From: Caldimicrobium sp.
GTDB lineage: Bacteria; Desulfobacterota; Thermodesulfobacteria; Thermodesulfobacteriales; Thermodesulfobacteriaceae
Direction of reading: 5' to 3'
Length of the DNA: 62,670 nt
Assembly (NCBI GenBank): GCA_009903935.1
Contig: WYEG01000020.1
Coordinates: 1 to 62,670, forward strand
The position numbers were made by a program, and so were the translations under genes. The notes beneath the pieces are model-generated. The model saw only the letters and a list, made by a program, of their open reading frames with translations, was not told the DNA's origin and searched no databases. Below, piece by piece: positions 1 through 62,670 of this stretch. Position 1 is the stretch's first letter; each line of letters starts with the position of its first letter.

Positions 1-1
1 G

Positions 2-91
2 TTACCTGAGGATTGGAGATGCCCTGTTTGCGGCGCAAGTAAAAAAGCTTTCAGACCTATGCAGGAAGTTGAGAAGGAAAGTTCATCTTAA
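2..91 (+). CDS. Rubredoxin-like protein, C-terminal fragment
   Basis: The frame is open from the window edge and ends at the TAA at 89-91. It reads LPEDWRCPVCGASKKAF followed by a short Glu/Ser-rich tail. The CPVCG knuckle preceded by LPxxW and followed by a K-x-F segment is the second iron-binding half of a rubredoxin (family knowledge). The first CxxC knuckle would lie upstream of the window. Rubredoxins are small cytoplasmic one-electron carriers in anaerobes, often in oxygen or superoxide detoxification. A competing longer frame runs through the same bases but has no recognisable motif. The domain call is good. Whether the domain stands alone or ends a larger protein cannot be seen. Confidence 0.75.
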   Translation, partial: LPEDWRCPVCGASKKAFRPMQEVEKESSS

Positions 92-194
92 TCCATTCGA
101 TACATGGGTTTTCCACAACAGACAGGATTGGGGGAGTTTTCTGGTCGAGGTCTTTAATCTCTTCTTGAGTTTCAGGAATAAAATGGACGAGCAA
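88..194 (-). pseudogene. Possible frameshifted small zinc/iron-ribbon ORF
   Basis: On the minus strand one frame reads LVHFIPETQEEIKDLDQKTPP, and the next frame continues NPVCCGKPMYRMD and stops. The two join if a single base is added in the five-base C run (plus-strand G run at 130-134). The VCCGxPM motif resembles the C-terminal metal knuckle of desulforedoxin/desulfoferrodoxin-type domains. No good start or Shine-Dalgarno is visible; TTG at 194 is only a guess. The stop overlaps the rubredoxin stop convergently. It could be a decayed gene, a sequencing error in a homopolymer, or chance. Confidence 0.25.
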
Positions 195-255
195 TAGAAC
201 TTAATAAGCAAATGCTGAGCTTTTTAAAATAGTTTTGTCACACCATTGAACTTCC

Positions 256-284
256 TTGTTAACTTGGTAGAGTATTGATAAAAT
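256..284 (+). promoter_or_regulatory. Sigma70-type promoter for the PLDc_N gene
   Basis: TTGTTA (256-261), a 17-base spacer and TAAAAT (279-284). The expected start near 291 gives a leader of about 22 bases that contains a GGGGG ribosome-binding element before the ATG at 313. The rest of the gap 92-312 shows nothing else except the possible minus-strand ORF remnant. Confidence 0.45.
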
Positions 285-312
285 TAGAAAAAAATATTCG
301 GGGGCATATAAG

Positions 313-528
313 ATGATGTATGACACAATTTCGATGATTATCTCCTTGATTATGCTTTTATGTTTTTTTGGGTTTTTTGTCCTTTTTATTTGGGCTTTAG
401 TTGATATTTTAAAAAATGAATTTACTGGCTACAATAAAATTATCTGGATTTTGCTTGTGTTGTTTCTACCAGCCCTCGGAACCATTCTTTATCTTTTAAT
501 CGGCAGAAAACAAAAGGTTCAAAAATAG
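313..528 (+). CDS. PLDc_N-type small two-helix membrane protein
   Basis: A 71-residue protein with two hydrophobic segments (about residues 5-31 and 43-63) around a short loop containing DILKNEFTGYNKIIW. The W-x-LVDILKN...NKIIW...P-x-LG-x-ILYLLIGR pattern matches the phospholipase D nuclease N-terminal (PLDc_N) family, a membrane module found alone or before cardiolipin synthases. No HKD catalytic motif is present, so it is not an enzyme by itself. GGGGG lies about 8 bases before the ATG. The next gene starts 9 bases after its stop, so the two are probably cotranscribed. Its function is unknown. Confidence 0.75.
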   Translation: MMYDTISMIISLIMLLCFFGFFVLFIWALVDILKNEFTGYNKIIWILLVLFLPALGTILYLLIGRKQKVQK

Positions 529-536
529 AGAAAAAA

Positions 537-1673
537 TTGCACGAGCATAATCTAAGTTTAGACCAAATCCTAAGCCGTATTGACTACGCTTACCTTAAAC
601 CCTACGGCAATGTTAAAGAGTTTCTTGAATTTTTAGAAAGAGCAAGGTCTTTTCCTTTTAGAGCCGTGTGTGTCCCGCCTTGTCTGATAAAGAAAACGAT
701 TGAAGAAAGGATCGATAAAAGGATTGTGGGTGTTCTTGATTTCCCCTTTGCTTACTCTACCACATTAACTAAAATCGTTGCCCTTGAAGAGATGTTAAGC
801 CTTGGTGTAGAAGAAGTAGACATACCGTTAAACATCATTTGGCTAAAATCCCAAGAAATCAAGCCCTTGAAAAGGGAGCTTTCTCTTTTTAGAAGGATTG
901 CCGAAGAATGTATCCTAAAAGGCATCATTGAAAGCCCGGTTTTGACCGATGAGGAAATTGGGTTGGCGGTAAAGCTTCTCGCTGAGGCTGGCTTTGATTA
1001 TGTAAAAACCTCAACCGGCTTCTCAGGGAAAGGGACAACCTTGGAAGAGGTGAAGAAGATAAAAGAATACGCAAGAGGTCGGATTAAGATTAAAGCGTCG
1101 GGCGGGATAAGAACCTTAGACCAAGTCTTAGATTTTATCTCAGCTGGGGCAGACCTTATCGGCACATCCTACGGGTTTGAAATTGCCTTAGAAGCTTTAA
1201 AAAGAAAAGATGCCAATTCAGAGGGATTGGATTACGCTGAAGCTTATATTGATGGAGCCTGTCTTAGAAATCCTGGACCTGGAGGTTATGCGGCTATAAT
1301 CAAAGAGGGGGATAAAGAGACGGTGTTAGTAGGTAGCGAGCCAGAGACAACTAACAACCGCATGGAACTAAAAGCCTTAATATGCGCTCTTTCTTACTTT
1401 AAGGAACCAAAAAGGATCAAAGTTTACACCGATTCGGAATATCTCTTGAAGGGTGCAGCAGAGTGGCTACCCAAGTGGAAGGCTCAGGGCTTTAAAACCT
1501 CGGAGGGAAATCCTGTGAAAAATCGAGACCTTTGGGAAGAGATAGATAGGTTGATGTCCATTCATAAGGTCACCTTTGAAAAGGTAAAGGCTCACTCTGG
1601 AGTTTTGTTGAATGAAAAGGCTGACAGCCTGGCAAAGGAGCAGGCCAAGAAATGGCAAAAAAAGCTCTTTTAG
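537..1673 (+). CDS. Deoxyribose-phosphate aldolase / ribonuclease HI fusion
   Basis: A 378-residue protein with two domains. Residues 1-225 are a DeoC-type TIM barrel: the Schiff-base lysine is expected at K157 in VKTSTGF, the second active-site lysine at K186 in IKASGGIR, and the acidic residue at D95. Residues 232-370 are a complete RNase HI domain with the D-E-D-D residues D239 (YIDGA), E277 (NRMEL), D299 (YTDSE) and D363 (EKADS), plus H353. DERA splits deoxyribose 5-phosphate; RNase HI cuts RNA in RNA-DNA hybrids. The start is TTG at 537 with no clear Shine-Dalgarno. The join is in frame with no stop. The 3' end overlaps ubiX by 22 bases. Confidence 0.88.
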   Translation: MHEHNLSLDQILSRIDYAYLKPYGNVKEFLEFLERARSFPFRAVCVPPCLIKKTIEERIDKRIVGVLDFPFAYSTTLTKIVALEEMLSLGVEEVDIPLNIIWLKSQEIKPLKRELSLFRRIAEECILKGIIESPVLTDEEIGLAVKLLAEAGFDYVKTSTGFSGKGTTLEEVKKIKEYARGRIKIKASGGIRTLDQVLDFISAGADLIGTSYGFEIALEALKRKDANSEGLDYAEAYIDGACLRNPGPGGYAAIIKEGDKETVLVGSEPETTNNRMELKALICALSYFKEPKRIKVYTDSEYLLKGAAEWLPKWKAQGFKTSEGNPVKNRDLWEEIDRLMSIHKVTFEKVKAHSGVLLNEKADSLAKEQAKKWQKKLF

Positions 1674-2230
1674 TTGGCATCACAGGAGCAAGCGGAAGCA
1701 TCTATGCCCTTCGGTTTTTACAAAGATTGGTAGAAATGGACCAACCTGTTGAGGTAATTTTTTCTGAGGTTGGGAAAAGAGTGTTTGAATATGAGACAGG
1801 CATATGCGTTGAGGAAGTTTCAAAGCTTTCAAGAAAGACTTATGAACCATCGGATTTTTTTTCTCCGCCGGCAAGCGGTTCTAGCCCTTATCTCGGGATG
1901 GTTATCATTCCCTGCAGTATGGGAACGCTTTCCGCTATTGCCAGCGGAAGCTCATTAAACCTTATCCATCGTGCAGCAGATGTCATGCTCAAAGAAAGAA
2001 AGCCTTTAATCCTTGTTGTTCGAGAAACCCCTCTAAATCTTATTCATCTTGAAAACATGCTAAAGGTGGCAAGGGCTGGCGGAATAATCTATCCAGCCAT
2101 GCCTTCTTTCTACGCAAAACCCAAAAACCTTGACGATCTAATTGACCAGTTTGTCGAACGCTTAGTTCAGTTTCTTTTTGCTCAAGAAAATCCTTATTCT
2201 TGGGAAAGATTGCTCAAAGAGGAAGAGTAG
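1652..2230 (+). CDS. ubiX: Flavin prenyltransferase UbiX
   Basis: A 192-residue cytoplasmic enzyme that joins a dimethylallyl group to FMN to make the prenylated flavin used by UbiD-type decarboxylases. The N-terminal GITGASGS nucleotide loop, PCSMGTLSAIASGSS and the RAADVMLKERKPLILVVRETP block are characteristic of the family, and the length is normal. No ubiD is visible in the window. The start lies inside the preceding fusion gene, so translation is probably coupled. The 3' end overlaps the convergent lnt gene by 69 bases. Confidence 0.93.
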   Translation: MAKKALLVGITGASGSIYALRFLQRLVEMDQPVEVIFSEVGKRVFEYETGICVEEVSKLSRKTYEPSDFFSPPASGSSPYLGMVIIPCSMGTLSAIASGSSLNLIHRAADVMLKERKPLILVVRETPLNLIHLENMLKVARAGGIIYPAMPSFYAKPKNLDDLIDQFVERLVQFLFAQENPYSWERLLKEEE

Positions 2231-3802
2231 GGAGCTTCCAAAATAGACTAAGCCGCAAGCTATCGGAAAAAGATAGCCATACCTTTGATAAAAGGTTTTA
2301 AAATGCAAAGCTTTAACCTCAGCGTTTATAACTTCTTGCGTTTTAAGACTTGAAGAGACTAAGACTTTTCCCAAAGGAGATACAATACCTGAGATCCCTG
2401 TATTTGCCGCTTGAATGGCAAAGCGTCTGTTTTCAACGGCTCGTAGTTTTAGCATCTGAAAATGCTGATATGGGGCAGAGGTTTTACCAAACCAGGCGTC
2501 GTTTGTGGCAACAAAGATGAGCTCTCCACCCTGCAAAACGCGTTTTCGAGCAATCTCACTAAAGGCGCTTTCAAAACATATTAGCGGTGTAATCTCTATC
2601 ACTCTTTCTTTAAGCTTAATCCTTAAGTTTTTCCCCACCCCAGGCTTTAAAACATCAGACACGACAGAAATCTTCCTTAAAAATGGAAAATACTCTCCCA
2701 AGGGTATGTATTCCCCAAAGGGAACAAGCCTTTCCTTGTCATAAATGTCGGAGATGTTTTCTCCATCCCAGACAAAAAGGGTGTTGTGAGCTCTTGGCGC
2801 TCCTTCAGCAAAGCTTGCTCGGAAGGCTCCAAAAACAAACTGAGGAAAAGAGCTTTTATCCTCTTCATAAGCTCTTATCAAAAAAGAAAGAAGCTTTGCT
2901 GACCAATCCTTTTCATAAGGGAAATAGAAAGGAAAAGCGGTTTCAGGAGTAAAAACTATATCTGGTTTTAAGGATAAGGCTCTCAAAAAAAGTCTTTTGT
3001 AGACTTCAAGAGATAGCTCTACCTCTTTTCTCTCCTTTAGTTCTTGAGGAATGTTGCCTTGAAGAAGGGCAACCCGAATAATTCTTTTTTCTTCACGAAC
3101 TTTCTCTTGCCAGTATTCCTCGGCAAACAACCCGTAGGCAAAAAAGCTTAAGATAAGGATAAGCAGAGGTATAGCCCTTTTAAGGCTCGGGCTTTTACTT
3201 TTTAGTCCCAAAAATTTTTCAAAATATGGTTCTAAGAGGAGAAAAAGGGTGTAGTTTGAAAGAGCTGCCAAAAAAGACAGCCCGTAAACCCCCAAAAGGT
3301 CAGCTGTCTGAAGAATTAAAGGAAAGTTTGCAAGGGCTTCTCCAAGAAGTCCCCAAGGAAGCCCAGTCAGAAGTTTGCTCCTTGCATACTCAGAACCAAC
3401 CCAAAGAAGGGCAAAGACTATGCCTTTTAAAAAATTAGCTTCACTAAAAAGCCTAAACCTAACAGATAGCCAAAAAAGAAGAAGAAAGTAGAAGCTTAAA
3501 TAAAAACAAAGTAAAATCAAAAGAAAGGTCGAAGCAAGAAGAGGAAGGGGAGAAAATTTATGCAAGGTGTAAACTATCCAGTAAAAAGTTATCATAAAAT
3601 AGGAAAGCCCAAAGAGTAGGGAGGAAAACGCAACTTTTCTGAAGGAAAAGCTGGTGTTAGTTATACTTCTTAGGTAGAAAAAAAGGGGAATAAGGGAGAG
3701 AAGGGCAAGGAAAGAGAGGTTCCATTTGGGGAGGCTTAAGGCAAGTAAAGTTCCTGAGATTATAGGGAACAAATGGTTAAGCTTTAGGCTTAAGTTTGAC
3801 AA
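2162..3802 (-). CDS. lnt: Apolipoprotein N-acyltransferase
   Basis: An inner-membrane enzyme that adds the third acyl chain to the N-terminal Cys of lipoproteins. There are six or more hydrophobic segments in the first half, then a nitrilase-like domain with the Glu-Lys-Cys triad in TPETAFPF, DKERLVPFGEYIP and CFESAF, and a C-terminal helix. The longest frame begins at an ATG at 3826 inside the CBS gene. I prefer TTG at 3802 because AAGGA sits six bases upstream of it. It is downstream of the CorC-type gene (overlap about 25 bases with this start), a pairing that is common in bacteria. Lipoprotein clients in this window include PilP, the BamE-like protein and the nuclease lipoprotein. Confidence 0.93.
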   Translation of the reverse strand: MSNLSLKLNHLFPIISGTLLALSLPKWNLSFLALLSLIPLFFYLRSITNTSFSFRKVAFSSLLFGLSYFMITFYWIVYTLHKFSPLPLLASTFLLILLCFYLSFYFLLLFWLSVRFRLFSEANFLKGIVFALLWVGSEYARSKLLTGLPWGLLGEALANFPLILQTADLLGVYGLSFLAALSNYTLFLLLEPYFEKFLGLKSKSPSLKRAIPLLILILSFFAYGLFAEEYWQEKVREEKRIIRVALLQGNIPQELKERKEVELSLEVYKRLFLRALSLKPDIVFTPETAFPFYFPYEKDWSAKLLSFLIRAYEEDKSSFPQFVFGAFRASFAEGAPRAHNTLFVWDGENISDIYDKERLVPFGEYIPLGEYFPFLRKISVVSDVLKPGVGKNLRIKLKERVIEITPLICFESAFSEIARKRVLQGGELIFVATNDAWFGKTSAPYQHFQMLKLRAVENRRFAIQAANTGISGIVSPLGKVLVSSSLKTQEVINAEVKALHFKTFYQRYGYLFPIACGLVYFGSSLLFLFEQSFPRIRIFLSKKKLN

Positions 3803-4571
3803 GCTTAATCCTTCTTTCATCGGCATCTAAGATTTCTACATCAAAGGTATCAAAAGAAATTTTTTTGCCTGCTTGAGGTATACCTTTATAGTGCTCCATG
3901 ATAAGACCTGCTAAGGTATGATAATCTCCTTCAGGAAATTTAAGGTTAAAGCATCTTTCAACTACCCTTAGTTTGGTCTTTCCTGGAAGTATAAATCCGC
4001 CTTCTTCCGTCTGAGCTACGCATTGTTCTTTCACCAAGAAGACTTCATCGATAATGTCTTTAAGGAGGACAATCCCGATAAACTCTGAGTTTTCATCAAC
4101 AACAAAGACCATTTCTACAGAATTCATCCTCATCTTTTCAAGGCTAGATATAATGGAAAGGCTTTTGGGTAAGGTTAAGGCTGGTCTAACATACCTAAAC
4201 CAATTAAATTCTACCAAGTTAATACCTCTAACTAAGTCTTTTAAAGATACATAACCTAAGTAATTTTCCTCGGTTCCTGAATAAACGGGGAAGTAATGAT
4301 GAGGGTTCATGGCAAGGATTTTTTTTACCTCTTGCCAAGTCATACCTTGTTCAAACCAAACGATATCAGGTCTTGGTAATAGAAAATCTCCAAGCTCCAA
4401 TTCTTTAAGATTGATGATGTTTAACAGAAGCTCTTCTTCTACAGAGGTTATAGCCTCTTCTTCTTTTAAATCTTCAAGAAACTCTTGAAAATCCTCTTTT
4501 ATCTCTTCAATGTCTTTTTTCTTGCGAAGTAAAGCTTTAAGATGCTGAAATATCTCGGAAATTTCTTTCAT
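3777..4571 (-). CDS. CorC/HlyC-type CBS-domain protein
   Basis: A 264-residue soluble protein with an N-terminal charged helix (1-50), a paired CBS module (about 65-185, including FVVDENSEFIGIVLLKDIIDEV) and a C-terminal transporter-associated CorC_HlyC domain (about 190-260, GDYHTLAGLIM). The DUF21 membrane domain of full CorC/HlyC transporters is absent, as in E. coli YbeX/CorC. It sits directly upstream of lnt, as ybeX does in enterobacteria. Its exact role (divalent cation efflux or ribosome-related) is not settled. No Shine-Dalgarno precedes the ATG. Confidence 0.85.
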   Translation of the reverse strand: MKEISEIFQHLKALLRKKKDIEEIKEDFQEFLEDLKEEEAITSVEEELLLNIINLKELELGDFLLPRPDIVWFEQGMTWQEVKKILAMNPHHYFPVYSGTEENYLGYVSLKDLVRGINLVEFNWFRYVRPALTLPKSLSIISSLEKMRMNSVEMVFVVDENSEFIGIVLLKDIIDEVFLVKEQCVAQTEEGGFILPGKTKLRVVERCFNLKFPEGDYHTLAGLIMEHYKGIPQAGKKISFDTFDVEILDADERRIKLVKLKPKA

Positions 4572-4646
4572 GGAGGTGAAAAGTATTAGCTAATTGTTAA
4601 CATTTTACTAAAACACCGTTAAGAAAATAACAGGTCTCTTGAAATT

Positions 4647-5630
4647 TTAAGCATAAAAGGAGTAATTTTTTTCCAGAAAATCGACATATTTTTTTATAGC
4701 CCTTTCAAGCTCTGTCATAGGTTTATCATAGCCTACCCCTCTAAGTTTACTAATGTCTGCTTGAGTAAAATATTGGTATTGGTTTTTAAGCTTTTCAGGC
4801 ATGTCTATGTATTCGATCTGGGGAGGTAGCCCTAAGGCTGAAAAGATGGCAAGCACTAAATCCCTGAAAGACCTTGCTTTGCCAGTTCCTACATTAAAAA
4901 GTCCGTTAATTTCCGGATGGTCAAGGAAAAACAGCGTTGCTGAAACTGCATCCTTCACATAAATAAAGTCTCTTAGCTGTCCTCCGTCTGGATAGTCAGG
5001 ATGATAGGATTTGAAGAGTTTTACCCTTCCAGTTTGTTTTATCTGTTCATAAGCCTTTAAGGCAACGCTTCTCATCTCGCCTTTGTGAAATTCATATTCG
5101 CCAAAGACATTAAAATACTTAAGCCCTACTATCTTGTCGAGGTATCCATTAGAATAAGCCCAAAGGTCAAAGAGTTGCTTTGAAAAACCGTAGGGATTTA
5201 AGGGCTTAAGCAGAGGGATTAGCTCATGGTTATCCGAAAAACCAAGCGAGCCGTCTCCATAGGTTGCCGCAGATGAGGCATAGATAAACCTTATGCCATG
5301 CTCAAGGGAAAATAAGGCAAGCTCCTTAGTGTAAAGGAAGTTTACTCTATAGAGATAGTTTAAATCTTTGACCGTGGTGTCAGAGCAAGCACCAAGATGG
5401 ATTATAGCTTTTACCTCGGAAAATTGTCCCTTTTGAATAGCAGAAAGAAAGTCATCCCTGTCAAGATAGTCTAAAAACTTTACACCAAGGAGGTTTTTCC
5501 ATTTTAGCGGATTATCACCTAAATGGTCAACTATAACGACCCTTTCCTCCCCAAGCTCGTTTAAAGCTCTAACAAGGTTTGTTCCGATAAACCCAGCTCC
5601 GCCCGTTACAACTATCTTAGTTTTTTTCAT
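4647..5630 (-). CDS. hldD: ADP-L-glycero-D-manno-heptose 6-epimerase
   Basis: A 327-residue short-chain dehydrogenase/epimerase-fold enzyme that makes the L-glycero heptose donor for the LPS inner core. It has the Rossmann GGAGFIG loop at residues 10-16, YASSAATYGDG, and the catalytic YGFSK (YxxxK). LKYFNVFGEYEFHKGEMRSVA and LRDFIYVKDAV are typical of HldD. The length matches the family. GTGAGG about 7 bases upstream can serve as the ribosome site. It follows the lactate permease by 27 bases, probably as a shared transcript. The GT9 glycosyltransferase at 58990 may act in the same LPS core pathway. Confidence 0.92.
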   Translation of the reverse strand: MKKTKIVVTGGAGFIGTNLVRALNELGEERVVIVDHLGDNPLKWKNLLGVKFLDYLDRDDFLSAIQKGQFSEVKAIIHLGACSDTTVKDLNYLYRVNFLYTKELALFSLEHGIRFIYASSAATYGDGSLGFSDNHELIPLLKPLNPYGFSKQLFDLWAYSNGYLDKIVGLKYFNVFGEYEFHKGEMRSVALKAYEQIKQTGRVKLFKSYHPDYPDGGQLRDFIYVKDAVSATLFFLDHPEINGLFNVGTGKARSFRDLVLAIFSALGLPPQIEYIDMPEKLKNQYQYFTQADISKLRGVGYDKPMTELERAIKKYVDFLEKNYSFYA

Positions 5631-5657
5631 TTTAGCCTCACGCCTTTTGATTAATTC

Positions 5658-7250
5658 CTAAAGGTTAAGAAAAATGTATAGCATGATCCCTGTTATCAAG
5701 CACATAAAAACCACAGGGACAATGATGGCTTTTATGAAACGTCCCTCTTCCCTTCCGCTTACGCCAATCGTTGCGGCAGCGTTTGTTATCTTAGAAGGTG
5801 TGATGGCTGAGGCTATTCCCCCTCCCACAGCATGAGCTGCATAGACCCACATAAAAGCTTCAGCTCCTAAAGTTGCGTTGGTAACCCCCCATTGAATCTT
5901 GGCAAAGAGAACGTTTGAAGCCGTTGTGCTACCACCAACGAAGGTCCCTATTAAACCGACGAAAGGAACAGCAAGGGGAAAGGCGCTCCCCAAAGCTTTA
6001 GCTAAAGTAGTAGCAATGATAAGGTTCATGTTAACCTGCTTAAAATACGGTGAAGGCACAAGCTTTCCGTTCACAACCTCCATTCCAGACCAGGCCATGA
6101 TAAAAGCTACCGCAAAAAAGAGGGAGTAAGCAAAGAAAGGACCCCAAATACGCGTAATCCAAAGTTTTAAAGCATTCTTAAACTGTTCAGAGGTTGGTTT
6201 AAGGATGAGTATAGAAAGGAGGCTTACTATCATGATCCAAAACCAAACATTGGCAAGGATGTTTAAATCCTCCTTTTTGTCAGCAAAAACAGGTATCACT
6301 TCCCACTCGCCTAAACAATTAGATAAAAATTTCTTTAGGCTTGGAATGTTAACGATAGCAGAAAGAACGACAAGGATGAGCAAAGGAGAGAGAGCTCTAA
6401 AGGTTTTAGCGTCAAACCTGCTTCTTTCTTCGGGAATGTCTTCTCTCTTTTTAGTTCGATAATAAAGATAAACAAAAAGCATGGTGGCAAACCCGGCAGC
6501 TATTCCGATAACTTCAACGGGTAAGACCTGAGTATAGGCAAGAATTAAGGCTGTGCAAGAAAGAATAAGACCTGATAACACGCCAGGCACGAACTCCTTT
6601 TTAAGAGCCTCCTTACCACCTACACTCCAAAGCATAAGAAGGGCAAAGAGGACTGAGATGACGGGTAAAAATAGGGTAATTTTTAGAGTGTAATCCCAGA
6701 TGAATTGGTTAAGGTCAAGTATATTAGGGGGTTTAATACCAAGGTCAACGAAGGCAACCTTTGCTGGCAGGGTGATGGGGATAGAGAAGAGGGCAAAGGA
6801 TGTCAAGGGGTCATAGCAAAGGATGCTTATAGCTATGGCTGAGAAGGCGCTAAAACCAAGAAGCCTAAAGATGGGAGGGAACATGGCTGGGGTCACCATG
6901 CCGAGAGAGGTAGAGAGGGACCCAAACCCCATCCCCAAAAAAAGGGTTTGTTCAATCTTATCTTTCGCAATACCTCTAACATACTCGATCAAGGTTCTCA
7001 AGGCTGAGGTCTCCCTCATAAGGAAGATAAGGAACATCGTCCAGATGACCGCAAGCGTAATACCGAAGGCTTTGATAAAACCTATGGCAGTTGCTCCAAG
7101 GACTACCTCTAAAGGGGTTTTAAAATAGGTTGTTGCAAAAAGGACGCATAGCCCCCATCCTACAAATGCTACGAAGGTTCCTGAACGATAAAAGACGACC
7201 ATGCCTATTAAAACCACAAAAATTGGAAGTATAGCGAGAATGAAATCCAT
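5658..7250 (-). CDS. L-lactate permease (LctP family)
   Basis: A 530-residue polytopic membrane protein with about 12-14 hydrophobic segments. The GSTTASNVLFA segment, the preceding GTFVGG, and the AAHAVGGGIASAITPSKI block are hallmarks of the lactate permease family (LldP/GlcA), which imports lactate or glycolate with protons. Lactate is a common electron donor for sulfate reducers, which fits the dsr genes, although no lactate dehydrogenase is nearby. A good GAGGGGGTGAG ribosome site precedes the ATG. Confidence 0.9.
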   Translation of the reverse strand: MDFILAILPIFVVLIGMVVFYRSGTFVAFVGWGLCVLFATTYFKTPLEVVLGATAIGFIKAFGITLAVIWTMFLIFLMRETSALRTLIEYVRGIAKDKIEQTLFLGMGFGSLSTSLGMVTPAMFPPIFRLLGFSAFSAIAISILCYDPLTSFALFSIPITLPAKVAFVDLGIKPPNILDLNQFIWDYTLKITLFLPVISVLFALLMLWSVGGKEALKKEFVPGVLSGLILSCTALILAYTQVLPVEVIGIAAGFATMLFVYLYYRTKKREDIPEERSRFDAKTFRALSPLLILVVLSAIVNIPSLKKFLSNCLGEWEVIPVFADKKEDLNILANVWFWIMIVSLLSILILKPTSEQFKNALKLWITRIWGPFFAYSLFFAVAFIMAWSGMEVVNGKLVPSPYFKQVNMNLIIATTLAKALGSAFPLAVPFVGLIGTFVGGSTTASNVLFAKIQWGVTNATLGAEAFMWVYAAHAVGGGIASAITPSKITNAAATIGVSGREEGRFIKAIIVPVVFMCLITGIMLYIFLNL

Positions 7251-7287
7251 AGCTCACCCCCTCACTTTTTAAAGAAAGTCATGGACA

Positions 7288-7293
7288 ATTATA
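7288..7293 (-). promoter_or_regulatory. -10 element (TATAAT) upstream of the lactate permease
   Basis: A perfect TATAAT on the minus strand 37 bases before the permease ATG. No convincing -35 is visible; the region is T/A-rich. The predicted leader is about 30 bases and includes the GAGGGGG ribosome site. Confidence 0.4.
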
Positions 7294-7383
7294 CCTAATT
7301 TTTAAAAGTTAAAAAGTTTATGCTATGAAGGAGTTTAACCTGAAATAGGATTATCAAAAACTAAAATTCTTTAAAAAATACCC

Positions 7384-7411
7384 TTGACTTTTTCAGTAAT
7401 TCAAGTAAAAA
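7384..7411 (+). promoter_or_regulatory. Promoter placing the start of pilM at its ATG
   Basis: TTGACT (7384-7389), a 16-base spacer and TAAAAA (7406-7411). The ATG of pilM is at 7421, nine bases after the -10, so transcription should begin at or within about 3 bases of the start codon. There is no Shine-Dalgarno (the preceding 14 bases are A/T only). This suggests a leaderless message. Confidence 0.4.
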
Positions 7412-7420
7412 AAATTTTAA

Positions 7421-8464
7421 ATGCTTAATATCAAAGAAAAACTCTTAGAGTTATTGCCTAGGAAATCAGTAGGTTTTTTGGGAGTTGACCTTGGTTCGTA
7501 TTCTATAAAAATCGCAGAGGTTGGTGAACACCGAGGAAAGATCGAACTAAAAAGCTTTGGGCAGACTAGGACCTTTGAAAACACTCTCATAAAGCATGAG
7601 ATAGTCGATAAAAATTTATTAGCAACGAATATAAAGAACTTGATCGATAACCTCAAGCCTAGCACAATAAATGCTATTTATAGTTTACCTTCCTTATTAA
7701 CCTTTTACGATAACTTTACCTTAACAGAAATTCCTGATCACGAAACCTTAATTCAAAAAATATCTGATGAATGTCCATACAATTTTGATGAAATTTCTTA
7801 CTCCTACTATATACTTCCTGTTGAGTCTAAATTTGTTGTTTTCTATTTATATGTAAAAAAAGAGATTTTGAATAAATTTGTAGAGCTTTTTTCTTTTCTC
7901 AATTTAAATTTGGTAAATGTTGATAGTAATTTTGTTGTCATTCATAATTTTTTGGAACATCTGTATGGTGAACATGCAAAGCTCGTCGCTGATTTAGGTT
8001 ACTATGATATCAGGTTAATTATTACCAATAAAGAGGTTCCAATCGCTACTTACCATCTTTCAAATTTAGGGATAAGAAGATTAGAGCAGGAAATTTCTAA
8101 GGTGTTTAAAGTTGATAAACATCAAGCTTTAAAAATGATACACAATCCTAAACCTTCAGAAATACAGATTGCTAAACCATTGTTTGTAAAATATTTAGAA
8201 AAGTTATCTGAAGAGATTTTAATTAAGTTGGATGCAGTAAAGAATAAGTATGGAATTATACCTGAGGTATTTTATCTTATAGGAGGTGGGGCAAGGATTC
8301 CAAATATTAGCCAAATATTGGCCCAAGCATTAGAAATACCTTATCAAAAGATTGAAATTCAGCAGAAAATTAAGATTAATGATAATATCCATCCTGATTA
8401 TTTGGAAATTATCAATACTCAAGGGGTTTTAGCTTTAGCTACAGCAGTAAAGGAGTTGTTGTGA
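7421..8464 (+). CDS. pilM: Type IV pilus assembly protein PilM
   Basis: A 347-residue actin-like ATPase-fold protein of the inner-membrane alignment complex. It binds the cytoplasmic N-terminus of PilN. GVDLGSYSIKIAEVG near residues 20-34 is the phosphate-1 loop, LVADLGYYDIRLII is phosphate-2, and LIGGGARIPNI is the adenosine motif. It is the first gene of pilMNOPQ; pilN begins at the very next base after its stop. It appears to be leaderless. Confidence 0.93.
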   Translation: MLNIKEKLLELLPRKSVGFLGVDLGSYSIKIAEVGEHRGKIELKSFGQTRTFENTLIKHEIVDKNLLATNIKNLIDNLKPSTINAIYSLPSLLTFYDNFTLTEIPDHETLIQKISDECPYNFDEISYSYYILPVESKFVVFYLYVKKEILNKFVELFSFLNLNLVNVDSNFVVIHNFLEHLYGEHAKLVADLGYYDIRLIITNKEVPIATYHLSNLGIRRLEQEISKVFKVDKHQALKMIHNPKPSEIQIAKPLFVKYLEKLSEEILIKLDAVKNKYGIIPEVFYLIGGGARIPNISQILAQALEIPYQKIEIQQKIKINDNIHPDYLEIINTQGVLALATAVKELL

Positions 8465-9019
8465 ATGATAATAAAATTTAATCTTTTACCCCATGAAGAG
8501 AAGGTAGTTGAGTCCCCAAAAAAAGCCATATCTATATCCTTTGCTCATTTTTACATCTTTGTATTGATAATTCTTTTAACCTTTATAATTGGGGCAGTAA
8601 TCAACTTTGAATTAAACTTAAGAAAATTAGAAAAAGAAAAAAAAGAGAAAGAGGAGCTTTTGAACAAGTATAAAAATATAGCTTTAAAGGTAAAAAAATT
8701 AGAGGAGGAGAAAGAGGACATTAAAAAAAGAATTAATGCGATAATAGAATTAAAAAAGAACCAGGGGCAAAGATTGAGGGTGTTATATTATACACTTTCT
8801 GAAGTAAAAGGAAATAAGGTTTTGATTAATAGCTTAAAAACTGAACCAGGGAAGGGGTATATAAAAGGTTATGCTCTTTCTCTCGAAGATGTGGCAAATT
8901 ATTTAAAAAATTTGGAAGCAAACAAACAGGTGTTTAAGAATGTTGAGCTTAAGTCAGCAGTCACCAAACAGCTTGCTGAATATTCTTTAGTAGAATTTGA
9001 ATCAGAGGTGCAATTTTAG
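8465..9019 (+). CDS. pilN: Type IV pilus assembly protein PilN
   Basis: A 184-residue bitopic inner-membrane protein. The cytoplasmic start MIIKFNLLPHEEK contains the family INLLP-type motif that docks into PilM. A single transmembrane helix covers about residues 25-48. A coiled coil rich in Lys/Glu follows (50-100), then a small periplasmic ferredoxin-like domain (about 105-184). It pairs with PilO. It starts immediately after the pilM stop. Confidence 0.9.
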   Translation: MIIKFNLLPHEEKVVESPKKAISISFAHFYIFVLIILLTFIIGAVINFELNLRKLEKEKKEKEELLNKYKNIALKVKKLEEEKEDIKKRINAIIELKKNQGQRLRVLYYTLSEVKGNKVLINSLKTEPGKGYIKGYALSLEDVANYLKNLEANKQVFKNVELKSAVTKQLAEYSLVEFESEVQF

Positions 9020-9021
9020 AC

Positions 9022-9624
9022 ATGAAAGGATTTACAGAGTTTTATAAAAGAATAACTGAAGAACTTAACAATAAACCAAAAAGCACAAAGATTTTGTATT
9101 TGGTAATAACTATTATTCTGCCTTTAGCAATATTTTACAATTTTTATTATACGCCAAAGAAGGAAAAGGAAAAAAATCTTGTTCAAACCATAGAGTCCTT
9201 AGATAAGGAAATTTTAAAGTATGAACAAATAGCAAAAAAAGAAAAGGAATTAGAATTTATTGTGAAGGAACGAAGAAAATTTTTAGAAGAAAGTCAAAAG
9301 ATTCTTCCGACAGAGAAGGAAATACCAATACTACTTAACAACATTGCTCAATTAGCCAAAAAAAGAGGATTAAAGGTCTTGCAATTTGTTCCTAAGCCTG
9401 AAATCCAAAAGAACTATTATAATGAAATCCCGATAGAATTATCTTTTACAGGAAGTTTTAACAACACTTTTGCCTTTTTAAATGATGTAGAGAACTTAGA
9501 AAGGTTAGTAAATTTGATTTCTGTAGAAATAACTCAACAAGACAAAGATACTCTTTTAACTAAAAGCACATTTTATACATTTAAGTACACTGGTGTAGAA
9601 TTAAAGCCACAGGGTAAAAAATGA
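9022..9624 (+). CDS. pilO: Type IV pilus assembly protein PilO
   Basis: A 200-residue protein with one transmembrane helix (about 24-44), a coiled coil (about 47-95, heptad-like KEKEKNLVQTIESLDKEI), and a C-terminal globular domain starting near ILPTEKEIPILLNNIAQLAKKRG, which is the conserved PilO signature. It forms a periplasmic heterodimer with PilN. It lies two bases after pilN, and its last bases overlap pilP. Confidence 0.92.
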   Translation: MKGFTEFYKRITEELNNKPKSTKILYLVITIILPLAIFYNFYYTPKKEKEKNLVQTIESLDKEILKYEQIAKKEKELEFIVKERRKFLEESQKILPTEKEIPILLNNIAQLAKKRGLKVLQFVPKPEIQKNYYNEIPIELSFTGSFNNTFAFLNDVENLERLVNLISVEITQQDKDTLLTKSTFYTFKYTGVELKPQGKK

Positions 9625-10076
9625 GAATGTATGTAATAATAATTCTTTTCTTGTTGTCAATAGTTGGATGTCAAACCCAACAGAAATCGGAAGTAGTAGT
9701 AAAACCTCGAGAGCAGTATAAATTTCAGGATGTAGAATTAGAGGAATGGAAAAAGATAATCTTTACTCCGAAGGAAAGGTATGATTTTCAAAGCCTTAAA
9801 AATCCCTTCCTAAATCCTAAAACGGTTGCTCAATTGCAGAAAAAAGAGGAATTTTTTAATTTTGAGCTAAAGGGGATATTAATCAAAAATGGTAAACGGT
9901 ATGCTTTGCTACAGGATCCTTTAAAAAGAGGGTATTTTGTTACCGAGGGGACAAAGTTTGCAGGTCACTATGTAAGAAGAATTGGAAGTGATTATGTTAT
10001 TATATTAGCTGAAGAAACTGATGTATTTGGTGGGAAGACTAAGCGCGAGATAAAACTAAATTTGAGGAAGGAGTAA
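9621..10076 (+). CDS. pilP: Type IV pilus lipoprotein PilP
   Basis: A 151-residue lipoprotein. The signal peptide ends in a lipobox LLSIVGC with the acylated Cys at about residue 17. The mature protein has a disordered linker and a small beta domain (FELKGILIKNGKRYALLQDP...GYFVTEGTKF) that contacts the secretin PilQ. It overlaps pilO by 4 bases and sits 4 bases before pilQ. Lnt in this window would acylate it. Confidence 0.9.
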   Translation: MRMYVIIILFLLSIVGCQTQQKSEVVVKPREQYKFQDVELEEWKKIIFTPKERYDFQSLKNPFLNPKTVAQLQKKEEFFNFELKGILIKNGKRYALLQDPLKRGYFVTEGTKFAGHYVRRIGSDYVIILAEETDVFGGKTKREIKLNLRKE

Positions 10077-10080
10077 GGCT

Positions 10081-11886
10081 ATGAAAAATAAATCTATACT
10101 TTTCCTTGAGATATTAATATGTTTATTTCTATTACCACAGGTTTTATACGCAAAGCCTTCCCTTCTTAACGTTCTTTTTTTTGACAAGCCTGAACATCAA
10201 CTGATCTTTGAGTTTGACAAACGGGTCAATTTTGAGGTTAAGAAGAGCGGACAGAAACTTTATGTGTATTTAGATAATACTTTGCCAAAAGAGTCAAAAT
10301 GGATTAAAACTTTACCTAAGGAGCTTTTTAAAGAAGTAGAAGCAGGAATTGAAAAAGATAGGCTTGCTTTAGTTTTTACTTTAAATAAAGATTTCAATTT
10401 TCAAGCCTCAATGCTCGAAAATCGACTTGTAATTAGGATTTTCTTTGAAGAGGAAAGAAAAGTTTATGATGCTATGATAATTGGAGATAGAATTTCAAAG
10501 TTAGACCGAGATAAGTTCACTCCTGACTATAAAGTTTCTGTCCCAACTGACCTATCTTCTTTAAATCTGCCTCTAACAAAAAAGTATAAAGGACAGCCGA
10601 TTAGTGTAGATTTTCAGGAAGCTGATTTGCATGCCGTCTTTCGTTTCTTGGCTGAAGTAAGCGGGTTAAACATAGTTGTTAGCGACAAGGTTAAAGGAAC
10701 GGTAACATTAAAGCTTCATCGTGTGCCTTGGGACCAGGTTCTTGATATCGTGCTTGCCAATTATGGATTGGGCTATGTGATGATCGGTAATGTTATGAGA
10801 ATTGCCACTCTTGATGAGATCAAAGCAGAAAGCGATAGATATAAGGACTATCTTACCTCTATCAAAGATATCCAGGAAAGAGGTCCATTAACAACTAAAA
10901 CCTTTCAGTTAAAATATGTCAAAGGAGATATAATAGTATCAAAGTTAAAAGAAATTGTAACCGGCGATGGGAAAATAACTTATGAACCAAATTCAAATGT
11001 GTTGATAGTAAAAGATACTGAAAAAAATTTAAAAGAAATAGAAGCAATAATCAAGGAAGTAGATAAGCCAACTAAACAGGTGTTGATCGAAGCCAGGGTT
11101 GTAGAAATAATGGATACATATGCACATAAGCTTGGAATTAGGTGGGGTGGTTCTGCCTGGAAGACCACCCAGCATACAATAATCGGTGTAGGAAGACAAC
11201 CAAACATGTCAACCCCTGATAATTCATACAGCTATCCTGGTGGTTTTACCCCTGGGAATGGAACTGGAAGCGTCAGCTTTTCACCGTCTGGTATTGTAGA
11301 TTTGGGAGTTGCAGGTAGTACAAATATAGGTTTTGCCTTTGGGCATGTTGGAAAATCTGTTTTACTTCTTGATGCTGAGCTTTCGGCGCTTGAAAGCGAG
11401 GGGATAGCAAGGATATTTGCCACACCAAAGGTTTTAACCCTTGACAATCAGCCTGCTGAGATAAAGCAGGGATATAAAATTCCTTATCTTCAGCTAACCC
11501 AATATGGAGTAGCAACAACCCAGTTTATAGAGGCTGTTTTAAGGCTTAAAGTTACTCCTCATATTACCCCTGATAATCGCATTAATCTTGATATCGAGGT
11601 CGAGAAGAGCACACCTGATTGGGGTAGGGTAGTTAATGGAGTCCCAGCCTTGATGACCCGTTCGGCTACCACTAAGACCTTGGTTAACAACGGTGAAACC
11701 ATCGTGATAGGCGGGATAAAGACGAGCGACCTTGGAGATAATGTTGACCAGGTCCCTGGACTTGGGAAAATTCCTGGGTTAGGTGAAGCCTTTAAAAAGA
11801 AGGAGAGAAACTTAGCCAAAACTGAACTGATCGTCTTTATTACTCCCAAGATAATTACCGTTGAAATTCCCGGCGTTGATTATTAG
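10081..11886 (+). CDS. pilQ: Type IV pilus secretin PilQ
   Basis: A 601-residue outer-membrane secretin through which the pilus exits. It has a signal peptide (1-24), an AMIN-like N-terminal beta domain (about 25-125), an N0/STN domain beginning near ISVDFQEADLHAVFRFLAE, an N1 KH-like domain (about 270-340) and a C-terminal secretin barrel ending VPGLGKIPGLGEAFKKKERNLAK...LIVFITPKII. It is somewhat shorter than many PilQ proteins because it carries only one AMIN-like region. It is the last pil gene of the cluster. Confidence 0.93.
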   Translation: MKNKSILFLEILICLFLLPQVLYAKPSLLNVLFFDKPEHQLIFEFDKRVNFEVKKSGQKLYVYLDNTLPKESKWIKTLPKELFKEVEAGIEKDRLALVFTLNKDFNFQASMLENRLVIRIFFEEERKVYDAMIIGDRISKLDRDKFTPDYKVSVPTDLSSLNLPLTKKYKGQPISVDFQEADLHAVFRFLAEVSGLNIVVSDKVKGTVTLKLHRVPWDQVLDIVLANYGLGYVMIGNVMRIATLDEIKAESDRYKDYLTSIKDIQERGPLTTKTFQLKYVKGDIIVSKLKEIVTGDGKITYEPNSNVLIVKDTEKNLKEIEAIIKEVDKPTKQVLIEARVVEIMDTYAHKLGIRWGGSAWKTTQHTIIGVGRQPNMSTPDNSYSYPGGFTPGNGTGSVSFSPSGIVDLGVAGSTNIGFAFGHVGKSVLLLDAELSALESEGIARIFATPKVLTLDNQPAEIKQGYKIPYLQLTQYGVATTQFIEAVLRLKVTPHITPDNRINLDIEVEKSTPDWGRVVNGVPALMTRSATTKTLVNNGETIVIGGIKTSDLGDNVDQVPGLGKIPGLGEAFKKKERNLAKTELIVFITPKIITVEIPGVDY

Positions 11887-11897
11887 TTTTTCTCTTG

Positions 11898-13208
11898 ATG
11901 GAAGAGGTAATTGTAATAGGGGCTGGGCTTGCCGGGTCAGAGGCAGCCTGGCAATTAGCCAAGCGGGGCGTAAGGGTTATTCTCTATGAAATGCGCCCTA
12001 AAAAGCTTACCCCAGCCCACAAAACAGGATTTTTTGCAGAGCTCGTCTGCTCAAATTCTCTAAGGTCTAAGGACTTAACCAACGCTGTAGGACTCCTTAA
12101 AGAAGAGCTAAGAAGACTTGGTTCTATCATCATGGAGTCTGCAGACATCAACCAAATCCCAGGAGGAAAAGCTTTAGTAGTAGACCGAGAAAAGTTTGCT
12201 AAATACATCACGGAAAAACTGCAAAATCATCCTAACATAAGGCTTGTTTGTGAAGAAATGACCGAGATACCTACGGATAGAGTTGTGATAGTTGCTACAG
12301 GTCCTTTGACCTCTGACCCTTTGGCTATGTCCCTTGCTAAGCTTATCTCCGAGCCTTTTCTACATTTTTATGATGCCATCTCCCCCATTGTGTATGCTGA
12401 GAGTATAGATTGGGGAAAAGTATTTGTTGCCGACCGTTACGGAGAGGATGAAGGAGCCTATGTGAACTGTCCGTTAACTAAGGAGGAGTATGAAAGGTTT
12501 GTGCAGGAGCTTTTGTCAGCCGAGAAGGTTCCACTTCATCCCTTTGAAGAACCCAAATACTTTGAGGGCTGTTTACCCATTGAGGTAATGGCTGAGAGGG
12601 GTATTGACACCCTACGATACGGACCCATGAAGCCTAAAGGACTTATTGACCCGAGAACTGGAAAAGAACCCTATGCGGTAGTTCAACTGAGACCGGAGAA
12701 CGCTGAAAGAACTTTATACAACATGGTTGGTTTTCAGACAAAGCTTAAATACCATGAACAGGAAAGAGTCTTTCGATTGATCCCAGGATTGGAGAGAGCT
12801 GAGTTTGCAAGATATGGGTCCATCCATAGGAACACTTTCGTTAACGCTCCAAAGGTTTTAACCCCCTATCTACAACTTAAAAATTATCCTAATGTCTTCT
12901 TAGCAGGGCAGATTACGGGTGTTGAAGGGTATGTTGAGTCGACCGCCATGGGCTTAGTTGCAGGGATAAATGCCTACAGGTTGATAAAGGGAAAAGACCT
13001 TGTTATCCCCCCACCGGAGACCGCAATAGGAAGCTTGGTTCACTATCTACAATTCTCAAATCCCAAACATTTTCAACCGATGAACGTCAACTGGGGTTTA
13101 TTCCCTGAAATCTCAGGAAAAAGGAAGATTAAAAAGGGGGAAAAGGTTAGAGCCCTCGTTGAGAGGGCTCTTAAAGCTTTAGAGGACTGGCAAAGAGAAT
13201 TAGATTGA
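11898..13208 (+). CDS. trmFO: Methylenetetrahydrofolate--tRNA-(uracil-5-)-methyltransferase
   Basis: A 436-residue flavoprotein that makes 5-methyluridine-54 in tRNA using methylenetetrahydrofolate and FADH2. The FAD loop IVIGAGLAGSEAAWQLA is at the N-terminus. AELVCSNSLRS carries a conserved Cys, and the C-terminal block AGQITGVEGYVESTAMGL is diagnostic. The frame also offers TTG at 11895; ATG at 11898 is preferred. No Shine-Dalgarno is visible in the 11 bases after pilQ. Its neighbours share no pathway. Confidence 0.95.
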   Translation: MEEVIVIGAGLAGSEAAWQLAKRGVRVILYEMRPKKLTPAHKTGFFAELVCSNSLRSKDLTNAVGLLKEELRRLGSIIMESADINQIPGGKALVVDREKFAKYITEKLQNHPNIRLVCEEMTEIPTDRVVIVATGPLTSDPLAMSLAKLISEPFLHFYDAISPIVYAESIDWGKVFVADRYGEDEGAYVNCPLTKEEYERFVQELLSAEKVPLHPFEEPKYFEGCLPIEVMAERGIDTLRYGPMKPKGLIDPRTGKEPYAVVQLRPENAERTLYNMVGFQTKLKYHEQERVFRLIPGLERAEFARYGSIHRNTFVNAPKVLTPYLQLKNYPNVFLAGQITGVEGYVESTAMGLVAGINAYRLIKGKDLVIPPPETAIGSLVHYLQFSNPKHFQPMNVNWGLFPEISGKRKIKKGEKVRALVERALKALEDWQRELD

Positions 13209-13210
13209 TG

Positions 13211-13495
13211 CTAATTTTGTTTGCAGACCCCGATTATATGGTCTATTACCACCAACACTTCAACATCTGGGGCTATTTGGAGCCAAACAAAACCTTCTTC
13301 AATCTTGGTTATTTCTCCGATGATCCCACCGCTTGTAACCACAAGCTGACCAACTTTTAGCTCCTTTAAAAACTTTTCTCGTTCTTTCATTTTCTTTCTG
13401 TAGGGGTGAATTAACCCAATGTAGACGAGGATTAGCATGGCAAGGGCAAAGAATAAAGGAGAGGAAAGAAATTCAAAAAGTTGTTCAAGGTTCAT
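13211..13495 (-). CDS. YajC-like translocase accessory protein (second copy)
   Basis: A 94-residue protein with one N-terminal transmembrane helix (about 11-29), a basic stretch (PYRKKMKEREKFL) and a small domain with LKVGQLVVTSGGIIGEITKIEEGFVWLQIA. The KVGxxVxTSGGIxGxI signature is YajC, the accessory subunit of SecDF-YidC. It is the downstream copy of two tandem yajC genes, and the two are clearly diverged. It is the last gene of the minus-strand run starting at the HDAC-family gene. Confidence 0.85.
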   Translation of the reverse strand: MNLEQLFEFLSSPLFFALAMLILVYIGLIHPYRKKMKEREKFLKELKVGQLVVTSGGIIGEITKIEEGFVWLQIAPDVEVLVVIDHIIGVCKQN

Positions 13496-13500
13496 GATTT

Positions 13501-14984
<1,484 letters not shown>

Positions 14985-16172
14985 CTAAGGTCGGGACTTA
15001 AGCTCGGAGATGGCAGATAAAAAAGGCTCTCTTAGAGCTTTCAGCTTCTCAGCTGGAACGCAGAGAGATAGCCGCACATGATTTGCTTTTCCAAAACCTC
15101 GTCCTGGGACCGCAAGGATACCCCATTTCTTTAAATGCTCGCAGAAGGCGACATCATCCATGTTCACATTCGGAAAGATGAAAAGCCCGCCTTTTGGTCG
15201 CACATAAGAGATGTTTGCCTCATCAAGGATGCTGCATAAGATATCTCGCCTTTCTTGATAGATTTCTACTTTAACTTTTGAGAAAGTGCACTTCATAACA
15301 ATCCGTTGAGCAAGGGCTGGCGCGTTCACAAACCCAAGGATCCTGTTTGCCATGATCATAGCAGAAAGCAAAAGCTCTTTTTCTTCAATTTCAGGATGAA
15401 CGGCAGCAAAGCCTATCCTCTCTCCAGCTAAGCCCAGCTCTTTGGAAAAACTATAGGCAATGATGCTGTTTGAATAGTGCTTTAAGATAGATGGCACAGC
15501 TACACCATCAAAGGTTAGGTTCCGGTATGGTTCATCGGATACAAGATAGATGGTTTTTCCAAACTTTTTGCTTTTTTCTGAGAGGAGCTCTGCCAATCCC
15601 TTTATTTCCTCTTCGCTATATACCTGACCAGTTGGGTTGTTTGGTGAGTTGATGAGCACTATTTTTGTCCTTTCAGTTATAGCTTCCTCAAAAGCAGATA
15701 GGTCAAGGCTAAAATCATTTTTGGTAGAAACTGGTTTAGGGATGCCTTGATGATTTTCGGTATAGAAAAAGTATTCAACAAAAAATGGGGACGGGAAAAG
15801 GACTTCTTCTCCGGGGTTAAGGAGGGCTTTGAAGATGATGTTTAGAGCCCCTGCTGCCCCACAGGTCATAACAACTTCTTTGGCAGAAACTTTTACCCCC
15901 TGCTCAAGGGTCACCTTTTCTGCCATTTTAGCCCGGGCATCCTCAAACCCTGCGTTTGGCATGTAGCGATGGTATTCCGGCTTATAGTTTTCAATCATCT
16001 CTTTCAAAGCAAGATACACCTCTTCTGGCGGAGGAAGGTCTGGATTGCCAAGGGTAAGGTCAAAGACCCTGTCTTCCCCTAATTCTTGTTTGAGCTTTAG
16101 CCCCTCCTCAAACATCTTTCTAATCCAGGAGCTTTTTTCTTGATAGGAAAACATCTGCTTAGATATGGACAT
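14985..16172 (-). CDS. PLP-dependent class I aminotransferase
   Basis: About 395 residues from ATG at 16172, chosen because GGGAGGT lies about 9 bases upstream. The longer frame to 16265 would intrude into the HDAC gene. FDLTLGNPDLPPPEEVY, CGAAGALNIIFKALLNPGEEV, LINSPNNPTGQVYSEEEI and SYSFSKELGLAGERIGF (PLP lysine in SFSKE) place it in the fold-type I aspartate/aromatic aminotransferase superfamily. Substrate specificity cannot be read from the sequence. The stretch SLCVPAEKLK near the end is typical of AspC/AraT-like proteins. Confidence 0.9.
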   Translation of the reverse strand: MSISKQMFSYQEKSSWIRKMFEEGLKLKQELGEDRVFDLTLGNPDLPPPEEVYLALKEMIENYKPEYHRYMPNAGFEDARAKMAEKVTLEQGVKVSAKEVVMTCGAAGALNIIFKALLNPGEEVLFPSPFFVEYFFYTENHQGIPKPVSTKNDFSLDLSAFEEAITERTKIVLINSPNNPTGQVYSEEEIKGLAELLSEKSKKFGKTIYLVSDEPYRNLTFDGVAVPSILKHYSNSIIAYSFSKELGLAGERIGFAAVHPEIEEKELLLSAMIMANRILGFVNAPALAQRIVMKCTFSKVKVEIYQERRDILCSILDEANISYVRPKGGLFIFPNVNMDDVAFCEHLKKWGILAVPGRGFGKANHVRLSLCVPAEKLKALREPFLSAISELKSRP

Positions 16173-16176
16173 TACT

Positions 16177-17223
16177 CTAAACCTCCCAATAGTTTTTAAA
16201 GCGAAGAAGGTCCCTAATTTTGGCAAGGAGCTCTTCGGAATAAGATGAGGGGATGGGATCTTCATCTACATCGACCTTAACAGCTTCAGAAAAGACCTTT
16301 ATCGTCAAAGCTACGCCTTCAGAAAGGTTTGATAGATTGTAGCCTCCTTCAAGGGTAAAGGCGATCTTGCCTTTTGAGGTTTTTTCCGCAATATCCTTCA
16401 AGGTAGCAAGCATCATACCCAATCCTTCAAGAGTTAAGTTTGTGCCCCCTAAAGGATCTCCCCGCAAGCAATCATAGCCCGCAGAAACAAGGATAAGCTG
16501 CGGTTTATACTGAAGAGCTATCGGTTTTAGCAGCTTCTGATAAAAATAGAGAAAATCTCCGTCGTGAGAAGCGCCTTTTAATGGAACATTTATCGTAAAA
16601 CCTCTCGCCGAGCCTCCTCCAATTTCATTGTAGTTTCCAGTGCCTGGGTAGTAGGGATAACGATGGGTTGAGAAGAAGAGAACTTGATGGTCTTCCCAAA
16701 AGATATTCTGTGTCCCGTTGCCATGGTGAAGGTCAAAGTCTACGATCAGGATCCGGTTTAATCTATACAGATTTTTGGCATAGTAGGCGGCAAGGGCAAC
16801 ATTGTTAAAAAGACAAAACCCCATAGCCCGAGCTCTTTCGGCATGATGTCCAGGCGGTCTAACTAAGGAAAAGACCATGTCAAAGCCTTCCTGAAAGAGA
16901 AGCTCTAAAGCCTTTTTCTGAGCGCCAGCAGCATAAAGAGCAGCCTCAAAGGAGTATTCGTTCGTCGCCGTATCACCATCTATGTAGTAAAAAGGTTTCC
17001 CAGCGGTTGATTCTATAAGTGAATAAAGCTCCTCAGTATGAGCCCAGAGTATTTCCTCTTTTTCCGCACGATAGGGCTTAAAAACCTCAAGGTAATCCTT
17101 AACATCCTCCTTTAGCAACCTTTCCCAGATGGCTAAAAGCCGATAAGGACTCTCTGGATGATAGTCTCCAGGGTTGTGTTTTAGATAGATATCATCGTAG
17201 ACCACAGCAACCTTTTTCATCAA
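16177..17223 (-). CDS. Histone deacetylase family protein (AcuC/acetylpolyamine amidohydrolase-like)
   Basis: A 348-residue zinc amidohydrolase with the full arginase/deacetylase active site: RPPGHHAE (His-His dyad), VDFDLHHGNGTQ (zinc Asp and His), SAGYDCLRGDPLGG (zinc Asp) and LEGGYN. Bacterial members remove acetyl or acyl groups from acetyl-CoA synthetase (AcuC), polyamines or other small amines; the true substrate here is unknown. It is the first gene of the run with an aminotransferase, tgt and yajC. A GAGGTG site precedes the ATG pair; the first ATG is used here. Confidence 0.92.
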   Translation of the reverse strand: MMKKVAVVYDDIYLKHNPGDYHPESPYRLLAIWERLLKEDVKDYLEVFKPYRAEKEEILWAHTEELYSLIESTAGKPFYYIDGDTATNEYSFEAALYAAGAQKKALELLFQEGFDMVFSLVRPPGHHAERARAMGFCLFNNVALAAYYAKNLYRLNRILIVDFDLHHGNGTQNIFWEDHQVLFFSTHRYPYYPGTGNYNEIGGGSARGFTINVPLKGASHDGDFLYFYQKLLKPIALQYKPQLILVSAGYDCLRGDPLGGTNLTLEGLGMMLATLKDIAEKTSKGKIAFTLEGGYNLSNLSEGVALTIKVFSEAVKVDVDEDPIPSSYSEELLAKIRDLLRFKNYWEV

Positions 17224-17250
17224 TCTTCACCTCAGTTTAAACTTTTAGGA

Positions 17251-17279
17251 ATTTTAAAATAAAACCGCAGTCGTTGCAA
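17251..17279 (-). promoter_or_regulatory. Promoter of the HDAC-aminotransferase-tgt-yajC run
   Basis: Read on the minus strand: TTGCAA (17274-17279), a 17-base spacer and TAAAAT (17251-17256). The predicted start near 17244 gives a leader of about 20 bases with a GAGGTG ribosome site. The TTGCAA hexamer is its own reverse complement and is also placed exactly as the -35 of the divergent gene. Confidence 0.5.
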
Positions 17280-17302
17280 CAACCTTTTTTGTTTGTTAAT
17301 AT
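17274..17302 (+). promoter_or_regulatory. Promoter of the kinase/ATPase fusion sharing the same -35
   Basis: TTGCAA (17274-17279), a 17-base spacer and TAATAT (17297-17302). The ATG is at 17312, nine bases past the -10, with no Shine-Dalgarno, so the message is probably leaderless or nearly so. The two divergent promoters would compete for, or alternate on, one -35 hexamer. Confidence 0.5.
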
Positions 17303-17311
17303 AGAGTTGAA

Positions 17312-18886
17312 ATGGAAAGCTACCTCTGGCACGAACTTATCACCCAAGAGTCCCTTCCCTTTCCAACAAAAGAATTTAAAGTTCTGCAAACTCATATTTC
17401 CTATGTTTTCATAACCGATGAAATAGTCTACAAAATAAAGAAGCCTGTAAACTTTGGTTTTCTTGATTTTACAACACTGGAGAAGAGAAGGTTCTACTGC
17501 GAGAGGGAGGTTGAATTAAACAAAAGGCTATGCCCGGATATCTATTTGGGCGTAGTTCCCGTGATAAGAAGAGGGGAGCGATTTTTTATAGAAGATGTAG
17601 CTAAGCCTTGGGTTCCCTCAAGAGGCGAAGTCGTTGATTATGCGGTAAAGATGAAGAGGCTCCCAGAAGAGGGGATGATGAAAACTCTTCTCGCAAAAGG
17701 TTCATTAACCCCAAAGCACATAGACTTGATCGTAAATAAGCTTGTCCCTTTTTATCAAACAGCCGAAACTAACGAGGAGATATCAAAATACGGAAGCCTT
17801 GAGGTTGTATCTTACAACATAGAGGAAAATTTCTCTCAAACTAAAGATTTTGTCGGCAAGGCTTTAACTCAAAGAAAATTTGAGACCATTGTTAGCTATT
17901 CAAGAAGGTTTATGAAAGAACATGCTTCTCTTTTTGAAAAGAGGATTAAAGAAGGCTTTATCAGGGATGGTCATGGCGACCTTTATTCGGCAAACATCTG
18001 TTTTGATGACTTAAGGGAGGTTTACATCTTCGATTGCATTGAGTTTAACGAAAGGTTTCGTTGTGGTGATGTTTGCTCGGACCTTGCCTTTCTTGCCATG
18101 GATTTAGATTTTTATAGATTGGAGGAACTTTCAAAATACTTTATCGATGAGTATGTTAAGAGAAGCGGAGATAAAGACCTTTTGCTACTTTTAGATTTTT
18201 ACAAATGCTACCGAGCCTACGTGCGGGGAAAGATCGGATGCTTTACCTCTCAAGACCAAAGCTTAAGCCCTAAGGCAAGGGAAGAAGCCTTAAGCCTTGC
18301 CCAAAGATACTTTGACCTTGCCTTTCGATATGCTGGAGGAATACCTAAGATTTTAGTCTTTATGGGACTTTCTTGCACAGGTAAAACCTACTTAGCAGAA
18401 AGAATGGTTCAAAAGTATCCAGCTGTTTATCTTTCTTCCGATGTTGAGAGAAAAAGGCTTCTTGGTTTAGACCCAGAGAAGCATTACTACGCAGAGTTTG
18501 AACAGGGCATCTATTCTCCTGAGGTATCAGATAAGACTTATGAAGTCTTGGCAGAAAAGGCAAGGATTGAGGTTTCTTACGGACGAGATGTTATAATCGA
18601 TGCTACTTTTCGAAAGAAAAAATGGCGGGATATGCTTTTTTCAGCTTTAAAAGATATTCCTTGCGAAGTTTTCTTTATCTGGTGTGTAGCAGACGATGAG
18701 GTTGTGAAGGAAAGGTTTTCTAAAAGGGCTACGGAAAAGACAGCCTCAGATGCCCTGTTTGAAACCTATCTTCACCAAAAGAAAACCTTTGAACCTCCTG
18801 TTGAAATACCAAACCTTCTCAAAATAGACACCTCATCTGGAAATTCCAACCTTTTAAAAATGATCGAAGAATTTGTAAAACTGTGA
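17312..18886 (+). CDS. Bifunctional aminoglycoside phosphotransferase-like / AAA kinase-like protein
   Basis: A 524-residue protein. Residues 1-335 form an APH-like kinase domain (COG2187 type) with GHGDLYSANIC as the catalytic loop and IFDCIEFNERFRCGDVCSDLAFLAMD as the metal-binding loop. Residues about 343-524 form a P-loop kinase (COG0645 type) with GLSCTGKTYLA as Walker A and VIIDATFRKKKWRD. This architecture recurs in bacteria, but I know of no firmly established substrate; aminoglycoside resistance should not be assumed. It appears to be leaderless and lies divergent from the HDAC-family gene. Confidence 0.85.
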   Translation: MESYLWHELITQESLPFPTKEFKVLQTHISYVFITDEIVYKIKKPVNFGFLDFTTLEKRRFYCEREVELNKRLCPDIYLGVVPVIRRGERFFIEDVAKPWVPSRGEVVDYAVKMKRLPEEGMMKTLLAKGSLTPKHIDLIVNKLVPFYQTAETNEEISKYGSLEVVSYNIEENFSQTKDFVGKALTQRKFETIVSYSRRFMKEHASLFEKRIKEGFIRDGHGDLYSANICFDDLREVYIFDCIEFNERFRCGDVCSDLAFLAMDLDFYRLEELSKYFIDEYVKRSGDKDLLLLLDFYKCYRAYVRGKIGCFTSQDQSLSPKAREEALSLAQRYFDLAFRYAGGIPKILVFMGLSCTGKTYLAERMVQKYPAVYLSSDVERKRLLGLDPEKHYYAEFEQGIYSPEVSDKTYEVLAEKARIEVSYGRDVIIDATFRKKKWRDMLFSALKDIPCEVFFIWCVADDEVVKERFSKRATEKTASDALFETYLHQKKTFEPPVEIPNLLKIDTSSGNSNLLKMIEEFVKL

Positions 18887-18977
18887 ACCCTACCCCCCTT
18901 GTCTTTGAAAAAGTGATGATTATTTTTTGATTGACTTTTAAATTCAAAACAAAAATTCTTCAGGAGGAGGTGGATGT

Positions 18978-20932
<1,955 letters not shown>

Positions 20933-20948
20933 AATTTAGCATCTTTTA

Positions 20949-20971
20949 GGGGGCTTTAAGCCCCCTTTTTT
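20949..20971 (+). terminator. Intrinsic terminator of groESL
   Basis: A GGGGGCT...AGCCCCC stem (20949-20955 with 20959-20965), a loop of about three bases, then six T. It lies 17 bases after the groEL stop. It is the clearest rho-independent terminator in the window. Confidence 0.9.
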
Positions 20972-21001
20972 ATTATTTTAATAATTTCAATGGGTTAACC
21001 T

Positions 21002-22048
21002 ATGAGCTATAGTCAAATAGATTCTCTGTTCTTATCTTTGATAATCTTTTTTGGCATCTTTATCCTTGGTTATTTACTAAAAAAAATTGCTTATCGTTAT
21101 TTAGTTTTTATTTCTCAAAAGACAAAATGGGCTTGGGATGAGGTTTTATTAGGTTCTGTAGGTAAAATTTATTATTTTTGGCTATTTTTACTTGCCTCAC
21201 ATATAAGCCTTGTTTTCTTACCAATAACCGATAAATCTTTTACCTTGATTAATAAAATTTTACTCATTTTTTTTATATTATCTTTGTGTCTCTTTATATC
21301 AAGATTTATTGTAAGTCTGATCGAAATTTACCTTCATCAAAAGACAGATCTTGCTCCGAAGGTCACACTCTTTGAAATCATTGTAAAAGTTATAGTTTTT
21401 TTTATTGGGTTTATCCTAATTTTAAACATCCTTAACATAAACATTTTGCCGTTTATTACTACTCTTGGTATAGCAGGATTAGCTATAGGTCTTGCCTTAA
21501 GGGATACTTTAGAAAACTTTTTTGCTGGTATCCATCTTGTGCTTGCAAAACAGATTCGCCCAGGTGATTTTATAAGATTAGAAAATGGTCTTGAAGGTGT
21601 AGTAGAGGATATAACCTGGAGAACGACAGTCATTAAACAACTTCAGAACAATGTTATCATTATACCGAACTCAAAGCTTGCTCAGAGTATAATCGTAAAC
21701 TATCATCAACCAGAAAACAATCAAACATTGATAATCCCTCTCACCATAAGTTATAAACATAATCTAAAAGAGGTGGAAGAATTGATCCTTGCGTTTATGA
21801 ATAGATTTATAAAAGAGCATCCTCTGGCAAACAAAGACTTTGCTCCAGCGGTAAGATACAGTGGATTTGGGGATTCAGGGATAAATTTAAACCTTCTAAT
21901 TCAGGTAAAAGAACCTACCGATAGGTTTAAGCTTATCCACGATTTTATCATGGAGCTTGATGATTATCTTAAAAAGCATGATATTGAAATCCCCTATCCG
22001 ATTAGAAAGGTCTATCTTGAGAGCCATCGTCCTAATAAGGAGAATTGA
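21002..22048 (+). CDS. MscS-family mechanosensitive channel
   Basis: A 348-residue membrane protein with an N-terminal helix (about 10-30), three further helices between 55 and 150, then the pore helix and beta domain: FITTLGIAGLAIGLALRDTLENFFAGIHL is the MscS TM3 region with its Gly/Ala pattern, followed by QIRPGDFIRLENGLEGVVEDITWRTTVI and IIIPNSKLAQSIIVNY. It opens under membrane tension to release solutes during osmotic downshift. It starts about 30 bases after the groESL terminator. The next gene follows within 3 bases. Confidence 0.9.
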   Translation: MSYSQIDSLFLSLIIFFGIFILGYLLKKIAYRYLVFISQKTKWAWDEVLLGSVGKIYYFWLFLLASHISLVFLPITDKSFTLINKILLIFFILSLCLFISRFIVSLIEIYLHQKTDLAPKVTLFEIIVKVIVFFIGFILILNILNINILPFITTLGIAGLAIGLALRDTLENFFAGIHLVLAKQIRPGDFIRLENGLEGVVEDITWRTTVIKQLQNNVIIIPNSKLAQSIIVNYHQPENNQTLIIPLTISYKHNLKEVEELILAFMNRFIKEHPLANKDFAPAVRYSGFGDSGINLNLLIQVKEPTDRFKLIHDFIMELDDYLKKHDIEIPYPIRKVYLESHRPNKEN

Positions 22049-22051
22049 ACA

Positions 22052-22828
22052 TTGCTAAAGGTAGTTTCTTGGAATGTCAATTCGATAAATGTTAGGAAAG
22101 AGCAAGTTTTAAGGTTTCTTGAGGAGAAGCAACCCGACTTTTTGTTGCTTCAAGAAACTAAAGTTGAACATTTTCCTAAGGAGCCTTTTCAAAGGCTGGG
22201 GTATAAGGTATATCATGCTGGTGGGAAAGGAAGAAACGGTGTAGCTATTCTTTCAAAAGAAGAGGCAGATGAAACCGTGATAGGCTTTGGAGACCTGTTT
22301 CAAGATGTTCAAGCTAAAGAAAGACTTATTGGTTGCAGGTTCAAAGATTTGTATGTGTTTTCTGTTTATGTGCCAAACGGTGCCCCTGTTGAGTCTGATT
22401 ATTACTACTATAAGCTTGAATTTTTCTATCATCTGAGGGAATATTTAGAGAAAAATTTTTCCCCTCAGGACAAAATCATCTTAGGCGGTGATTTTAATGT
22501 GGCTCTTCAGCCTCAAGATGTTTACGACCCACTGCTTTTTGAGGGACAAATCTGCTTTACCGAACGGGAAAGGAAGGCTATGTCCTACTTACTTGATTGG
22601 GGTTTGATTGATACTTTTAGACTTCTTTATCCTGATAAAAAGGGTCTTTTTACCTGGTGGGATTATCAATTTTCAGCCTTTAAAAAGAATTTAGGCATGA
22701 GGCTTGACTATATCTTGGCAACCAAGCCTCTGGCTCAGCATCTCAAAGAATGTGATGTTGACCTTAAAACAAGAGGATTGCCAAAGCCTTCAGACCATGC
22801 CCCAATCATTGCCATGTTTGACCTTTAA
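22052..22828 (+). CDS. xth: Exodeoxyribonuclease III (AP endonuclease)
   Basis: A 258-residue metal-dependent phosphodiesterase of base-excision repair. SWNVNSINVRK, LLLQETK (metal Glu), GGDFNV (Asp/Asn), RLDYIL and the terminal SDHAPI (catalytic Asp-His) are all present. The start is TTG at 22052 with AAGGAG about nine bases upstream. It lies 3 bases behind the channel gene and ends convergent with the prepilin peptidase with a 4-base overlap. Confidence 0.95.
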   Translation: MLKVVSWNVNSINVRKEQVLRFLEEKQPDFLLLQETKVEHFPKEPFQRLGYKVYHAGGKGRNGVAILSKEEADETVIGFGDLFQDVQAKERLIGCRFKDLYVFSVYVPNGAPVESDYYYYKLEFFYHLREYLEKNFSPQDKIILGGDFNVALQPQDVYDPLLFEGQICFTERERKAMSYLLDWGLIDTFRLLYPDKKGLFTWWDYQFSAFKKNLGMRLDYILATKPLAQHLKECDVDLKTRGLPKPSDHAPIIAMFDL

Positions 22829-23604
22829 TGAAAAAACAGATAAAGAAGGCTTCCGATAAAGAGAAAAGGTCCAAAGGGGATTTCAGTCTTTAAAAGCTCT
22901 TCTGCTTCCTCTACTTTTTCTTTTTTCATCATTTTTTGATAGATTCTGTGTATAAAATAAGAGACAACTCCTATAATACTTCCGTAGAGTAGCACATAGT
23001 AGAAGGAATAATAGGAAAAGTAGCTTCCAATACCAGCCATAAGCTTTAAATCGCCCATTCCAATACCATCTCTTTTGGTTAAAAAATAGTAGACCTCGTT
23101 GATCAAAAAGAGGAGACCAATACCTGCTAAACCTGAGATGAAAGAAAGCTCAAAGCCAGGAACCTTTGGATTATGGCCAAGGCTTGAAAAAAGAATACCT
23201 AAAAAAAATAAAGGCAGACTTAAGATGTCTGGGATTTCTTTAGTTTTTAAATCTATGAACGAGATGGTTATGCCGAATAACAAATAGATAGCCAAAAAGA
23301 TAAAGGTTGTTAAATGGTAATAAAATTTGAGGTAAACAAGTAAAAGCAGGGTTGCAGTTAGTAGTTCAACCGCAGGATAGATTAGTGAGATCTTCTGATG
23401 ACAGAAGGCGCATCTTCCACGCAGTAAAATAAAGCTAAGCAAAGGGATGTTGTGATACCATTTAAGATAGGTTCCGCAGTGCGGACATTTTGACCGGTCA
23501 AGAAAGACCTTTTCTCCTTTTGGTAAGCGATGTATTAAAACATTGAGAAAGCTACCAAGACAGAGACCAATGATGAAAACAAATATAAACAAATAATAGC
23601 TCAT
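22825..23604 (-). CDS. pilD: Type IV prepilin peptidase
   Basis: A 259-residue polytopic aspartic protease/methyltransferase that trims and N-methylates pilins and pseudopilins. The first part has the two CxxC pairs CPHCG and CAFC flanking KWYHNIPLLSFILLRG. One catalytic Asp is in ISFIDLKTKEIPD and the second in GMGDLKLMAGIG. It is the last gene of the acpP operon and serves the pil genes found elsewhere in the window. It overlaps the PilZ gene by 4 bases. Confidence 0.93.
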   Translation of the reverse strand: MSYYLFIFVFIIGLCLGSFLNVLIHRLPKGEKVFLDRSKCPHCGTYLKWYHNIPLLSFILLRGRCAFCHQKISLIYPAVELLTATLLLLVYLKFYYHLTTFIFLAIYLLFGITISFIDLKTKEIPDILSLPLFFLGILFSSLGHNPKVPGFELSFISGLAGIGLLFLINEVYYFLTKRDGIGMGDLKLMAGIGSYFSYYSFYYVLLYGSIIGVVSYFIHRIYQKMMKKEKVEEAEELLKTEIPFGPFLFIGSLLYLFFH

Positions 23605-23975
23605 TCAGACTTTCCTTGAATCTTTTGATACTCTTCCTTAGCTTCTAAAAGAGCATGGCAAGCTTTAACAAAATAAGCCCATATCTTTTTATATTCCTCT
23701 GGAATTTCATGAATTTCAACTCCAATCCCCTTTCGTTCGTAGGAATCTATCCAGACGACTTCAATGCTCATGGGTATTCTACCTATGGCTGGGATTTCCA
23801 ACTCAATGTCAAGAAACTCCCCTCTTTTATAATTAGTCGGACCTTTAATGAAAAGCCCTGCAAAGCTTAAATTAAGCACTTGATATGGTGAAGGGTCGCC
23901 CGGAAAATACACCTTGGGTGCAAGGTTTGCCAATACCTCAATGTTAGTTCTTTTAAATTTCCGCTGGTCTATCAT
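23601..23975 (-). CDS. PilZ domain protein
   Basis: A 124-residue single PilZ domain. RKFKRTNIEVLANL carries an RKxxR-like c-di-GMP motif at the N-terminus (here R5-K6-F7-K8-R9), and LNLSFAGLFIKG corresponds to the D/NxSxxG motif with Asn in the first position. It may bind c-di-GMP and affect pilus function; the non-canonical motif makes ligand binding uncertain. It overlaps both neighbours by a few bases, upstream with nnrDE and downstream with the prepilin peptidase, so translation is probably coupled. Confidence 0.82.
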   Translation of the reverse strand: MIDQRKFKRTNIEVLANLAPKVYFPGDPSPYQVLNLSFAGLFIKGPTNYKRGEFLDIELEIPAIGRIPMSIEVVWIDSYERKGIGVEIHEIPEEYKKIWAYFVKACHALLEAKEEYQKIQGKSE

Positions 23976-25548
23976 AAGAAGTCTCCAAGCTTTGATAAAT
24001 ATTTGGTAAAAGATTGGCTACATCGCTTGCGGTAAAGCCTTGCGGACCTAAGTTTTTTGCTAACCATTCTCCAGAAGAACCATGAAGGAATACCCCGAGG
24101 ATAGCTGATTCCAGAGGACTATAGCCCTGAGCTAAAAGGCTACCTATTATCCCTGTTAGCACATCGCCCATTCCGCCCTGAGCCATTCCCGGAACATCAA
24201 AAGGAGAATAAAAGGTCTCACCCTCGGGGGTTGCGATAAGAGTGTGAGGTCCTTTTAGGACTACGATGGAGGCTGTGAGCTTAGCCAACTCTATGGCTGA
24301 AGTCTTTCGACCTTTCAAAATGTCTTGAGTTTCCTTTTTTAGCAACCTTGCTGCCTCTCCGGGATGGGGGGTAAGGATCCTTGGAGCCTTGCATTCTTCC
24401 AAAATTGTTAAGTCTTTTGCTACAAGGGTTAAAGCATCTGCGTCAAGAACAACCGGTAGATTGATTTCTCTTAGCAAGGATTTTAGGAGCTCAAAAGCTT
24501 CGTCTGAAAGCCCAAAACCTGGTCCTATGGCCAGAGCTTTTTTGTTTGAAAGGCTTTCAAGAATTATCGCCAAGGCTTTAAGACTTGGCTCACCGTTAAC
24601 CTCAGGAAGGGCAAGCGTTAAGGCTTCGGGTAGCATGCTTGCATAGATAGGCTGTAAACTTTCAGAACAGGCAAGGGTCACAAGACCGGCTCCAGCCCTC
24701 AAAGCACCAAGAGCCGTCAAATATCCAGCCCCGCTCTTTCCCTTTGAGCCAGCTAAAATTAAAAGATGGCCAGACTTACCTTTATGGTAGTAACCCCTCC
24801 TTGGACGGTAGATTTGTCCAAGGTATTCAATGGTCAAATACCTTGACTTGGGAAGAAGGTTTGCTCTTTCTAAATAGGTCCAGGCATACCCTATGGGAAG
24901 TACGAAAACTTTACCTGCGTATGCTTTTCCAGGGTAGTTTAAGAGACCATGCTTAAAGCATTCAAAAGTGGCAGTCAGGTGAGCCTTTAAAGCAACTCCT
25001 AAGACCTCTCCTGTGTCGGCAGAAATACCTGATGGGAGGTCTATGGCAACTACTTTAATTTGGTTTTTACTGCTAAGGGTGTTTATGAACTCTATCGCCT
25101 CGGCAAAGACCCCAGAGATCGCTCTTTTTAAACCTGTGCCAAAAAGGGCATCAACCACAAGCTCTGAACGAAAGGTCTCAAATATCTCTTTTAAATTTTT
25201 TAAATTATTTATTTTCTTTATGGGTAAACCAAGCCTTTGAGCAAGGGTAAGGTTTCTTTTAGCTTCTCCTTTGTATTTTTTCTTTTCAGAAAAGATGCTT
25301 ATAAAAACTTGGTAACCCATTTCCGAAAGGTATCTTGCACAAACGAAGCCATCTCCGCCGTTATTACCTGGACCGCAGAGGATCAAGACTCTTTGGTAAT
25401 CCTTAGGAGGAAAATTTTCTATTATAACCTGAGCAACACCGAGACCGGCTCGCTCCATAAGGACTTCAGGAAGGAGGCCAAAATCATCCATCATCACCCG
25501 GTCAAGTTTTTGCATCTCTAAGCTTTCGGCCACAAACTGTCCGGTCAT
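23953..25548 (-). CDS. nnrDE: Bifunctional NAD(P)H-hydrate epimerase / ADP-dependent dehydratase
   Basis: A 531-residue fusion that repairs hydrated NAD(P)H. The N-terminal YjeF_N epimerase domain (about 1-220) has LCGPGNNGGDGFVCARYL and DALFGTGLKR. The C-terminal ribokinase-like dehydratase domain (about 245-520) has LAGSKGKSGAGYLTALGALRAGAG, ILTPHPGEAARLL and the ADP-site GGMGDVLTGIIGSLLAQG. The fused architecture is the usual bacterial one. It is placed 4 bases after acpS in the operon, a common pairing. Confidence 0.95.
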   Translation of the reverse strand: MTGQFVAESLEMQKLDRVMMDDFGLLPEVLMERAGLGVAQVIIENFPPKDYQRVLILCGPGNNGGDGFVCARYLSEMGYQVFISIFSEKKKYKGEAKRNLTLAQRLGLPIKKINNLKNLKEIFETFRSELVVDALFGTGLKRAISGVFAEAIEFINTLSSKNQIKVVAIDLPSGISADTGEVLGVALKAHLTATFECFKHGLLNYPGKAYAGKVFVLPIGYAWTYLERANLLPKSRYLTIEYLGQIYRPRRGYYHKGKSGHLLILAGSKGKSGAGYLTALGALRAGAGLVTLACSESLQPIYASMLPEALTLALPEVNGEPSLKALAIILESLSNKKALAIGPGFGLSDEAFELLKSLLREINLPVVLDADALTLVAKDLTILEECKAPRILTPHPGEAARLLKKETQDILKGRKTSAIELAKLTASIVVLKGPHTLIATPEGETFYSPFDVPGMAQGGMGDVLTGIIGSLLAQGYSPLESAILGVFLHGSSGEWLAKNLGPQGFTASDVANLLPNIYQSLETSYDRPAEI

Positions 25549-25552
25549 CTTT

Positions 25553-25939
25553 TTAATCTTTAGCTTTTATAATCAATACTACAGCTATAGTATAATTAAA
25601 ATCATGAGAAAGGGAAAGGAGAATTTTTTGTCCCCCTACTTCCTCAAAGACCTCCTTTGCCCGACCGGATAATTTTACGGAAGGACCTTTTTCTGTCCGG
25701 ACTAAAGATATTTCTTTGAAACGAAATGGTCTATAACCGCCCAGGGCTTTGTAGAAAGCTTCTTTTACAGCAAAGGAACTTGCCAAATGAGGATAAGGGA
25801 TGGGCTTTTTTTGAGCGTAAATGAGTTCTTCTTCTGTAAAAACTTTGGATAAAAATCTATTCCCATAGACTTCGCAAAGTTTTTGAACCCTTGGAATGTA
25901 GACAAGGTCAACACCAAGACCGAAGGGAACTTCGATCAT
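25553..25939 (-). CDS. acpS: Holo-[acyl-carrier-protein] synthase
   Basis: A 128-residue enzyme that transfers 4'-phosphopantetheine from CoA to Ser36 of the AcpP in the same operon. GLGVDLVYIPRV holds the metal Asp, and HLASSFAVKEAFYKALG holds the Glu and Lys of the active site. The C-terminal LSLSHDFNYTIAVVLI strand is typical. It overlaps rpiB by 4 bases. Confidence 0.95.
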   Translation of the reverse strand: MIEVPFGLGVDLVYIPRVQKLCEVYGNRFLSKVFTEEELIYAQKKPIPYPHLASSFAVKEAFYKALGGYRPFRFKEISLVRTEKGPSVKLSGRAKEVFEEVGGQKILLSLSHDFNYTIAVVLIIKAKD

Positions 25940-26376
25940 TTTGGTTTTAGGGCTTCGATCATGTTAAGACGCCTTTCGTGTCTTCCTCCTTCAAAGGGCT
26001 CTGTAAGGAAGGTTTTTACAATTTCGATTGCCATGCCGTCGCCGATAAGTCTTCCTCCAAGAACTAAGACATTAGCGTTATTGTGCCTCCTTGCCATCTT
26101 AGCAGAAAAGGGCTCATGACAAAGGGCTGCTCTTATACCAGGGAAGCGATTAGCTACAATACTCATCCCAATCCCTGTCCCGCAGATTAATATTCCCCTT
26201 TCAGCCTTTCCCTGAAGTATATACTCAATTGCCTTAGCTCCGTACTCGGGATAATCAACGGAGACATGCGAATTTGTGCCCACATCGATTACCTCAAAGC
26301 CCTCACTTATTAAGAAGTCTTTGATCTTTTCCTTTAAAAAAAATCCGGCATGGTCTGAAGCAAGAACAATTTTCAT
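25936..26376 (-). CDS. rpiB: Ribose 5-phosphate isomerase B
   Basis: A 146-residue enzyme interconverting ribose 5-phosphate and ribulose 5-phosphate. ASDHAGFFLKEKI, the catalytic Cys in LICGTGIGMSI and ALCHEPFSAKMARRHNNANVLVLGGR match RpiB. It sits one base after fabF. It supplies the non-oxidative pentose pathway together with the transketolase at 53579. The DERA domain at 537 belongs to related pentose metabolism. Confidence 0.94.
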   Translation of the reverse strand: MKIVLASDHAGFFLKEKIKDFLISEGFEVIDVGTNSHVSVDYPEYGAKAIEYILQGKAERGILICGTGIGMSIVANRFPGIRAALCHEPFSAKMARRHNNANVLVLGGRLIGDGMAIEIVKTFLTEPFEGGRHERRLNMIEALKPK

Positions 26377-26377
26377 T

Positions 26378-27616
26378 TTAGCCCTCCCATTTTTTAAAAA
26401 CTAAACAGGCGTTTGTTCCACCAAACCCAAAGGCGTTTGACATGGCAACCTTAATGTTTGCCCTTCTTGCTTGGTTTGGCACATAATCAAGGTCGCATTC
26501 AGGGTCTGGCTCTTCTAAATTGATAGTGGGTGGAACGATACCAGTTTCTAAAGCCTTTACGGTGATAACTGCTTCAAGCCCTCCTGCCCCACCAAGCAAA
26601 TGTCCAGTCATGGATTTGGTTGAGGAAACCATAAGCTTATAAGCATGCTCGCCAAACACCTTTTTTATAGCTTTAGTTTCGGCAACATCGTTTAGCGGGG
26701 TGCTTGTGCCGTGCGCGTTTATGTAATCAACTTCGTTAGGTGCAATGTTTGCGTCCTCAAGGGCTAATTTCATACAGGTTTCTGCACCCTCTCCGTCAGG
26801 GGAGGGTGCGGTCATGTGGTAGGCATCACAAGTTGCCCCGTATCCAATCAGTTCAGCGTAGACCTTTGCCCCTCTTTTTTGGGCATGAGTGAGCTCTTCT
26901 AAAACAAGAATCCCTGCTCCTTCTGCTATGACAAAGCCATCTCTCTTAGCATCAAAGGGTCTGCTTGCTTTTTCTGGCTCGTCGTTCCTTGTTGATAGAG
27001 CCTTCATAACAGAGAAGCCTGCTACCGTCAGAGGAGTAATTAAGCTTTCTGTGCCCCCACAGATGGCAATGTCGATAAGTCCATTTTTTATCATTCGGTA
27101 TGCTTCACCAATGGCATGGTTGCCAGCGGCACAAGCTGTGCAAACTGCTAAATTTGGTCCCTTAGCTCCAAAGAGAATAGCCACTTGCCCAGCGGCCATG
27201 TTAGGGATGATCATGGGGATGAAAAAGGGCGTAACCCTTTTGTAGCCCCTTTCATCTAAAATCCTTGTGTAGTGTTCTACCTGCCCAACTCCGCCCATTC
27301 CCACGCCAATGATTACACCTGCCCTCTCTCCAAGCTCTACATCCACAAGCTTTGCATCTTCCAAAGCCATGCGGGCGCTGGCTATAGCGTATTGGATAAA
27401 GGTATCCACGCGAGAAACAAGCTTTTCTGGCATGAAATCTTGGGGTTTAAAATTTTTAACTTCACCCGCTATTTGGCTTGGTAAATTGCTCGCATCAAAC
27501 TTAGTAATTCGAGTTATGCCTGACCTACCTTCAACGATGCCTTTCCAGGTTTCATCAACGCCAATACCTAAGGGACTAACGCAACCAAGGCCAGTGACGA
27601 CAACCCTTCTTTCCAT
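26378..27616 (-). CDS. fabF: 3-oxoacyl-[acyl-carrier-protein] synthase II
   Basis: A 412-residue condensing enzyme of fatty-acid elongation. The Cys-His-His triad is seen in [16 protein letters not shown] (Cys), [11 protein letters not shown] (His) and [12 protein letters not shown] (His). [11 protein letters not shown] closes the fold. It follows acpP by 9 bases. The acpP-fabF order is standard; fabD and fabG are not in the window. Confidence 0.97.
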
Positions 27617-27625
27617 ATCAGCCCC

Positions 27626-27868
27626 TTATGCCTTATCGCCTACTTTAGCCTTAACATATTCTATAACATCTTTTACTGTGCGAAGCTTTTCTGCGTCTTC
27701 ATCAGGGACTTCCATCCCAAAGGCCTCTTCCATAGCCATCACTAACTCCACTAAATCAAGGGAATCCGCCCCTAAATCATCCACAAAGGAGGCTTCAGGT
27801 TTTACTTGGTCTTTGGATAGATTGAGCTTCTGAGAGATGATCTCGATGACCTTCTCTTCTATAGACAT
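27626..27868 (-). CDS. acpP: Acyl carrier protein
   Basis: An 80-residue acidic four-helix carrier. The phosphopantetheine attachment Ser is S36 in [26 protein letters not shown] lies about 5 bases before the ATG. It is the first gene of the operon acpP-fabF-rpiB-acpS-nnrDE-pilZ-pilD, so lipid synthesis, NADH repair and pilin processing share one transcript. Confidence 0.97.
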
Positions 27869-27895
27869 CTGCCCCTCCTTAAAGAATTTTTGCTT

Positions 27896-27923
27896 ATCTT
27901 ACCTAAATTTTGCCAAAAAACAA
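27896..27923 (-). promoter_or_regulatory. Candidate acpP operon promoter
   Basis: Minus strand: TTGTTT (27918-27923), a 16-base spacer and TAAGAT (27896-27901). The predicted start near 27889 leaves a leader of about 20 bases containing AAGGAGGGG. The -35 match is moderate. Confidence 0.35.
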
Positions 27924-27925
27924 GC

Positions 27926-27941
27926 GGAACATTCAATGTCC
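27926..27941. promoter_or_regulatory. Operator-like palindrome between acpP and serS
   Basis: The plus strand reads GGAACATTCAATGTCC, an inverted repeat with arms ACATT/AATGT extended by GG/CC with one extra A. It abuts the candidate acpP -35 on the upstream side and lies 20 bases before the serS -35. The position suits a regulator of either gene; none is identified. Confidence 0.3.
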
Positions 27942-27960
27942 GAAGAGCCTCTCCGAATGT

Positions 27961-27989
27961 TTGACAAAGCCCTCTCTTTAGGATATGAT
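27961..27989 (+). promoter_or_regulatory. Strong promoter with start at the serS ATG
   Basis: Perfect TTGACA (27961-27966), a 17-base spacer and TATGAT (27984-27989). The ATG of serS is at 27996, six bases past the -10, so transcription should begin on or very near the A of the ATG. No Shine-Dalgarno is present. Confidence 0.7.
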
Positions 27990-27992
27990 TAA

Positions 27993-29282
<1,290 letters not shown>

Positions 29283-29285
29283 GGT

Positions 29286-29999
29286 CTAATCCCCAGCTTT
29301 ACCAAATACATACTCTGTGCAGGTGCGAACCGGACAATAGCCTTCAAGTAAGGCTTCTTCAGCCGTTTTAAACACCACCATTCTTTTTATGTTAACATCC
29401 TTAGAACAAGCTGGATGATGGAACCTTTTGCTGTTTTTGTTCCCGTAGTAAGGTCCTGGTCCTGCCTTGTCAAGCAAAGAGAAAAGCCCAACCCTTGCCT
29501 TAATAGCCGACCTCTGTATGGGTAAGCACTTTTCAAAAAGGTTTCCGCTTCCTTCAAACCAACAACAGAGGGCTAAACCCTCCTTAACCAAGATTTCCGA
29601 GACCGAAGTCCCGTTTGGGAAGTAAAGCTCCCCTAAAAGTCTGCCAAACCTATCCTTCTCTCTTATGTTTTTGGCAAGGCAAAGTTTTTTCCCTTCAACC
29701 AACTCTTTATTCCTGAGGTAGGCTTCTTTAGCAAAAGGTTCAGGAACTCCTGTTTCAGTATGAAGTTCAAGGGTATTTATGGCTGCATACCGGAGTTTTT
29801 CCCCTGTTTTTAACTCCACGGTATCCCCATCTACAGCCCTTTTGACCTCCACAACCTCCATTCCGGAGGGGCAAGAAACCTCAGTCTGTCCTACAGCTTT
29901 TGTTCCTTCTACTTTCTCTCCCTTTTTACAGGCTCCAAAAAGAGGAAGAAAAAGGAAGAGGCTTAGGATTATCAAGAGGTTTCTAACAAATTTAAACAA
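29286..29999 (-). CDS. Thermonuclease (SNase)-fold lipoprotein
   Basis: A 237-residue lipoprotein. The lipobox LFGAC puts the acylated Cys at about residue 24. An SNase domain follows (about 45-170) with AVDGDTVELKTGEKLRYAAINTLE and KDRFGRLLGELYF. The C-terminal part (about 178-230) has YGNKNSKRFHHPACSKDV and GYCPVRTC, resembling the Ada-type Cys/His metal-binding module often found after SNase domains. The catalytic pattern is partly non-canonical, so nuclease activity is inferred. The start is TTG at 29999 with GGGGG about 6 bases upstream. Confidence 0.85.
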   Translation of the reverse strand: MFKFVRNLLIILSLFLFLPLFGACKKGEKVEGTKAVGQTEVSCPSGMEVVEVKRAVDGDTVELKTGEKLRYAAINTLELHTETGVPEPFAKEAYLRNKELVEGKKLCLAKNIREKDRFGRLLGELYFPNGTSVSEILVKEGLALCCWFEGSGNLFEKCLPIQRSAIKARVGLFSLLDKAGPGPYYGNKNSKRFHHPACSKDVNIKRMVVFKTAEEALLEGYCPVRTCTEYVFGKAGD

Positions 30000-30034
30000 G
30001 GCTTAACCCCCGAGTGATTTTTTGTAGTTTGCTA

Positions 30035-30063
30035 TTTTTATACTTTGACTCAAGCACTGTCAA
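30035..30063 (-). promoter_or_regulatory. Promoter of the nuclease lipoprotein gene
   Basis: Minus strand: perfect TTGACA (30058-30063), then TAAAAA (30035-30040) at 17 bases, or TATAAA (30037-30042) at 15. It lies just after the queA stop, so the nuclease gene probably has its own transcript. The leader is about 30 bases with a GGGGG site. Confidence 0.5.
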
Positions 30064-30076
30064 GCCCTGAATATTT

Positions 30077-31132
30077 TTATATAATAAAGGTCGCATCTCC
30101 ATAAGAATAAAACCTGTATCTTCTTTTTATTGCCTCCTCGTAGGCTTTAAGAATCAGGTTTCTTCCGGCAAAGGCACAAACTAAAAGGAGAAGAGAAGAT
30201 TTAGGCAGGTGAAAGTTGGTTATCATGGCTGAAACTACTTTAAACCTATAGCCCGGATAGATGTATAGGTCGCACAAGCCTTCATAAGATGAAAGTCCTT
30301 TTTCTGCTACAAATTCAAGGGCTCTAACTGTGGTAGTCCCGCAGGCGATAATCCTCCTTCCTTCAGATAAAGCTAAACGGACCTCTTCCACCACATCAGA
30401 AGGAACTTTTATGTATTCTGGGTCTACACGATGTTTCCTTATATCTTTGGTTTTAATTGGTTTAAAAGTACCATACCCAACATGTAGAGTGATAAATTTT
30501 ATCTTTACGCCTAATTGAGAAAGACGATTTAGAAGTTCCTCGGTAAAGTGAAAACCTGCGGTTGGGGCAGCAACTGAGCCTTCCTCCTCGGCATAAACCG
30601 TCTGATAGCGTAGTAAGTCAAAGTCTTCTGGCTCGCGCTTAATATAAGGAGGAAGAGGGGCTTTACCTTCCTTTTTTATCAATTCTTCAAGGTCTAAGCC
30701 TACTTCGCTTCGTATCTCTACATAATATTTTCCATCATCCCTCTGCCCTAACACTCTAAAATTTATCATCCCGCCTTCAGATACAAAATAAGTCCCAGGT
30801 TTAATCCGTTTGCCTTTTATTAAGGCTTCCGTTTGAAAGATAGAACCGTGAGGTTTGTTTAAAAGAAGGACCTCAACCGTCCCACCAGTTGGCTTTTTAG
30901 CCTTAATCCTTGCGGGAAAGACTTTGGTCTTGTTTAGCACAAGGACATCTCCCGGTCTAAAGTATTTTTCAATTTCTGAAAATTTTTCATGAAAATAAAA
31001 AGCTTGATTTTTTCGATCAATGACAAGAAGCTTACTTTCTTCTCTTTTAGATGGAGGATAGTAGGCGATCAACTCCTCAGGCAGAGAATAATCGTAAGAA
31101 TCAAGGTTGAATTCAGAGGGGATTAAAGCCAT
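30077..31132 (-). CDS. queA: S-adenosylmethionine:tRNA ribosyltransferase-isomerase
   Basis: A 351-residue enzyme converting preQ1-34 in tRNA to epoxyqueuosine with the ribosyl part of SAM. FDYSLPEELIA-type opening (here YDYSLPEELIAYYP), VLVLNKTKVFPARI, APTAGFHFTEELL and ITNFHLPKSSLLLLVCAFAG are diagnostic. It is 8 bases behind lysA and probably depends on the lysA promoter. It acts after Tgt (13842) and, further upstream in the pathway, QueC (32999). Confidence 0.96.
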   Translation of the reverse strand: MALIPSEFNLDSYDYSLPEELIAYYPPSKREESKLLVIDRKNQAFYFHEKFSEIEKYFRPGDVLVLNKTKVFPARIKAKKPTGGTVEVLLLNKPHGSIFQTEALIKGKRIKPGTYFVSEGGMINFRVLGQRDDGKYYVEIRSEVGLDLEELIKKEGKAPLPPYIKREPEDFDLLRYQTVYAEEEGSVAAPTAGFHFTEELLNRLSQLGVKIKFITLHVGYGTFKPIKTKDIRKHRVDPEYIKVPSDVVEEVRLALSEGRRIIACGTTTVRALEFVAEKGLSSYEGLCDLYIYPGYRFKVVSAMITNFHLPKSSLLLLVCAFAGRNLILKAYEEAIKRRYRFYSYGDATFII

Positions 31133-31140
31133 ATGAGACT

Positions 31141-32397
31141 TTACTTAAGATAATCAGGGATTATCTCTAAAGAGATAAGGTCGTCAATAGTTTCCCTTTT
31201 CCGGACAAGGTAGAAGGTTTCTCCATCAACCAAAACTTCTGCCGCGCGGCAGCGGGAGTTGTAGTTTGAACTCATTACAAAGCCGTAAGCTCCTGCGCTC
31301 ATGATGGCAAGAAGATCTCCCCTTTCAAGCCTGGGAAGCTTCCTATCCCGAGCAAAAAAATCTCCGCTTTCGCACACTGGTCCAACTACATCTACTACCT
31401 CTTCCTCAGAGGTGGTTAGCTTAACAGGCTGTATCTTATGATAAGCCTGATACAGAGCCGGTCTAATAAGGTCGTTCATTCCAGCATCAACGATTACGAA
31501 TTTTTTATCTCCGTTTGTCTTGCGATAGAGGACTCTGGTGACAAGGATGCCTGCGTTACCAACGATAACCCTTCCTGGCTCGAGTATAAGCGTGCAGTCT
31601 AAAGGCTTTACTTCTTCAATGATGGCTCGGGCATATTCTTCAGGCGGAGGCGGCTCTTCATCAGCATAGGGGATTCCAAGCCCGCCACCAAGGTCAAGAT
31701 ATCTTAGCTCAAAACCAAGCCTTGTAAGTTCATTCCAAATTGCTTTTAGTCTTCTTAAAGCGGAGACAAAGGGTGATACATCAGTTATCTGAGACCCGAT
31801 GTGAGCGTCAAGCCCTATGGGTAAAAGGTAGGGATTTTTTTTGGCCTTAAGGTAGGCGTCGATGACTTCTTCTTCAGGAATGCCAAATTTATTCTTTTTA
31901 AGCCCCGTAGAGATGTAGGGATGGGTTTTAGGGTCAACATTGGGGTTAACCCGTAGGGCAAAGGGGGCTTTAATTCCTACGCTTTTTGCTATCTCTCCTA
32001 AGCATTCAAGCTCCTCTAAGCTTTCAACATTAAACATCAAGATGCCAGCCTTTAAAGCAAGTTCGATCTCATCAGGTCTTTTTCCAACGCCTGAGTAGAC
32101 GATTTTACTTGCTGGTATGCCAGCCTTTAAAGCCCTTACTAATTCACCTACAGAAACCACATCAGCACCAGCCCCCTCCTTCCCGAGAAGAGCAAGCACC
32201 GCAAGGTTAGAGTTAGCCTTTACGGAATAGCAAACGAGATGTTCTACTTCTTTAAAGCTTGCTGAAAATACCGAAAAATGTCTTCTGATTGTTCTTGCCG
32301 AGTAGATGTAGATAGGCGTCCCAAATTTATTAACGATTTCTTTAACTGGAACCTCCTCGCAGTATAATTCGTTAAGATGATAAGTGAAATAATGCAT
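31141..32397 (-). CDS. lysA: Diaminopimelate decarboxylase
   Basis: A 418-residue fold-type III PLP enzyme that makes lysine from meso-diaminopimelate. The PLP lysine is in CYSVKANSNLAVL, HIGSQ and GGGLGIPY are the phosphate-binding loops, EPGRVIVGNAG follows, and CESGDFF carries the active-site Cys of the partner subunit. The length is normal. It is leaderless by promoter position. It is followed by queA. Confidence 0.96.
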   Translation of the reverse strand: MHYFTYHLNELYCEEVPVKEIVNKFGTPIYIYSARTIRRHFSVFSASFKEVEHLVCYSVKANSNLAVLALLGKEGAGADVVSVGELVRALKAGIPASKIVYSGVGKRPDEIELALKAGILMFNVESLEELECLGEIAKSVGIKAPFALRVNPNVDPKTHPYISTGLKKNKFGIPEEEVIDAYLKAKKNPYLLPIGLDAHIGSQITDVSPFVSALRRLKAIWNELTRLGFELRYLDLGGGLGIPYADEEPPPPEEYARAIIEEVKPLDCTLILEPGRVIVGNAGILVTRVLYRKTNGDKKFVIVDAGMNDLIRPALYQAYHKIQPVKLTTSEEEVVDVVGPVCESGDFFARDRKLPRLERGDLLAIMSAGAYGFVMSSNYNSRCRAAEVLVDGETFYLVRKRETIDDLISLEIIPDYLK

Positions 32398-32404
32398 ATT
32401 TTAA

Positions 32405-32433
32405 AATATACAAAGAAGTGTAAATCCTGTCAA
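32405..32433 (-). promoter_or_regulatory. lysA promoter with start at the ATG
   Basis: Minus strand: perfect TTGACA (32428-32433), a 17-base spacer and TATATT (32405-32410), then only seven bases to the ATG (32395-32397). Transcription should start at the initiation codon. No Shine-Dalgarno fits. Confidence 0.7.
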
Positions 32434-32488
32434 TGTTTTATCATTTCTGAAAGTCTCCTGATGCTGTTTTAAAAATTTGTGCAAGCCC

Positions 32489-32728
32489 CATGTGTCGCGC
32501 CGAGGTGTCCTATGTATCCTATGTGTCGCCCCGAGGCGTAAGCCTAGGGGTCCCTCGGCGTTTACGCGCCTCGGGAGGACATGGATGGGCTCTGTCGCCC
32601 CGAGCCTACTTTTTTGTCGCCCCGAGCAAAGCGAGGGGTCCCTCGGCACTTGCGTACCTCGGGAAGACATCCCAATACGCCGTCCCGAACGAAGCGAGAG
32701 GTGCACGGCTTGCGCTCGGCAGGACAAA
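32489..32728. repeat. Cluster of GC-rich palindromic repeat units
   Basis: The gap 32434-32762 has no gene. It holds at least three related units built on GTCGCCCCGAG...GGGTCCCTCGG...CCTCGGGA(G/A)GAC (about 32525-32582, 32594-32669, 32680-32726), plus an 18-base-scale direct repeat ATGTGTCGCxCCGAGG at 32490 and 32521. Arms within each unit can pair. The GC content is far above the flanks. Translated by chance, such repeats give RSEGS-type peptides that litter many genomes, so short ORFs here are spurious. They resemble dispersed REP-like intergenic elements; mobility or function is unknown. Confidence 0.75.
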
Positions 32729-32762
32729 GTAAAGGAACTTTTTTGAACAACCCCAAGTCTCC

Positions 32763-32791
32763 TTGACAGCTTATTTTTTTTAGTTTATATT
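32763..32791 (+). promoter_or_regulatory. tRNA-Lys/tRNA-Glu promoter
   Basis: Perfect TTGACA (32763-32768), a 17-base spacer and TATATT (32786-32791). The predicted start near 32798 is about 7 bases before the mature 5' end of tRNA-Lys. It probably drives tRNA-Lys, tRNA-Glu and perhaps queC. Confidence 0.75.
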
Positions 32792-32804
32792 ATTGGCATA
32801 CAAA

Positions 32805-32877
32805 GGGCCGGTAACTCAGTCGGCAGAGTACCAGCCTTTTAAGCTGGGAGTCGCAGGTTCGAGTCCTGCCCGGCCCA
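32805..32877 (+). tRNA. tRNA-Lys (UUU)
   Basis: A full cloverleaf: acceptor GGGCCGG/CCGGCCC, D arm ACTC...GAGT, anticodon stem CCAGC/GCTGG with loop CTTTTAA (anticodon TTT), T arm GCAGG-TTCGAGT-CCTGC, discriminator A. CCA is not encoded. Confidence 0.97.
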
Positions 32878-32892
32878 GAGGGAAAGAGGGCA

Positions 32893-32967
32893 GCCCCCAT
32901 CGTCTAGCCAGGTCCAGGACACCGGCCTTTCACGCCGGCGACAGGGGTTCAAATCCCCTTGGGGGCG
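32893..32967 (+). tRNA. tRNA-Glu (UUC)
   Basis: Acceptor GCCCCCA/TGGGGGC, anticodon stem CCGGC/GCCGG with loop CTTTCAC (anticodon TTC), T arm AGGGG-TTCAAAT-CCCCT, discriminator G. It sits 15 bases after tRNA-Lys. CCA is not fully encoded. Confidence 0.97.
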
Positions 32968-32998
32968 CAACTCCTTCAACCTCTTAATCAGCTTGCCT

Positions 32999-33664
32999 AT
33001 GTCTTCGGAAAAAGCAATCGTCCTTCTCAGCTCAGGAATGGATAGCGCTGTATGTGCAAGCCTTGCTGTTAGGTCATACAAAGCCATTTTTCTTCATTTT
33101 CAATATGGGCAAAGAGCAGCTCAAAAAGAGCTTGAATGTTTCCATAAGCTTGTGGAGCATTTTAAGCCAGAAAAGTATTTTGTTATTGAACTTCCCTTTT
33201 TCAAACAAGTCGGTGGCTCAAGCTTGGTTGATGAAAGAATAGAAATTGAGGAAGATGTCACCCTGGGTATACCCTCAACTTATGTTCCTTTTAGGAATGG
33301 AGTTTTTTTAAGCATAGCTACGGCCATTGCTGAAGCCTTAGAAGCTAAAAGGATATTCATAGGGGTAAATCAGGTAGATTTTTCAGGCTATCCAGATTGT
33401 CGAGAAGAGTTTATTAAAGCAATGCAAAAAACGATAGCCCTTGGGACAAAAATTGGTGAAGAGCTAAAAATAGAAGCCCCCCTTCTTCATCTATCTAAAG
33501 CTGAGATTGTAAACCTTGGTTTAGAGGTAGGTGCCCCTTTTCATCTTACCTGGTCTTGTTATCGTGGTGGGGAGAAGGCGTGCGGTCGCTGTCCTTCCTG
33601 TAAATTGAGGCTTAAAGCCTTTGCTGAGGCCGGAGTGCAAGATCCCATCCCCTACGAGCTATGA
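32999..33664 (+). CDS. queC: 7-cyano-7-deazaguanine synthase
   Basis: About 221 residues; makes preQ0 from carboxy-deazaguanine with ATP and ammonia. The PP-loop ATPase motif is LLSSGMDSAVCASLA near the start. The zinc site is the C-terminal cluster SCYRGGEKACGRCPSCKLR. ATG at 32999 is preferred over an in-frame TTG at 32993. Neither has a Shine-Dalgarno, and the gene begins only 31 bases after tRNA-Glu, so its message may be released from the tRNA precursor. It ends overlapping the next gene by 4 bases. Confidence 0.95.
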   Translation: MSSEKAIVLLSSGMDSAVCASLAVRSYKAIFLHFQYGQRAAQKELECFHKLVEHFKPEKYFVIELPFFKQVGGSSLVDERIEIEEDVTLGIPSTYVPFRNGVFLSIATAIAEALEAKRIFIGVNQVDFSGYPDCREEFIKAMQKTIALGTKIGEELKIEAPLLHLSKAEIVNLGLEVGAPFHLTWSCYRGGEKACGRCPSCKLRLKAFAEAGVQDPIPYEL

Positions 33665-34038
33665 GAAGATTTGTCTGCAAAAGGTGCGGAGCTTGCTGCC
33701 AAGGAGAAAGCACCGTTTCTTTAACAGAGGAAGATGTGCTAAACATAGCCAATTACTTAGGACTTTCGGTAGAAAATTTTTTAAAGGAATACACGATAAA
33801 GAAGGGAGAAAATAGGTTAGAGATGCGCGTGGTTAACAACCACTGTATTTTTTTTGACGAAAAGGAAAATCTTTGCTTAATCCATCCGGTTAAGCCAAAG
33901 CCTTGTAAAGATTGGCCTTTCCCAAGGGCTATATGGGAAAACGAAGAGAACTTTAACATCATAAAAGAAAGTTGCCCCGCTCTTTCTGAATTCTCTTATA
34001 AGGATTTACTGAGCTTAAACATGTTTAAATCAAGTTAG
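33661..34038 (+). CDS. YkgJ-family cysteine-cluster protein
   Basis: A 125-residue protein with CKRCGACCQGE at residues 4-14 and a second cluster CLIHPVKPKPCKDWPF near residue 80, the spaced-Cys pattern of the YkgJ/CxxCxxCC zinc- or iron-chelating family. The molecular function of the family is not established. It is coupled to queC by a 4-base overlap. The non-coding structured element begins about 80 bases after its stop. Confidence 0.85.
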   Translation: MRRFVCKRCGACCQGESTVSLTEEDVLNIANYLGLSVENFLKEYTIKKGENRLEMRVVNNHCIFFDEKENLCLIHPVKPKPCKDWPFPRAIWENEENFNIIKESCPALSEFSYKDLLSLNMFKSS

Positions 34039-34117
34039 GTGACCGGTCAACTGAGAGCAGGTATTGTTATCACCAATTATTATTTTCAGTTTGGAATGTC
34101 TCATTTTTTTGGATTTT

Positions 34118-34256
34118 GGCGATGCCCAATTTAATTATGTCTCGCTTTCCCCTAGGAGTAAGCCCACGGGTCTTCGTCGAAGATTCGTATAGAGGAGCGA
34201 ATGCCTGTCGGCAAAATGTTAGCCAGCCAGTCCGTCGCCCTACGATCGGTTTTTTT
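34118..34256 (+). ncRNA. Candidate multibranched structured RNA ending in a T-run
   Basis: The 393-base gap 34039-34431 holds this element. Pairings seen by eye: closing stem GGCGATG (34118-34124) with CGTCGCC (34233-34239); inner stem TCGCT (34142-34146) with AGCGA (34196-34200); inside it a continuous 10-pair hairpin ACGGGTCTTC/GAAGATTCGT (34166-34175, 34179-34188; two G-T pairs) with loop GTC; a small GCC/GGC hairpin (34203-34212). An alternative CCGTCG/CGATCGG stem precedes seven T (34250-34256) like a terminator. It could be an independent ncRNA, the 3' end of the queC transcript, or a relic of a mobile-element-associated RNA. It matches no riboswitch I recognise. Confidence 0.45.
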
Positions 34257-34259
34257 GAA

Positions 34260-34288
34260 TGAGAAACAGCTTAGTGACGGTTGTCTCA
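34260..34288 (+). other. Additional hairpin upstream of the glmS promoter
   Basis: TGAGAAAC (34260-34267) can pair with GTTgTCTCA (34280-34288, one bulged G) around a 12-base loop, immediately after the T-run. The remaining bases to the glmS promoter show no further strong structure. It may belong to the same element as the preceding structure. Confidence 0.3.
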
Positions 34289-34360
34289 CCCTAAAGATAA
34301 AGTGAGGATGTTCTACCAATGAGATATTTCAAAATAATAACAACACCCGGCAAAACCCGC

Positions 34361-34390
34361 TTGACAAATTAACTAAACAAAGCTTAAAAT
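34361..34390 (+). promoter_or_regulatory. glmS promoter
   Basis: Perfect TTGACA (34361-34366), an 18-base spacer and TAAAAT (34385-34390). The predicted start near 34397 gives a leader of about 35 bases with an AAAGGAGAAAGGA ribosome site. The leader is too short for a glmS ribozyme, and none is visible upstream. Confidence 0.65.
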
Positions 34391-34431
34391 TTGGTTTTGA
34401 TTAAGGCTTAACGCATCTAAAGGAGAAAGGA

Positions 34432-36273
34432 ATGTGCGGAATAGTTGGGTATGTGGGAAAAAGACCGGTTTTACCTGTTCTTCTTGAGGGTTTACGAAGG
34501 CTTGAATACAGAGGCTATGATTCAGCTGGAGTCGTCTTTTTTGATAAAGGACGTTTGAGAGTGCTAAAAAGAAAAGGCAGGGTGTATGACCTTGAAGAAG
34601 ATATCTATCGAAATTCTACCCTTGAGCCAAAAGCCCCTGGTCTTGGTCATACAAGATGGGCAACTCACGGAGAACCAAACGAGATAAACGCTCATCCTCA
34701 CTTTGACTGCAAAACAACACTTGCCATTGTTCATAATGGAATAATCGAAAATTTTTATGAACTTAAAAAAGAACTTATTATCAAGGGCCATAAATTCATT
34801 TCGGATACAGATACTGAAGTGATAGCTCATTTGATCGAAGAGTATGTTAAAGAGGGACTAAACTTGTTTCAGGCGTTTCTCACCGCTTTAAGGAAGCTTA
34901 AGGGAGCTTTTGCTGTGGCTATGATAACTACTATGGATCCTGAAAAAATTTATGTTGCCCGGTTTCAGAGTCCGGTAGTTGTTGGGCTTGGTGAAGGGGA
35001 AAATTTTTTAGCATCCGACATTCCGGCTTTGCTTCCCTTCACAAAAAAGGTTGTTTTCTTGGAGGATGGCGAAGTAGCTATACTCAGCCAAGAGGAGGTT
35101 AAATATTTTGATTTTCATGGTAGAGAGCTGAAAAAAACTCCTCAGATTATAACCTGGGATTTGGCAAGCGCAGAAAAGGGCGGATTTTCTCATTTTATGC
35201 TAAAAGAGATCTATGAGCAGCCATCAGCCCTTCAGCAAACTCTTCTTGGTAGGCTTGACCTTGAAAAGGGAAAAATTGACTTTTCTCGTGAGGGCTTAAC
35301 CCAAGAATTTTTTTCAGGCATAAAAAGAATATTTCTTGTTGCCTGTGGGACTTCTTATCATGCCTGCCTTGTTGGGAAGTACCTTTTGGAAAGGGTTATA
35401 GACATTCCCATTGAGGTTGATTTGGCTTCAGAGTTTCGCTATAGAAATCCCCGTTTAGACAATGGATCTCTCTTTATTGCGCTCTCTCAGTCTGGAGAGA
35501 CTGCAGACACTTTAGCGAGTTTAAGGCTTGCCAAAGAGAAGGGGGCAAGGACTCTTGCAATTTGCAATGTGCTTGGAAGCACGATTACCAGAGAAAGCCA
35601 CATAGTTCTATACACTCAAGCGGGTCCAGAAATAAGCGTAGCCTCAACCAAAGCCTTTACCACCCAAGTCTTGATGTTTATTCTACTATCTTTATATTTG
35701 CAAGAAATCTATCAAAGGGAAGAGCCTAAAGAACTTATAAAAATGCTCCCCAGGCTTCCCGGTCTTCTTAACAAAGTCATAGAGAAGCTTCATCCAAAAA
35801 TCAAGGAATGTGCAAAAAATTGGTATGGGGCAAGCAACTTTCTTTATCTTGGACGCAACATCCTCTATCCAATAGCCCTTGAAGGGGCTCTAAAGCTTAA
35901 GGAGATTTCTTACATACATGCTGAGGGTTATGCTGCAGGGGAGATGAAGCATGGACCCATTGCACTGATAGATGAAAATTTCCCTACAGTCATTCTTTCC
36001 GCTAAAGAGCTTGGTATAGTTCATGAAAAAACCTTATCTAACGCTGAAGAAATAAGGGCAAGAAGAGGTCCCATTATCCTTTTTACTACAGAAGGGGAAA
36101 GAAAATTTGAAGATAAGGTGAATTATATTTTTTATATACCAGAGACAAGTTATGCCTTCTTGCCAATACTTTATGTTGTGCCCTTACAGCTTTTAGCCTT
36201 TGAAATAGCCTATTTAAAGGGTTGTGACATTGATAAGCCAAGAAACTTAGCAAAAAGCGTAACCGTTGAATAA
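34432..36273 (+). CDS. glmS: Glutamine--fructose-6-phosphate aminotransferase
   Basis: A 613-residue enzyme making glucosamine 6-phosphate, the entry to peptidoglycan and LPS amino sugars. Cys2 (MCGIVGYVG) is the glutaminase nucleophile after Met removal. Two SIS domains follow (VACGTSYHACLVGKYLLE; LGRNILYPIALEGALKLKEISYIHAEGYAAGEMKHGPIALI), and the C-terminus PRNLAKSVTVE is invariant. The length is normal. It is likely the first gene of glmS-DUF6485-rsfS. Confidence 0.97.
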   Translation: MCGIVGYVGKRPVLPVLLEGLRRLEYRGYDSAGVVFFDKGRLRVLKRKGRVYDLEEDIYRNSTLEPKAPGLGHTRWATHGEPNEINAHPHFDCKTTLAIVHNGIIENFYELKKELIIKGHKFISDTDTEVIAHLIEEYVKEGLNLFQAFLTALRKLKGAFAVAMITTMDPEKIYVARFQSPVVVGLGEGENFLASDIPALLPFTKKVVFLEDGEVAILSQEEVKYFDFHGRELKKTPQIITWDLASAEKGGFSHFMLKEIYEQPSALQQTLLGRLDLEKGKIDFSREGLTQEFFSGIKRIFLVACGTSYHACLVGKYLLERVIDIPIEVDLASEFRYRNPRLDNGSLFIALSQSGETADTLASLRLAKEKGARTLAICNVLGSTITRESHIVLYTQAGPEISVASTKAFTTQVLMFILLSLYLQEIYQREEPKELIKMLPRLPGLLNKVIEKLHPKIKECAKNWYGASNFLYLGRNILYPIALEGALKLKEISYIHAEGYAAGEMKHGPIALIDENFPTVILSAKELGIVHEKTLSNAEEIRARRGPIILFTTEGERKFEDKVNYIFYIPETSYAFLPILYVVPLQLLAFEIAYLKGCDIDKPRNLAKSVTVE

Positions 36274-36294
36274 TTTGGCAGAGGAGGTGTTTAG

Positions 36295-36498
36295 ATGGAG
36301 TGTAAAAGAGAAAGAAACCTTAAGAGATGCAACTGCACCTACGACCCTTGTAGCAAAAAAGGCATTTGCTGCGAGTGTTTGCATTATCATCTGAAGATGA
36401 GGCAGCTTCCCGCTTGCGCCTTCCCCAAGGAGGCGGAAGCAACCTATGATAGGAGCTTTGAACACTTTGCTAAACTGGTGATGGAGGGGAAGGTTTAA
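36295..36498 (+). CDS. Small Cys-rich DUF6485-like protein
   Basis: A 67-residue protein with the pattern C-(8)-C-x-C-(4)-C-(5)-CC-x-C ending in RQLPACAFPKEAEATYDRSF. It matches my recollection of the DUF6485 family: small, probably metal-binding, of unknown function. AGGAGGTG lies about 8 bases before the ATG. Its stop shares bases with the rsfS start (TAATG-like overlap), so it is cotranscribed with glmS and rsfS. Confidence 0.75.
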   Translation: MECKRERNLKRCNCTYDPCSKKGICCECLHYHLKMRQLPACAFPKEAEATYDRSFEHFAKLVMEGKV

Positions 36499-36896
36499 TG
36501 GATGTAGAAAGACTTAAAGATTTAATAATTAAACTTCTTGAAGATAAAAAAGGGGAAGAAATACTGCCCATTGACTTGAGAAAAAAGGTTGATTTTGCCG
36601 ATTACTTTTTGCTTTGCAGTGCCCATTCCACAAAGCATGCACAAGGTTTGGCAGACTATGTAACTTTAGAGCTTGAAAAAATAGGAATTATTCCCCTTTC
36701 AGTTGAAGGAATGGAACAGGGCAATTGGATTGTTTTAGATTTCGGCTCAATCGTTGTTCATATCTTTTATGAGCCTATTAGGAGGCTCTATAATCTTGAG
36801 GAGCTATGGCTTGACCTACCTCAAAGGAGGGTGAAAAAAATGCCTCAGGACCAAAGAGATTCTCTTCAATCCTCTTCAGGAGAAGTTCTAAATTAA
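36498..36896 (+). CDS. rsfS: Ribosomal silencing factor RsfS
   Basis: A 132-residue protein that binds L14 (uL14) and blocks subunit joining in starvation. DFADYFLLCSAHSTKHAQGLADYV, VEGMEQGNWIVLDFGSIVVHIF and the R-x-LYNLEELW ending are canonical. The family normally ends near the LEELW segment; this copy carries a further tail of about 24 residues (rich in Gln/Arg/Ser) because its stop lies inside hflX. The antisense overlap with hflX is 119 bases. Confidence 0.9.
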   Translation: MDVERLKDLIIKLLEDKKGEEILPIDLRKKVDFADYFLLCSAHSTKHAQGLADYVTLELEKIGIIPLSVEGMEQGNWIVLDFGSIVVHIFYEPIRRLYNLEELWLDLPQRRVKKMPQDQRDSLQSSSGEVLN

Positions 36897-38529
36897 ACCC
36901 AGTTAAGGCTGATATTGGAACTCCGTCTAACTCTTCCAATAAAGATTTAACCGTTGCCTGTTGGAAGGGGTCAAGGTCTTCGATCAGGTCTATTTTATTA
37001 AAGGCAACGATCCTTGGAATATGCCTAAGCTCCATCTCATCAAGTATGGCCTCTACGCTTTTTACTTGATTTTCTAAATCAGGGCTTGAGGCATCGACTA
37101 TGTGAAGTAGAAGGTCTGCGCTGTATAGCTCTTCAAGCGTTGCTTTAAAGGCTTTTTTCAACTCCTCCGGTAAGTCCCTGATAAAGCCAACGGTATCGGT
37201 AAGGAGGAAAACTTTCCCACTCGGGGTTCTTACCGCTTTGGTAACTGGGTCAAGCGTTGCAAAAAGCTTGTCTTCAGCTAAATAGTTAGAATGGCTAAGC
37301 CTGTTTAAGAGAGTGGTCTTTCCAGCGTTTGTGTAGCCTATAAGGGCAACCACTTTAAAATTAAGCTTTTTCCTTCTTTTCCTTCTCAAGGCTCTTTCTT
37401 CAGAGATGCTTTCAAGTTCCTGCTTAAGCTTCGCAATCCTGTCTCTTATCCGATGTCTGTCCACTTCAAGCTTTGTTTCTCCTGGTCCCCTTCCACCGAT
37501 CCCACCCGTTAAGCGAGAAAAGGCATCGTCCTTTGCCCTAAGCCTTGGTAAGGCATACCTCAGCTGGGCAATCTCAACCTGAATCTTTCCTTCTCTTGAC
37601 TTAGCTCTCTGGGCAAAGATATCAAGGATAAGTTGAGTACGGTCTATAACTCTTAAATCTGTGGCTTCGTTTAAGGCTCTAACCTGAGAAGGAGTGAGCT
37701 CTCGGTCGAATATAAGGAGATTAGCCCTTTTCCTCAAACACTCAATTAAAACTTCAAGAAGCTTACCCTTTCCGATGACATATCGAGGGTCAATCTGTGC
37801 CCTCCTTTGAACAACCTCGCCTACGACTTTTACTCCAGCAGTTCTTGCAAGTTCTTTAAGTTCCGCAAGCTTATTTTCCCAATCTATGTCCCCAGGCTCT
37901 CTAACAAATATCAATATTGCTCTATCTTCCTTTTCATGAAGAGCCTGAGCCCCTGATACCCTTTCAAACTCCTCTTCAAGGTTTCTGATAAGCTCCTGGA
38001 AATTTTCCCTTAAATCCCAAGGATAAACGGGCTTGAAGAAGTAAAAAAGTCTCTTAACCTCATCATCGAGGGATGCGCTATAAAATTCTTGGCTTGGTAA
38101 GATATGGGCTATATGGATCCTTCCTACTCTACCATCCTCATATACTTCTTGTGCCCCGATTAGGTCAAGCCGTAAAAAGGCAAGGTCAATGAGGTCATCC
38201 TGGTCAAGCCCTGAGGATTGATTTTTCTTCACAAGATGAGTATGGATAAACCTCAAGCCCTTTAGCCTTGCTTGATGATCCCTATATCCATGTAGTTCTG
38301 GTATCTCGATCCGATTGTAGGAGCCAACGACTACAAAATCGATATCTCCTTTACGGTTGATTAGAAGCCCAACCTGTCTGTTTATCTGATAAGATAGATA
38401 AGCAAGCTCTTGGGCAAGCTCAGGGGTGATGATGCTCTGAGGTGGAACCTTTCTCCGATAAAGCTTTTCTAAACTTCTAAGGATGCTTGGCTTTAAACCA
38501 GCGATATTGCCAAAAATCTCTCTACTCAA
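36778..38529 (-). CDS. hflX: GTPase HflX
   Basis: A 583-residue ribosome-associated GTPase. The N-terminal ATP-binding-like and HflX domain (about 200-380) includes the glycine-rich RLTGGIGGRGPGETKLEVDRHRI. The G domain has GYTNAGKTTLLNRL (G1), DTVGFIRDLP (G3), NKIDL (G4) and ISALTG (G5). It has a long N-terminal extension (about 200 residues) compared with E. coli HflX (426 residues), as in other deep-branching lineages. The C-terminal about 40 codons overlap rsfS on the other strand. Confidence 0.93.
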   Translation of the reverse strand: MSREIFGNIAGLKPSILRSLEKLYRRKVPPQSIITPELAQELAYLSYQINRQVGLLINRKGDIDFVVVGSYNRIEIPELHGYRDHQARLKGLRFIHTHLVKKNQSSGLDQDDLIDLAFLRLDLIGAQEVYEDGRVGRIHIAHILPSQEFYSASLDDEVKRLFYFFKPVYPWDLRENFQELIRNLEEEFERVSGAQALHEKEDRAILIFVREPGDIDWENKLAELKELARTAGVKVVGEVVQRRAQIDPRYVIGKGKLLEVLIECLRKRANLLIFDRELTPSQVRALNEATDLRVIDRTQLILDIFAQRAKSREGKIQVEIAQLRYALPRLRAKDDAFSRLTGGIGGRGPGETKLEVDRHRIRDRIAKLKQELESISEERALRRKRRKKLNFKVVALIGYTNAGKTTLLNRLSHSNYLAEDKLFATLDPVTKAVRTPSGKVFLLTDTVGFIRDLPEELKKAFKATLEELYSADLLLHIVDASSPDLENQVKSVEAILDEMELRHIPRIVAFNKIDLIEDLDPFQQATVKSLLEELDGVPISALTGFNLELLLKRIEENLFGPEAFFSPSFEVGQAIAPQDYRAS

Positions 38530-38639
38530 CCCCTTTTACTCTACCCCTATCTAAAATTTCTTTTGTTTTAAAACTATATATCTGAATTTTAAAAAAACAA
38601 GGAAGATTTTGGGCTGTTTTAAAAAGAACCTTTACCATG

Positions 38640-38700
38640 CTTTTCAGAAGGTAATAAAAGACCCTCACTGCGTTCGAGATGACAAGGCAGCCTCTCACCC
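38640..38700. repeat. Degenerate dispersed repeat remnant
   Basis: The 248-base gap between hflX and the MFS gene contains CCTCACTGCGTTCGAGATGA (about 38651-38671), related to the GCTTCGCTCG(G/A)GATGACA-type dispersed palindromic repeats and to the cluster at 32489-32728. No gene is credible here; the small minus-strand ORF that crosses it reads the repeat in a random frame. Confidence 0.4.
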
Positions 38701-38748
38701 CTAAATATCCTCCTTGTTTTATTAACACGGTGTGCACCTATTGATCAA

Positions 38749-38777
38749 TTGCCTTACTTTGAATTAGCCATTATAAG
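38749..38777 (+). promoter_or_regulatory. MFS gene promoter that decides the start codon
   Basis: TTGCCT (38749-38754), a 17-base spacer and TATAAG (38772-38777). The predicted start near 38784 is downstream of the first in-frame ATG (38778), so translation should begin at ATG 38796. Confidence 0.5.
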
Positions 38778-38795
38778 ATGATATATTTTGAGACC

Positions 38796-39986
38796 ATGAA
38801 GAGCCGATTTCAAAGTTTTCTACTTGTTATAATCTTTTATTTCTTTTCTGGTTTACCCTTAGGTTATTTCTACACTTTTCTTCCTGTTCAACTAAGGGCT
38901 CAAGGTGTTGAGCTATCTACAATAGGGCTAATCTCGTTAGCTGGGTTGTCCTGGAGCTTAAAACCACTCTGGGCTCCCTTCATGGATAGACTTCTTTCAA
39001 GAACCTTATGGATGGCTATCTTTGCCCTTCTTCTTGGTGTTAACTTTCTAATCCTTAGTTTAAGCACCTTAGAATTTTCTATTTTTCTAATCTTTCTTCT
39101 ATTTTTAACCTTCTTTTCCTCTTCCTTTGATACTGCTCTTGATGGATGGTTCATTGAAGCAGTCCCCAAGGGGTTGCAAGGTCAGGCAAACGGCTTAAGG
39201 ATTTCTTCCTATAGGGTGGCTCTGATAGTTTCTGGAGGATTAGCTACAGCCCTCTCTCAATTTATCTCTCCAAACTATATCCCAGCCCTTTTTGGAATAC
39301 TGTTTTTAGCCCTTTTCCCTATTCCCTTAAAGTTTGCCTCAACTACATTAGCAATCAAAGAGGAAGGTAAGATTGGACTAAGCATGTTTATTGAGCCTTT
39401 CAAAGACTTTTTATCTCGGAAGTCTGGACTGCTAATCCTGTTTTTTGTCTTTTCTTATAAGATTGGTGATGCCCTGCTTGGTGGTATGGTTTATCCATTC
39501 TGGGTTGACCGAGGTTTTGAAAGGGCTGAAATTGGGTTGTTCGCCGGGACCCTTGGCACAATCCTAACCATAGCTGGTGCCTTAGTAGGAGGTATGATTA
39601 CCGCGCGAGTGGGACTTAAAAAAGCCCTTTTTTCCCTTGGGCTTCTTCAAGCTTTTTCAAACCTTGGTTATACTGCCTCAGCCCTTCCCAACCTACCAAA
39701 AGAAACAGTTTATCTAGCAAGCGTTATCGAAAGCTTTACCGGAGGGCTTGGAACTTCAGCCTTTATTACCTTTCTTACAAGCCTTTGCCGAAAGGAGGTC
39801 GCTTCATCTCAGTACGCCATACTCTCTATGCTCTTTAGTCTTTCCACCACCCTAAGCCGAAGCCTAAGCGGGTTCTTAGCTGAAGCCTTTGGCTACGCAG
39901 GATTTTTTTTGCTAAGCTTTTTTATAGCTCTCATTCCACTCACCCTCATCAGACATTTGGGTTTAAACGGATACTCAGAGGATTAG
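38796..39986 (+). CDS. MFS transporter, AmpG/SLC33-like
   Basis: About 396 residues with 12 predicted transmembrane helices. The opening FYFFSGLPLGYFYTFLPVQLRAQGVELSTIGLISLAGL and KPLWAPFMDR resemble AmpG muropeptide permeases and the related acetyl-CoA transporter family (GLPLG...W..KxLWAPxxD motif). The start is taken at ATG 38796 because the promoter -10 overlaps the earlier ATG. It may import anhydromuropeptides, which would fit the amgK/murU-like pair and MltD in the window; substrate not proven. Confidence 0.78.
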   Translation: MKSRFQSFLLVIIFYFFSGLPLGYFYTFLPVQLRAQGVELSTIGLISLAGLSWSLKPLWAPFMDRLLSRTLWMAIFALLLGVNFLILSLSTLEFSIFLIFLLFLTFFSSSFDTALDGWFIEAVPKGLQGQANGLRISSYRVALIVSGGLATALSQFISPNYIPALFGILFLALFPIPLKFASTTLAIKEEGKIGLSMFIEPFKDFLSRKSGLLILFFVFSYKIGDALLGGMVYPFWVDRGFERAEIGLFAGTLGTILTIAGALVGGMITARVGLKKALFSLGLLQAFSNLGYTASALPNLPKETVYLASVIESFTGGLGTSAFITFLTSLCRKEVASSQYAILSMLFSLSTTLSRSLSGFLAEAFGYAGFFLLSFFIALIPLTLIRHLGLNGYSED

Positions 39987-40005
39987 ACCAGGCTCTGAAG
40001 AAGAA

Positions 40006-40635
40006 TTAAGAGAAGGGTAGGGAAGTTAAGTATAGGATAAAGTTCATCAAAAGGTTTAAAATAGGGTTGATGATAAGGTGTAGAATACCCGTTAAGGCAA
40101 GAAAAAGAATGATCAAAAAACCTATCATTTCAAGCCTTAAGTAGTTGTATCTATATTCTCGAGGAAGATACTTTACTATAACCTTGCTTCCGTCTAAGGG
40201 TGGAATGGGAAGAAGATTAAAAATGGATAAAGCAAGGTTTACCCTTGCTCCAAGGTATAGCATCTTTTGAAAGAAGCTGGCGGAGGGGCTTGAACTAAGG
40301 GCTTCCAATGCTTGAAGGGTAAAGGCAAAGAGAAGGGCAAGAATTAGGTTAGATAACGGACCAGCTACGGCAACCAAAGCCATATCCCGCCAGGGATTTC
40401 GAAAATAGTTGGGATTAATCGGGACTGGTTTTGCCCATCCAATGGCTTGAGTAAGAAAAAGGGTTAGCGTCCCTAAAAGGTCAAGATGCTTTAAAGGGTT
40501 AAGAGTCAAGCGACCTGCATACTTGGGGGTTGGGTCTCCACAAAGCCAGGCTACAAAGCCGTGCGAAAATTCGTGCACAGTTAAAGAGATCAGCAAAACA
40601 GGAGTATAAAATAACCAAAAAAACGGGTCTATCAT
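40006..40635 (-). CDS. Site-2 protease family (M50) membrane protein
   Basis: A 209-residue polytopic metalloprotease. HEFSH at residues 21-25 is the HExxH zinc motif inside the first helix; LLPIPPLDGSKV in the second half supplies the third ligand (Asp). PTPKYAGRLTLNPLKHLDLLGT is typical of the short bacterial M50B members without a PDZ domain. The substrate is unknown. It follows ctpA on the same strand by 14 bases. Confidence 0.9.
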   Translation of the reverse strand: MIDPFFWLFYTPVLLISLTVHEFSHGFVAWLCGDPTPKYAGRLTLNPLKHLDLLGTLTLFLTQAIGWAKPVPINPNYFRNPWRDMALVAVAGPLSNLILALLFAFTLQALEALSSSPSASFFQKMLYLGARVNLALSIFNLLPIPPLDGSKVIVKYLPREYRYNYLRLEMIGFLIILFLALTGILHLIINPILNLLMNFILYLTSLPFS

Positions 40636-40649
40636 GGATAGAGCATGCT

Positions 40650-41882
40650 CTAATACTTTAGCTGGGCTATCGCTTGAATATTCTTCAAGATTTCAAGCGC
40701 AACCTTTACCTGCAAGTCCTCTTCAGGAGAGGGGAACCTTTGATGGAAGGTTTCTTCAGTTTGGTTTGAATTTTTAGCCTTTGTCCTTGAGATTTCAGCG
40801 CTTGGGATTACAAAATCTGGGGTTATTCCTATGTTATGAATGGATTGTCCGGATGGCGTATAGTAAAGGGCAGTCGTCAGTCTTACAGCGTAGTTATCCT
40901 CTATAGGAATTACTGTTTGCACCGAGCCCTTACCAAAGCTTTTTTCGCCAATGACTACCGCGCGTTTATTGTCCTTTAAAGCACCGGTAACAATCTCGGC
41001 AGCTGAGGCTGTGCCATGGTTGATTAAAATGGCTATTGGATACTTATGTTTTCTGTTTGAGGGGTTAGGTTTTGCCCTAAATTCCATTTGATTAGACTTG
41101 GTTCTACCCCTTATCGAAACAATAAGACCCTCTTCAAGAAACTCGTCGCTAACCTCTACGGCTGAGTTAAGAAGACCGCCTGGATTGTTTCTTAAATCAA
41201 GGATCAAGCCTTTAATCTGCCCTTCGCTTTCAAGCTTTTGAAGAGCAGAAACCAACTCTTCCGCAGTCTTTTCTTGAAATTGAGAAATCCTAACATAGGC
41301 ATATCCTGGCTCTAACATCTTACTCCGAACACTAACGATGGGTATCACATCTCTGATAATCGTTACCTCAAAAATATCCCGGTCCCCTCTTAGTATGGTA
41401 AGCTTGACTGGAGTTCCTTTAGGTCCACGTAAAAGCTTTACCGCATCCGTTATCTTCATTCCCTTAGTGCTCTTTTCATCAATCTTTAAAATTTTATCTC
41501 CTGGTTTTAATCCAGCTTTCCAAGCGGGCGTATCTTCAATGGGAGCAACTACAGTTATTACATCATCCTTGATGGTTATCTCGATCCCGATCCCGGTAAA
41601 GCTTCCCTTGGTTTCAACCTCAAGCTCTTTGAATTCTTCAGGCTTCATCAAAGAAGAATGAGGGTCAAGGGAGGAAAGCATCCCTTCAATAGCCCCTAAA
41701 ACCAAATCCTTTGGATTAACTTCTTTGACATAATTTTCTTCAACCAGACGATAGATCTGAGAAAAAAGTCTAAGAGCCTTATAAGTTTCATCTTTCTTTT
41801 CTTGAGAGATGGCAGAGGAAAAGGCGAACAAAACAAGAATAATAATAAAACCAAAAATGAGCTTACGATTAATATTATGCAT
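40650..41882 (-). CDS. ctpA: C-terminal processing serine protease (S41)
   Basis: A 410-residue periplasmic protease with a signal peptide (about 1-27), a PDZ domain (about 95-170, including GIGIEITIKDDVITV and GLKPGDKILKIDEKS) and an S41 catalytic domain with Ser in NHGTASAAEIVTGALKD and Lys in GEKSFGKGSVQTV. GGAGGGATAAAG precedes the ATG. Its upstream region contains a perfect 11-bp inverted repeat. It forms a two-gene unit with the M50 protease, so two membrane/periplasm proteases are expressed together. Confidence 0.94.
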   Translation of the reverse strand: MHNINRKLIFGFIIILVLFAFSSAISQEKKDETYKALRLFSQIYRLVEENYVKEVNPKDLVLGAIEGMLSSLDPHSSLMKPEEFKELEVETKGSFTGIGIEITIKDDVITVVAPIEDTPAWKAGLKPGDKILKIDEKSTKGMKITDAVKLLRGPKGTPVKLTILRGDRDIFEVTIIRDVIPIVSVRSKMLEPGYAYVRISQFQEKTAEELVSALQKLESEGQIKGLILDLRNNPGGLLNSAVEVSDEFLEEGLIVSIRGRTKSNQMEFRAKPNPSNRKHKYPIAILINHGTASAAEIVTGALKDNKRAVVIGEKSFGKGSVQTVIPIEDNYAVRLTTALYYTPSGQSIHNIGITPDFVIPSAEISRTKAKNSNQTEETFHQRFPSPEEDLQVKVALEILKNIQAIAQLKY

Positions 41883-41897
41883 TCTTTATCCCTCCAT

Positions 41898-41938
41898 AGT
41901 TCTCTAAACTTAAATTTAACCTCAATTTTTAGAGAACT
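41898..41938. promoter_or_regulatory. Perfect 11-bp inverted repeat upstream of ctpA
   Basis: AGTTCTCTAAA (41898-41908) and TTTAGAGAACT (41928-41938) are exact reverse complements separated by 19 bases, with arm centres 30 bases apart (about three helical turns). It lies 16 bases before the ctpA ATG and 41 bases before the divergent BamE-like gene's -35. A TTGAGG on the minus strand (41920-41925) lies between the arms. It could be an operator for a dimeric regulator or a leader hairpin. Confidence 0.55.
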
Positions 41939-41978
41939 TCAAGATGTTCATTTAAAGTTAGTGAAACGTTTATAGTTG

Positions 41979-42007
41979 TTGGCAAAATCTTTTTTGTAAA
42001 GTATCTT
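41979..42007 (+). promoter_or_regulatory. Promoter of the BamE-like lipoprotein gene
   Basis: TTGGCA (41979-41984), a 17-base spacer and TATCTT (42002-42007). The ATG is at 42016, eight bases past the -10; transcription should begin about 1-2 bases before the ATG. No Shine-Dalgarno is present. Confidence 0.45.
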
Positions 42008-42015
42008 TAAAAACG

Positions 42016-42360
42016 ATGGGAAAGAGATGGCTTTTTTTAATCATTGCTGGGTTTTTCTTAATTGGCTGTGCTACAAAACCTGGACCAAATCTTGCCTCTA
42101 AAGCCTCATTGATCCATCCTAAAAGCACCACTAAATCCGAGATATTACAATACTTTGGTCCTCCAGTTCAAGTTTTTGTAACCCAGGATGGCAAAGAGGA
42201 GTGGTATTATTACTATCGAGTGAGAAACTTTTGGGAAGATTTGCCCATAGTAAGACAATACAAGGGGGAAGACTATACTGAGGTCTTAAAGATTGTTTTC
42301 CAAGGCGAGGTTGTAGAAGAAGCCCATTATTATACTGTTAAACCGCCCTACAAAAAATAA
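42016..42360 (+). CDS. BamE/SmpA-like small lipoprotein
   Basis: A 114-residue lipoprotein with a basic start, a hydrophobic core and lipobox FFLIGC (Cys at about residue 18). The mature part has [34 protein letters not shown] and a C-terminal strand, the SmpA/OmlA/BamE-type fold (K-x-xIxxxFGxPxxxx...DGxxxWxY). A role in outer-membrane assembly is possible but not shown. It appears leaderless. pcm starts 2 bases later. Confidence 0.7.
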
Positions 42361-42362
42361 AA

Positions 42363-43031
42363 ATGGGTATTCAGAGCATGGAAAAGGTTGACCTTTATCG
42401 TTTAGCTAGAGAGCGGATGGTTGAGACGCAGATTAAGGCTCGAGGCATAAAGGATGAAAGAGTTCTAAAAGCTATGCTCAAGGTCCCGAGGCATCTCTTT
42501 GTTGACGAAGCCTTGAGGGACCAGGCCTATGGGGACTTTCCTTTGCCAATAGGTGAAGGTCAAACCATCTCTCAACCTTACATTGTAGCCCTAATGACTG
42601 AAGCTTTAGAACTTAAAGGGAACGAAAGGGTTTTAGAAATTGGCACTGGGTCTGGTTATCAAACCGCCATCTTAGCAGAGCTTGCCCTTTGGGTCTATAC
42701 CATAGAGAGGTTCCCTACGCTTCTTGAGAGGGCAAAAAAGGTCTTAAAGGAGCTTGGTTATAAAAACATAAGCTTTAAGCTTGATGACGGGACCCTTGGC
42801 TGGAAAGAGGCAGCTCCCTTTGATGCTATCATTGTGACAGCGGCTTCTCCCGATATTCCTCCACCCCTTGTTGAACAGCTTGCTGAGGGTGGAAGGATGG
42901 TAATCCCTATAGGCGATGAATTTTCTCAAACTTTAATCAAGGGGGTAAAGAAAGGGGGGAAACTTCATACCAAAGCCCTTGAACCCGTTCGTTTCGTTAA
43001 GTTAGTGGGTGCTTATGGATTTAAAGAATAG
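42363..43031 (+). CDS. pcm: Protein-L-isoaspartate O-methyltransferase
   Basis: A 222-residue SAM-dependent enzyme that starts repair of isoaspartyl residues, valuable at high temperature. [37 protein letters not shown] (SAM loop) and [29 protein letters not shown] are diagnostic. The ATG at 42378 is an alternative start. The 3' end overlaps the next gene. Confidence 0.95.
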
Positions 43032-43476
43032 ACGGATTGCGATTATCGGCGCTGGTATAGCTGACGAAGAGACTTACAATTTAGCCTACAGGATAGGGAA
43101 GCTTTTAGGGGAGAGAGGGGCGATTATCTATACCGGCGGTCTTGGGGGTGTGATGGAGGGAGCTTCCCGAGGTGCCTATGAGACTGGAGCTCTAACTGTT
43201 GGCATTTTACCAGGAAATAAGGCTGAAGAAGCAAACCCTTATGTTCGTGTGCCCGTTGTTACCAACATGGGTGAGGGTAGGAATGTCATACTCGTCCGTT
43301 GTGCCGAGGTGGTTGTAGCCATTTCTGGAGGCTACGGGACTCTTTCAGAAATCGCTTTAGCTCTAAAGATGTGGAAGCCGGTCATAGGTCTTAAAACCTG
43401 GGAAAACATTCCTGGGGTTATCTATGTTGCTTCTCCTGAAGAGGTTTTAGCTAAGGTTTTAAAATTTTTGATTTGA
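43015..43476 (+). CDS. LOG-family-like protein (TIGR00725 type)
   Basis: About 153 residues with a Rossmann-like nucleotide fold. [24 protein letters not shown] and [20 protein letters not shown], then [33 protein letters not shown] match the TIGR00725 family related to lysine-decarboxylase-like/LOG proteins. The substrate is unknown; the PGGxGTxxE motif of true LOG phosphoribohydrolases is SGGYGTLSE here. The start is ATG 43015, inside pcm (a GTG at 43009 is also possible). The end overlaps rluB by 55 bases. Confidence 0.85.
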
Positions 43477-44189
43477 CCTACAAAAGCTAAAAGCTTTTCA
43501 AGCTCTTTGCCTTTAAGTTCTACGATTTCACCTGGTCTTAAATTACCAAGGGTTAAAGGTCCATAACCAACCCTAAGGAGCCTTTTTACATTCCCAGACA
43601 TGGATTTAACTATCCTGCGGACTTCCCTCTTCCTCCCCTCCTTTAGCTTTACTTCATAAACAAAATAGTGATTATCCTTTTTTATAAGCCTAAAGTTTAA
43701 AGGCTTAACTGTTTTTCCCTCAACCTCCACCCCTTCCTTTAAAACTTTTTTAATCTGCGAGCTTGAAAAAGCCTTATCTACCCAAACATGATAAGTCCTT
43801 ACAACCTCGAACCTTGGGTGTAAAAGAAGATTGGCAAGGTCACCATCGTTTGTTAAAAGTAAAAGCCCTTCACTGTCTTTGTCAAGCCGTCCAACGGGGA
43901 AAACTCTGTAGGGAAGCTCTCGTAAAAATTCAGCTATGGTCTTACGATGATGGGGGTCGTAGAGGGAGGTTAAGTAGCCTCTTGGTTTGTAAAATAAATA
44001 ATAAACCTTAGGGGGAAGCTTAACTTCCTTGCCCTCAACGAGCACCTGGTCTCTTTCAGGATCAACTTGATAGGAGAGGTCAAGCACAAGCCTTCCGTTT
44101 ATTTGCACCTTTCCTTGCTTAACGAGGTCTGTAGCCTTTCTTCTTGAAGTAAGACCAGCAAGGGCTAAAAACTTGACAAGCCTCATCAA
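43422..44189 (-). CDS. rluB: 23S rRNA pseudouridine synthase, RluB/RsuA family
   Basis: A 255-residue enzyme with an N-terminal S4 RNA-binding domain (about 1-55, LAGLTSRRKATDLVKQGKVQING) and a catalytic domain whose Asp is in VGRLDKDSEGLLLLTNDGDLA. KEGRKREVRRIVKSMSGNVKRLLRVGYGPL is the RsuA-family C-terminal motif. The exact rRNA site (RluB, RluE, RluF or RsuA type) is not certain. It starts 4 bases inside the beta-CASP gene. Confidence 0.93.
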   Translation of the reverse strand: MMRLVKFLALAGLTSRRKATDLVKQGKVQINGRLVLDLSYQVDPERDQVLVEGKEVKLPPKVYYLFYKPRGYLTSLYDPHHRKTIAEFLRELPYRVFPVGRLDKDSEGLLLLTNDGDLANLLLHPRFEVVRTYHVWVDKAFSSSQIKKVLKEGVEVEGKTVKPLNFRLIKKDNHYFVYEVKLKEGRKREVRRIVKSMSGNVKRLLRVGYGPLTLGNLRPGEIVELKGKELEKLLAFVGQIKNFKTLAKTSSGEAT

Positions 44190-45592
44190 TAAAGGGGCAC
44201 TTCCTCCATCAAAGTCGGTATATAAATTTTTTCTTCTGGAAATTTTTCTTTTATAGCTTGTTTAAAAATAAGCATCTTCTCTTCTTCTCCATGAACTAAA
44301 AAGATTCTTTCAGGATTTTGTAAAGTAAAGAGCCACTCCTTTAATTCCTTTTGTCCAGCATGGGAGGAAAAACCATTGATGGTGTGAATTTCTGCCCTAA
44401 CGGGTATTTCTTCGCCAAAGAGATGGACCGTTTTCTCACCGTCCACAAGCTTTCTTCCAAGGGTCCCTTTTGGCTGGAAGCCCACAAATACGATGCTGCA
44501 TTCTTCTCGCCATAGGTTGTATTTTAGATGATGAAGGATCCTTCCACCGCTCAAGGTGCCGTTACCCGCGATGATTATAGCCATGGATTTAATGTTGTTG
44601 ATGGCTTTTGACTCTTCAATATCCTCTGTCATGTAAAGATTGGGTAGGTTAAATGGGTCTTTTTGGCGAAAAACTTTTAGTGTTTCCTCGTCAAAATACT
44701 CTGGGTTATCTAAAAATATTCTTGTAGCCTTAATAGCCAACGGGCTATCAAGAAAGATGTAGCAGGGTGGGAGAAGTCCGTTATCGTAGAATTCTCTAAG
44801 GACAAAAAGGAGCTCTTGGGCTCGTTCCAAGGCAAAGGTTGGTATTAGAACATTACCCCCTCTCTTGAAGGTTTCAAGGATAACTTGAAGAAACTCCTGT
44901 TTAGTCTCTTCAAAGGGTTTATGGTCTCTATCACCGTAGGTAGTTTCTATCAAAACAAAATCGGCATCAGGAGATGGATAGGTATAGTCGTTGACAATGG
45001 GCTTATTTTTATTCCCAAGGTCGCCAGAGAAAAGAATCTTTTTCTTTGTTTCAAGGTCCTCGATCTCTAAAAAAGAGGACCCCAAAATGTGCCCAGCGTC
45101 TTTAAAAGTGATCTTTAATCTTTCTTGAGAGAGTATGATGGGTTTATCGTAAGAGGTTTCAATCTGGAAGTATTTAAAACTTTCAACTACATCAAATTCA
45201 TCGTATATGGGTGGGAGAGGGGGTTCTAATCCCTTTCTTTTAGATTTCTTATAAAGAGTTTTATAATGCTCTCGCATAACCTTTGCTGCATCAAGAAGCA
45301 TGATTTTGGCAAGTTGCAAAGTGGGTTTTGTCCCCACAACCTTCCCCTTAAACCCCTCTCGAACTAAACAGGGGATCCTTCCGCAGTGGTCTACATGGGC
45401 ATGGGTTAAAATCAAGTAAGAAATATCCTTCAGTTGGCAGGGGAAGGGAAGACGATTTTTTTCGTGCTCCAATCCCTGAAAAAGTCCGCAATCAATGAGG
45501 ATCTTTTTTCCTCTTACCTTCAACAAAAAGGAACTACCTGTTACTCCTTTTGCTGCTCCAAAAAAAGAAATTTTTACCGAAGTCTTATCCAT
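44186..45592 (-). CDS. Metallo-beta-lactamase/beta-CASP RNA nuclease
   Basis: A 468-residue protein. The MBL core has LILTHAHVDHCGRIPCLV (HxHxDH), DAGHILGSSFLEIE and LFSGDLGN. The beta-CASP cap includes TFALERAQELLFVLREF. The C-terminal Zn-dependent RNA-metabolising motif is EIHTINGFSSHAGQKELKEWL and FLVHGEEEKM. It is related to archaeal/eukaryotic CPSF73-type and Thermus TTHA0252-type exo/endonucleases. It probably processes RNA in the cytoplasm. Confidence 0.92.
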   Translation of the reverse strand: MDKTSVKISFFGAAKGVTGSSFLLKVRGKKILIDCGLFQGLEHEKNRLPFPCQLKDISYLILTHAHVDHCGRIPCLVREGFKGKVVGTKPTLQLAKIMLLDAAKVMREHYKTLYKKSKRKGLEPPLPPIYDEFDVVESFKYFQIETSYDKPIILSQERLKITFKDAGHILGSSFLEIEDLETKKKILFSGDLGNKNKPIVNDYTYPSPDADFVLIETTYGDRDHKPFEETKQEFLQVILETFKRGGNVLIPTFALERAQELLFVLREFYDNGLLPPCYIFLDSPLAIKATRIFLDNPEYFDEETLKVFRQKDPFNLPNLYMTEDIEESKAINNIKSMAIIIAGNGTLSGGRILHHLKYNLWREECSIVFVGFQPKGTLGRKLVDGEKTVHLFGEEIPVRAEIHTINGFSSHAGQKELKEWLFTLQNPERIFLVHGEEEKMLIFKQAIKEKFPEEKIYIPTLMEEVPLY

Positions 45593-45603
45593 TTTTATAC
45601 TTT

Positions 45604-47625
45604 TTACCTTAAGGTTACGGCAAGAACTTGTTTTAGCGTAGTCTCTCCTCGTAAAACTTTCAAAATACCATCTTGCTTTAGAGTGATCATGCCTTTTTGC
45701 ATGGCTACTTTTCTGATCTCATTTGCCGGAGCATTTTTAATGATTAAATCTTTAAGATCCTCATCCGGCACAAGTATTTCATGAAGGCCAATCCTACCTT
45801 TAAACCCGGTAAAATTACATTCTTCACATCCAACAGGTTCATAAAAAACCGCTTCTTTTATAAGAGAATCTGATAATGGTTTGACTGGATGTTCTCCGTA
45901 TTCAAACTTAATTCTCTCTATTTCTTCAGGCTTTGGTGTATAAGATCTTTTACAGTATTTGCAGAGCCTTTTAGCAAGCCTCTGAGCTATTATACCAAGA
46001 AGAGAATCAGCAAAGTTGAAAGGGTCAATACCCATTCCAAGAAGCCTTGTTACTGTCTCAGGAGCACTGTTTGTGTGTAGAGTGCTAAGGACTAAATGCC
46101 CGGTCAAAGCAGCCTCAATCAAAGTGTGTGCTGTTTCTTGGTCTCTTGTTTCTCCTATCATGATGATATCAGGGTCTGCTCTCAAAAAAGCTCTTAATAA
46201 GCGGGAGAAAGTTAAACCGATCTTTGGGTTCACCTGGACCTGCCTTAGACCATCCTGAACTATTTCAACAGGGTCTTCTGCTGTCCAGATCTTTTTATTG
46301 GGCTTGTTTAAATATTTTAAGCAGGCATGAAGGGTCGTTGTTTTACCTGAACCGGTTGGTCCTACACAAAGGATTAACCCGTATGGCAGGTCAAGGATAG
46401 ATTTTAACATAGCATAATGGCCGGGCAAAAGGTCAATCTCTTCGAGGGAACGAAACTCTATACCCCCAAGGATCCTCATCACTACATCTTCATTGTTTTC
46501 TATAGTTGGAATGGTTGCAACCCTGATTTCAAAGGTTTGCCCATCTTTGGTCTTAAATTTAATCTTCCCATCCTGAGGGAGTCTTTTTTCTGCAATGTCA
46601 AGACCGGCCATGATCTTAATTCGAGATATGCAACTTCTCTTTTGCGATTCGGGTATTGTCATATAATGGAAACATTCTCCATCAACTCTAAACCTAACCA
46701 GTAATCCTCTTCTACCGGTTAAGCTCTCCCAATGAATATCAGAAGCTCTTCTTCTATAAGCTTCTTCAATAATCTGATTGACAAGTTGGACAACCGCAGA
46801 ATCTAACTCGGGTGCCTCAGCCTCTTCCTTTTCAGTAAGAACCTCCTCTTCTTCAGCCAAAAGGTCAAGTATTCCTTCTTGGTAGTAAGCCTCTATTGCG
46901 CTTAAAATATCTTCCTTAAAAGCAAAGGCAATTTCAACTTCCTCTAAATTAAGAAGTCTTTTAATCCTTTCTACTCTTTCTGGGTCTTTGGGATGGTAGG
47001 TAAATATGTAGACTTTATCTTGATAAACGTATGGAATGGACAAAAGTTCCCTGAAGAAGGAGCTTTTTATGTTTATTACCTCGGGCAATTTTTTTACTTG
47101 GCGCTGAGCTAATAGTCTTTTTAGGTCTAAGGCAGGGATTTTGTAATAATCTTCAATACTTTTTAAAATTTCGACCTTTGGGATACGATATTTTTCAAGG
47201 ATAAAGCTTTCAATACTTTTACCCTGTTCTGCTGCTTCTTCGGCAAGTTGGGTAGCGACTTTAAAATTAAGAGAGATCTTTTCTCTTAATCTTTTAAACT
47301 TTTCTAAATCTTTATAAAAGGTTAATTTTTCTAATATTTGAGTATACTCATCCTTTGGAGTTTCTTTAGAGAGTATTTTATAAATTTTTGTAGCTTTCTC
47401 TATTTCTAAATTTTCGAGTAAAAATTTGCCCAACCATTCTAAAAGCTTAATCCTTTTTTCCCTTGGTAAATCTGGTCTTTGTGAGAATTCTAAAAATTCT
47501 AAAATTAAAAGATTTATGTTTTTTAGTGAAAACCTTTTTTTTATCTCTTCTTCAAGCTGATTTTCAAAGGCTGAAGGATTTTGGAGATACTTTTCGATGA
47601 GCTCAAAAAGTTCTCGGGTGTTCAT
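45604..47625 (-). CDS. pilB: Type IV pilus/type II secretion assembly ATPase
   Basis: A 673-residue hexameric ATPase. An N-terminal helical region of about 130 residues of unknown role precedes a GspE N-terminal/MshEN-like domain (EQGKSIESFILEKYRIPKVEILKSIEDYY). Then come N2 and the core with Walker A VGPTGSGKTTTLHACL, the Asp box, Walker B IMIGETRDQETAHTLIEAALTGH and the tetra-Cys zinc site (CKYCK...CEECNFTGFKGR). It is the only extension ATPase in the window, far from pilMNOPQ. GspE cannot be excluded. It appears leaderless. Confidence 0.9.
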   Translation of the reverse strand: MNTRELFELIEKYLQNPSAFENQLEEEIKKRFSLKNINLLILEFLEFSQRPDLPREKRIKLLEWLGKFLLENLEIEKATKIYKILSKETPKDEYTQILEKLTFYKDLEKFKRLREKISLNFKVATQLAEEAAEQGKSIESFILEKYRIPKVEILKSIEDYYKIPALDLKRLLAQRQVKKLPEVINIKSSFFRELLSIPYVYQDKVYIFTYHPKDPERVERIKRLLNLEEVEIAFAFKEDILSAIEAYYQEGILDLLAEEEEVLTEKEEAEAPELDSAVVQLVNQIIEEAYRRRASDIHWESLTGRRGLLVRFRVDGECFHYMTIPESQKRSCISRIKIMAGLDIAEKRLPQDGKIKFKTKDGQTFEIRVATIPTIENNEDVVMRILGGIEFRSLEEIDLLPGHYAMLKSILDLPYGLILCVGPTGSGKTTTLHACLKYLNKPNKKIWTAEDPVEIVQDGLRQVQVNPKIGLTFSRLLRAFLRADPDIIMIGETRDQETAHTLIEAALTGHLVLSTLHTNSAPETVTRLLGMGIDPFNFADSLLGIIAQRLAKRLCKYCKRSYTPKPEEIERIKFEYGEHPVKPLSDSLIKEAVFYEPVGCEECNFTGFKGRIGLHEILVPDEDLKDLIIKNAPANEIRKVAMQKGMITLKQDGILKVLRGETTLKQVLAVTLR

Positions 47626-47634
47626 ATTTTTTAA

Positions 47635-47643
47635 ATTATATCA
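47635..47643 (-). promoter_or_regulatory. Extended -10 promoter of pilB
   Basis: Minus strand TGATATAAT, a perfect extended -10 (TGnTATAAT), nine bases before the ATG. The -35 is poor (TTCCTT), as expected for an extended -10 promoter. The start falls about 2-3 bases before the ATG. Confidence 0.5.
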
Positions 47644-47821
47644 TTAGAAGTTAAAAAAGGAATTGTCCCGAATAAACCTTATTTCAGTCACCTTTGAGAC
47701 CAACTTATTTGAGTATTAGAACGCAGCGTAAAATAAAGTTTAAGTATAAGAAAAAAAAGAGAAAATCTTCTTGAATTTAAATAAGATGGCTAAGAATTGT
47801 GAAAATAGGAAATTTTTAGTC

Positions 47822-47849
47822 TTGACATGGATTATTTTTAAAGTAGATT
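47822..47849 (+). promoter_or_regulatory. dsrABD promoter
   Basis: Perfect TTGACA (47822-47827), a 16-base spacer and TAGATT (47844-47849). The leader of about 25 bases carries a strong AGGAGGGGG ribosome site. The 250-base gap before it also contains the pilB promoter; no operator is obvious. Confidence 0.6.
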
Positions 47850-47880
47850 AAAAAGAAAATCTTCTTAATAGGAGGGGGCA

Positions 47881-49179
47881 ATGGCGGAGCTTAAGAAACA
47901 TGATACTCCAATGTTAAATGAATTGAGAGGTGGTCCCTGGCCAAGCTTTGTTGATGACATTTACAATTATTCAGAGAAACATCAAAAGCAGGCAGGCTTT
48001 GACGTTCTTGGGCAAATGGAGCTTTCTTACAAGCACAAGGAAACTCATTGGAAGCATGGTGGAATAGTCGGGGTTTTTGGTTATGGCGGTGGTGTTATCG
48101 GTAGGTATTCAGACCAGCAGGATAAATTCCCCGCGATTTGGGCTTTTCATACCATTCGTGTTAACCAGCCAGCGGCTAAATGGTATCATTCATCAGCCTT
48201 AAGGAAACTTTGCGACCTTTGGGATCACAGAGGGAGTGGAATCGTTAACCTTCACGGATCGACAGGCGATGTTATTCTTCTTGGTACAGTTACAGAACAG
48301 CTTGAGTATATATTTTATGACCTTACGCATCAATTAAAGATGGACTTAGGAGGCTCTGGTTCAAACTTGAGAACTCCTGAGTGCTGTATGGGAATGTCTC
48401 GCTGTGAATGGGCTTGCATTGACACTCAAGATATTACTTACGAATTGACCATGCACTTTCAGGATGAGCTTCATCGTCCTGCTTTCCCTTACAAGTTTAA
48501 GATTAAGGTTTCTGGTTGCCCAAATGATTGCGTAGCTGCCATCGCCAGATCTGATTTTTCTATCATCGGGACCTGGGCTGATGATATTAAAATTGACCAA
48601 GAAGCAGTAAGAGCTTATGTGGGTGGGGAATTGAAGCCCAATGCTGGTGCTCATTCAGATAGAGATTGGGGTCCATTTGATATCCAAAAAGAAGTAATTG
48701 ACCTTTGTCCTACAAAATGCATGTATTGGGATGAGGGGCAGAAAAAGCTTTACATTAACAATAAAGAATGCAACCGCTGTATGCACTGTATCAATGTAAT
48801 GCCTGAAGCTTTAAGACCTGGCGATGACAGGGGAGCAACCATTCTTATGGGTGCAAAAGCTCCTATATTAGAGGGGGCTCAGCTTTCTACGGTCATCGTG
48901 CCATTTATAAGGTTAGAACCACCTTATGACAACTTGAAGAACCTTATTTATAAAGTTTGGGATTATTGGATGGAAAATGGTAAAAATCGTGAAAGACTTG
49001 GAGAATTAATCCAAAGGGTCGGATTAAACAGATTTATCGTTGATGTGTTGGGCTTAGAACCATTACCACAACATGTGAGAGAGCCAAGGTCTAACCCCTA
49101 CATTTTCTGGAAAGAAGAAGAGGTTGAGGGTGGTTGGACGAGAGACCTTGCAGAATTTAGAAAACGTCACCCAGCGTAG
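47881..49179 (+). CDS. dsrA: Dissimilatory sulfite reductase alpha subunit
   Basis: A 432-residue subunit of the siroheme enzyme that reduces sulfite to the DsrC-bound trisulfide in the last step of sulfate respiration. The siroheme-linked [4Fe-4S] ligands fit C169 and C175 (ECCMGMSRCEWAC) with C213 and C217 (SGCPNDC). An inserted ferredoxin domain (about 265-325) has C276, C280, C297, C300 and C303. The length matches reductive bacterial DsrA. It is the first gene of dsrABD, with a strong ribosome site and promoter. Confidence 0.98.
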   Translation: MAELKKHDTPMLNELRGGPWPSFVDDIYNYSEKHQKQAGFDVLGQMELSYKHKETHWKHGGIVGVFGYGGGVIGRYSDQQDKFPAIWAFHTIRVNQPAAKWYHSSALRKLCDLWDHRGSGIVNLHGSTGDVILLGTVTEQLEYIFYDLTHQLKMDLGGSGSNLRTPECCMGMSRCEWACIDTQDITYELTMHFQDELHRPAFPYKFKIKVSGCPNDCVAAIARSDFSIIGTWADDIKIDQEAVRAYVGGELKPNAGAHSDRDWGPFDIQKEVIDLCPTKCMYWDEGQKKLYINNKECNRCMHCINVMPEALRPGDDRGATILMGAKAPILEGAQLSTVIVPFIRLEPPYDNLKNLIYKVWDYWMENGKNRERLGELIQRVGLNRFIVDVLGLEPLPQHVREPRSNPYIFWKEEEVEGGWTRDLAEFRKRHPA

Positions 49180-49243
49180 TTAGCCGTTGTAAGCATTAAA
49201 TGTGATAAAAAATTAAAAAATAAGAAATAAGGAGGGGAAAGTA

Positions 49244-50473
49244 ATGAGTGAGAGACTAGAAAGGCCAGACCCAATTTATACTCAACCATACGATCCAACC
49301 TTAGCTGAAAAGTTATACAATCCTCAAAAACCTATGGAAAACAGGATCACTGACATTGGACCTCCCCACTATTGGCAGTTTTTACCTCCAGTGATCCAGA
49401 GAAACTATGGAAAATGGAAATCTCATGAAATCCTTCAGCCTGGTGTTTTGAAGTATACTTCTGAGACAGGAGAGGTTGTGTATGTAGTCCGTTGTGGTAC
49501 TCCAAGGCTTGAGACAACTGATTATGTTCGTGAAATTTGTGAAATAGCAGATAAGTATTGCGATGGGTATGTCCGTTGGACAACAAGAAATAATGTAGAA
49601 TTTCATGTTACAGATGAAGAAAAGCTTAGAGCCTTGATTGAAGATTTAAAATCTCGTAAATTCCCTGGCGGTTCTTATAAATTTCCTATTGGTGGTACCG
49701 GGGCAAGCGTAACCAATATTGTCCATACTCAAGGATGGATCCATTGTCATACTCCAGCTATAGATGCCTCGGGTGTAGTTAAGGCAATCATGGATGAGCT
49801 TTTTGAATACTTTGGTTCCCATAAGCTTCCCGCTCAGGTAAGGATTGCTCTTGCTTGCTGTTTGAACATGTGTGGGGCTGTGCATTGTTCTGACATTGCT
49901 GTTGTGGGTATTCATAGAAAACCACCGATGGTTGAAGATGATAGGCTGGAGAAGGTTTGTGAGATTCCGCTTGTTATAGCGGCCTGCCCCGTAGGTGCAA
50001 TAAAACCTGCCACCGTTGAAATTGGTGGAGAAAAGAGAAAGACCGTTAGAGTTAATGCCGAAAGGTGTATGTTCTGTGGAAATTGCTACACCATGTGCCC
50101 AGCCATGCCAATAGCTGATGGACAGGGAGACGGATTAGCCGTGGTGGTTGGTGGTAAGGTTTCAAACAGAATTTCGCCACCCAAATTTTCTAAAGTTGTT
50201 ATTCCTTACATTCCCAATGAGCCACCAAGATGGCCAACTGCTGTAAAATGGATTAAGAAAATTCTTGAAGTTTATTCCCAACATGCTAAAAAATATGAAA
50301 GAGTTGGGGATTGGATCGAAAGGATCGGATGGGAGAAATTCTTTGAACTTACCGACATTCCGTTTACCTGGCACTTAATCGATGATTATCGCTTAGCCTA
50401 TGACACTTATAGAACTTCTATTCACTTTAAGTTCACAAAGCATGTAAAGCCTATGACTGAATATAATTACTAA
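49244..50473 (+). CDS. dsrB: Dissimilatory sulfite reductase beta subunit
   Basis: A 409-residue paralogue and partner of DsrA in the alpha2beta2 complex. The catalytic siroheme-cluster ligands fit C168 (GWIHCHTP) and C205, C206, C210 (LACCLNMCG). The ferredoxin domain has C248, C275, C278, C281 and C285. The 64-base spacer from dsrA contains an AAGGAGGGG site. The subunits are equal in size to known DsrAB. dsrC and dsrMKJOP are not in the window. Confidence 0.98.
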
Positions 50474-50479
50474 AGAGGG

Positions 50480-50746
50480 GTGAAATTTATGGATAAAGAG
50501 ACATTAAAACAAAAAATTTTAGAAGTAATACAGAAGAAAGCTGCTTCAGGTGGTAAAAGCAAAATTTATCTAAAGGATTTACAGAGAGAAATACCCGATG
50601 CCAACCCAAGAGATATTAAAAATGCAGCCAATGAACTGGTTAAAGAAGGTAAATTGGAATACTTTTCTACAGGTAGCACCGTGATGTACGGGTTGCCCGG
50701 CGTTGGTATGGGATTAGAAGCAGGCGTAGAAAAACCAGAAGAGTAG
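50480..50746 (+). CDS. dsrD: DsrD, activator of dissimilatory sulfite reductase
   Basis: An 88-residue small protein with a winged-helix fold. KETLKQKILEVIQKKAASGGKSKIYLKDLQREIPDANPRDIKNAANELVKEGKLEYFSTGSTVMYGL matches DsrD. It is found in organisms with reductive Dsr, where it raises DsrAB activity allosterically. It follows dsrB by 6 bases with AGAGGGGTG before the ATG. Its presence supports a reductive rather than oxidative pathway. A long hairpin lies 20 bases after its stop. Confidence 0.95.
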   Translation: MKFMDKETLKQKILEVIQKKAASGGKSKIYLKDLQREIPDANPRDIKNAANELVKEGKLEYFSTGSTVMYGLPGVGMGLEAGVEKPEE

Positions 50747-50752
50747 GGGAAT

Positions 50753-51739
50753 TTAATCGATAAACTTGAGGAGCCCTCTTAGGGGCTCCTCAAATTTGTA
50801 AGAATTTAAAATTTTAATCAATTTTGATTCTGCAAATTTTATATAATTTTTAAACCAATCTTTACCCATATAACTAAGTTTCACATAGGCAGCTAAAGCC
50901 TGCATTAATCTTACCACTGCAAAATAATAAACTTGATTTATAACGATAGTTTCATCATAGCCAGATAATTCAAGGTAATAGCCTAAAAATTTATCAATGT
51001 CTAGATCCCAATCTTTTAAATAAGGGTCGTAGAGTAGGCTTGCCAGGTCATACCAGGGAGGTCCAATCCTCATCCTTTGAAAATCAATTATATAGATTTT
51101 TCCCTTCTTTATCATTAAGTTTTTACTTTGATAATCTCTATGTAGCAAAACTTTATATTTAAAATTTAATGAATGCTGTAAACAAATTTTTAGTTCATTG
51201 AGATAATCATACGATAAGGACTTATTTTTGTATCTTTCTACATACCATTCTTTAAAGTACAATACTTCTTTTTCCCATAAAAACTTTAAATCATAAGTTA
51301 TTGGGTCGTAGCTCCAGGATGCATCAAAGTGTTTTATAAGACCTTGAAATTTAACTAAATTTTCAATCGCCTTTTTATAGTAGTATTTTTTAATGTCATT
51401 GTCTAGAATATCATAAAGTCGAAGGTCACCAAGGTCTTCCACTAAAAGTAAGCCAAGATCTTCGTCATAATTAAATATTTCTGGCACAGGAATTTGGTTC
51501 TCCTTTAAAAATTTTCCAATTTCATAGTAAAAATAGGCTTCCTTTTTACCAAGCTCGCCCGCCTGGGGAAGTATAAGGATAACGGATCCTTTTTGAAGTA
51601 TAATTCTAAAAAACTTTCTTTCAGAACCGTCTCCTTTAAGAGGGATTATGTCTATTGGTGAAATTCTAAACTTTTTTAGAATGTTTTCTAAAGTGAAATC
51701 CTTCAACGTGGAAGCCTTAAAAGAACAATTTTTCTTCAT
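50753..51739 (-). CDS. Amino-sugar kinase, AmgK-like (APH fold)
   Basis: About 328 residues with an aminoglycoside-phosphotransferase fold. GDGSERKFFRI is the nucleotide loop, HRDYQSKNLMI the catalytic loop and IDFQRMRIGPPWYDLASLLYDPY the metal loop. The last two match AmgK, the N-acetylmuramate/N-acetylglucosamine anomeric kinase. ATG at 51739 is chosen because GAAGGA lies just upstream; the frame extends to 51775. It overlaps the nucleotidyltransferase gene, the same order and pairing as murU-amgK of peptidoglycan recycling. Confidence 0.75.
   Translation of the reverse strand: MKKNCSFKASTLKDFTLENILKKFRISPIDIIPLKGDGSERKFFRIILQKGSVILILPQAGELGKKEAYFYYEIGKFLKENQIPVPEIFNYDEDLGLLLVEDLGDLRLYDILDNDIKKYYYKKAIENLVKFQGLIKHFDASWSYDPITYDLKFLWEKEVLYFKEWYVERYKNKSLSYDYLNELKICLQHSLNFKYKVLLHRDYQSKNLMIKKGKIYIIDFQRMRIGPPWYDLASLLYDPYLKDWDLDIDKFLGYYLELSGYDETIVINQVYYFAVVRLMQALAAYVKLSYMGKDWFKNYIKFAESKLIKILNSYKFEEPLRGLLKFID
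50766..50793. terminator. Hairpin between dsrD and the convergent kinase gene
   Basis: TTGAGGAGCCC (50766-50776) pairs perfectly with GGGCTCCTCAA (50783-50793) around a 6-base loop. It lies 20 bases after the dsrD stop but within the last codons of the minus-strand amgK-like gene, so it codes for EEPLRGLLKF there. The plus strand lacks a good T-run after it (AAATTTG), so it may be a weak or bidirectional terminator or an mRNA 3' stabiliser. Confidence 0.6.
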
Positions 51740-52598
51740 GAATTCCTTCGGGTATGGTTGCTCCCTTCCAGGCAATCACCTTTTTTAAGACAGTATTTCC
51801 AGTTAATTTACACCCTTCATCGATAAAAACCCAGTCTACAAAGGAAACTTTTTTTGAGTCGAACCCCTTTGCTTTGATAATAAAAGGAGATTCCACTTCT
51901 CCTAATTCTGGTAGTATTAGTCTATTTAAAAGTATTTTTTCATGAGCAATAAAATAATTCGACAAAGTTCCAATATCTATAAAAGAGTAATCATTAACCA
52001 CTATAGCAGAAATTTTAAGACCCTGAGACAAGCCCTCTATATATGTATCGATCAGATCGAATTTAGGGCTTAAAAATTCAAAAATTTCTGGTTCAACGAT
52101 TTGAATTCCTGTATAAAAAACGTTTGACTCCTTTGAACGAAAGGATAAAACTTTATTATTTTGAAAATCTACTTTAACATTCTTAGAATTAGAATTAGAG
52201 GTGCAAACTAAAGTTATAAGACTTTTATTTTTTTTATGATATTCTATCAAAATTTCTAAGGGGAAATCGAATAAAATGTCTGAGTTGATGATCAATGTTG
52301 AATTAGTGAAAAAATCCTTTGCGTTAAAAATCCCGCCTCCTGTCCCTAATAGGGTTTTTTCTTCAAATGTGGATACATTAACCGGAGTTACTTGGGAATA
52401 TTTGTTTAAAAAGTCCAGAATTTTTTCTTTTAAGTGAAAAACATTAATCCCAACATCTCGAACCCCAAGTTTGAGCAGTTTTTTTAGTTGGATTTCAAGA
52501 ATAGGAACACCAAGAATTGGGAAAAGTGGCTTTGGAAGAAACTGAGTATAAGGAAGAAGTCTTTCCCCCTTCCCAGCTGCTAAGAGAAAAGCTTTCAC
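51717..52598 (-). CDS. Sugar-1-phosphate nucleotidyltransferase, MurU-like
   Basis: A 293-residue nucleotidyltransferase. The signature FLLAAGKGERLLPYT with PKPLFPILG, the TGGGIFNAKDFF stretch and the LIINSDILFDF metal site resemble MurU (N-acetylmuramate-1-phosphate uridylyltransferase). It has a short C-terminal beta region (about 240-290) with hexapeptide-like repeats, longer than Pseudomonas MurU. A GDP-mannose or glucose-1-phosphate role is the alternative. It is coupled to the amgK-like gene. Confidence 0.75.
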   Translation of the reverse strand: MKAFLLAAGKGERLLPYTQFLPKPLFPILGVPILEIQLKKLLKLGVRDVGINVFHLKEKILDFLNKYSQVTPVNVSTFEEKTLLGTGGGIFNAKDFFTNSTLIINSDILFDFPLEILIEYHKKNKSLITLVCTSNSNSKNVKVDFQNNKVLSFRSKESNVFYTGIQIVEPEIFEFLSPKFDLIDTYIEGLSQGLKISAIVVNDYSFIDIGTLSNYFIAHEKILLNRLILPELGEVESPFIIKAKGFDSKKVSFVDWVFIDEGCKLTGNTVLKKVIAWKGATIPEGIHEEKLFF

Positions 52599-52607
52599 TA
52601 TGATGCT

Positions 52608-52838
52608 TTAGGATTTATTAGCAGTTGTCTGCTGAGAGCTAGCTTGAGTTCCTTCTTTTTTTGGTTCATCAAGCTTTTTTAATTCTTCCGAAGCATCGGC
52701 TTCTTTTAGGGACTCCTTAAAGGACCGGATACCCTTTCCTAATCCAGCCCCTACTTCGGGTAATCTTTTAGCTCCAAAAATAAGAAGAGCCAAAAAAAGG
52801 ATGATAAACAATTCTTGTCCACCTAAACCTAAAGGCAT
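52608..52838 (-). CDS. tatA: Twin-arginine translocase subunit TatA
   Basis: A 76-residue protein with an N-terminal transmembrane helix (about 8-23), the FGAKRLPEVGAGLGKGIRSFKESL hinge and amphipathic helix, and an acidic/Gln tail. It forms the pore for folded proteins with TatC, encoded just upstream. No TatB is seen, as in minimal TatA-TatC systems. An AGGAGGATA site precedes the ATG. Confidence 0.95.
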   Translation of the reverse strand: MPLGLGGQELFIILFLALLIFGAKRLPEVGAGLGKGIRSFKESLKEADASEELKKLDEPKKEGTQASSQQTTANKS

Positions 52839-52854
52839 GTTATCCTCCTACGGA

Positions 52855-53595
52855 CTATTTGATTATCCATGATAAAAATATACCCAATTCAAACAAAAAA
52901 GTCAAGGTTAAGGCCAACAAAATTTGGTTGACAGGGTCGGTGCTTGGGGTTAAGAAGGCAGATGCGATAAAGCTTGCTAATATGGCATAAGGTCTTGTCT
53001 TCTTTAGAGTTTCTTTAGAAACGATAGAAAGCTTTGTTAAAACCACGAGGGCTGTGGGAAGTTGAAAAGAAGCTCCAATGAAGATAAAAAGTTTTAAGAC
53101 AAAGTTTATGTATTCGCTGAGATAAGGTTTAAACTGTAAAAACCGCTCTCCAAAGGAGTAGAGATAGTAGATTAGCGCAGGAAGGAAAAAGAAATAGGCT
53201 ACAAGTATGCCAATTATAAAAGCAAAGGAAGAAAGGAAAAAAACAAGCTTGGCTAATTTTTTTTCATGTGGATAAAGACCTGGGGCTACGAATAACCAAA
53301 TTTGATAAAAAATGTAGGGGCTCCCGATAAAAAAACCACAAATAAGAGAGAGCTTTATTTGAACACTAAAGACTTCAGGTAAAGTTTTGAAATAAACGAG
53401 ATGTTGAGACGGTGGAAGTATTTTTTGAAGAGGGTTTATCAAAAGAGAGATGAGGTCGTCAGAATAGACGTAAGCTAAGATTGAGCCAAGAACCCAGGCT
53501 ATAAAAGCTCTAATTAAGCGAAAACGAAGCTCTATTAGATGTTCCCAAAAGGGCTGTTTCTTTTCTAAAAGGGCTTCCTTAGCTTCGGCTACCAT
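52855..53595 (-). CDS. tatC: Twin-arginine translocase subunit TatC
   Basis: A 246-residue six-helix receptor for twin-arginine signal peptides. FWEHLIELRFRLIRAF at the N-terminus and FFLPALIYYLYSFGERFLQFKPYLSEYINFVLKLFIFIG are conserved. FIASAFLTPSTDPVNQILLALTL is the C-terminal signature. The start overlaps the transketolase end by 17 bases, so translation is coupled; this operon order (tkt-tatC-tatA) is unusual. Confidence 0.95.
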   Translation of the reverse strand: MVAEAKEALLEKKQPFWEHLIELRFRLIRAFIAWVLGSILAYVYSDDLISLLINPLQKILPPSQHLVYFKTLPEVFSVQIKLSLICGFFIGSPYIFYQIWLFVAPGLYPHEKKLAKLVFFLSSFAFIIGILVAYFFFLPALIYYLYSFGERFLQFKPYLSEYINFVLKLFIFIGASFQLPTALVVLTKLSIVSKETLKKTRPYAILASFIASAFLTPSTDPVNQILLALTLTFLFELGIFLSWIIK

Positions 53596-55531
53596 GAATT
53601 AGGTCTATCATGGAATTAGTGATCGATTCTGGGTCTAAGCCTGCGCGCTTAAAAAGTTCATCCGGGTGCCCTGAGCTTGCTGGTTCTTTATGACCTAAAA
53701 GTTTTAAATTTACCGTTAGGCCTTTTTGAGCAAAAAAGCTTGCTATATGAACCCCTAAGCCCGTTGCTACCAGATGGTCTTCTACGACAAGAATGTTTTT
53801 GAAGCTTGAGGCCTTTATAAGATCTTCCTCAGGAAAAGGTCGGATAGAGGCTACATTAAGCACAGAGATAGAAATTCCTCTTTCTTTAAGTAATTCCCAA
53901 GCTTTTAAGGCTCTTGACACCATATTTCCGTAAGTCACGATTACGCCATGAGGTCCTTCTTTCAACCAGTCAGCTTTACCGGGTAAAAATTTATACCCTT
54001 CATCAAAGTATGGGCTCCCATCATCTTTAGTCACGATAGGCACTTTTGAGCGTCCCATCCCAACGAAGATGTTCCCTTTTCTTTGAGCTATGAAATAGAT
54101 GATGTGCAAAGTTTGATTTGGGTCTGCAGGCATGTAAATTTCCCAATCAGGTAGGTTTAAAAGTAATCCAAGATAGTCGATGCAGTGGTGGGTTGGACCA
54201 TCCTCTCCTACATCAGCTCCTAAATGGGTGCAAACCACCTTTAAAGCTGTCTTGTTTAAGGTGTTGATCCTTAATTGATTATAAACCTCATCGATGCCAA
54301 AAACGCCAAAGGTAGAGAAAAAGGTGAGAAAATCTTCTTTTGAGAGGGCTCCAGCTATGGAGGCTGTGCTATGCTCCTGAATACCAGATTCAAAAAAGGC
54401 CTGTGGACTAATCTTTTTAAAATCGGTCATTTTTACTGAGGGTTCAAGGTCGCAAGTTAACCCAAGGACCTTTGGAACCTCGCCAAGATTGTTAAGCTTG
54501 GCAAGCTCAGCTAAAGCAACACCGTAGGCACTTCGGCAATCCGTTTTTTTATCTGGGGGATAGATAGTTACAGAGGGAAGCTTAATTGATACGGGAAGAG
54601 GGTCATGGGGTTGATGTGGAAACCTTACCGGAGTTTCTTTTCTTTTTTGCATCAAGATATCGAGCTCGTCTGGTGAAAAACCTAATTCTTTCAAAGCTGA
54701 CTTAGCAAGGTCTTGTGGTAAAGCCATGCCATGCCATTTGGGGTCATTTTCCATAAAGGAAATACCCTTTCCCATAACCGTATGGGCAAGGATGGCGGTG
54801 GGTTTGGTTGGGTCTTTTACTTTGCCTAAAATTGCGCTTCGTAGAGCCTGAAAAATTTGCTGAAAATCGTGTCCATCTATTTCGATAAGGTTCCAGTGAG
54901 TGGCCTCGACCTCTTTCGCTATGTCTTGAGGCATTACCTCAAAGATGCTTCCACCAATTTGAAGTTTGTTGTAGTCAATAAGAACTATGAGATTGTTTAA
55001 ACCAAACTTCACAGCCCAGCGTCTAGCCTCAATTACCTGTCCTTTTTGTTGTTCTCCGTCTCCCATTAGACAAAAGACATGTCTTGAAAGCCCCTTCAGT
55101 TTTAAAGCTTTAGCCATTCCGCATGCAGCTGACAACCCTTGTCCAAGGTTCCCTGTATTCCATTCCACTCCGGGAACAGCCTGTTCCACATGTCCGGCAA
55201 AAGCAGAACCAGCCCTTCTAAATTCAAGTAGGAAGGGCTCCTCAGGGAAGAACCCATATTCGCAAAGGACACTATAAACCCCAGGGCTTATGTGTCCATG
55301 GCTTATTACCACTCTATCCCTGTCTTCTCCCCTGGGATTTTTAGGGTCAACCTTAGCTATAGCGTAAACCATGAGAAGTAGAGCCAAAGAAGAAAGTGAA
55401 CCTCCTGGGTGACCGCTTCCTGCTAAGGTTGTGGCAAGAATTATTCGTCTTGCACAGCGTTTAAAAGCCGCTTGGAAGGCAGAAATCTCCTCGGCAGTTA
55501 AATATTCTTTGTTGATATCAACTTTTATCAT
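53579..55531 (-). CDS. tkt: Transketolase
   Basis: A 650-residue one-chain enzyme. The TPP/Mg site is CLMGDGEQQKGQVIEARRWA, with IDYNKLQ in the first half. The second half has TFGVFGIDEVYNQLR and FVGMGRSKVPIVTKDDGSPYF, and a C-terminal domain with VVEDHLVATGLG. It moves two-carbon units in the non-oxidative pentose pathway, together with rpiB. Its length is close to canonical TktA (663). In thermophilic sulfate reducers it also supplies pentoses for nucleotides and aromatic amino acids. Confidence 0.93.
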   Translation of the reverse strand: MIKVDINKEYLTAEEISAFQAAFKRCARRIILATTLAGSGHPGGSLSSLALLLMVYAIAKVDPKNPRGEDRDRVVISHGHISPGVYSVLCEYGFFPEEPFLLEFRRAGSAFAGHVEQAVPGVEWNTGNLGQGLSAACGMAKALKLKGLSRHVFCLMGDGEQQKGQVIEARRWAVKFGLNNLIVLIDYNKLQIGGSIFEVMPQDIAKEVEATHWNLIEIDGHDFQQIFQALRSAILGKVKDPTKPTAILAHTVMGKGISFMENDPKWHGMALPQDLAKSALKELGFSPDELDILMQKRKETPVRFPHQPHDPLPVSIKLPSVTIYPPDKKTDCRSAYGVALAELAKLNNLGEVPKVLGLTCDLEPSVKMTDFKKISPQAFFESGIQEHSTASIAGALSKEDFLTFFSTFGVFGIDEVYNQLRINTLNKTALKVVCTHLGADVGEDGPTHHCIDYLGLLLNLPDWEIYMPADPNQTLHIIYFIAQRKGNIFVGMGRSKVPIVTKDDGSPYFDEGYKFLPGKADWLKEGPHGVIVTYGNMVSRALKAWELLKERGISISVLNVASIRPFPEEDLIKASSFKNILVVEDHLVATGLGVHIASFFAQKGLTVNLKLLGHKEPASSGHPDELFKRAGLDPESITNSMIDLIHGSRS

Positions 55532-55586
55532 GGTTTTTCCCCTTTGGGAAGGATGATGTTGTGTATATTGATTAGATGCGGAGCTT

Positions 55587-56084
55587 TTAGGCTGTTTTTT
55601 TCTCCCTTTTCATGGCAATGGTTCCTGTGCGGACGATCTCTTTAATTCCCATCGGTTTTAAAAGGTCTATAACGGCTTGAAGTTTATTCTGGTCACCTGT
55701 TACCTCAACTACATAAGTTTTAGGGCTTACATCAACGATCTTGCAGCGGAAAATCTCACAGATCCTCATGATCTCTTCTCTATTCTCCTTCTCAGCCCTG
55801 ACCTTAATCAAAGCCATCTCTCTTTCAACGTAGTCGCCCTCCTCAGTAACATCAACTACTTTATACACATCTATCAATCTTCTAAGCTGTTTGATGATCT
55901 GTTCGATGATCTGGTCGTCACCTCTTGTAACCAAGGTTAGATGAGAAAGGGTAGGGTCAAGCGTTTCTGCTACGCAAAGACTATCGATGTTGAAGCCTCT
56001 TCCGCTAAAAAGTCCAGCAATGCGCGCCAAGGCTCCTGGTGTATTTTCTACTAAAACTGAAAGGGTGCACTTTCTTTCAGCCAT
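55587..56084 (-). CDS. ilvH: Acetolactate synthase small (regulatory) subunit
   Basis: A 165-residue regulatory subunit. The N-terminal ACT domain (about 4-75, TLSVLVENTPGALARIAGLFSGRGFNIDSL) binds valine; a C-terminal domain (about 80-160) contacts the catalytic subunit. The length is normal. It lies 11 bases after ilvB on the same transcript. Confidence 0.97.
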   Translation of the reverse strand: MAERKCTLSVLVENTPGALARIAGLFSGRGFNIDSLCVAETLDPTLSHLTLVTRGDDQIIEQIIKQLRRLIDVYKVVDVTEEGDYVEREMALIKVRAEKENREEIMRICEIFRCKIVDVSPKTYVVEVTGDQNKLQAVIDLLKPMGIKEIVRTGTIAMKREKKTA

Positions 56085-56095
56085 GAGCTTCCTCC

Positions 56096-57808
56096 TTAAA
56101 CTAAGATCATCTCAGTAGTAGCTTTACCTGCGGGAACCATCGGGAAAACTCCCTCTTCCGGAGCAATTATCACATCGAGCACGCAAAGGGTGTTCATCTC
56201 CAAAATCTTTTTAAGGGCTGGTTCTACCTCCTCTGGTTTAGTTATCCTCATACCAAAGGCGCCGTAGGCTTCTGCAAGCTTAACAAAATCTGGCTGGACT
56301 GCCATACTGACTTGAGAGTATCTTCTTTCGTAGAAAAGCTCTTGCCATTGGCGAACCATCCCCAAGTATCCATTGTTAAGAATGATGACCTTTATAGGGA
56401 GCCTCTCTTGCATAGCTGTAGCCATTTCTTGAATGTTCATCTGTATCGAACCATCCCCAGCTATGTCAATCACAAGCTTTTCTGGGTTCCCCATTTGGGC
56501 TCCTATTGCTGCCGGAAAACCGAACCCCATCGTTCCAAGACCTCCAGAAGTAATAAGGGTCCTTGGCTTTTTAAATTTGTAAAACTGGGCTGCCCACATC
56601 TGGTTTTGACCAACTTCGGTGGCGATAATAGCCTCCCCTTTAGTCATTTCATAGAGTTTTTCGATCACAAATTGTGGCTTTATGACATTGGGGTCATACT
56701 TATAACTCAAGGGATAGCGTTTCCTCCAGATTTCTATCTGTTCCCACCAATCTTTGAACCTTTCTTGCCAGTATTTTTTTGGCTGTCCTACCTCTTTAAC
56801 CACCTCGAGTAACCTTTGCAAAGACCTCTTACAATCACCCACTATAGGCACATCTACCTTAACGTTTTTTTGGATAGAAGTGGGGTCAATGTCAATGTGA
56901 ATGATCTTCGCCATTGGAGCAAAGGCATCAACCCTTCCTGTAACCCTATCGTCAAACCTTGCTCCTACCGCAAGAAGGACATCGCAGTTGGCAACAGCCA
57001 TGTTAGCATAGTAGGTTCCATGCATTCCAAGCATTCCAAGACTTTGATGGTGATCTCCCGGGAACCCACCAAGACCCATAAGGGTCATCGTGACGGGAAG
57101 ATTTAGCCTTTCAGCTAACTCAAGCACCTCAGGAGCCGCACCTGAGGAAATTACCCCACCCCCAATAAGAAAAACAGGTCTTTCTGCCTTCTCCAAAAGT
57201 TGATATGCCCTTTCTATTTGCCGCATGTGGGGCTCATAAACAGGGTTATAGCTTCTAAGATGGATCTCCTCAGGATAATCAAACTCCCCTTTTGCCTGTT
57301 GAACATCCTTGGGAAGGTCAACAACAACTGGACCTGGTCTTCCAGTCTTAGCGATGTAAAAGGCAGCTTTTAGAATGCGGGGTAGGTCTTCAATTTTTTT
57401 AACCAAAAAATTATGCTTAGTGATCGGTCTTGTAATACCGGTTGTGTCTACTTCTTGAAAGGCATCGTTCCCGATAAGTTTGGTAGGAACCTGTCCGGTT
57501 AGAACAACAATAGGTATAGAATCCATGTAGGCCGTGGCAATGCCAGTTACGGTATTTGTGGCACCTGGACCGGAGGTAACAAGGGCAACACCAACCCGAC
57601 CGGTTGAACGAGCAAACCCGTCGGCAGCATGAGCAGCACCCTGCTCATGCCTTACCAAAACATGATGTATACCTTCAGTTTTGTAAAGCTCATCGTAGAT
57701 GTCAATTACTGCGCCCCCAGGATAACCAAAAATTACCTCAACCCCCTCACGCTTTAGGGCTTCAACGATCATTCGAGCACCAGTCATCACCTTACCCAAT
57801 CTTCTCAC
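56096..57808 (-). CDS. ilvB: Acetolactate synthase large (catalytic) subunit
   Basis: A 570-residue TPP/FAD enzyme, first step of Val/Ile/Leu synthesis. The catalytic Glu is in [15 protein letters not shown], and the TPP motif is [19 protein letters not shown]. The N-terminus is uncertain: GTG 57808 abuts the AAGGAGG site, while TTG at 57799 is nine bases beyond it, an ideal spacing, and gives [15 protein letters not shown]. The YdcH-like gene just upstream overlaps by 17 bases. Confidence 0.95.
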
Positions 57809-58022
57809 CCTCCTTCTGATATTTTTTTATAAGCTCGTATATTCTTTCCTTTAAGTAGAGCTTCTCAAGTTTAATCTGTTTCTCTCTCATTTCCTCCTCT
57901 GGAGTTAGATAAGGTCTTTTCACATACTCTTCAAGCTCCTTTTCTAAGCTTTGATGTTTTTCAAAAAGCTCTTTAATATCTTGATACTTCTCAGCAAACT
58001 GTTTTACTAATTCTTTGTCCAT
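57792..58022 (-). CDS. YdcH-like DUF465 coiled-coil protein
   Basis: A 76-residue charged, all-helical protein with [49 protein letters not shown], the DUF465/YdcH pattern (H-x-x-L-x-x-x-I ... EE...LKK-x-KL-x-LKD-x-I). Function unknown. It is the first gene of the run leading into ilvB-ilvH-tkt-tatCA. A GGGGG site precedes the ATG. Confidence 0.8.
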
Positions 58023-58048
58023 AACGATACCCCCTTATCTTTATTTTT

Positions 58049-58076
58049 ATTTTAGTAACTAGCCATTCTTTGTGAA
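58049..58076 (-). promoter_or_regulatory. Promoter of the YdcH-like/ilvB run
   Basis: Minus strand: TTCACA (58071-58076), a 16-base spacer and TAAAAT (58049-58054). The leader is about 20 bases with an AAGGGGG site. No leader-peptide attenuator (Val/Leu/Ile codon run) is visible ahead of ilvB. Confidence 0.45.
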
Positions 58077-58086
58077 ATTTTTCATA

Positions 58087-58836
58087 TTAGACAGGCTCTT
58101 TATAAGCAAAGGCTTTTAAAATTTCAATGGGCAAGGGGAAAAGGATGGTAGAATTCTTTTCGGTGGCTATTTCGGTAAGAGTTTGGAGATAACGAAGTTG
58201 TAAAGTCATGGGGTTAGAGGCCATAATTTTTGCTGCCTCAAGAAGCTTTTGAGCTGCTTGGAGCTCGCCTTCAGCACTGATAACCTTAGCTCTTCTTTCT
58301 CTTTCAGCTTCCGCTTGCTTGGCCATAGCCCTTTTCATCTCTTCCGGAAGGTCGATCTCTTTAATTTCAACTTTTGAGACCTTGACACCCCAGGGTTCGG
58401 TATCAGCATCAAGGATTTCCTGAAGTTTAACGTTGAGCTTTTCTCTTTCTGCTAAGATCTCATCAAGCTCAGCCTGACCACAAACGCTCCTAAGCGTGGT
58501 CTGAGCAAGCTGGCTCGTGGCATAATAGTAGTCCTCAACCTGCAAGAAAGCCTTTTCTGGTTCCATAACCCTAAAATAAACGACGGCGCTCACCCTAATG
58601 GAAACATTATCCCGAGTAATAACCTCTTGCGGGGGCACATCAAGGGTGACAGTTCTAAGGTCGATCTTTCTCATCCTATCGATAACTGGAAGGAGCAAAA
58701 TCAGTCCCGGACCTTTTACTTTATGAAATTTTCCTAAACGGAGAACAACCGCCCTTTCGTACTCGTTGATCACCTTTATTGAAGCTTGTAGAAAAAGTAA
58801 AATAATGATGATCAAAAAAATTAACGGCAATCCCAT
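58087..58836 (-). CDS. SPFH/stomatin-like (slipin) protein
   Basis: A 249-residue protein with an N-terminal membrane hairpin (about 1-18), [22 protein letters not shown], a band-7/SPFH domain (about 20-175) and a C-terminal helix ([26 protein letters not shown]) that oligomerises. It belongs to the slipin branch, often linked to NfeD membrane proteases, but no nfeD is adjacent. AGGAGG precedes the ATG. It has its own promoter. Confidence 0.92.
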
Positions 58837-58861
58837 GTTTAAACCTCCTTCTTTTTTGGTT

Positions 58862-58891
58862 ATTATATCTCTTTTGTTTAATTAAAGTCAA
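58862..58891 (-). promoter_or_regulatory. Promoter of the SPFH gene
   Basis: Minus strand: TTGACT (58886-58891), an 18-base spacer and a perfect TATAAT (58862-58867). The leader is about 20 bases with AGAAGGAGG before the ATG. Confidence 0.6.
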
Positions 58892-58917
58892 GGAGAAAAT
58901 TGAGGCTATTTAGGAAT

Positions 58918-58990
58918 TACTTAGCAGGATGCTCAAGCTTTTTTCCCTCAACCCAAGGGATACCAAAATACTTCAACAAGAACACCGCTT
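58918..58990 (-). other. Tiny C-terminal-like ORF of unknown origin
   Basis: Right after the GT9 gene the minus strand continues in another frame as FKAVFLLKYFGIPWVEGKKLEHPAK and stops at 58918. There is no convincing start or ribosome site. The sequence looks like the end of a real protein rather than random code, so it may be a gene remnant or the true end of a frameshifted neighbour. Confidence 0.2.
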
Positions 58991-59796
58991 TAAAATATGC
59001 CTAAGCTTATGAATTTCTCAAAAAGCTCATCTTCCTTAAGACACCTTCTTTCTCTACATACTTTTGGGAAACAAGGTCTGCAGGGTAGGTCAAGGCTTAT
59101 AATGTGAACCTTTTCTCCTATAGGCTGAAAAATTACTTCGTCACTTGGTCCAAATATGGCGAACGTTTGAACACCTAAGTAGGAAGCAAGATGAGTAATA
59201 CCGCTATCGTTTCCAATAAAAGCTCTTGCTTTAGCTAATTTTAGCGCAAGGTCGGTTAAATCCTCCGTGTAATAGCAAGGTATACCACTTTTTAAAAGCA
59301 ATGTTTCATAAGGTCCAGCTAAAAATAAAACTTTATATCCTTTGCCTTCAAGAAAGCCCTTTACACGAGCGAAAAGCGAAAAAGGCGGATTTTTTAAAGG
59401 CGATCCCGAGCCTGGATGAATGACTACATAGTCTTTAAAATCTTCTTTAAGAAAGGTTTCAGGGATCTTCAATTTTTTACTAAATTCTAAAGGCAAACTC
59501 AGAGCTTTAAGATAATAATAAGGAAGCCAAATCCTTTCCTTAGGGAAAGGCTTAATCGTTCCCTCTTTCGAAATAAAGATTTTTCTTTCAAAAGTCTCTT
59601 CTAAAAGGCTCGGATAGAGCTCAGTATAAAATTTATCTACAAAACCAGAAAGCTTGGCTAAGGGTAAGACATCGGTATTCCCAACGGCATAGACTGTGTA
59701 GCCTTCTTTTTTTAGGGCTTCAAACAAGGGAAAGGTAAGGAGGGTGTCTCCTATGGCTCCTCGGCGGTAGACTAGAACTTTTCCTTTGCTTGCCAT
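58990..59796 (-). CDS. Glycosyltransferase family 9 (heptosyltransferase-like)
   Basis: About 268 residues from ATG 59796 (a TTG at 59805 is also in frame). VLVYRRGAIGDTLLTFPLFEALKK, HPGSGSPLKNPPFSLFARV and AFIGNDSGITHLASYLGVQTFAIFGPSDEVIF are GT9/ADP-heptose:LPS heptosyltransferase motifs. It is shorter than WaaC/WaaF (about 320-350), so substrate is uncertain. HldD at 4647 would provide the donor if it is a heptosyltransferase. It lies divergent from the DegT-type gene. Confidence 0.87.
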   Translation of the reverse strand: MASKGKVLVYRRGAIGDTLLTFPLFEALKKEGYTVYAVGNTDVLPLAKLSGFVDKFYTELYPSLLEETFERKIFISKEGTIKPFPKERIWLPYYYLKALSLPLEFSKKLKIPETFLKEDFKDYVVIHPGSGSPLKNPPFSLFARVKGFLEGKGYKVLFLAGPYETLLLKSGIPCYYTEDLTDLALKLAKARAFIGNDSGITHLASYLGVQTFAIFGPSDEVIFQPIGEKVHIISLDLPCRPCFPKVCRERRCLKEDELFEKFISLGIF

Positions 59797-59808
59797 AGTT
59801 GGCAATAT

Positions 59809-59814
59809 ATTATA
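59809..59814 (-). promoter_or_regulatory. -10 hexamer (TATAAT) for the GT9 gene
   Basis: A perfect TATAAT on the minus strand 12 bases before ATG 59796; the predicted start is near 59802, giving a leader of about six bases. No good -35 is visible. It is a weaker case of the short-leader pattern. Confidence 0.35.
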
Positions 59815-59841
59815 GAATAAAGCGAATTTTTAGGAGGGTAT

Positions 59842-60972
59842 ATGCAGGTTCCTTTTCTCGATTTAAAACGAGCTTATGAAAGATACGGTCAAGAACTTGA
59901 AGAGGCAGTCCTCAGGGTTTTACGGAGCACCAAATATCTTAATGGTCCCGAAACAAGGGAGCTTGAGAAAGAGCTTGCAACTTTTATGGGCGTAAATCAT
60001 GCTATTGCGGTTTCTTCAGGGACAGAAGCTCTTTATTTAATCTTAAAAGCCTTAGAGCTTCCCCCAAAAAGCATTGCTTTTGTCCCTTCTTTTACCTTTG
60101 TTTCTACCGCTGAGGTTGTTCTTAGGGCTGGGCTTATTCCGTTTTTCGTAGATGTAGAAGATGATTACCCAAACCTTACCCTTGAGCCCCTTAAGGAAGC
60201 TTATGAACTTTGTCTCAAGCGAGGTTTTCAGTCAGTCTGTGTAATCGCAGTTAGCCTGTATGGATATCCCGCAAGGCTACCTGAGCTTTTAGCCTTTTGC
60301 CAAGAGAAAAATCTTATCCTCATCGAGGATGCCTGCCAAGCCTTTGGCTCAGAGCTTGAAGATAAGAAGGTTGGAAGCTTTGGTGTGGCAGGAGCGGTAT
60401 CCTTCTACCCTACAAAAAATCTTTCTGCGGCAGGTGATGCCGGGATGGTTTTTACAAACGATGAAAACTTAGCTTTGAAGATTAGAGCCCTAAAGGAGCA
60501 TGGGCAGACAAAACCTTATTTTTACGAGTATCATGGCATAAACGGTAGAATGGATGAGGTCCAAGCAGCAATCCTCAGGGTTAAGTTTAAATACTTTACC
60601 GAAGAGCTAACTTTAAGGGAAAAATGGGCTAAACTTTATGAAAAAAATCTTTCCCATCTCTACCCTAAAGTAAAAATGTTTAAACATCTCCCCAACTCAA
60701 AACCAGCCCTTTCACTTTTTACCATAAGAGCAACCCGAAGGAATGAACTACAACAATATTTAGAAAAAATGCGCATAGCCACAAATGTATACTACAGAAT
60801 CCCTTTACACCATCAACCCATTTTTAAGGATAAACTGCCGCTAAGCCTTAGTCTACCAAATACTGAAAGACTTTCTCAAGAAGTTTTGTCTTTGCCCTTT
60901 TTTCCATACCTCAAAGAAGAAGAAGTTTTAAAGGTCTGCAAAGCTATAGAAGAATTCTACGCTAATGGCTAA
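59842..60972 (+). CDS. DegT/DnrJ/EryC1/StrS sugar aminotransferase
   Basis: A 376-residue fold-type I PLP enzyme. VPFLDLKRAYERYGQELEEAV opens the family; VSSGTEALYLILKAL is the phosphate loop, LIEDACQAFGSE the aromatic/Asp motif and VSFYPTKNLSAAGDAGMVFTND holds the PLP lysine. It aminates keto sugars on nucleotide carriers for LPS or other glycans. An AGGAGGG site is five bases before the ATG. It is followed at -8 bases by the TIM-barrel gene. Confidence 0.93.
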   Translation: MQVPFLDLKRAYERYGQELEEAVLRVLRSTKYLNGPETRELEKELATFMGVNHAIAVSSGTEALYLILKALELPPKSIAFVPSFTFVSTAEVVLRAGLIPFFVDVEDDYPNLTLEPLKEAYELCLKRGFQSVCVIAVSLYGYPARLPELLAFCQEKNLILIEDACQAFGSELEDKKVGSFGVAGAVSFYPTKNLSAAGDAGMVFTNDENLALKIRALKEHGQTKPYFYEYHGINGRMDEVQAAILRVKFKYFTEELTLREKWAKLYEKNLSHLYPKVKMFKHLPNSKPALSLFTIRATRRNELQQYLEKMRIATNVYYRIPLHHQPIFKDKLPLSLSLPNTERLSQEVLSLPFFPYLKEEEVLKVCKAIEEFYANG

Positions 60973-61756
60973 AGGGATGTGGATAGCCCCTTCCATACCT
61001 TTTGAGCTTTTAGATACTTATTTACCAAAAATAATTGATGGTGGCTTGCCTATTGAGCTTGTGATAAAGGGTGAGGTTTTAGATAAGCTTTCTTTTTCTG
61101 ATTTTAAAGGCTTTGCCAAAAGACTTAAAGATTCAGAGATAGAGCTTACAGTTCATCTACCCTTTATGGACCTCTCTTTAGCTGCACTTGACCCTTGGAT
61201 ACGGAAGGTAAGCCTTCTTCGGCTATTTCAGGGAATGGAAATTGCCTCGCTTTTTGAACCAAAGGTTTGCGTTTTTCATTCAGGTTATCATCAGGATTAC
61301 CATCGGGAGCAAAAAGATAAGTGGAGAGATATTTTTATTGAAGAGTCTTTATCTGCAATTTTAAGCTTAGCAGATGAGCTGAACCTAACTCTTGCCCTTG
61401 AAAACACCTTTGAGCCAACCCCTGATTTTATGAAACCTATCTTTGAAGCTTATAAAAATAGGCTCTATTGGTGCTTTGACCCAGGACATGCAAAGGTATT
61501 CTCTGAGGCTGATGAGCTTACTTGGTTTGATATGCTTAGCCCTTTTTTGATAGAGATGCATTGCCACGACAACCTTGGAAAGTTTGACGACCATCTTGCC
61601 TTGGGGGAAGGCGTGATAAATTTTCAAGAAATATTTAAGGCTATAAGAAAACAAAACAAAGAAGTTTTTTTAACAGTCGAGGCAAGGTCGGAGGAAGCAT
61701 TCCTAAAAAGTTTATCTTTTATACAGAGTTGTCTAAATTCGGACAATGACCGATGA
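60965..61756 (+). CDS. Sugar phosphate isomerase/epimerase-like TIM barrel
   Basis: A 263-residue xylose-isomerase-like protein. LALENTFEPTPDFM, WCFDPGHAKVFSEADE, EMHCHDNLGKFDDHLALGEGVINFQEIF and VFLTVEAR supply the acidic and His metal ligands (Glu, Asp, His, Glu). The exact substrate is unknown. It overlaps the DegT-type gene by 8 bases and the next gene by an ATGA, so the three form a tight unit. Confidence 0.85.
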   Translation: MAKGMWIAPSIPFELLDTYLPKIIDGGLPIELVIKGEVLDKLSFSDFKGFAKRLKDSEIELTVHLPFMDLSLAALDPWIRKVSLLRLFQGMEIASLFEPKVCVFHSGYHQDYHREQKDKWRDIFIEESLSAILSLADELNLTLALENTFEPTPDFMKPIFEAYKNRLYWCFDPGHAKVFSEADELTWFDMLSPFLIEMHCHDNLGKFDDHLALGEGVINFQEIFKAIRKQNKEVFLTVEARSEEAFLKSLSFIQSCLNSDNDR

Positions 61757-62670
61757 AACTCATTGACCCCACAAAATTTTTTTTCACTTCCCTTGTTTGG
61801 ATTTGTTTCATCTTTCTTTTTTCTCATGTAAGAGCTCAAGAAGAAGCGTTATTTCAAGAAAGGGTGGAAGTATTTGAGCCTTTGCCTGAGGAGTTGATAA
61901 AGCATCTTCCGTCTGACATAAACCAGCAGATTGCCTATTTTGTTAAATACTTTTCGACTGAGAAAAGGGAAGTTACGGAGCGCTGGTTTCGCAGATGTGG
62001 ATCGGTTTTACCTTATTTTAAGATGATTTTTAAAGAAGAAGGCTTACCCGAAGATTTAGTCTATCTTGCTATGATTGAGAGCGGATGTAACCCCTTTGCT
62101 GTGTCCAGAGCTGGCGCGGTTGGGATTTGGCAGTTTATGGAAGGGACAGCAAAGAGTTATGGGTTGAGAATAGATTTTTGGGAAGATGAAAGGCGGGACT
62201 TTCTTGCTTCAACGAGAGCGGCAGCCAAATACCTAAAGAGGCTATATCAAATATTCAACGACTGGCGGGTTGCTGTGGCAAGCTACAATGCAGGAGAAGG
62301 AAGGGTGTTAAGGGGACTTAAGGCTAAAAACTTTGCTGATTATTGGAGGGCTATGATGAGTGGGGCCTTCCCTCTTGAGACCTTTGCCTATGTCCCTCAA
62401 TGGTTAGCCATCACCATCCTTGCCAAAAACCCTGAAAAGTATAATTTGCCTCCGCTTGAGAGCAAACCCTTTGACCTCGATGAAGTCGAGGTGCCGGGTG
62501 GTTTTGAGCTAATGAGCTTAGCTCAAGCTTCAGGGATGGATGCTGAGTTGTTTTTCTTTCTCAATGCTAAATATCGCAGAGGATTTCTTCCTCCGCAAAG
62601 ATCCTCTAAAGTATGGGTCCTTTATGAAAATAAGCATACTCTACTAAAGAACATCTATTCTTTGCCTTGG
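61753..62670 (+). CDS. Lytic murein transglycosylase, MltD-like (cut by window end)
   Basis: 306 codons open to the window edge, no stop. A signal peptide covers about residues 1-28 (FFFTSLVWICFIFLFSHVRA). The SLT goose-lysozyme-like domain has the catalytic Glu in YLAMIESGCNPFAVSRAGAVGIWQFM, then ASYNAGEGRVLRGL and TFAYVPQWLAI. MltD proteins carry C-terminal LysM repeats; the last residues seen (PPQRSSKVWVLYE) may approach them. It cuts glycan strands to anhydromuropeptides. It overlaps the upstream stop as ATGA. Confidence 0.92.
   Translation, partial: MKLIDPTKFFFTSLVWICFIFLFSHVRAQEEALFQERVEVFEPLPEELIKHLPSDINQQIAYFVKYFSTEKREVTERWFRRCGSVLPYFKMIFKEEGLPEDLVYLAMIESGCNPFAVSRAGAVGIWQFMEGTAKSYGLRIDFWEDERRDFLASTRAAAKYLKRLYQIFNDWRVAVASYNAGEGRVLRGLKAKNFADYWRAMMSGAFPLETFAYVPQWLAITILAKNPEKYNLPPLESKPFDLDEVEVPGGFELMSLAQASGMDAELFFFLNAKYRRGFLPPQRSSKVWVLYENKHTLLKNIYSLPW

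Follow-up and report, generated by a model that had tools for sequence, protein, structure and literature searches.

Does the self-complementary hexamer between an HDAC-family deacetylase gene and a divergent kinase-like gene of Caldimicrobium sp. act as a switch between the two, or do two ordinary promoters simply meet there? We addressed this question in a 62,670-nucleotide stretch of contig WYEG01000020.1 (the window, whose positions are used throughout) and in the genomes of related bacteria.

The intergenic region and its flanking genes

The two genes diverge from an intergenic region of 91 bp, with ATG codons at 17220 on the minus strand and at 17312 on the plus strand. Positions 16177-17220 (minus strand) encode a 347-aa protein that matches Pfam Hist_deacetyl (PF00850, 294 bits), bearing out the HDAC label given in the initial annotation, and its Shine-Dalgarno sequence, GAGGT, was read from the sequence at 17229-17233 on the same strand. 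Downstream of HDAC lies the gene of a PLP aminotransferase (14985-16172, minus strand; NF005305, 519 bits), which is a probable operon partner; the pair is kept in loci L113-L120 and L133-L139. If translation began at its first ATG, the aminotransferase ORF would overlap the end of HDAC (16172-16265). Most relatives align with it only from about residue 24-34, so its true start is probably Met32, at 16172. On the other side, positions 17312-18886 (plus strand) encode a 524-aa protein originally described as a kinase/ATPase fusion. An AAA_33 domain is indeed present (PF13671, 98 bits, residues 348-496), but the N-terminal half of the protein has no Pfam match at E<=0.001. Several relatives align with this protein from residue 1, which supports the placement of its start codon.

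The hexamer TTGCAA occupies positions 17274-17279 and, as can be read directly from the sequence, is self-complementary. We take it as the -35 element of the kinase promoter on the plus strand and, most likely, of the HDAC promoter on the minus strand as well. Toward the kinase, a 17-bp spacer (17280-17296) separates it from the -10 element TAATAT (17297-17302), which lies 9 nt 5′ of the ATG and is extended by a TG just upstream (17294-17295). Toward HDAC, a spacer of the same length (17257-17273) leads to TAAAAT (17251-17256, minus strand, reading 17256-17251), 30 nt 5′ of the ATG. The initial annotation had described exactly these 17-base spacers and -10 elements, and its coordinates were confirmed. 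The two -10 elements are 40 bp apart. Judged from their positions, transcription would begin at 17308-17310 on the plus strand, 2-4 nt 5′ of the kinase ATG, and at 17243-17245 on the minus strand, giving HDAC a leader of about 24 nt; the predicted starts (~17309 and ~17244) would be about 65 bp apart. TTGCAA/TAATAT is the sole pair on the plus strand between 17200 and 17330 in which a TTG hexamer stands 15-19 bp from a -10. A promoter scan reported the minus-strand site, with a score of 9/12, and left the plus-strand site, which reaches only 8/12, unreported.

Divergent sigma-70 promoters set back to back in a short intergenic region, so that their -35 regions overlap, are a general bacterial class. 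By its sequence the locus belongs among them, having a -35/-10 pair in each direction and an overlap at the -35; unlike the general case, the -35 hexamers here coincide fully and are self-complementary, and no regulator is known. A narrowly framed literature search on shared or overlapping -35 regions found nothing relevant, which does not show their absence from print. The window holds one other self-complementary -35 candidate that is flanked on both sides by acceptable -10 elements, TTTAAA at 47162, with spacers of 16 and 18 bp.

Each promoter in related genomes

The comparison set comprised 59 relatives (60 genomes with that of Caldimicrobium sp.), all outside its genus and not independent of one another; start codons in them were assigned by rule, as the nearest in-frame ATG or else GTG/TTG. 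The kinase was matched in 47 of the 59 relatives (48/60 with the Caldimicrobium sp. genome) and HDAC in 55 (56/60), and layouts were counted in 29 of the 47 and 29 of the 55, respectively. At the kinase gene, a TTG hexamer 15-18 bp from a -10 that itself lies 4-12 nt from the start codon was present at 15 of 19 loci in relatives of g5 and g6, the two nearest genera among the loci counted (5/6 and 10/13, respectively), as against 3.8-4.2% in shuffles. The 15 layouts all have spacers of 16 or 17 bp and 6-11 nt between the -10 and the ATG, with little or no Shine-Dalgarno sequence. Nine of them have TTGCNN as the -35 hexamer, and one has TTGCAA: L003, the closest kinase relative, which reads TTGCAA-16-TAAGAT-6-ATG. 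The layout is missing from L008, L013, L017, and L021; in L008 and L021 a same-strand ORF overlaps the kinase gene or ends 13 nt upstream of it. The layout is absent from all 10 more distant loci (g3, g4 and family f3), six of which carry a Shine-Dalgarno match 5 nt or longer. Its recurrence among relatives makes the kinase promoter probably real in its own right.

The same holds for HDAC, whose promoter is also probably real on its own conservation. At five of six g5 loci a TTG hexamer and a -10 element 16-18 bp apart were found at 24-33 nt from the HDAC ATG, an arrangement seen in 1-9% of shuffles, and four of the six g5 relatives have TAAAAT as the -10, as here. A pair at 20-35 nt was present at 5 of 14 g6 loci; since a same-strand ORF ends 1-4 nt upstream in several, some of the g6 pairs are likely due to chance. 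No pair was found at nine g3/g4/f3 loci, where HDAC overlaps or closely trails a same-strand ORF. The -35 elements of the g5 HDAC promoters are TTGTTT or TTGCTT, not TTGCAA, and this bears on whether the hexamer is read in both directions. It may be used by the kinase promoter only, with HDAC transcribed from a competing minus-strand pair, TTGTTG-15-TATTTT (17282-17277 / 17261-17256), or from elsewhere, and with the minus-strand reading of TTGCAA a matter of chance. The existence of the competing pair, the g5 hexamers, and the match of TTGCAA to only 4/6 positions of the -35 consensus TTGACA all point this way, but TTGCAA-17-TAAAAT is the better spaced, has the -10 of those four g5 relatives, and stands at a distance from the HDAC ATG that fits the family. 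We regard a kinase-only hexamer as unlikely, though well short of negligible.

Adjacency, symmetry and the proposed switch

The initial annotation interpreted the locus as a compact switch between the deacetylase and the kinase, to be checked by the conservation of its symmetric layout. Were the switch kept as a unit, that layout, or at least the divergent adjacency of the genes, should recur in relatives. In these relatives from other genera it does not. By coordinates, HDAC lies divergently beside the kinase gene in none of the 47 relatives that have both genes, most of which are drafts in which pairs on separate contigs were judged by position only. No HDAC was found in the flanks of the 29 kinase loci inspected, and no relative has a DNA match that spans the HDAC/kinase intergenic region. 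With no divergent pair and no spanning match, the relatives evidently keep the two promoters apart, which is in effect what the initial annotation itself had named as evidence against a conserved switch. In G053, an HDAC paralogue that is more distant (33% identity) sits some 400 bp 5′ of the kinase gene on the same strand; as a single case in 47, it was treated as chance and not as a wider association of the two genes.

Adjacency that occurs in no relative, in a genome that is a 68-contig draft, might also be the product of a misassembly, in which case the shared element would not exist. However, the region 17200-17330 has no second match longer than 22 bp at >90% identity among the matches listed (the best is 21 bp at 95%), so that no repeat is present to cause a misjoin; composition does not change abruptly at the junction, and the start signals on both sides are intact. 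An assembly error is very improbable on these grounds.

The explanation that we favor, and consider likely, is that the 91-bp region holds two ordinary sigma-70-type promoters, back to back, whose overlap at the -35 results from gene order, with no dedicated switch. The kinase promoter would be the nearly leaderless one inherited in its group (TTG, a spacer of 16 or 17 bp, the -10, 6-11 nt, and ATG), and the HDAC-aminotransferase operon would have its usual leadered promoter. A rearrangement in this lineage may have set HDAC upstream of the kinase gene with 40 bp between the -10 elements, a gap at which the two -35 hexamers would fall on one and the same stretch of six bases. The palindrome is best taken as the kinase gene's own -35, with which that of HDAC happens to coincide. 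The overlapping divergent promoter is well defined, and the sharing is probably coincidental. TTGCAA is the sole hexamer that reads TTG first on both strands, so the palindrome is forced whenever divergent -35 elements coincide at this distance, which makes it less surprising. Two ordinary promoters can in this way be brought by gene order into full divergent overlap; because the palindrome follows from the geometry alone, symmetry by itself is no evidence of a switch.

Nevertheless, the symmetric 17/17 layout is rare and would also fit selection. When the 91-bp region was dinucleotide-shuffled 20,000 times, a fraction of 0.00025 gave TTGCAA with acceptable -10 elements at 16-18 bp on both sides, and 0.00135 did so when any of the four self-complementary hexamers scoring 4/6 against TTGACA was counted, although such shuffles ignore the number of intergenic regions open to inspection. 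With TTGCAA fixed in place, acceptable flanking -10 elements arose at a frequency of 0.00875. The exact pattern ANNNTA-17-TTGCAA-17-TANNNT has a single occurrence in the 1.56-Mb genome and eight in 7 of 30 family genomes, that of Caldimicrobium sp. included. The other seven places, all in the 29 remaining genomes, lie away from the kinase and HDAC genes, and three of them fall inside open frames of 222, 233, and 911 codons. The layout is rarer than composition predicts in one region, yet about what a whole-genome survey of intergenic regions could turn up.

The palindrome could instead, or in addition, be an operator, with a dimeric regulator binding the wider dyad GTNGTTGCAACNAC to repress the two promoters. 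The dyad does reach past the hexamer (12 of the 14 positions in GTNGTTGCAACNAC are self-complementary), and its exact pattern is found only here in the genome. Against this, three other places in the genome match with one mismatch each, giving no sign of a regulon; L003 retains TTGCAA with different flanks (CTTGCAAG); and, by a hand estimate, a match at three of the four flanking pairs is unremarkable by chance. An operator is distinctly improbable.

As to exclusion, RNA polymerase would be expected on steric grounds to take one orientation at a time. The mutual exclusion claimed in the initial annotation stands to the extent that two holoenzymes could hardly bind at once, but sharing TTGCAA is not needed for it: divergent promoters with starts about 65 bp apart collide, palindrome or not, given general polymerase footprints. 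The nearest described systems are the bidirectional promoters studied by Warman, Grainger and colleagues, in which, as these reports describe them, symmetry likewise allows polymerase to bind one element in two ways, one event excluding the other (PMC12825309; PMC10268837). In that class it is the -10 that is shared, with starts 7-25 bp apart and most often 18 bp (PMC12825309; PMC10268837), whereas here the -35 is shared, the -10 elements are 40 bp apart, and the predicted starts, at about 65 bp, fall outside the range of the published definition (PMC10268837). According to Warman et al. (2026), who tested five bidirectional promoters of E. coli, transcription at the basal level was too low for competition, and strong activation of one side repressed the opposite transcript (PMC12825309). 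Those promoters share a -10 and not a -35. As competition in E. coli is negligible at basal activity by that account (PMC12825309), HDAC and the kinase gene would probably be transcribed independently at ordinary initiation rates.

An evolved, mutually exclusive switch, in which the shared -35 anti-correlates transcription of the HDAC-aminotransferase operon and the kinase gene and its symmetry was selected, can draw on the exact 17/17 symmetry, its uniqueness in the genome and rarity in shuffles, on two promoters that are each plausible individually, and on the competition that strong activation of one side causes in E. coli. Weighing more heavily are the lack of divergent neighbors in all 47 relatives, the absence of basal-level competition at the five E. 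coli promoters, and L003, which has TTGCAA at its kinase promoter with no HDAC in its flanks and in which the nearest ORF upstream, a 206-aa gene, lies at a distance of 363 bp. We therefore count the compact switch as improbable. Also counted against it is that we know of no functional link between the HDAC and kinase genes. It is conceivable, if hardly probable, that the self-complementary -35 became a regulator-free toggle through a recent rearrangement, such that activating either the leadered HDAC operon or the leaderless kinase gene suppresses the other.

Leaderless transcription and the groESL neighborhood

The kinase promoter raises a point absent from the initial annotation. Its -10 lies within about 4-11 nt of the start codon (9 nt here), a position conserved in relatives, and no strong Shine-Dalgarno sequence is present: the longest match is 3 nt (GAG) and would sit upstream of the predicted start. 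This implies an almost leaderless kinase mRNA, predicted to begin 2-4 nt before the ATG. We surveyed promoter-like pairs at sampled genes with free upstream space (73 in G000 and 65 in G004), using longest-ORF calls from the first ATG, some of which have wrong starts and which include the kinase itself. At 4-11 nt before the ATG, 7 pairs were observed vs. 1.8 in shuffled sequence in G000, and 11 vs. 1.5 in G004; at 24-43 nt, the figures were 14 vs. 2.6 and 12 vs. 4.4. The kinase gene (9 nt) falls in the first group and HDAC (30 nt) in the second. From the enrichment at 4-11 nt in both genomes, leaderless mRNAs would seem to be common in Thermodesulfobacteriaceae. Further examples of such promoters in the window precede the ORFs starting at 27996 (plus strand) and 32397 (minus strand).

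Similar leaderless promoters are described in Deinococcus-Thermus, with a -10 a few bp from the start codon and no need for a Shine-Dalgarno sequence (PMC12340547). Unlike in that account, a TTG -35-like hexamer recurs here at 16-17 bp, the phylum is different, and the starts are predicted only. A narrow literature search, by title and abstract and including PMC10783764, found no report of leaderless promoters in this group. Their presence at many genes of the family, as the upstream sequences indicate, would bear on both start-codon annotation and the prediction of start sites.

Among the loci compared, the nearly leaderless promoter of the kinase gene is distributed much like the linkage of that gene to groES (window 17312-20932). 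That linkage is found in all 20 g1/g5/g6 loci, with groEL also present in all but L010, whose locus is short, and is absent from the 10 g3/g4/f3 loci. No CIRCE-type control element for groESL was found in the window within three mismatches. An RpoH-like sigma factor is encoded at G000:C3:7510-8307, with a score of 283 bits that is under the curated cut-off. Upstream of groES, at 18898-18926 on the plus strand, lies the sequence CTTGTC-N13-TGATTAT, whose spacing is invariant in all 20 kinase-groES loci (Caldimicrobium sp. and 19 g5/g6 relatives) and whose fuller form is matched exactly at a single place in the genome; it looks like a dedicated, highly conserved groESL promoter or heat-shock element.
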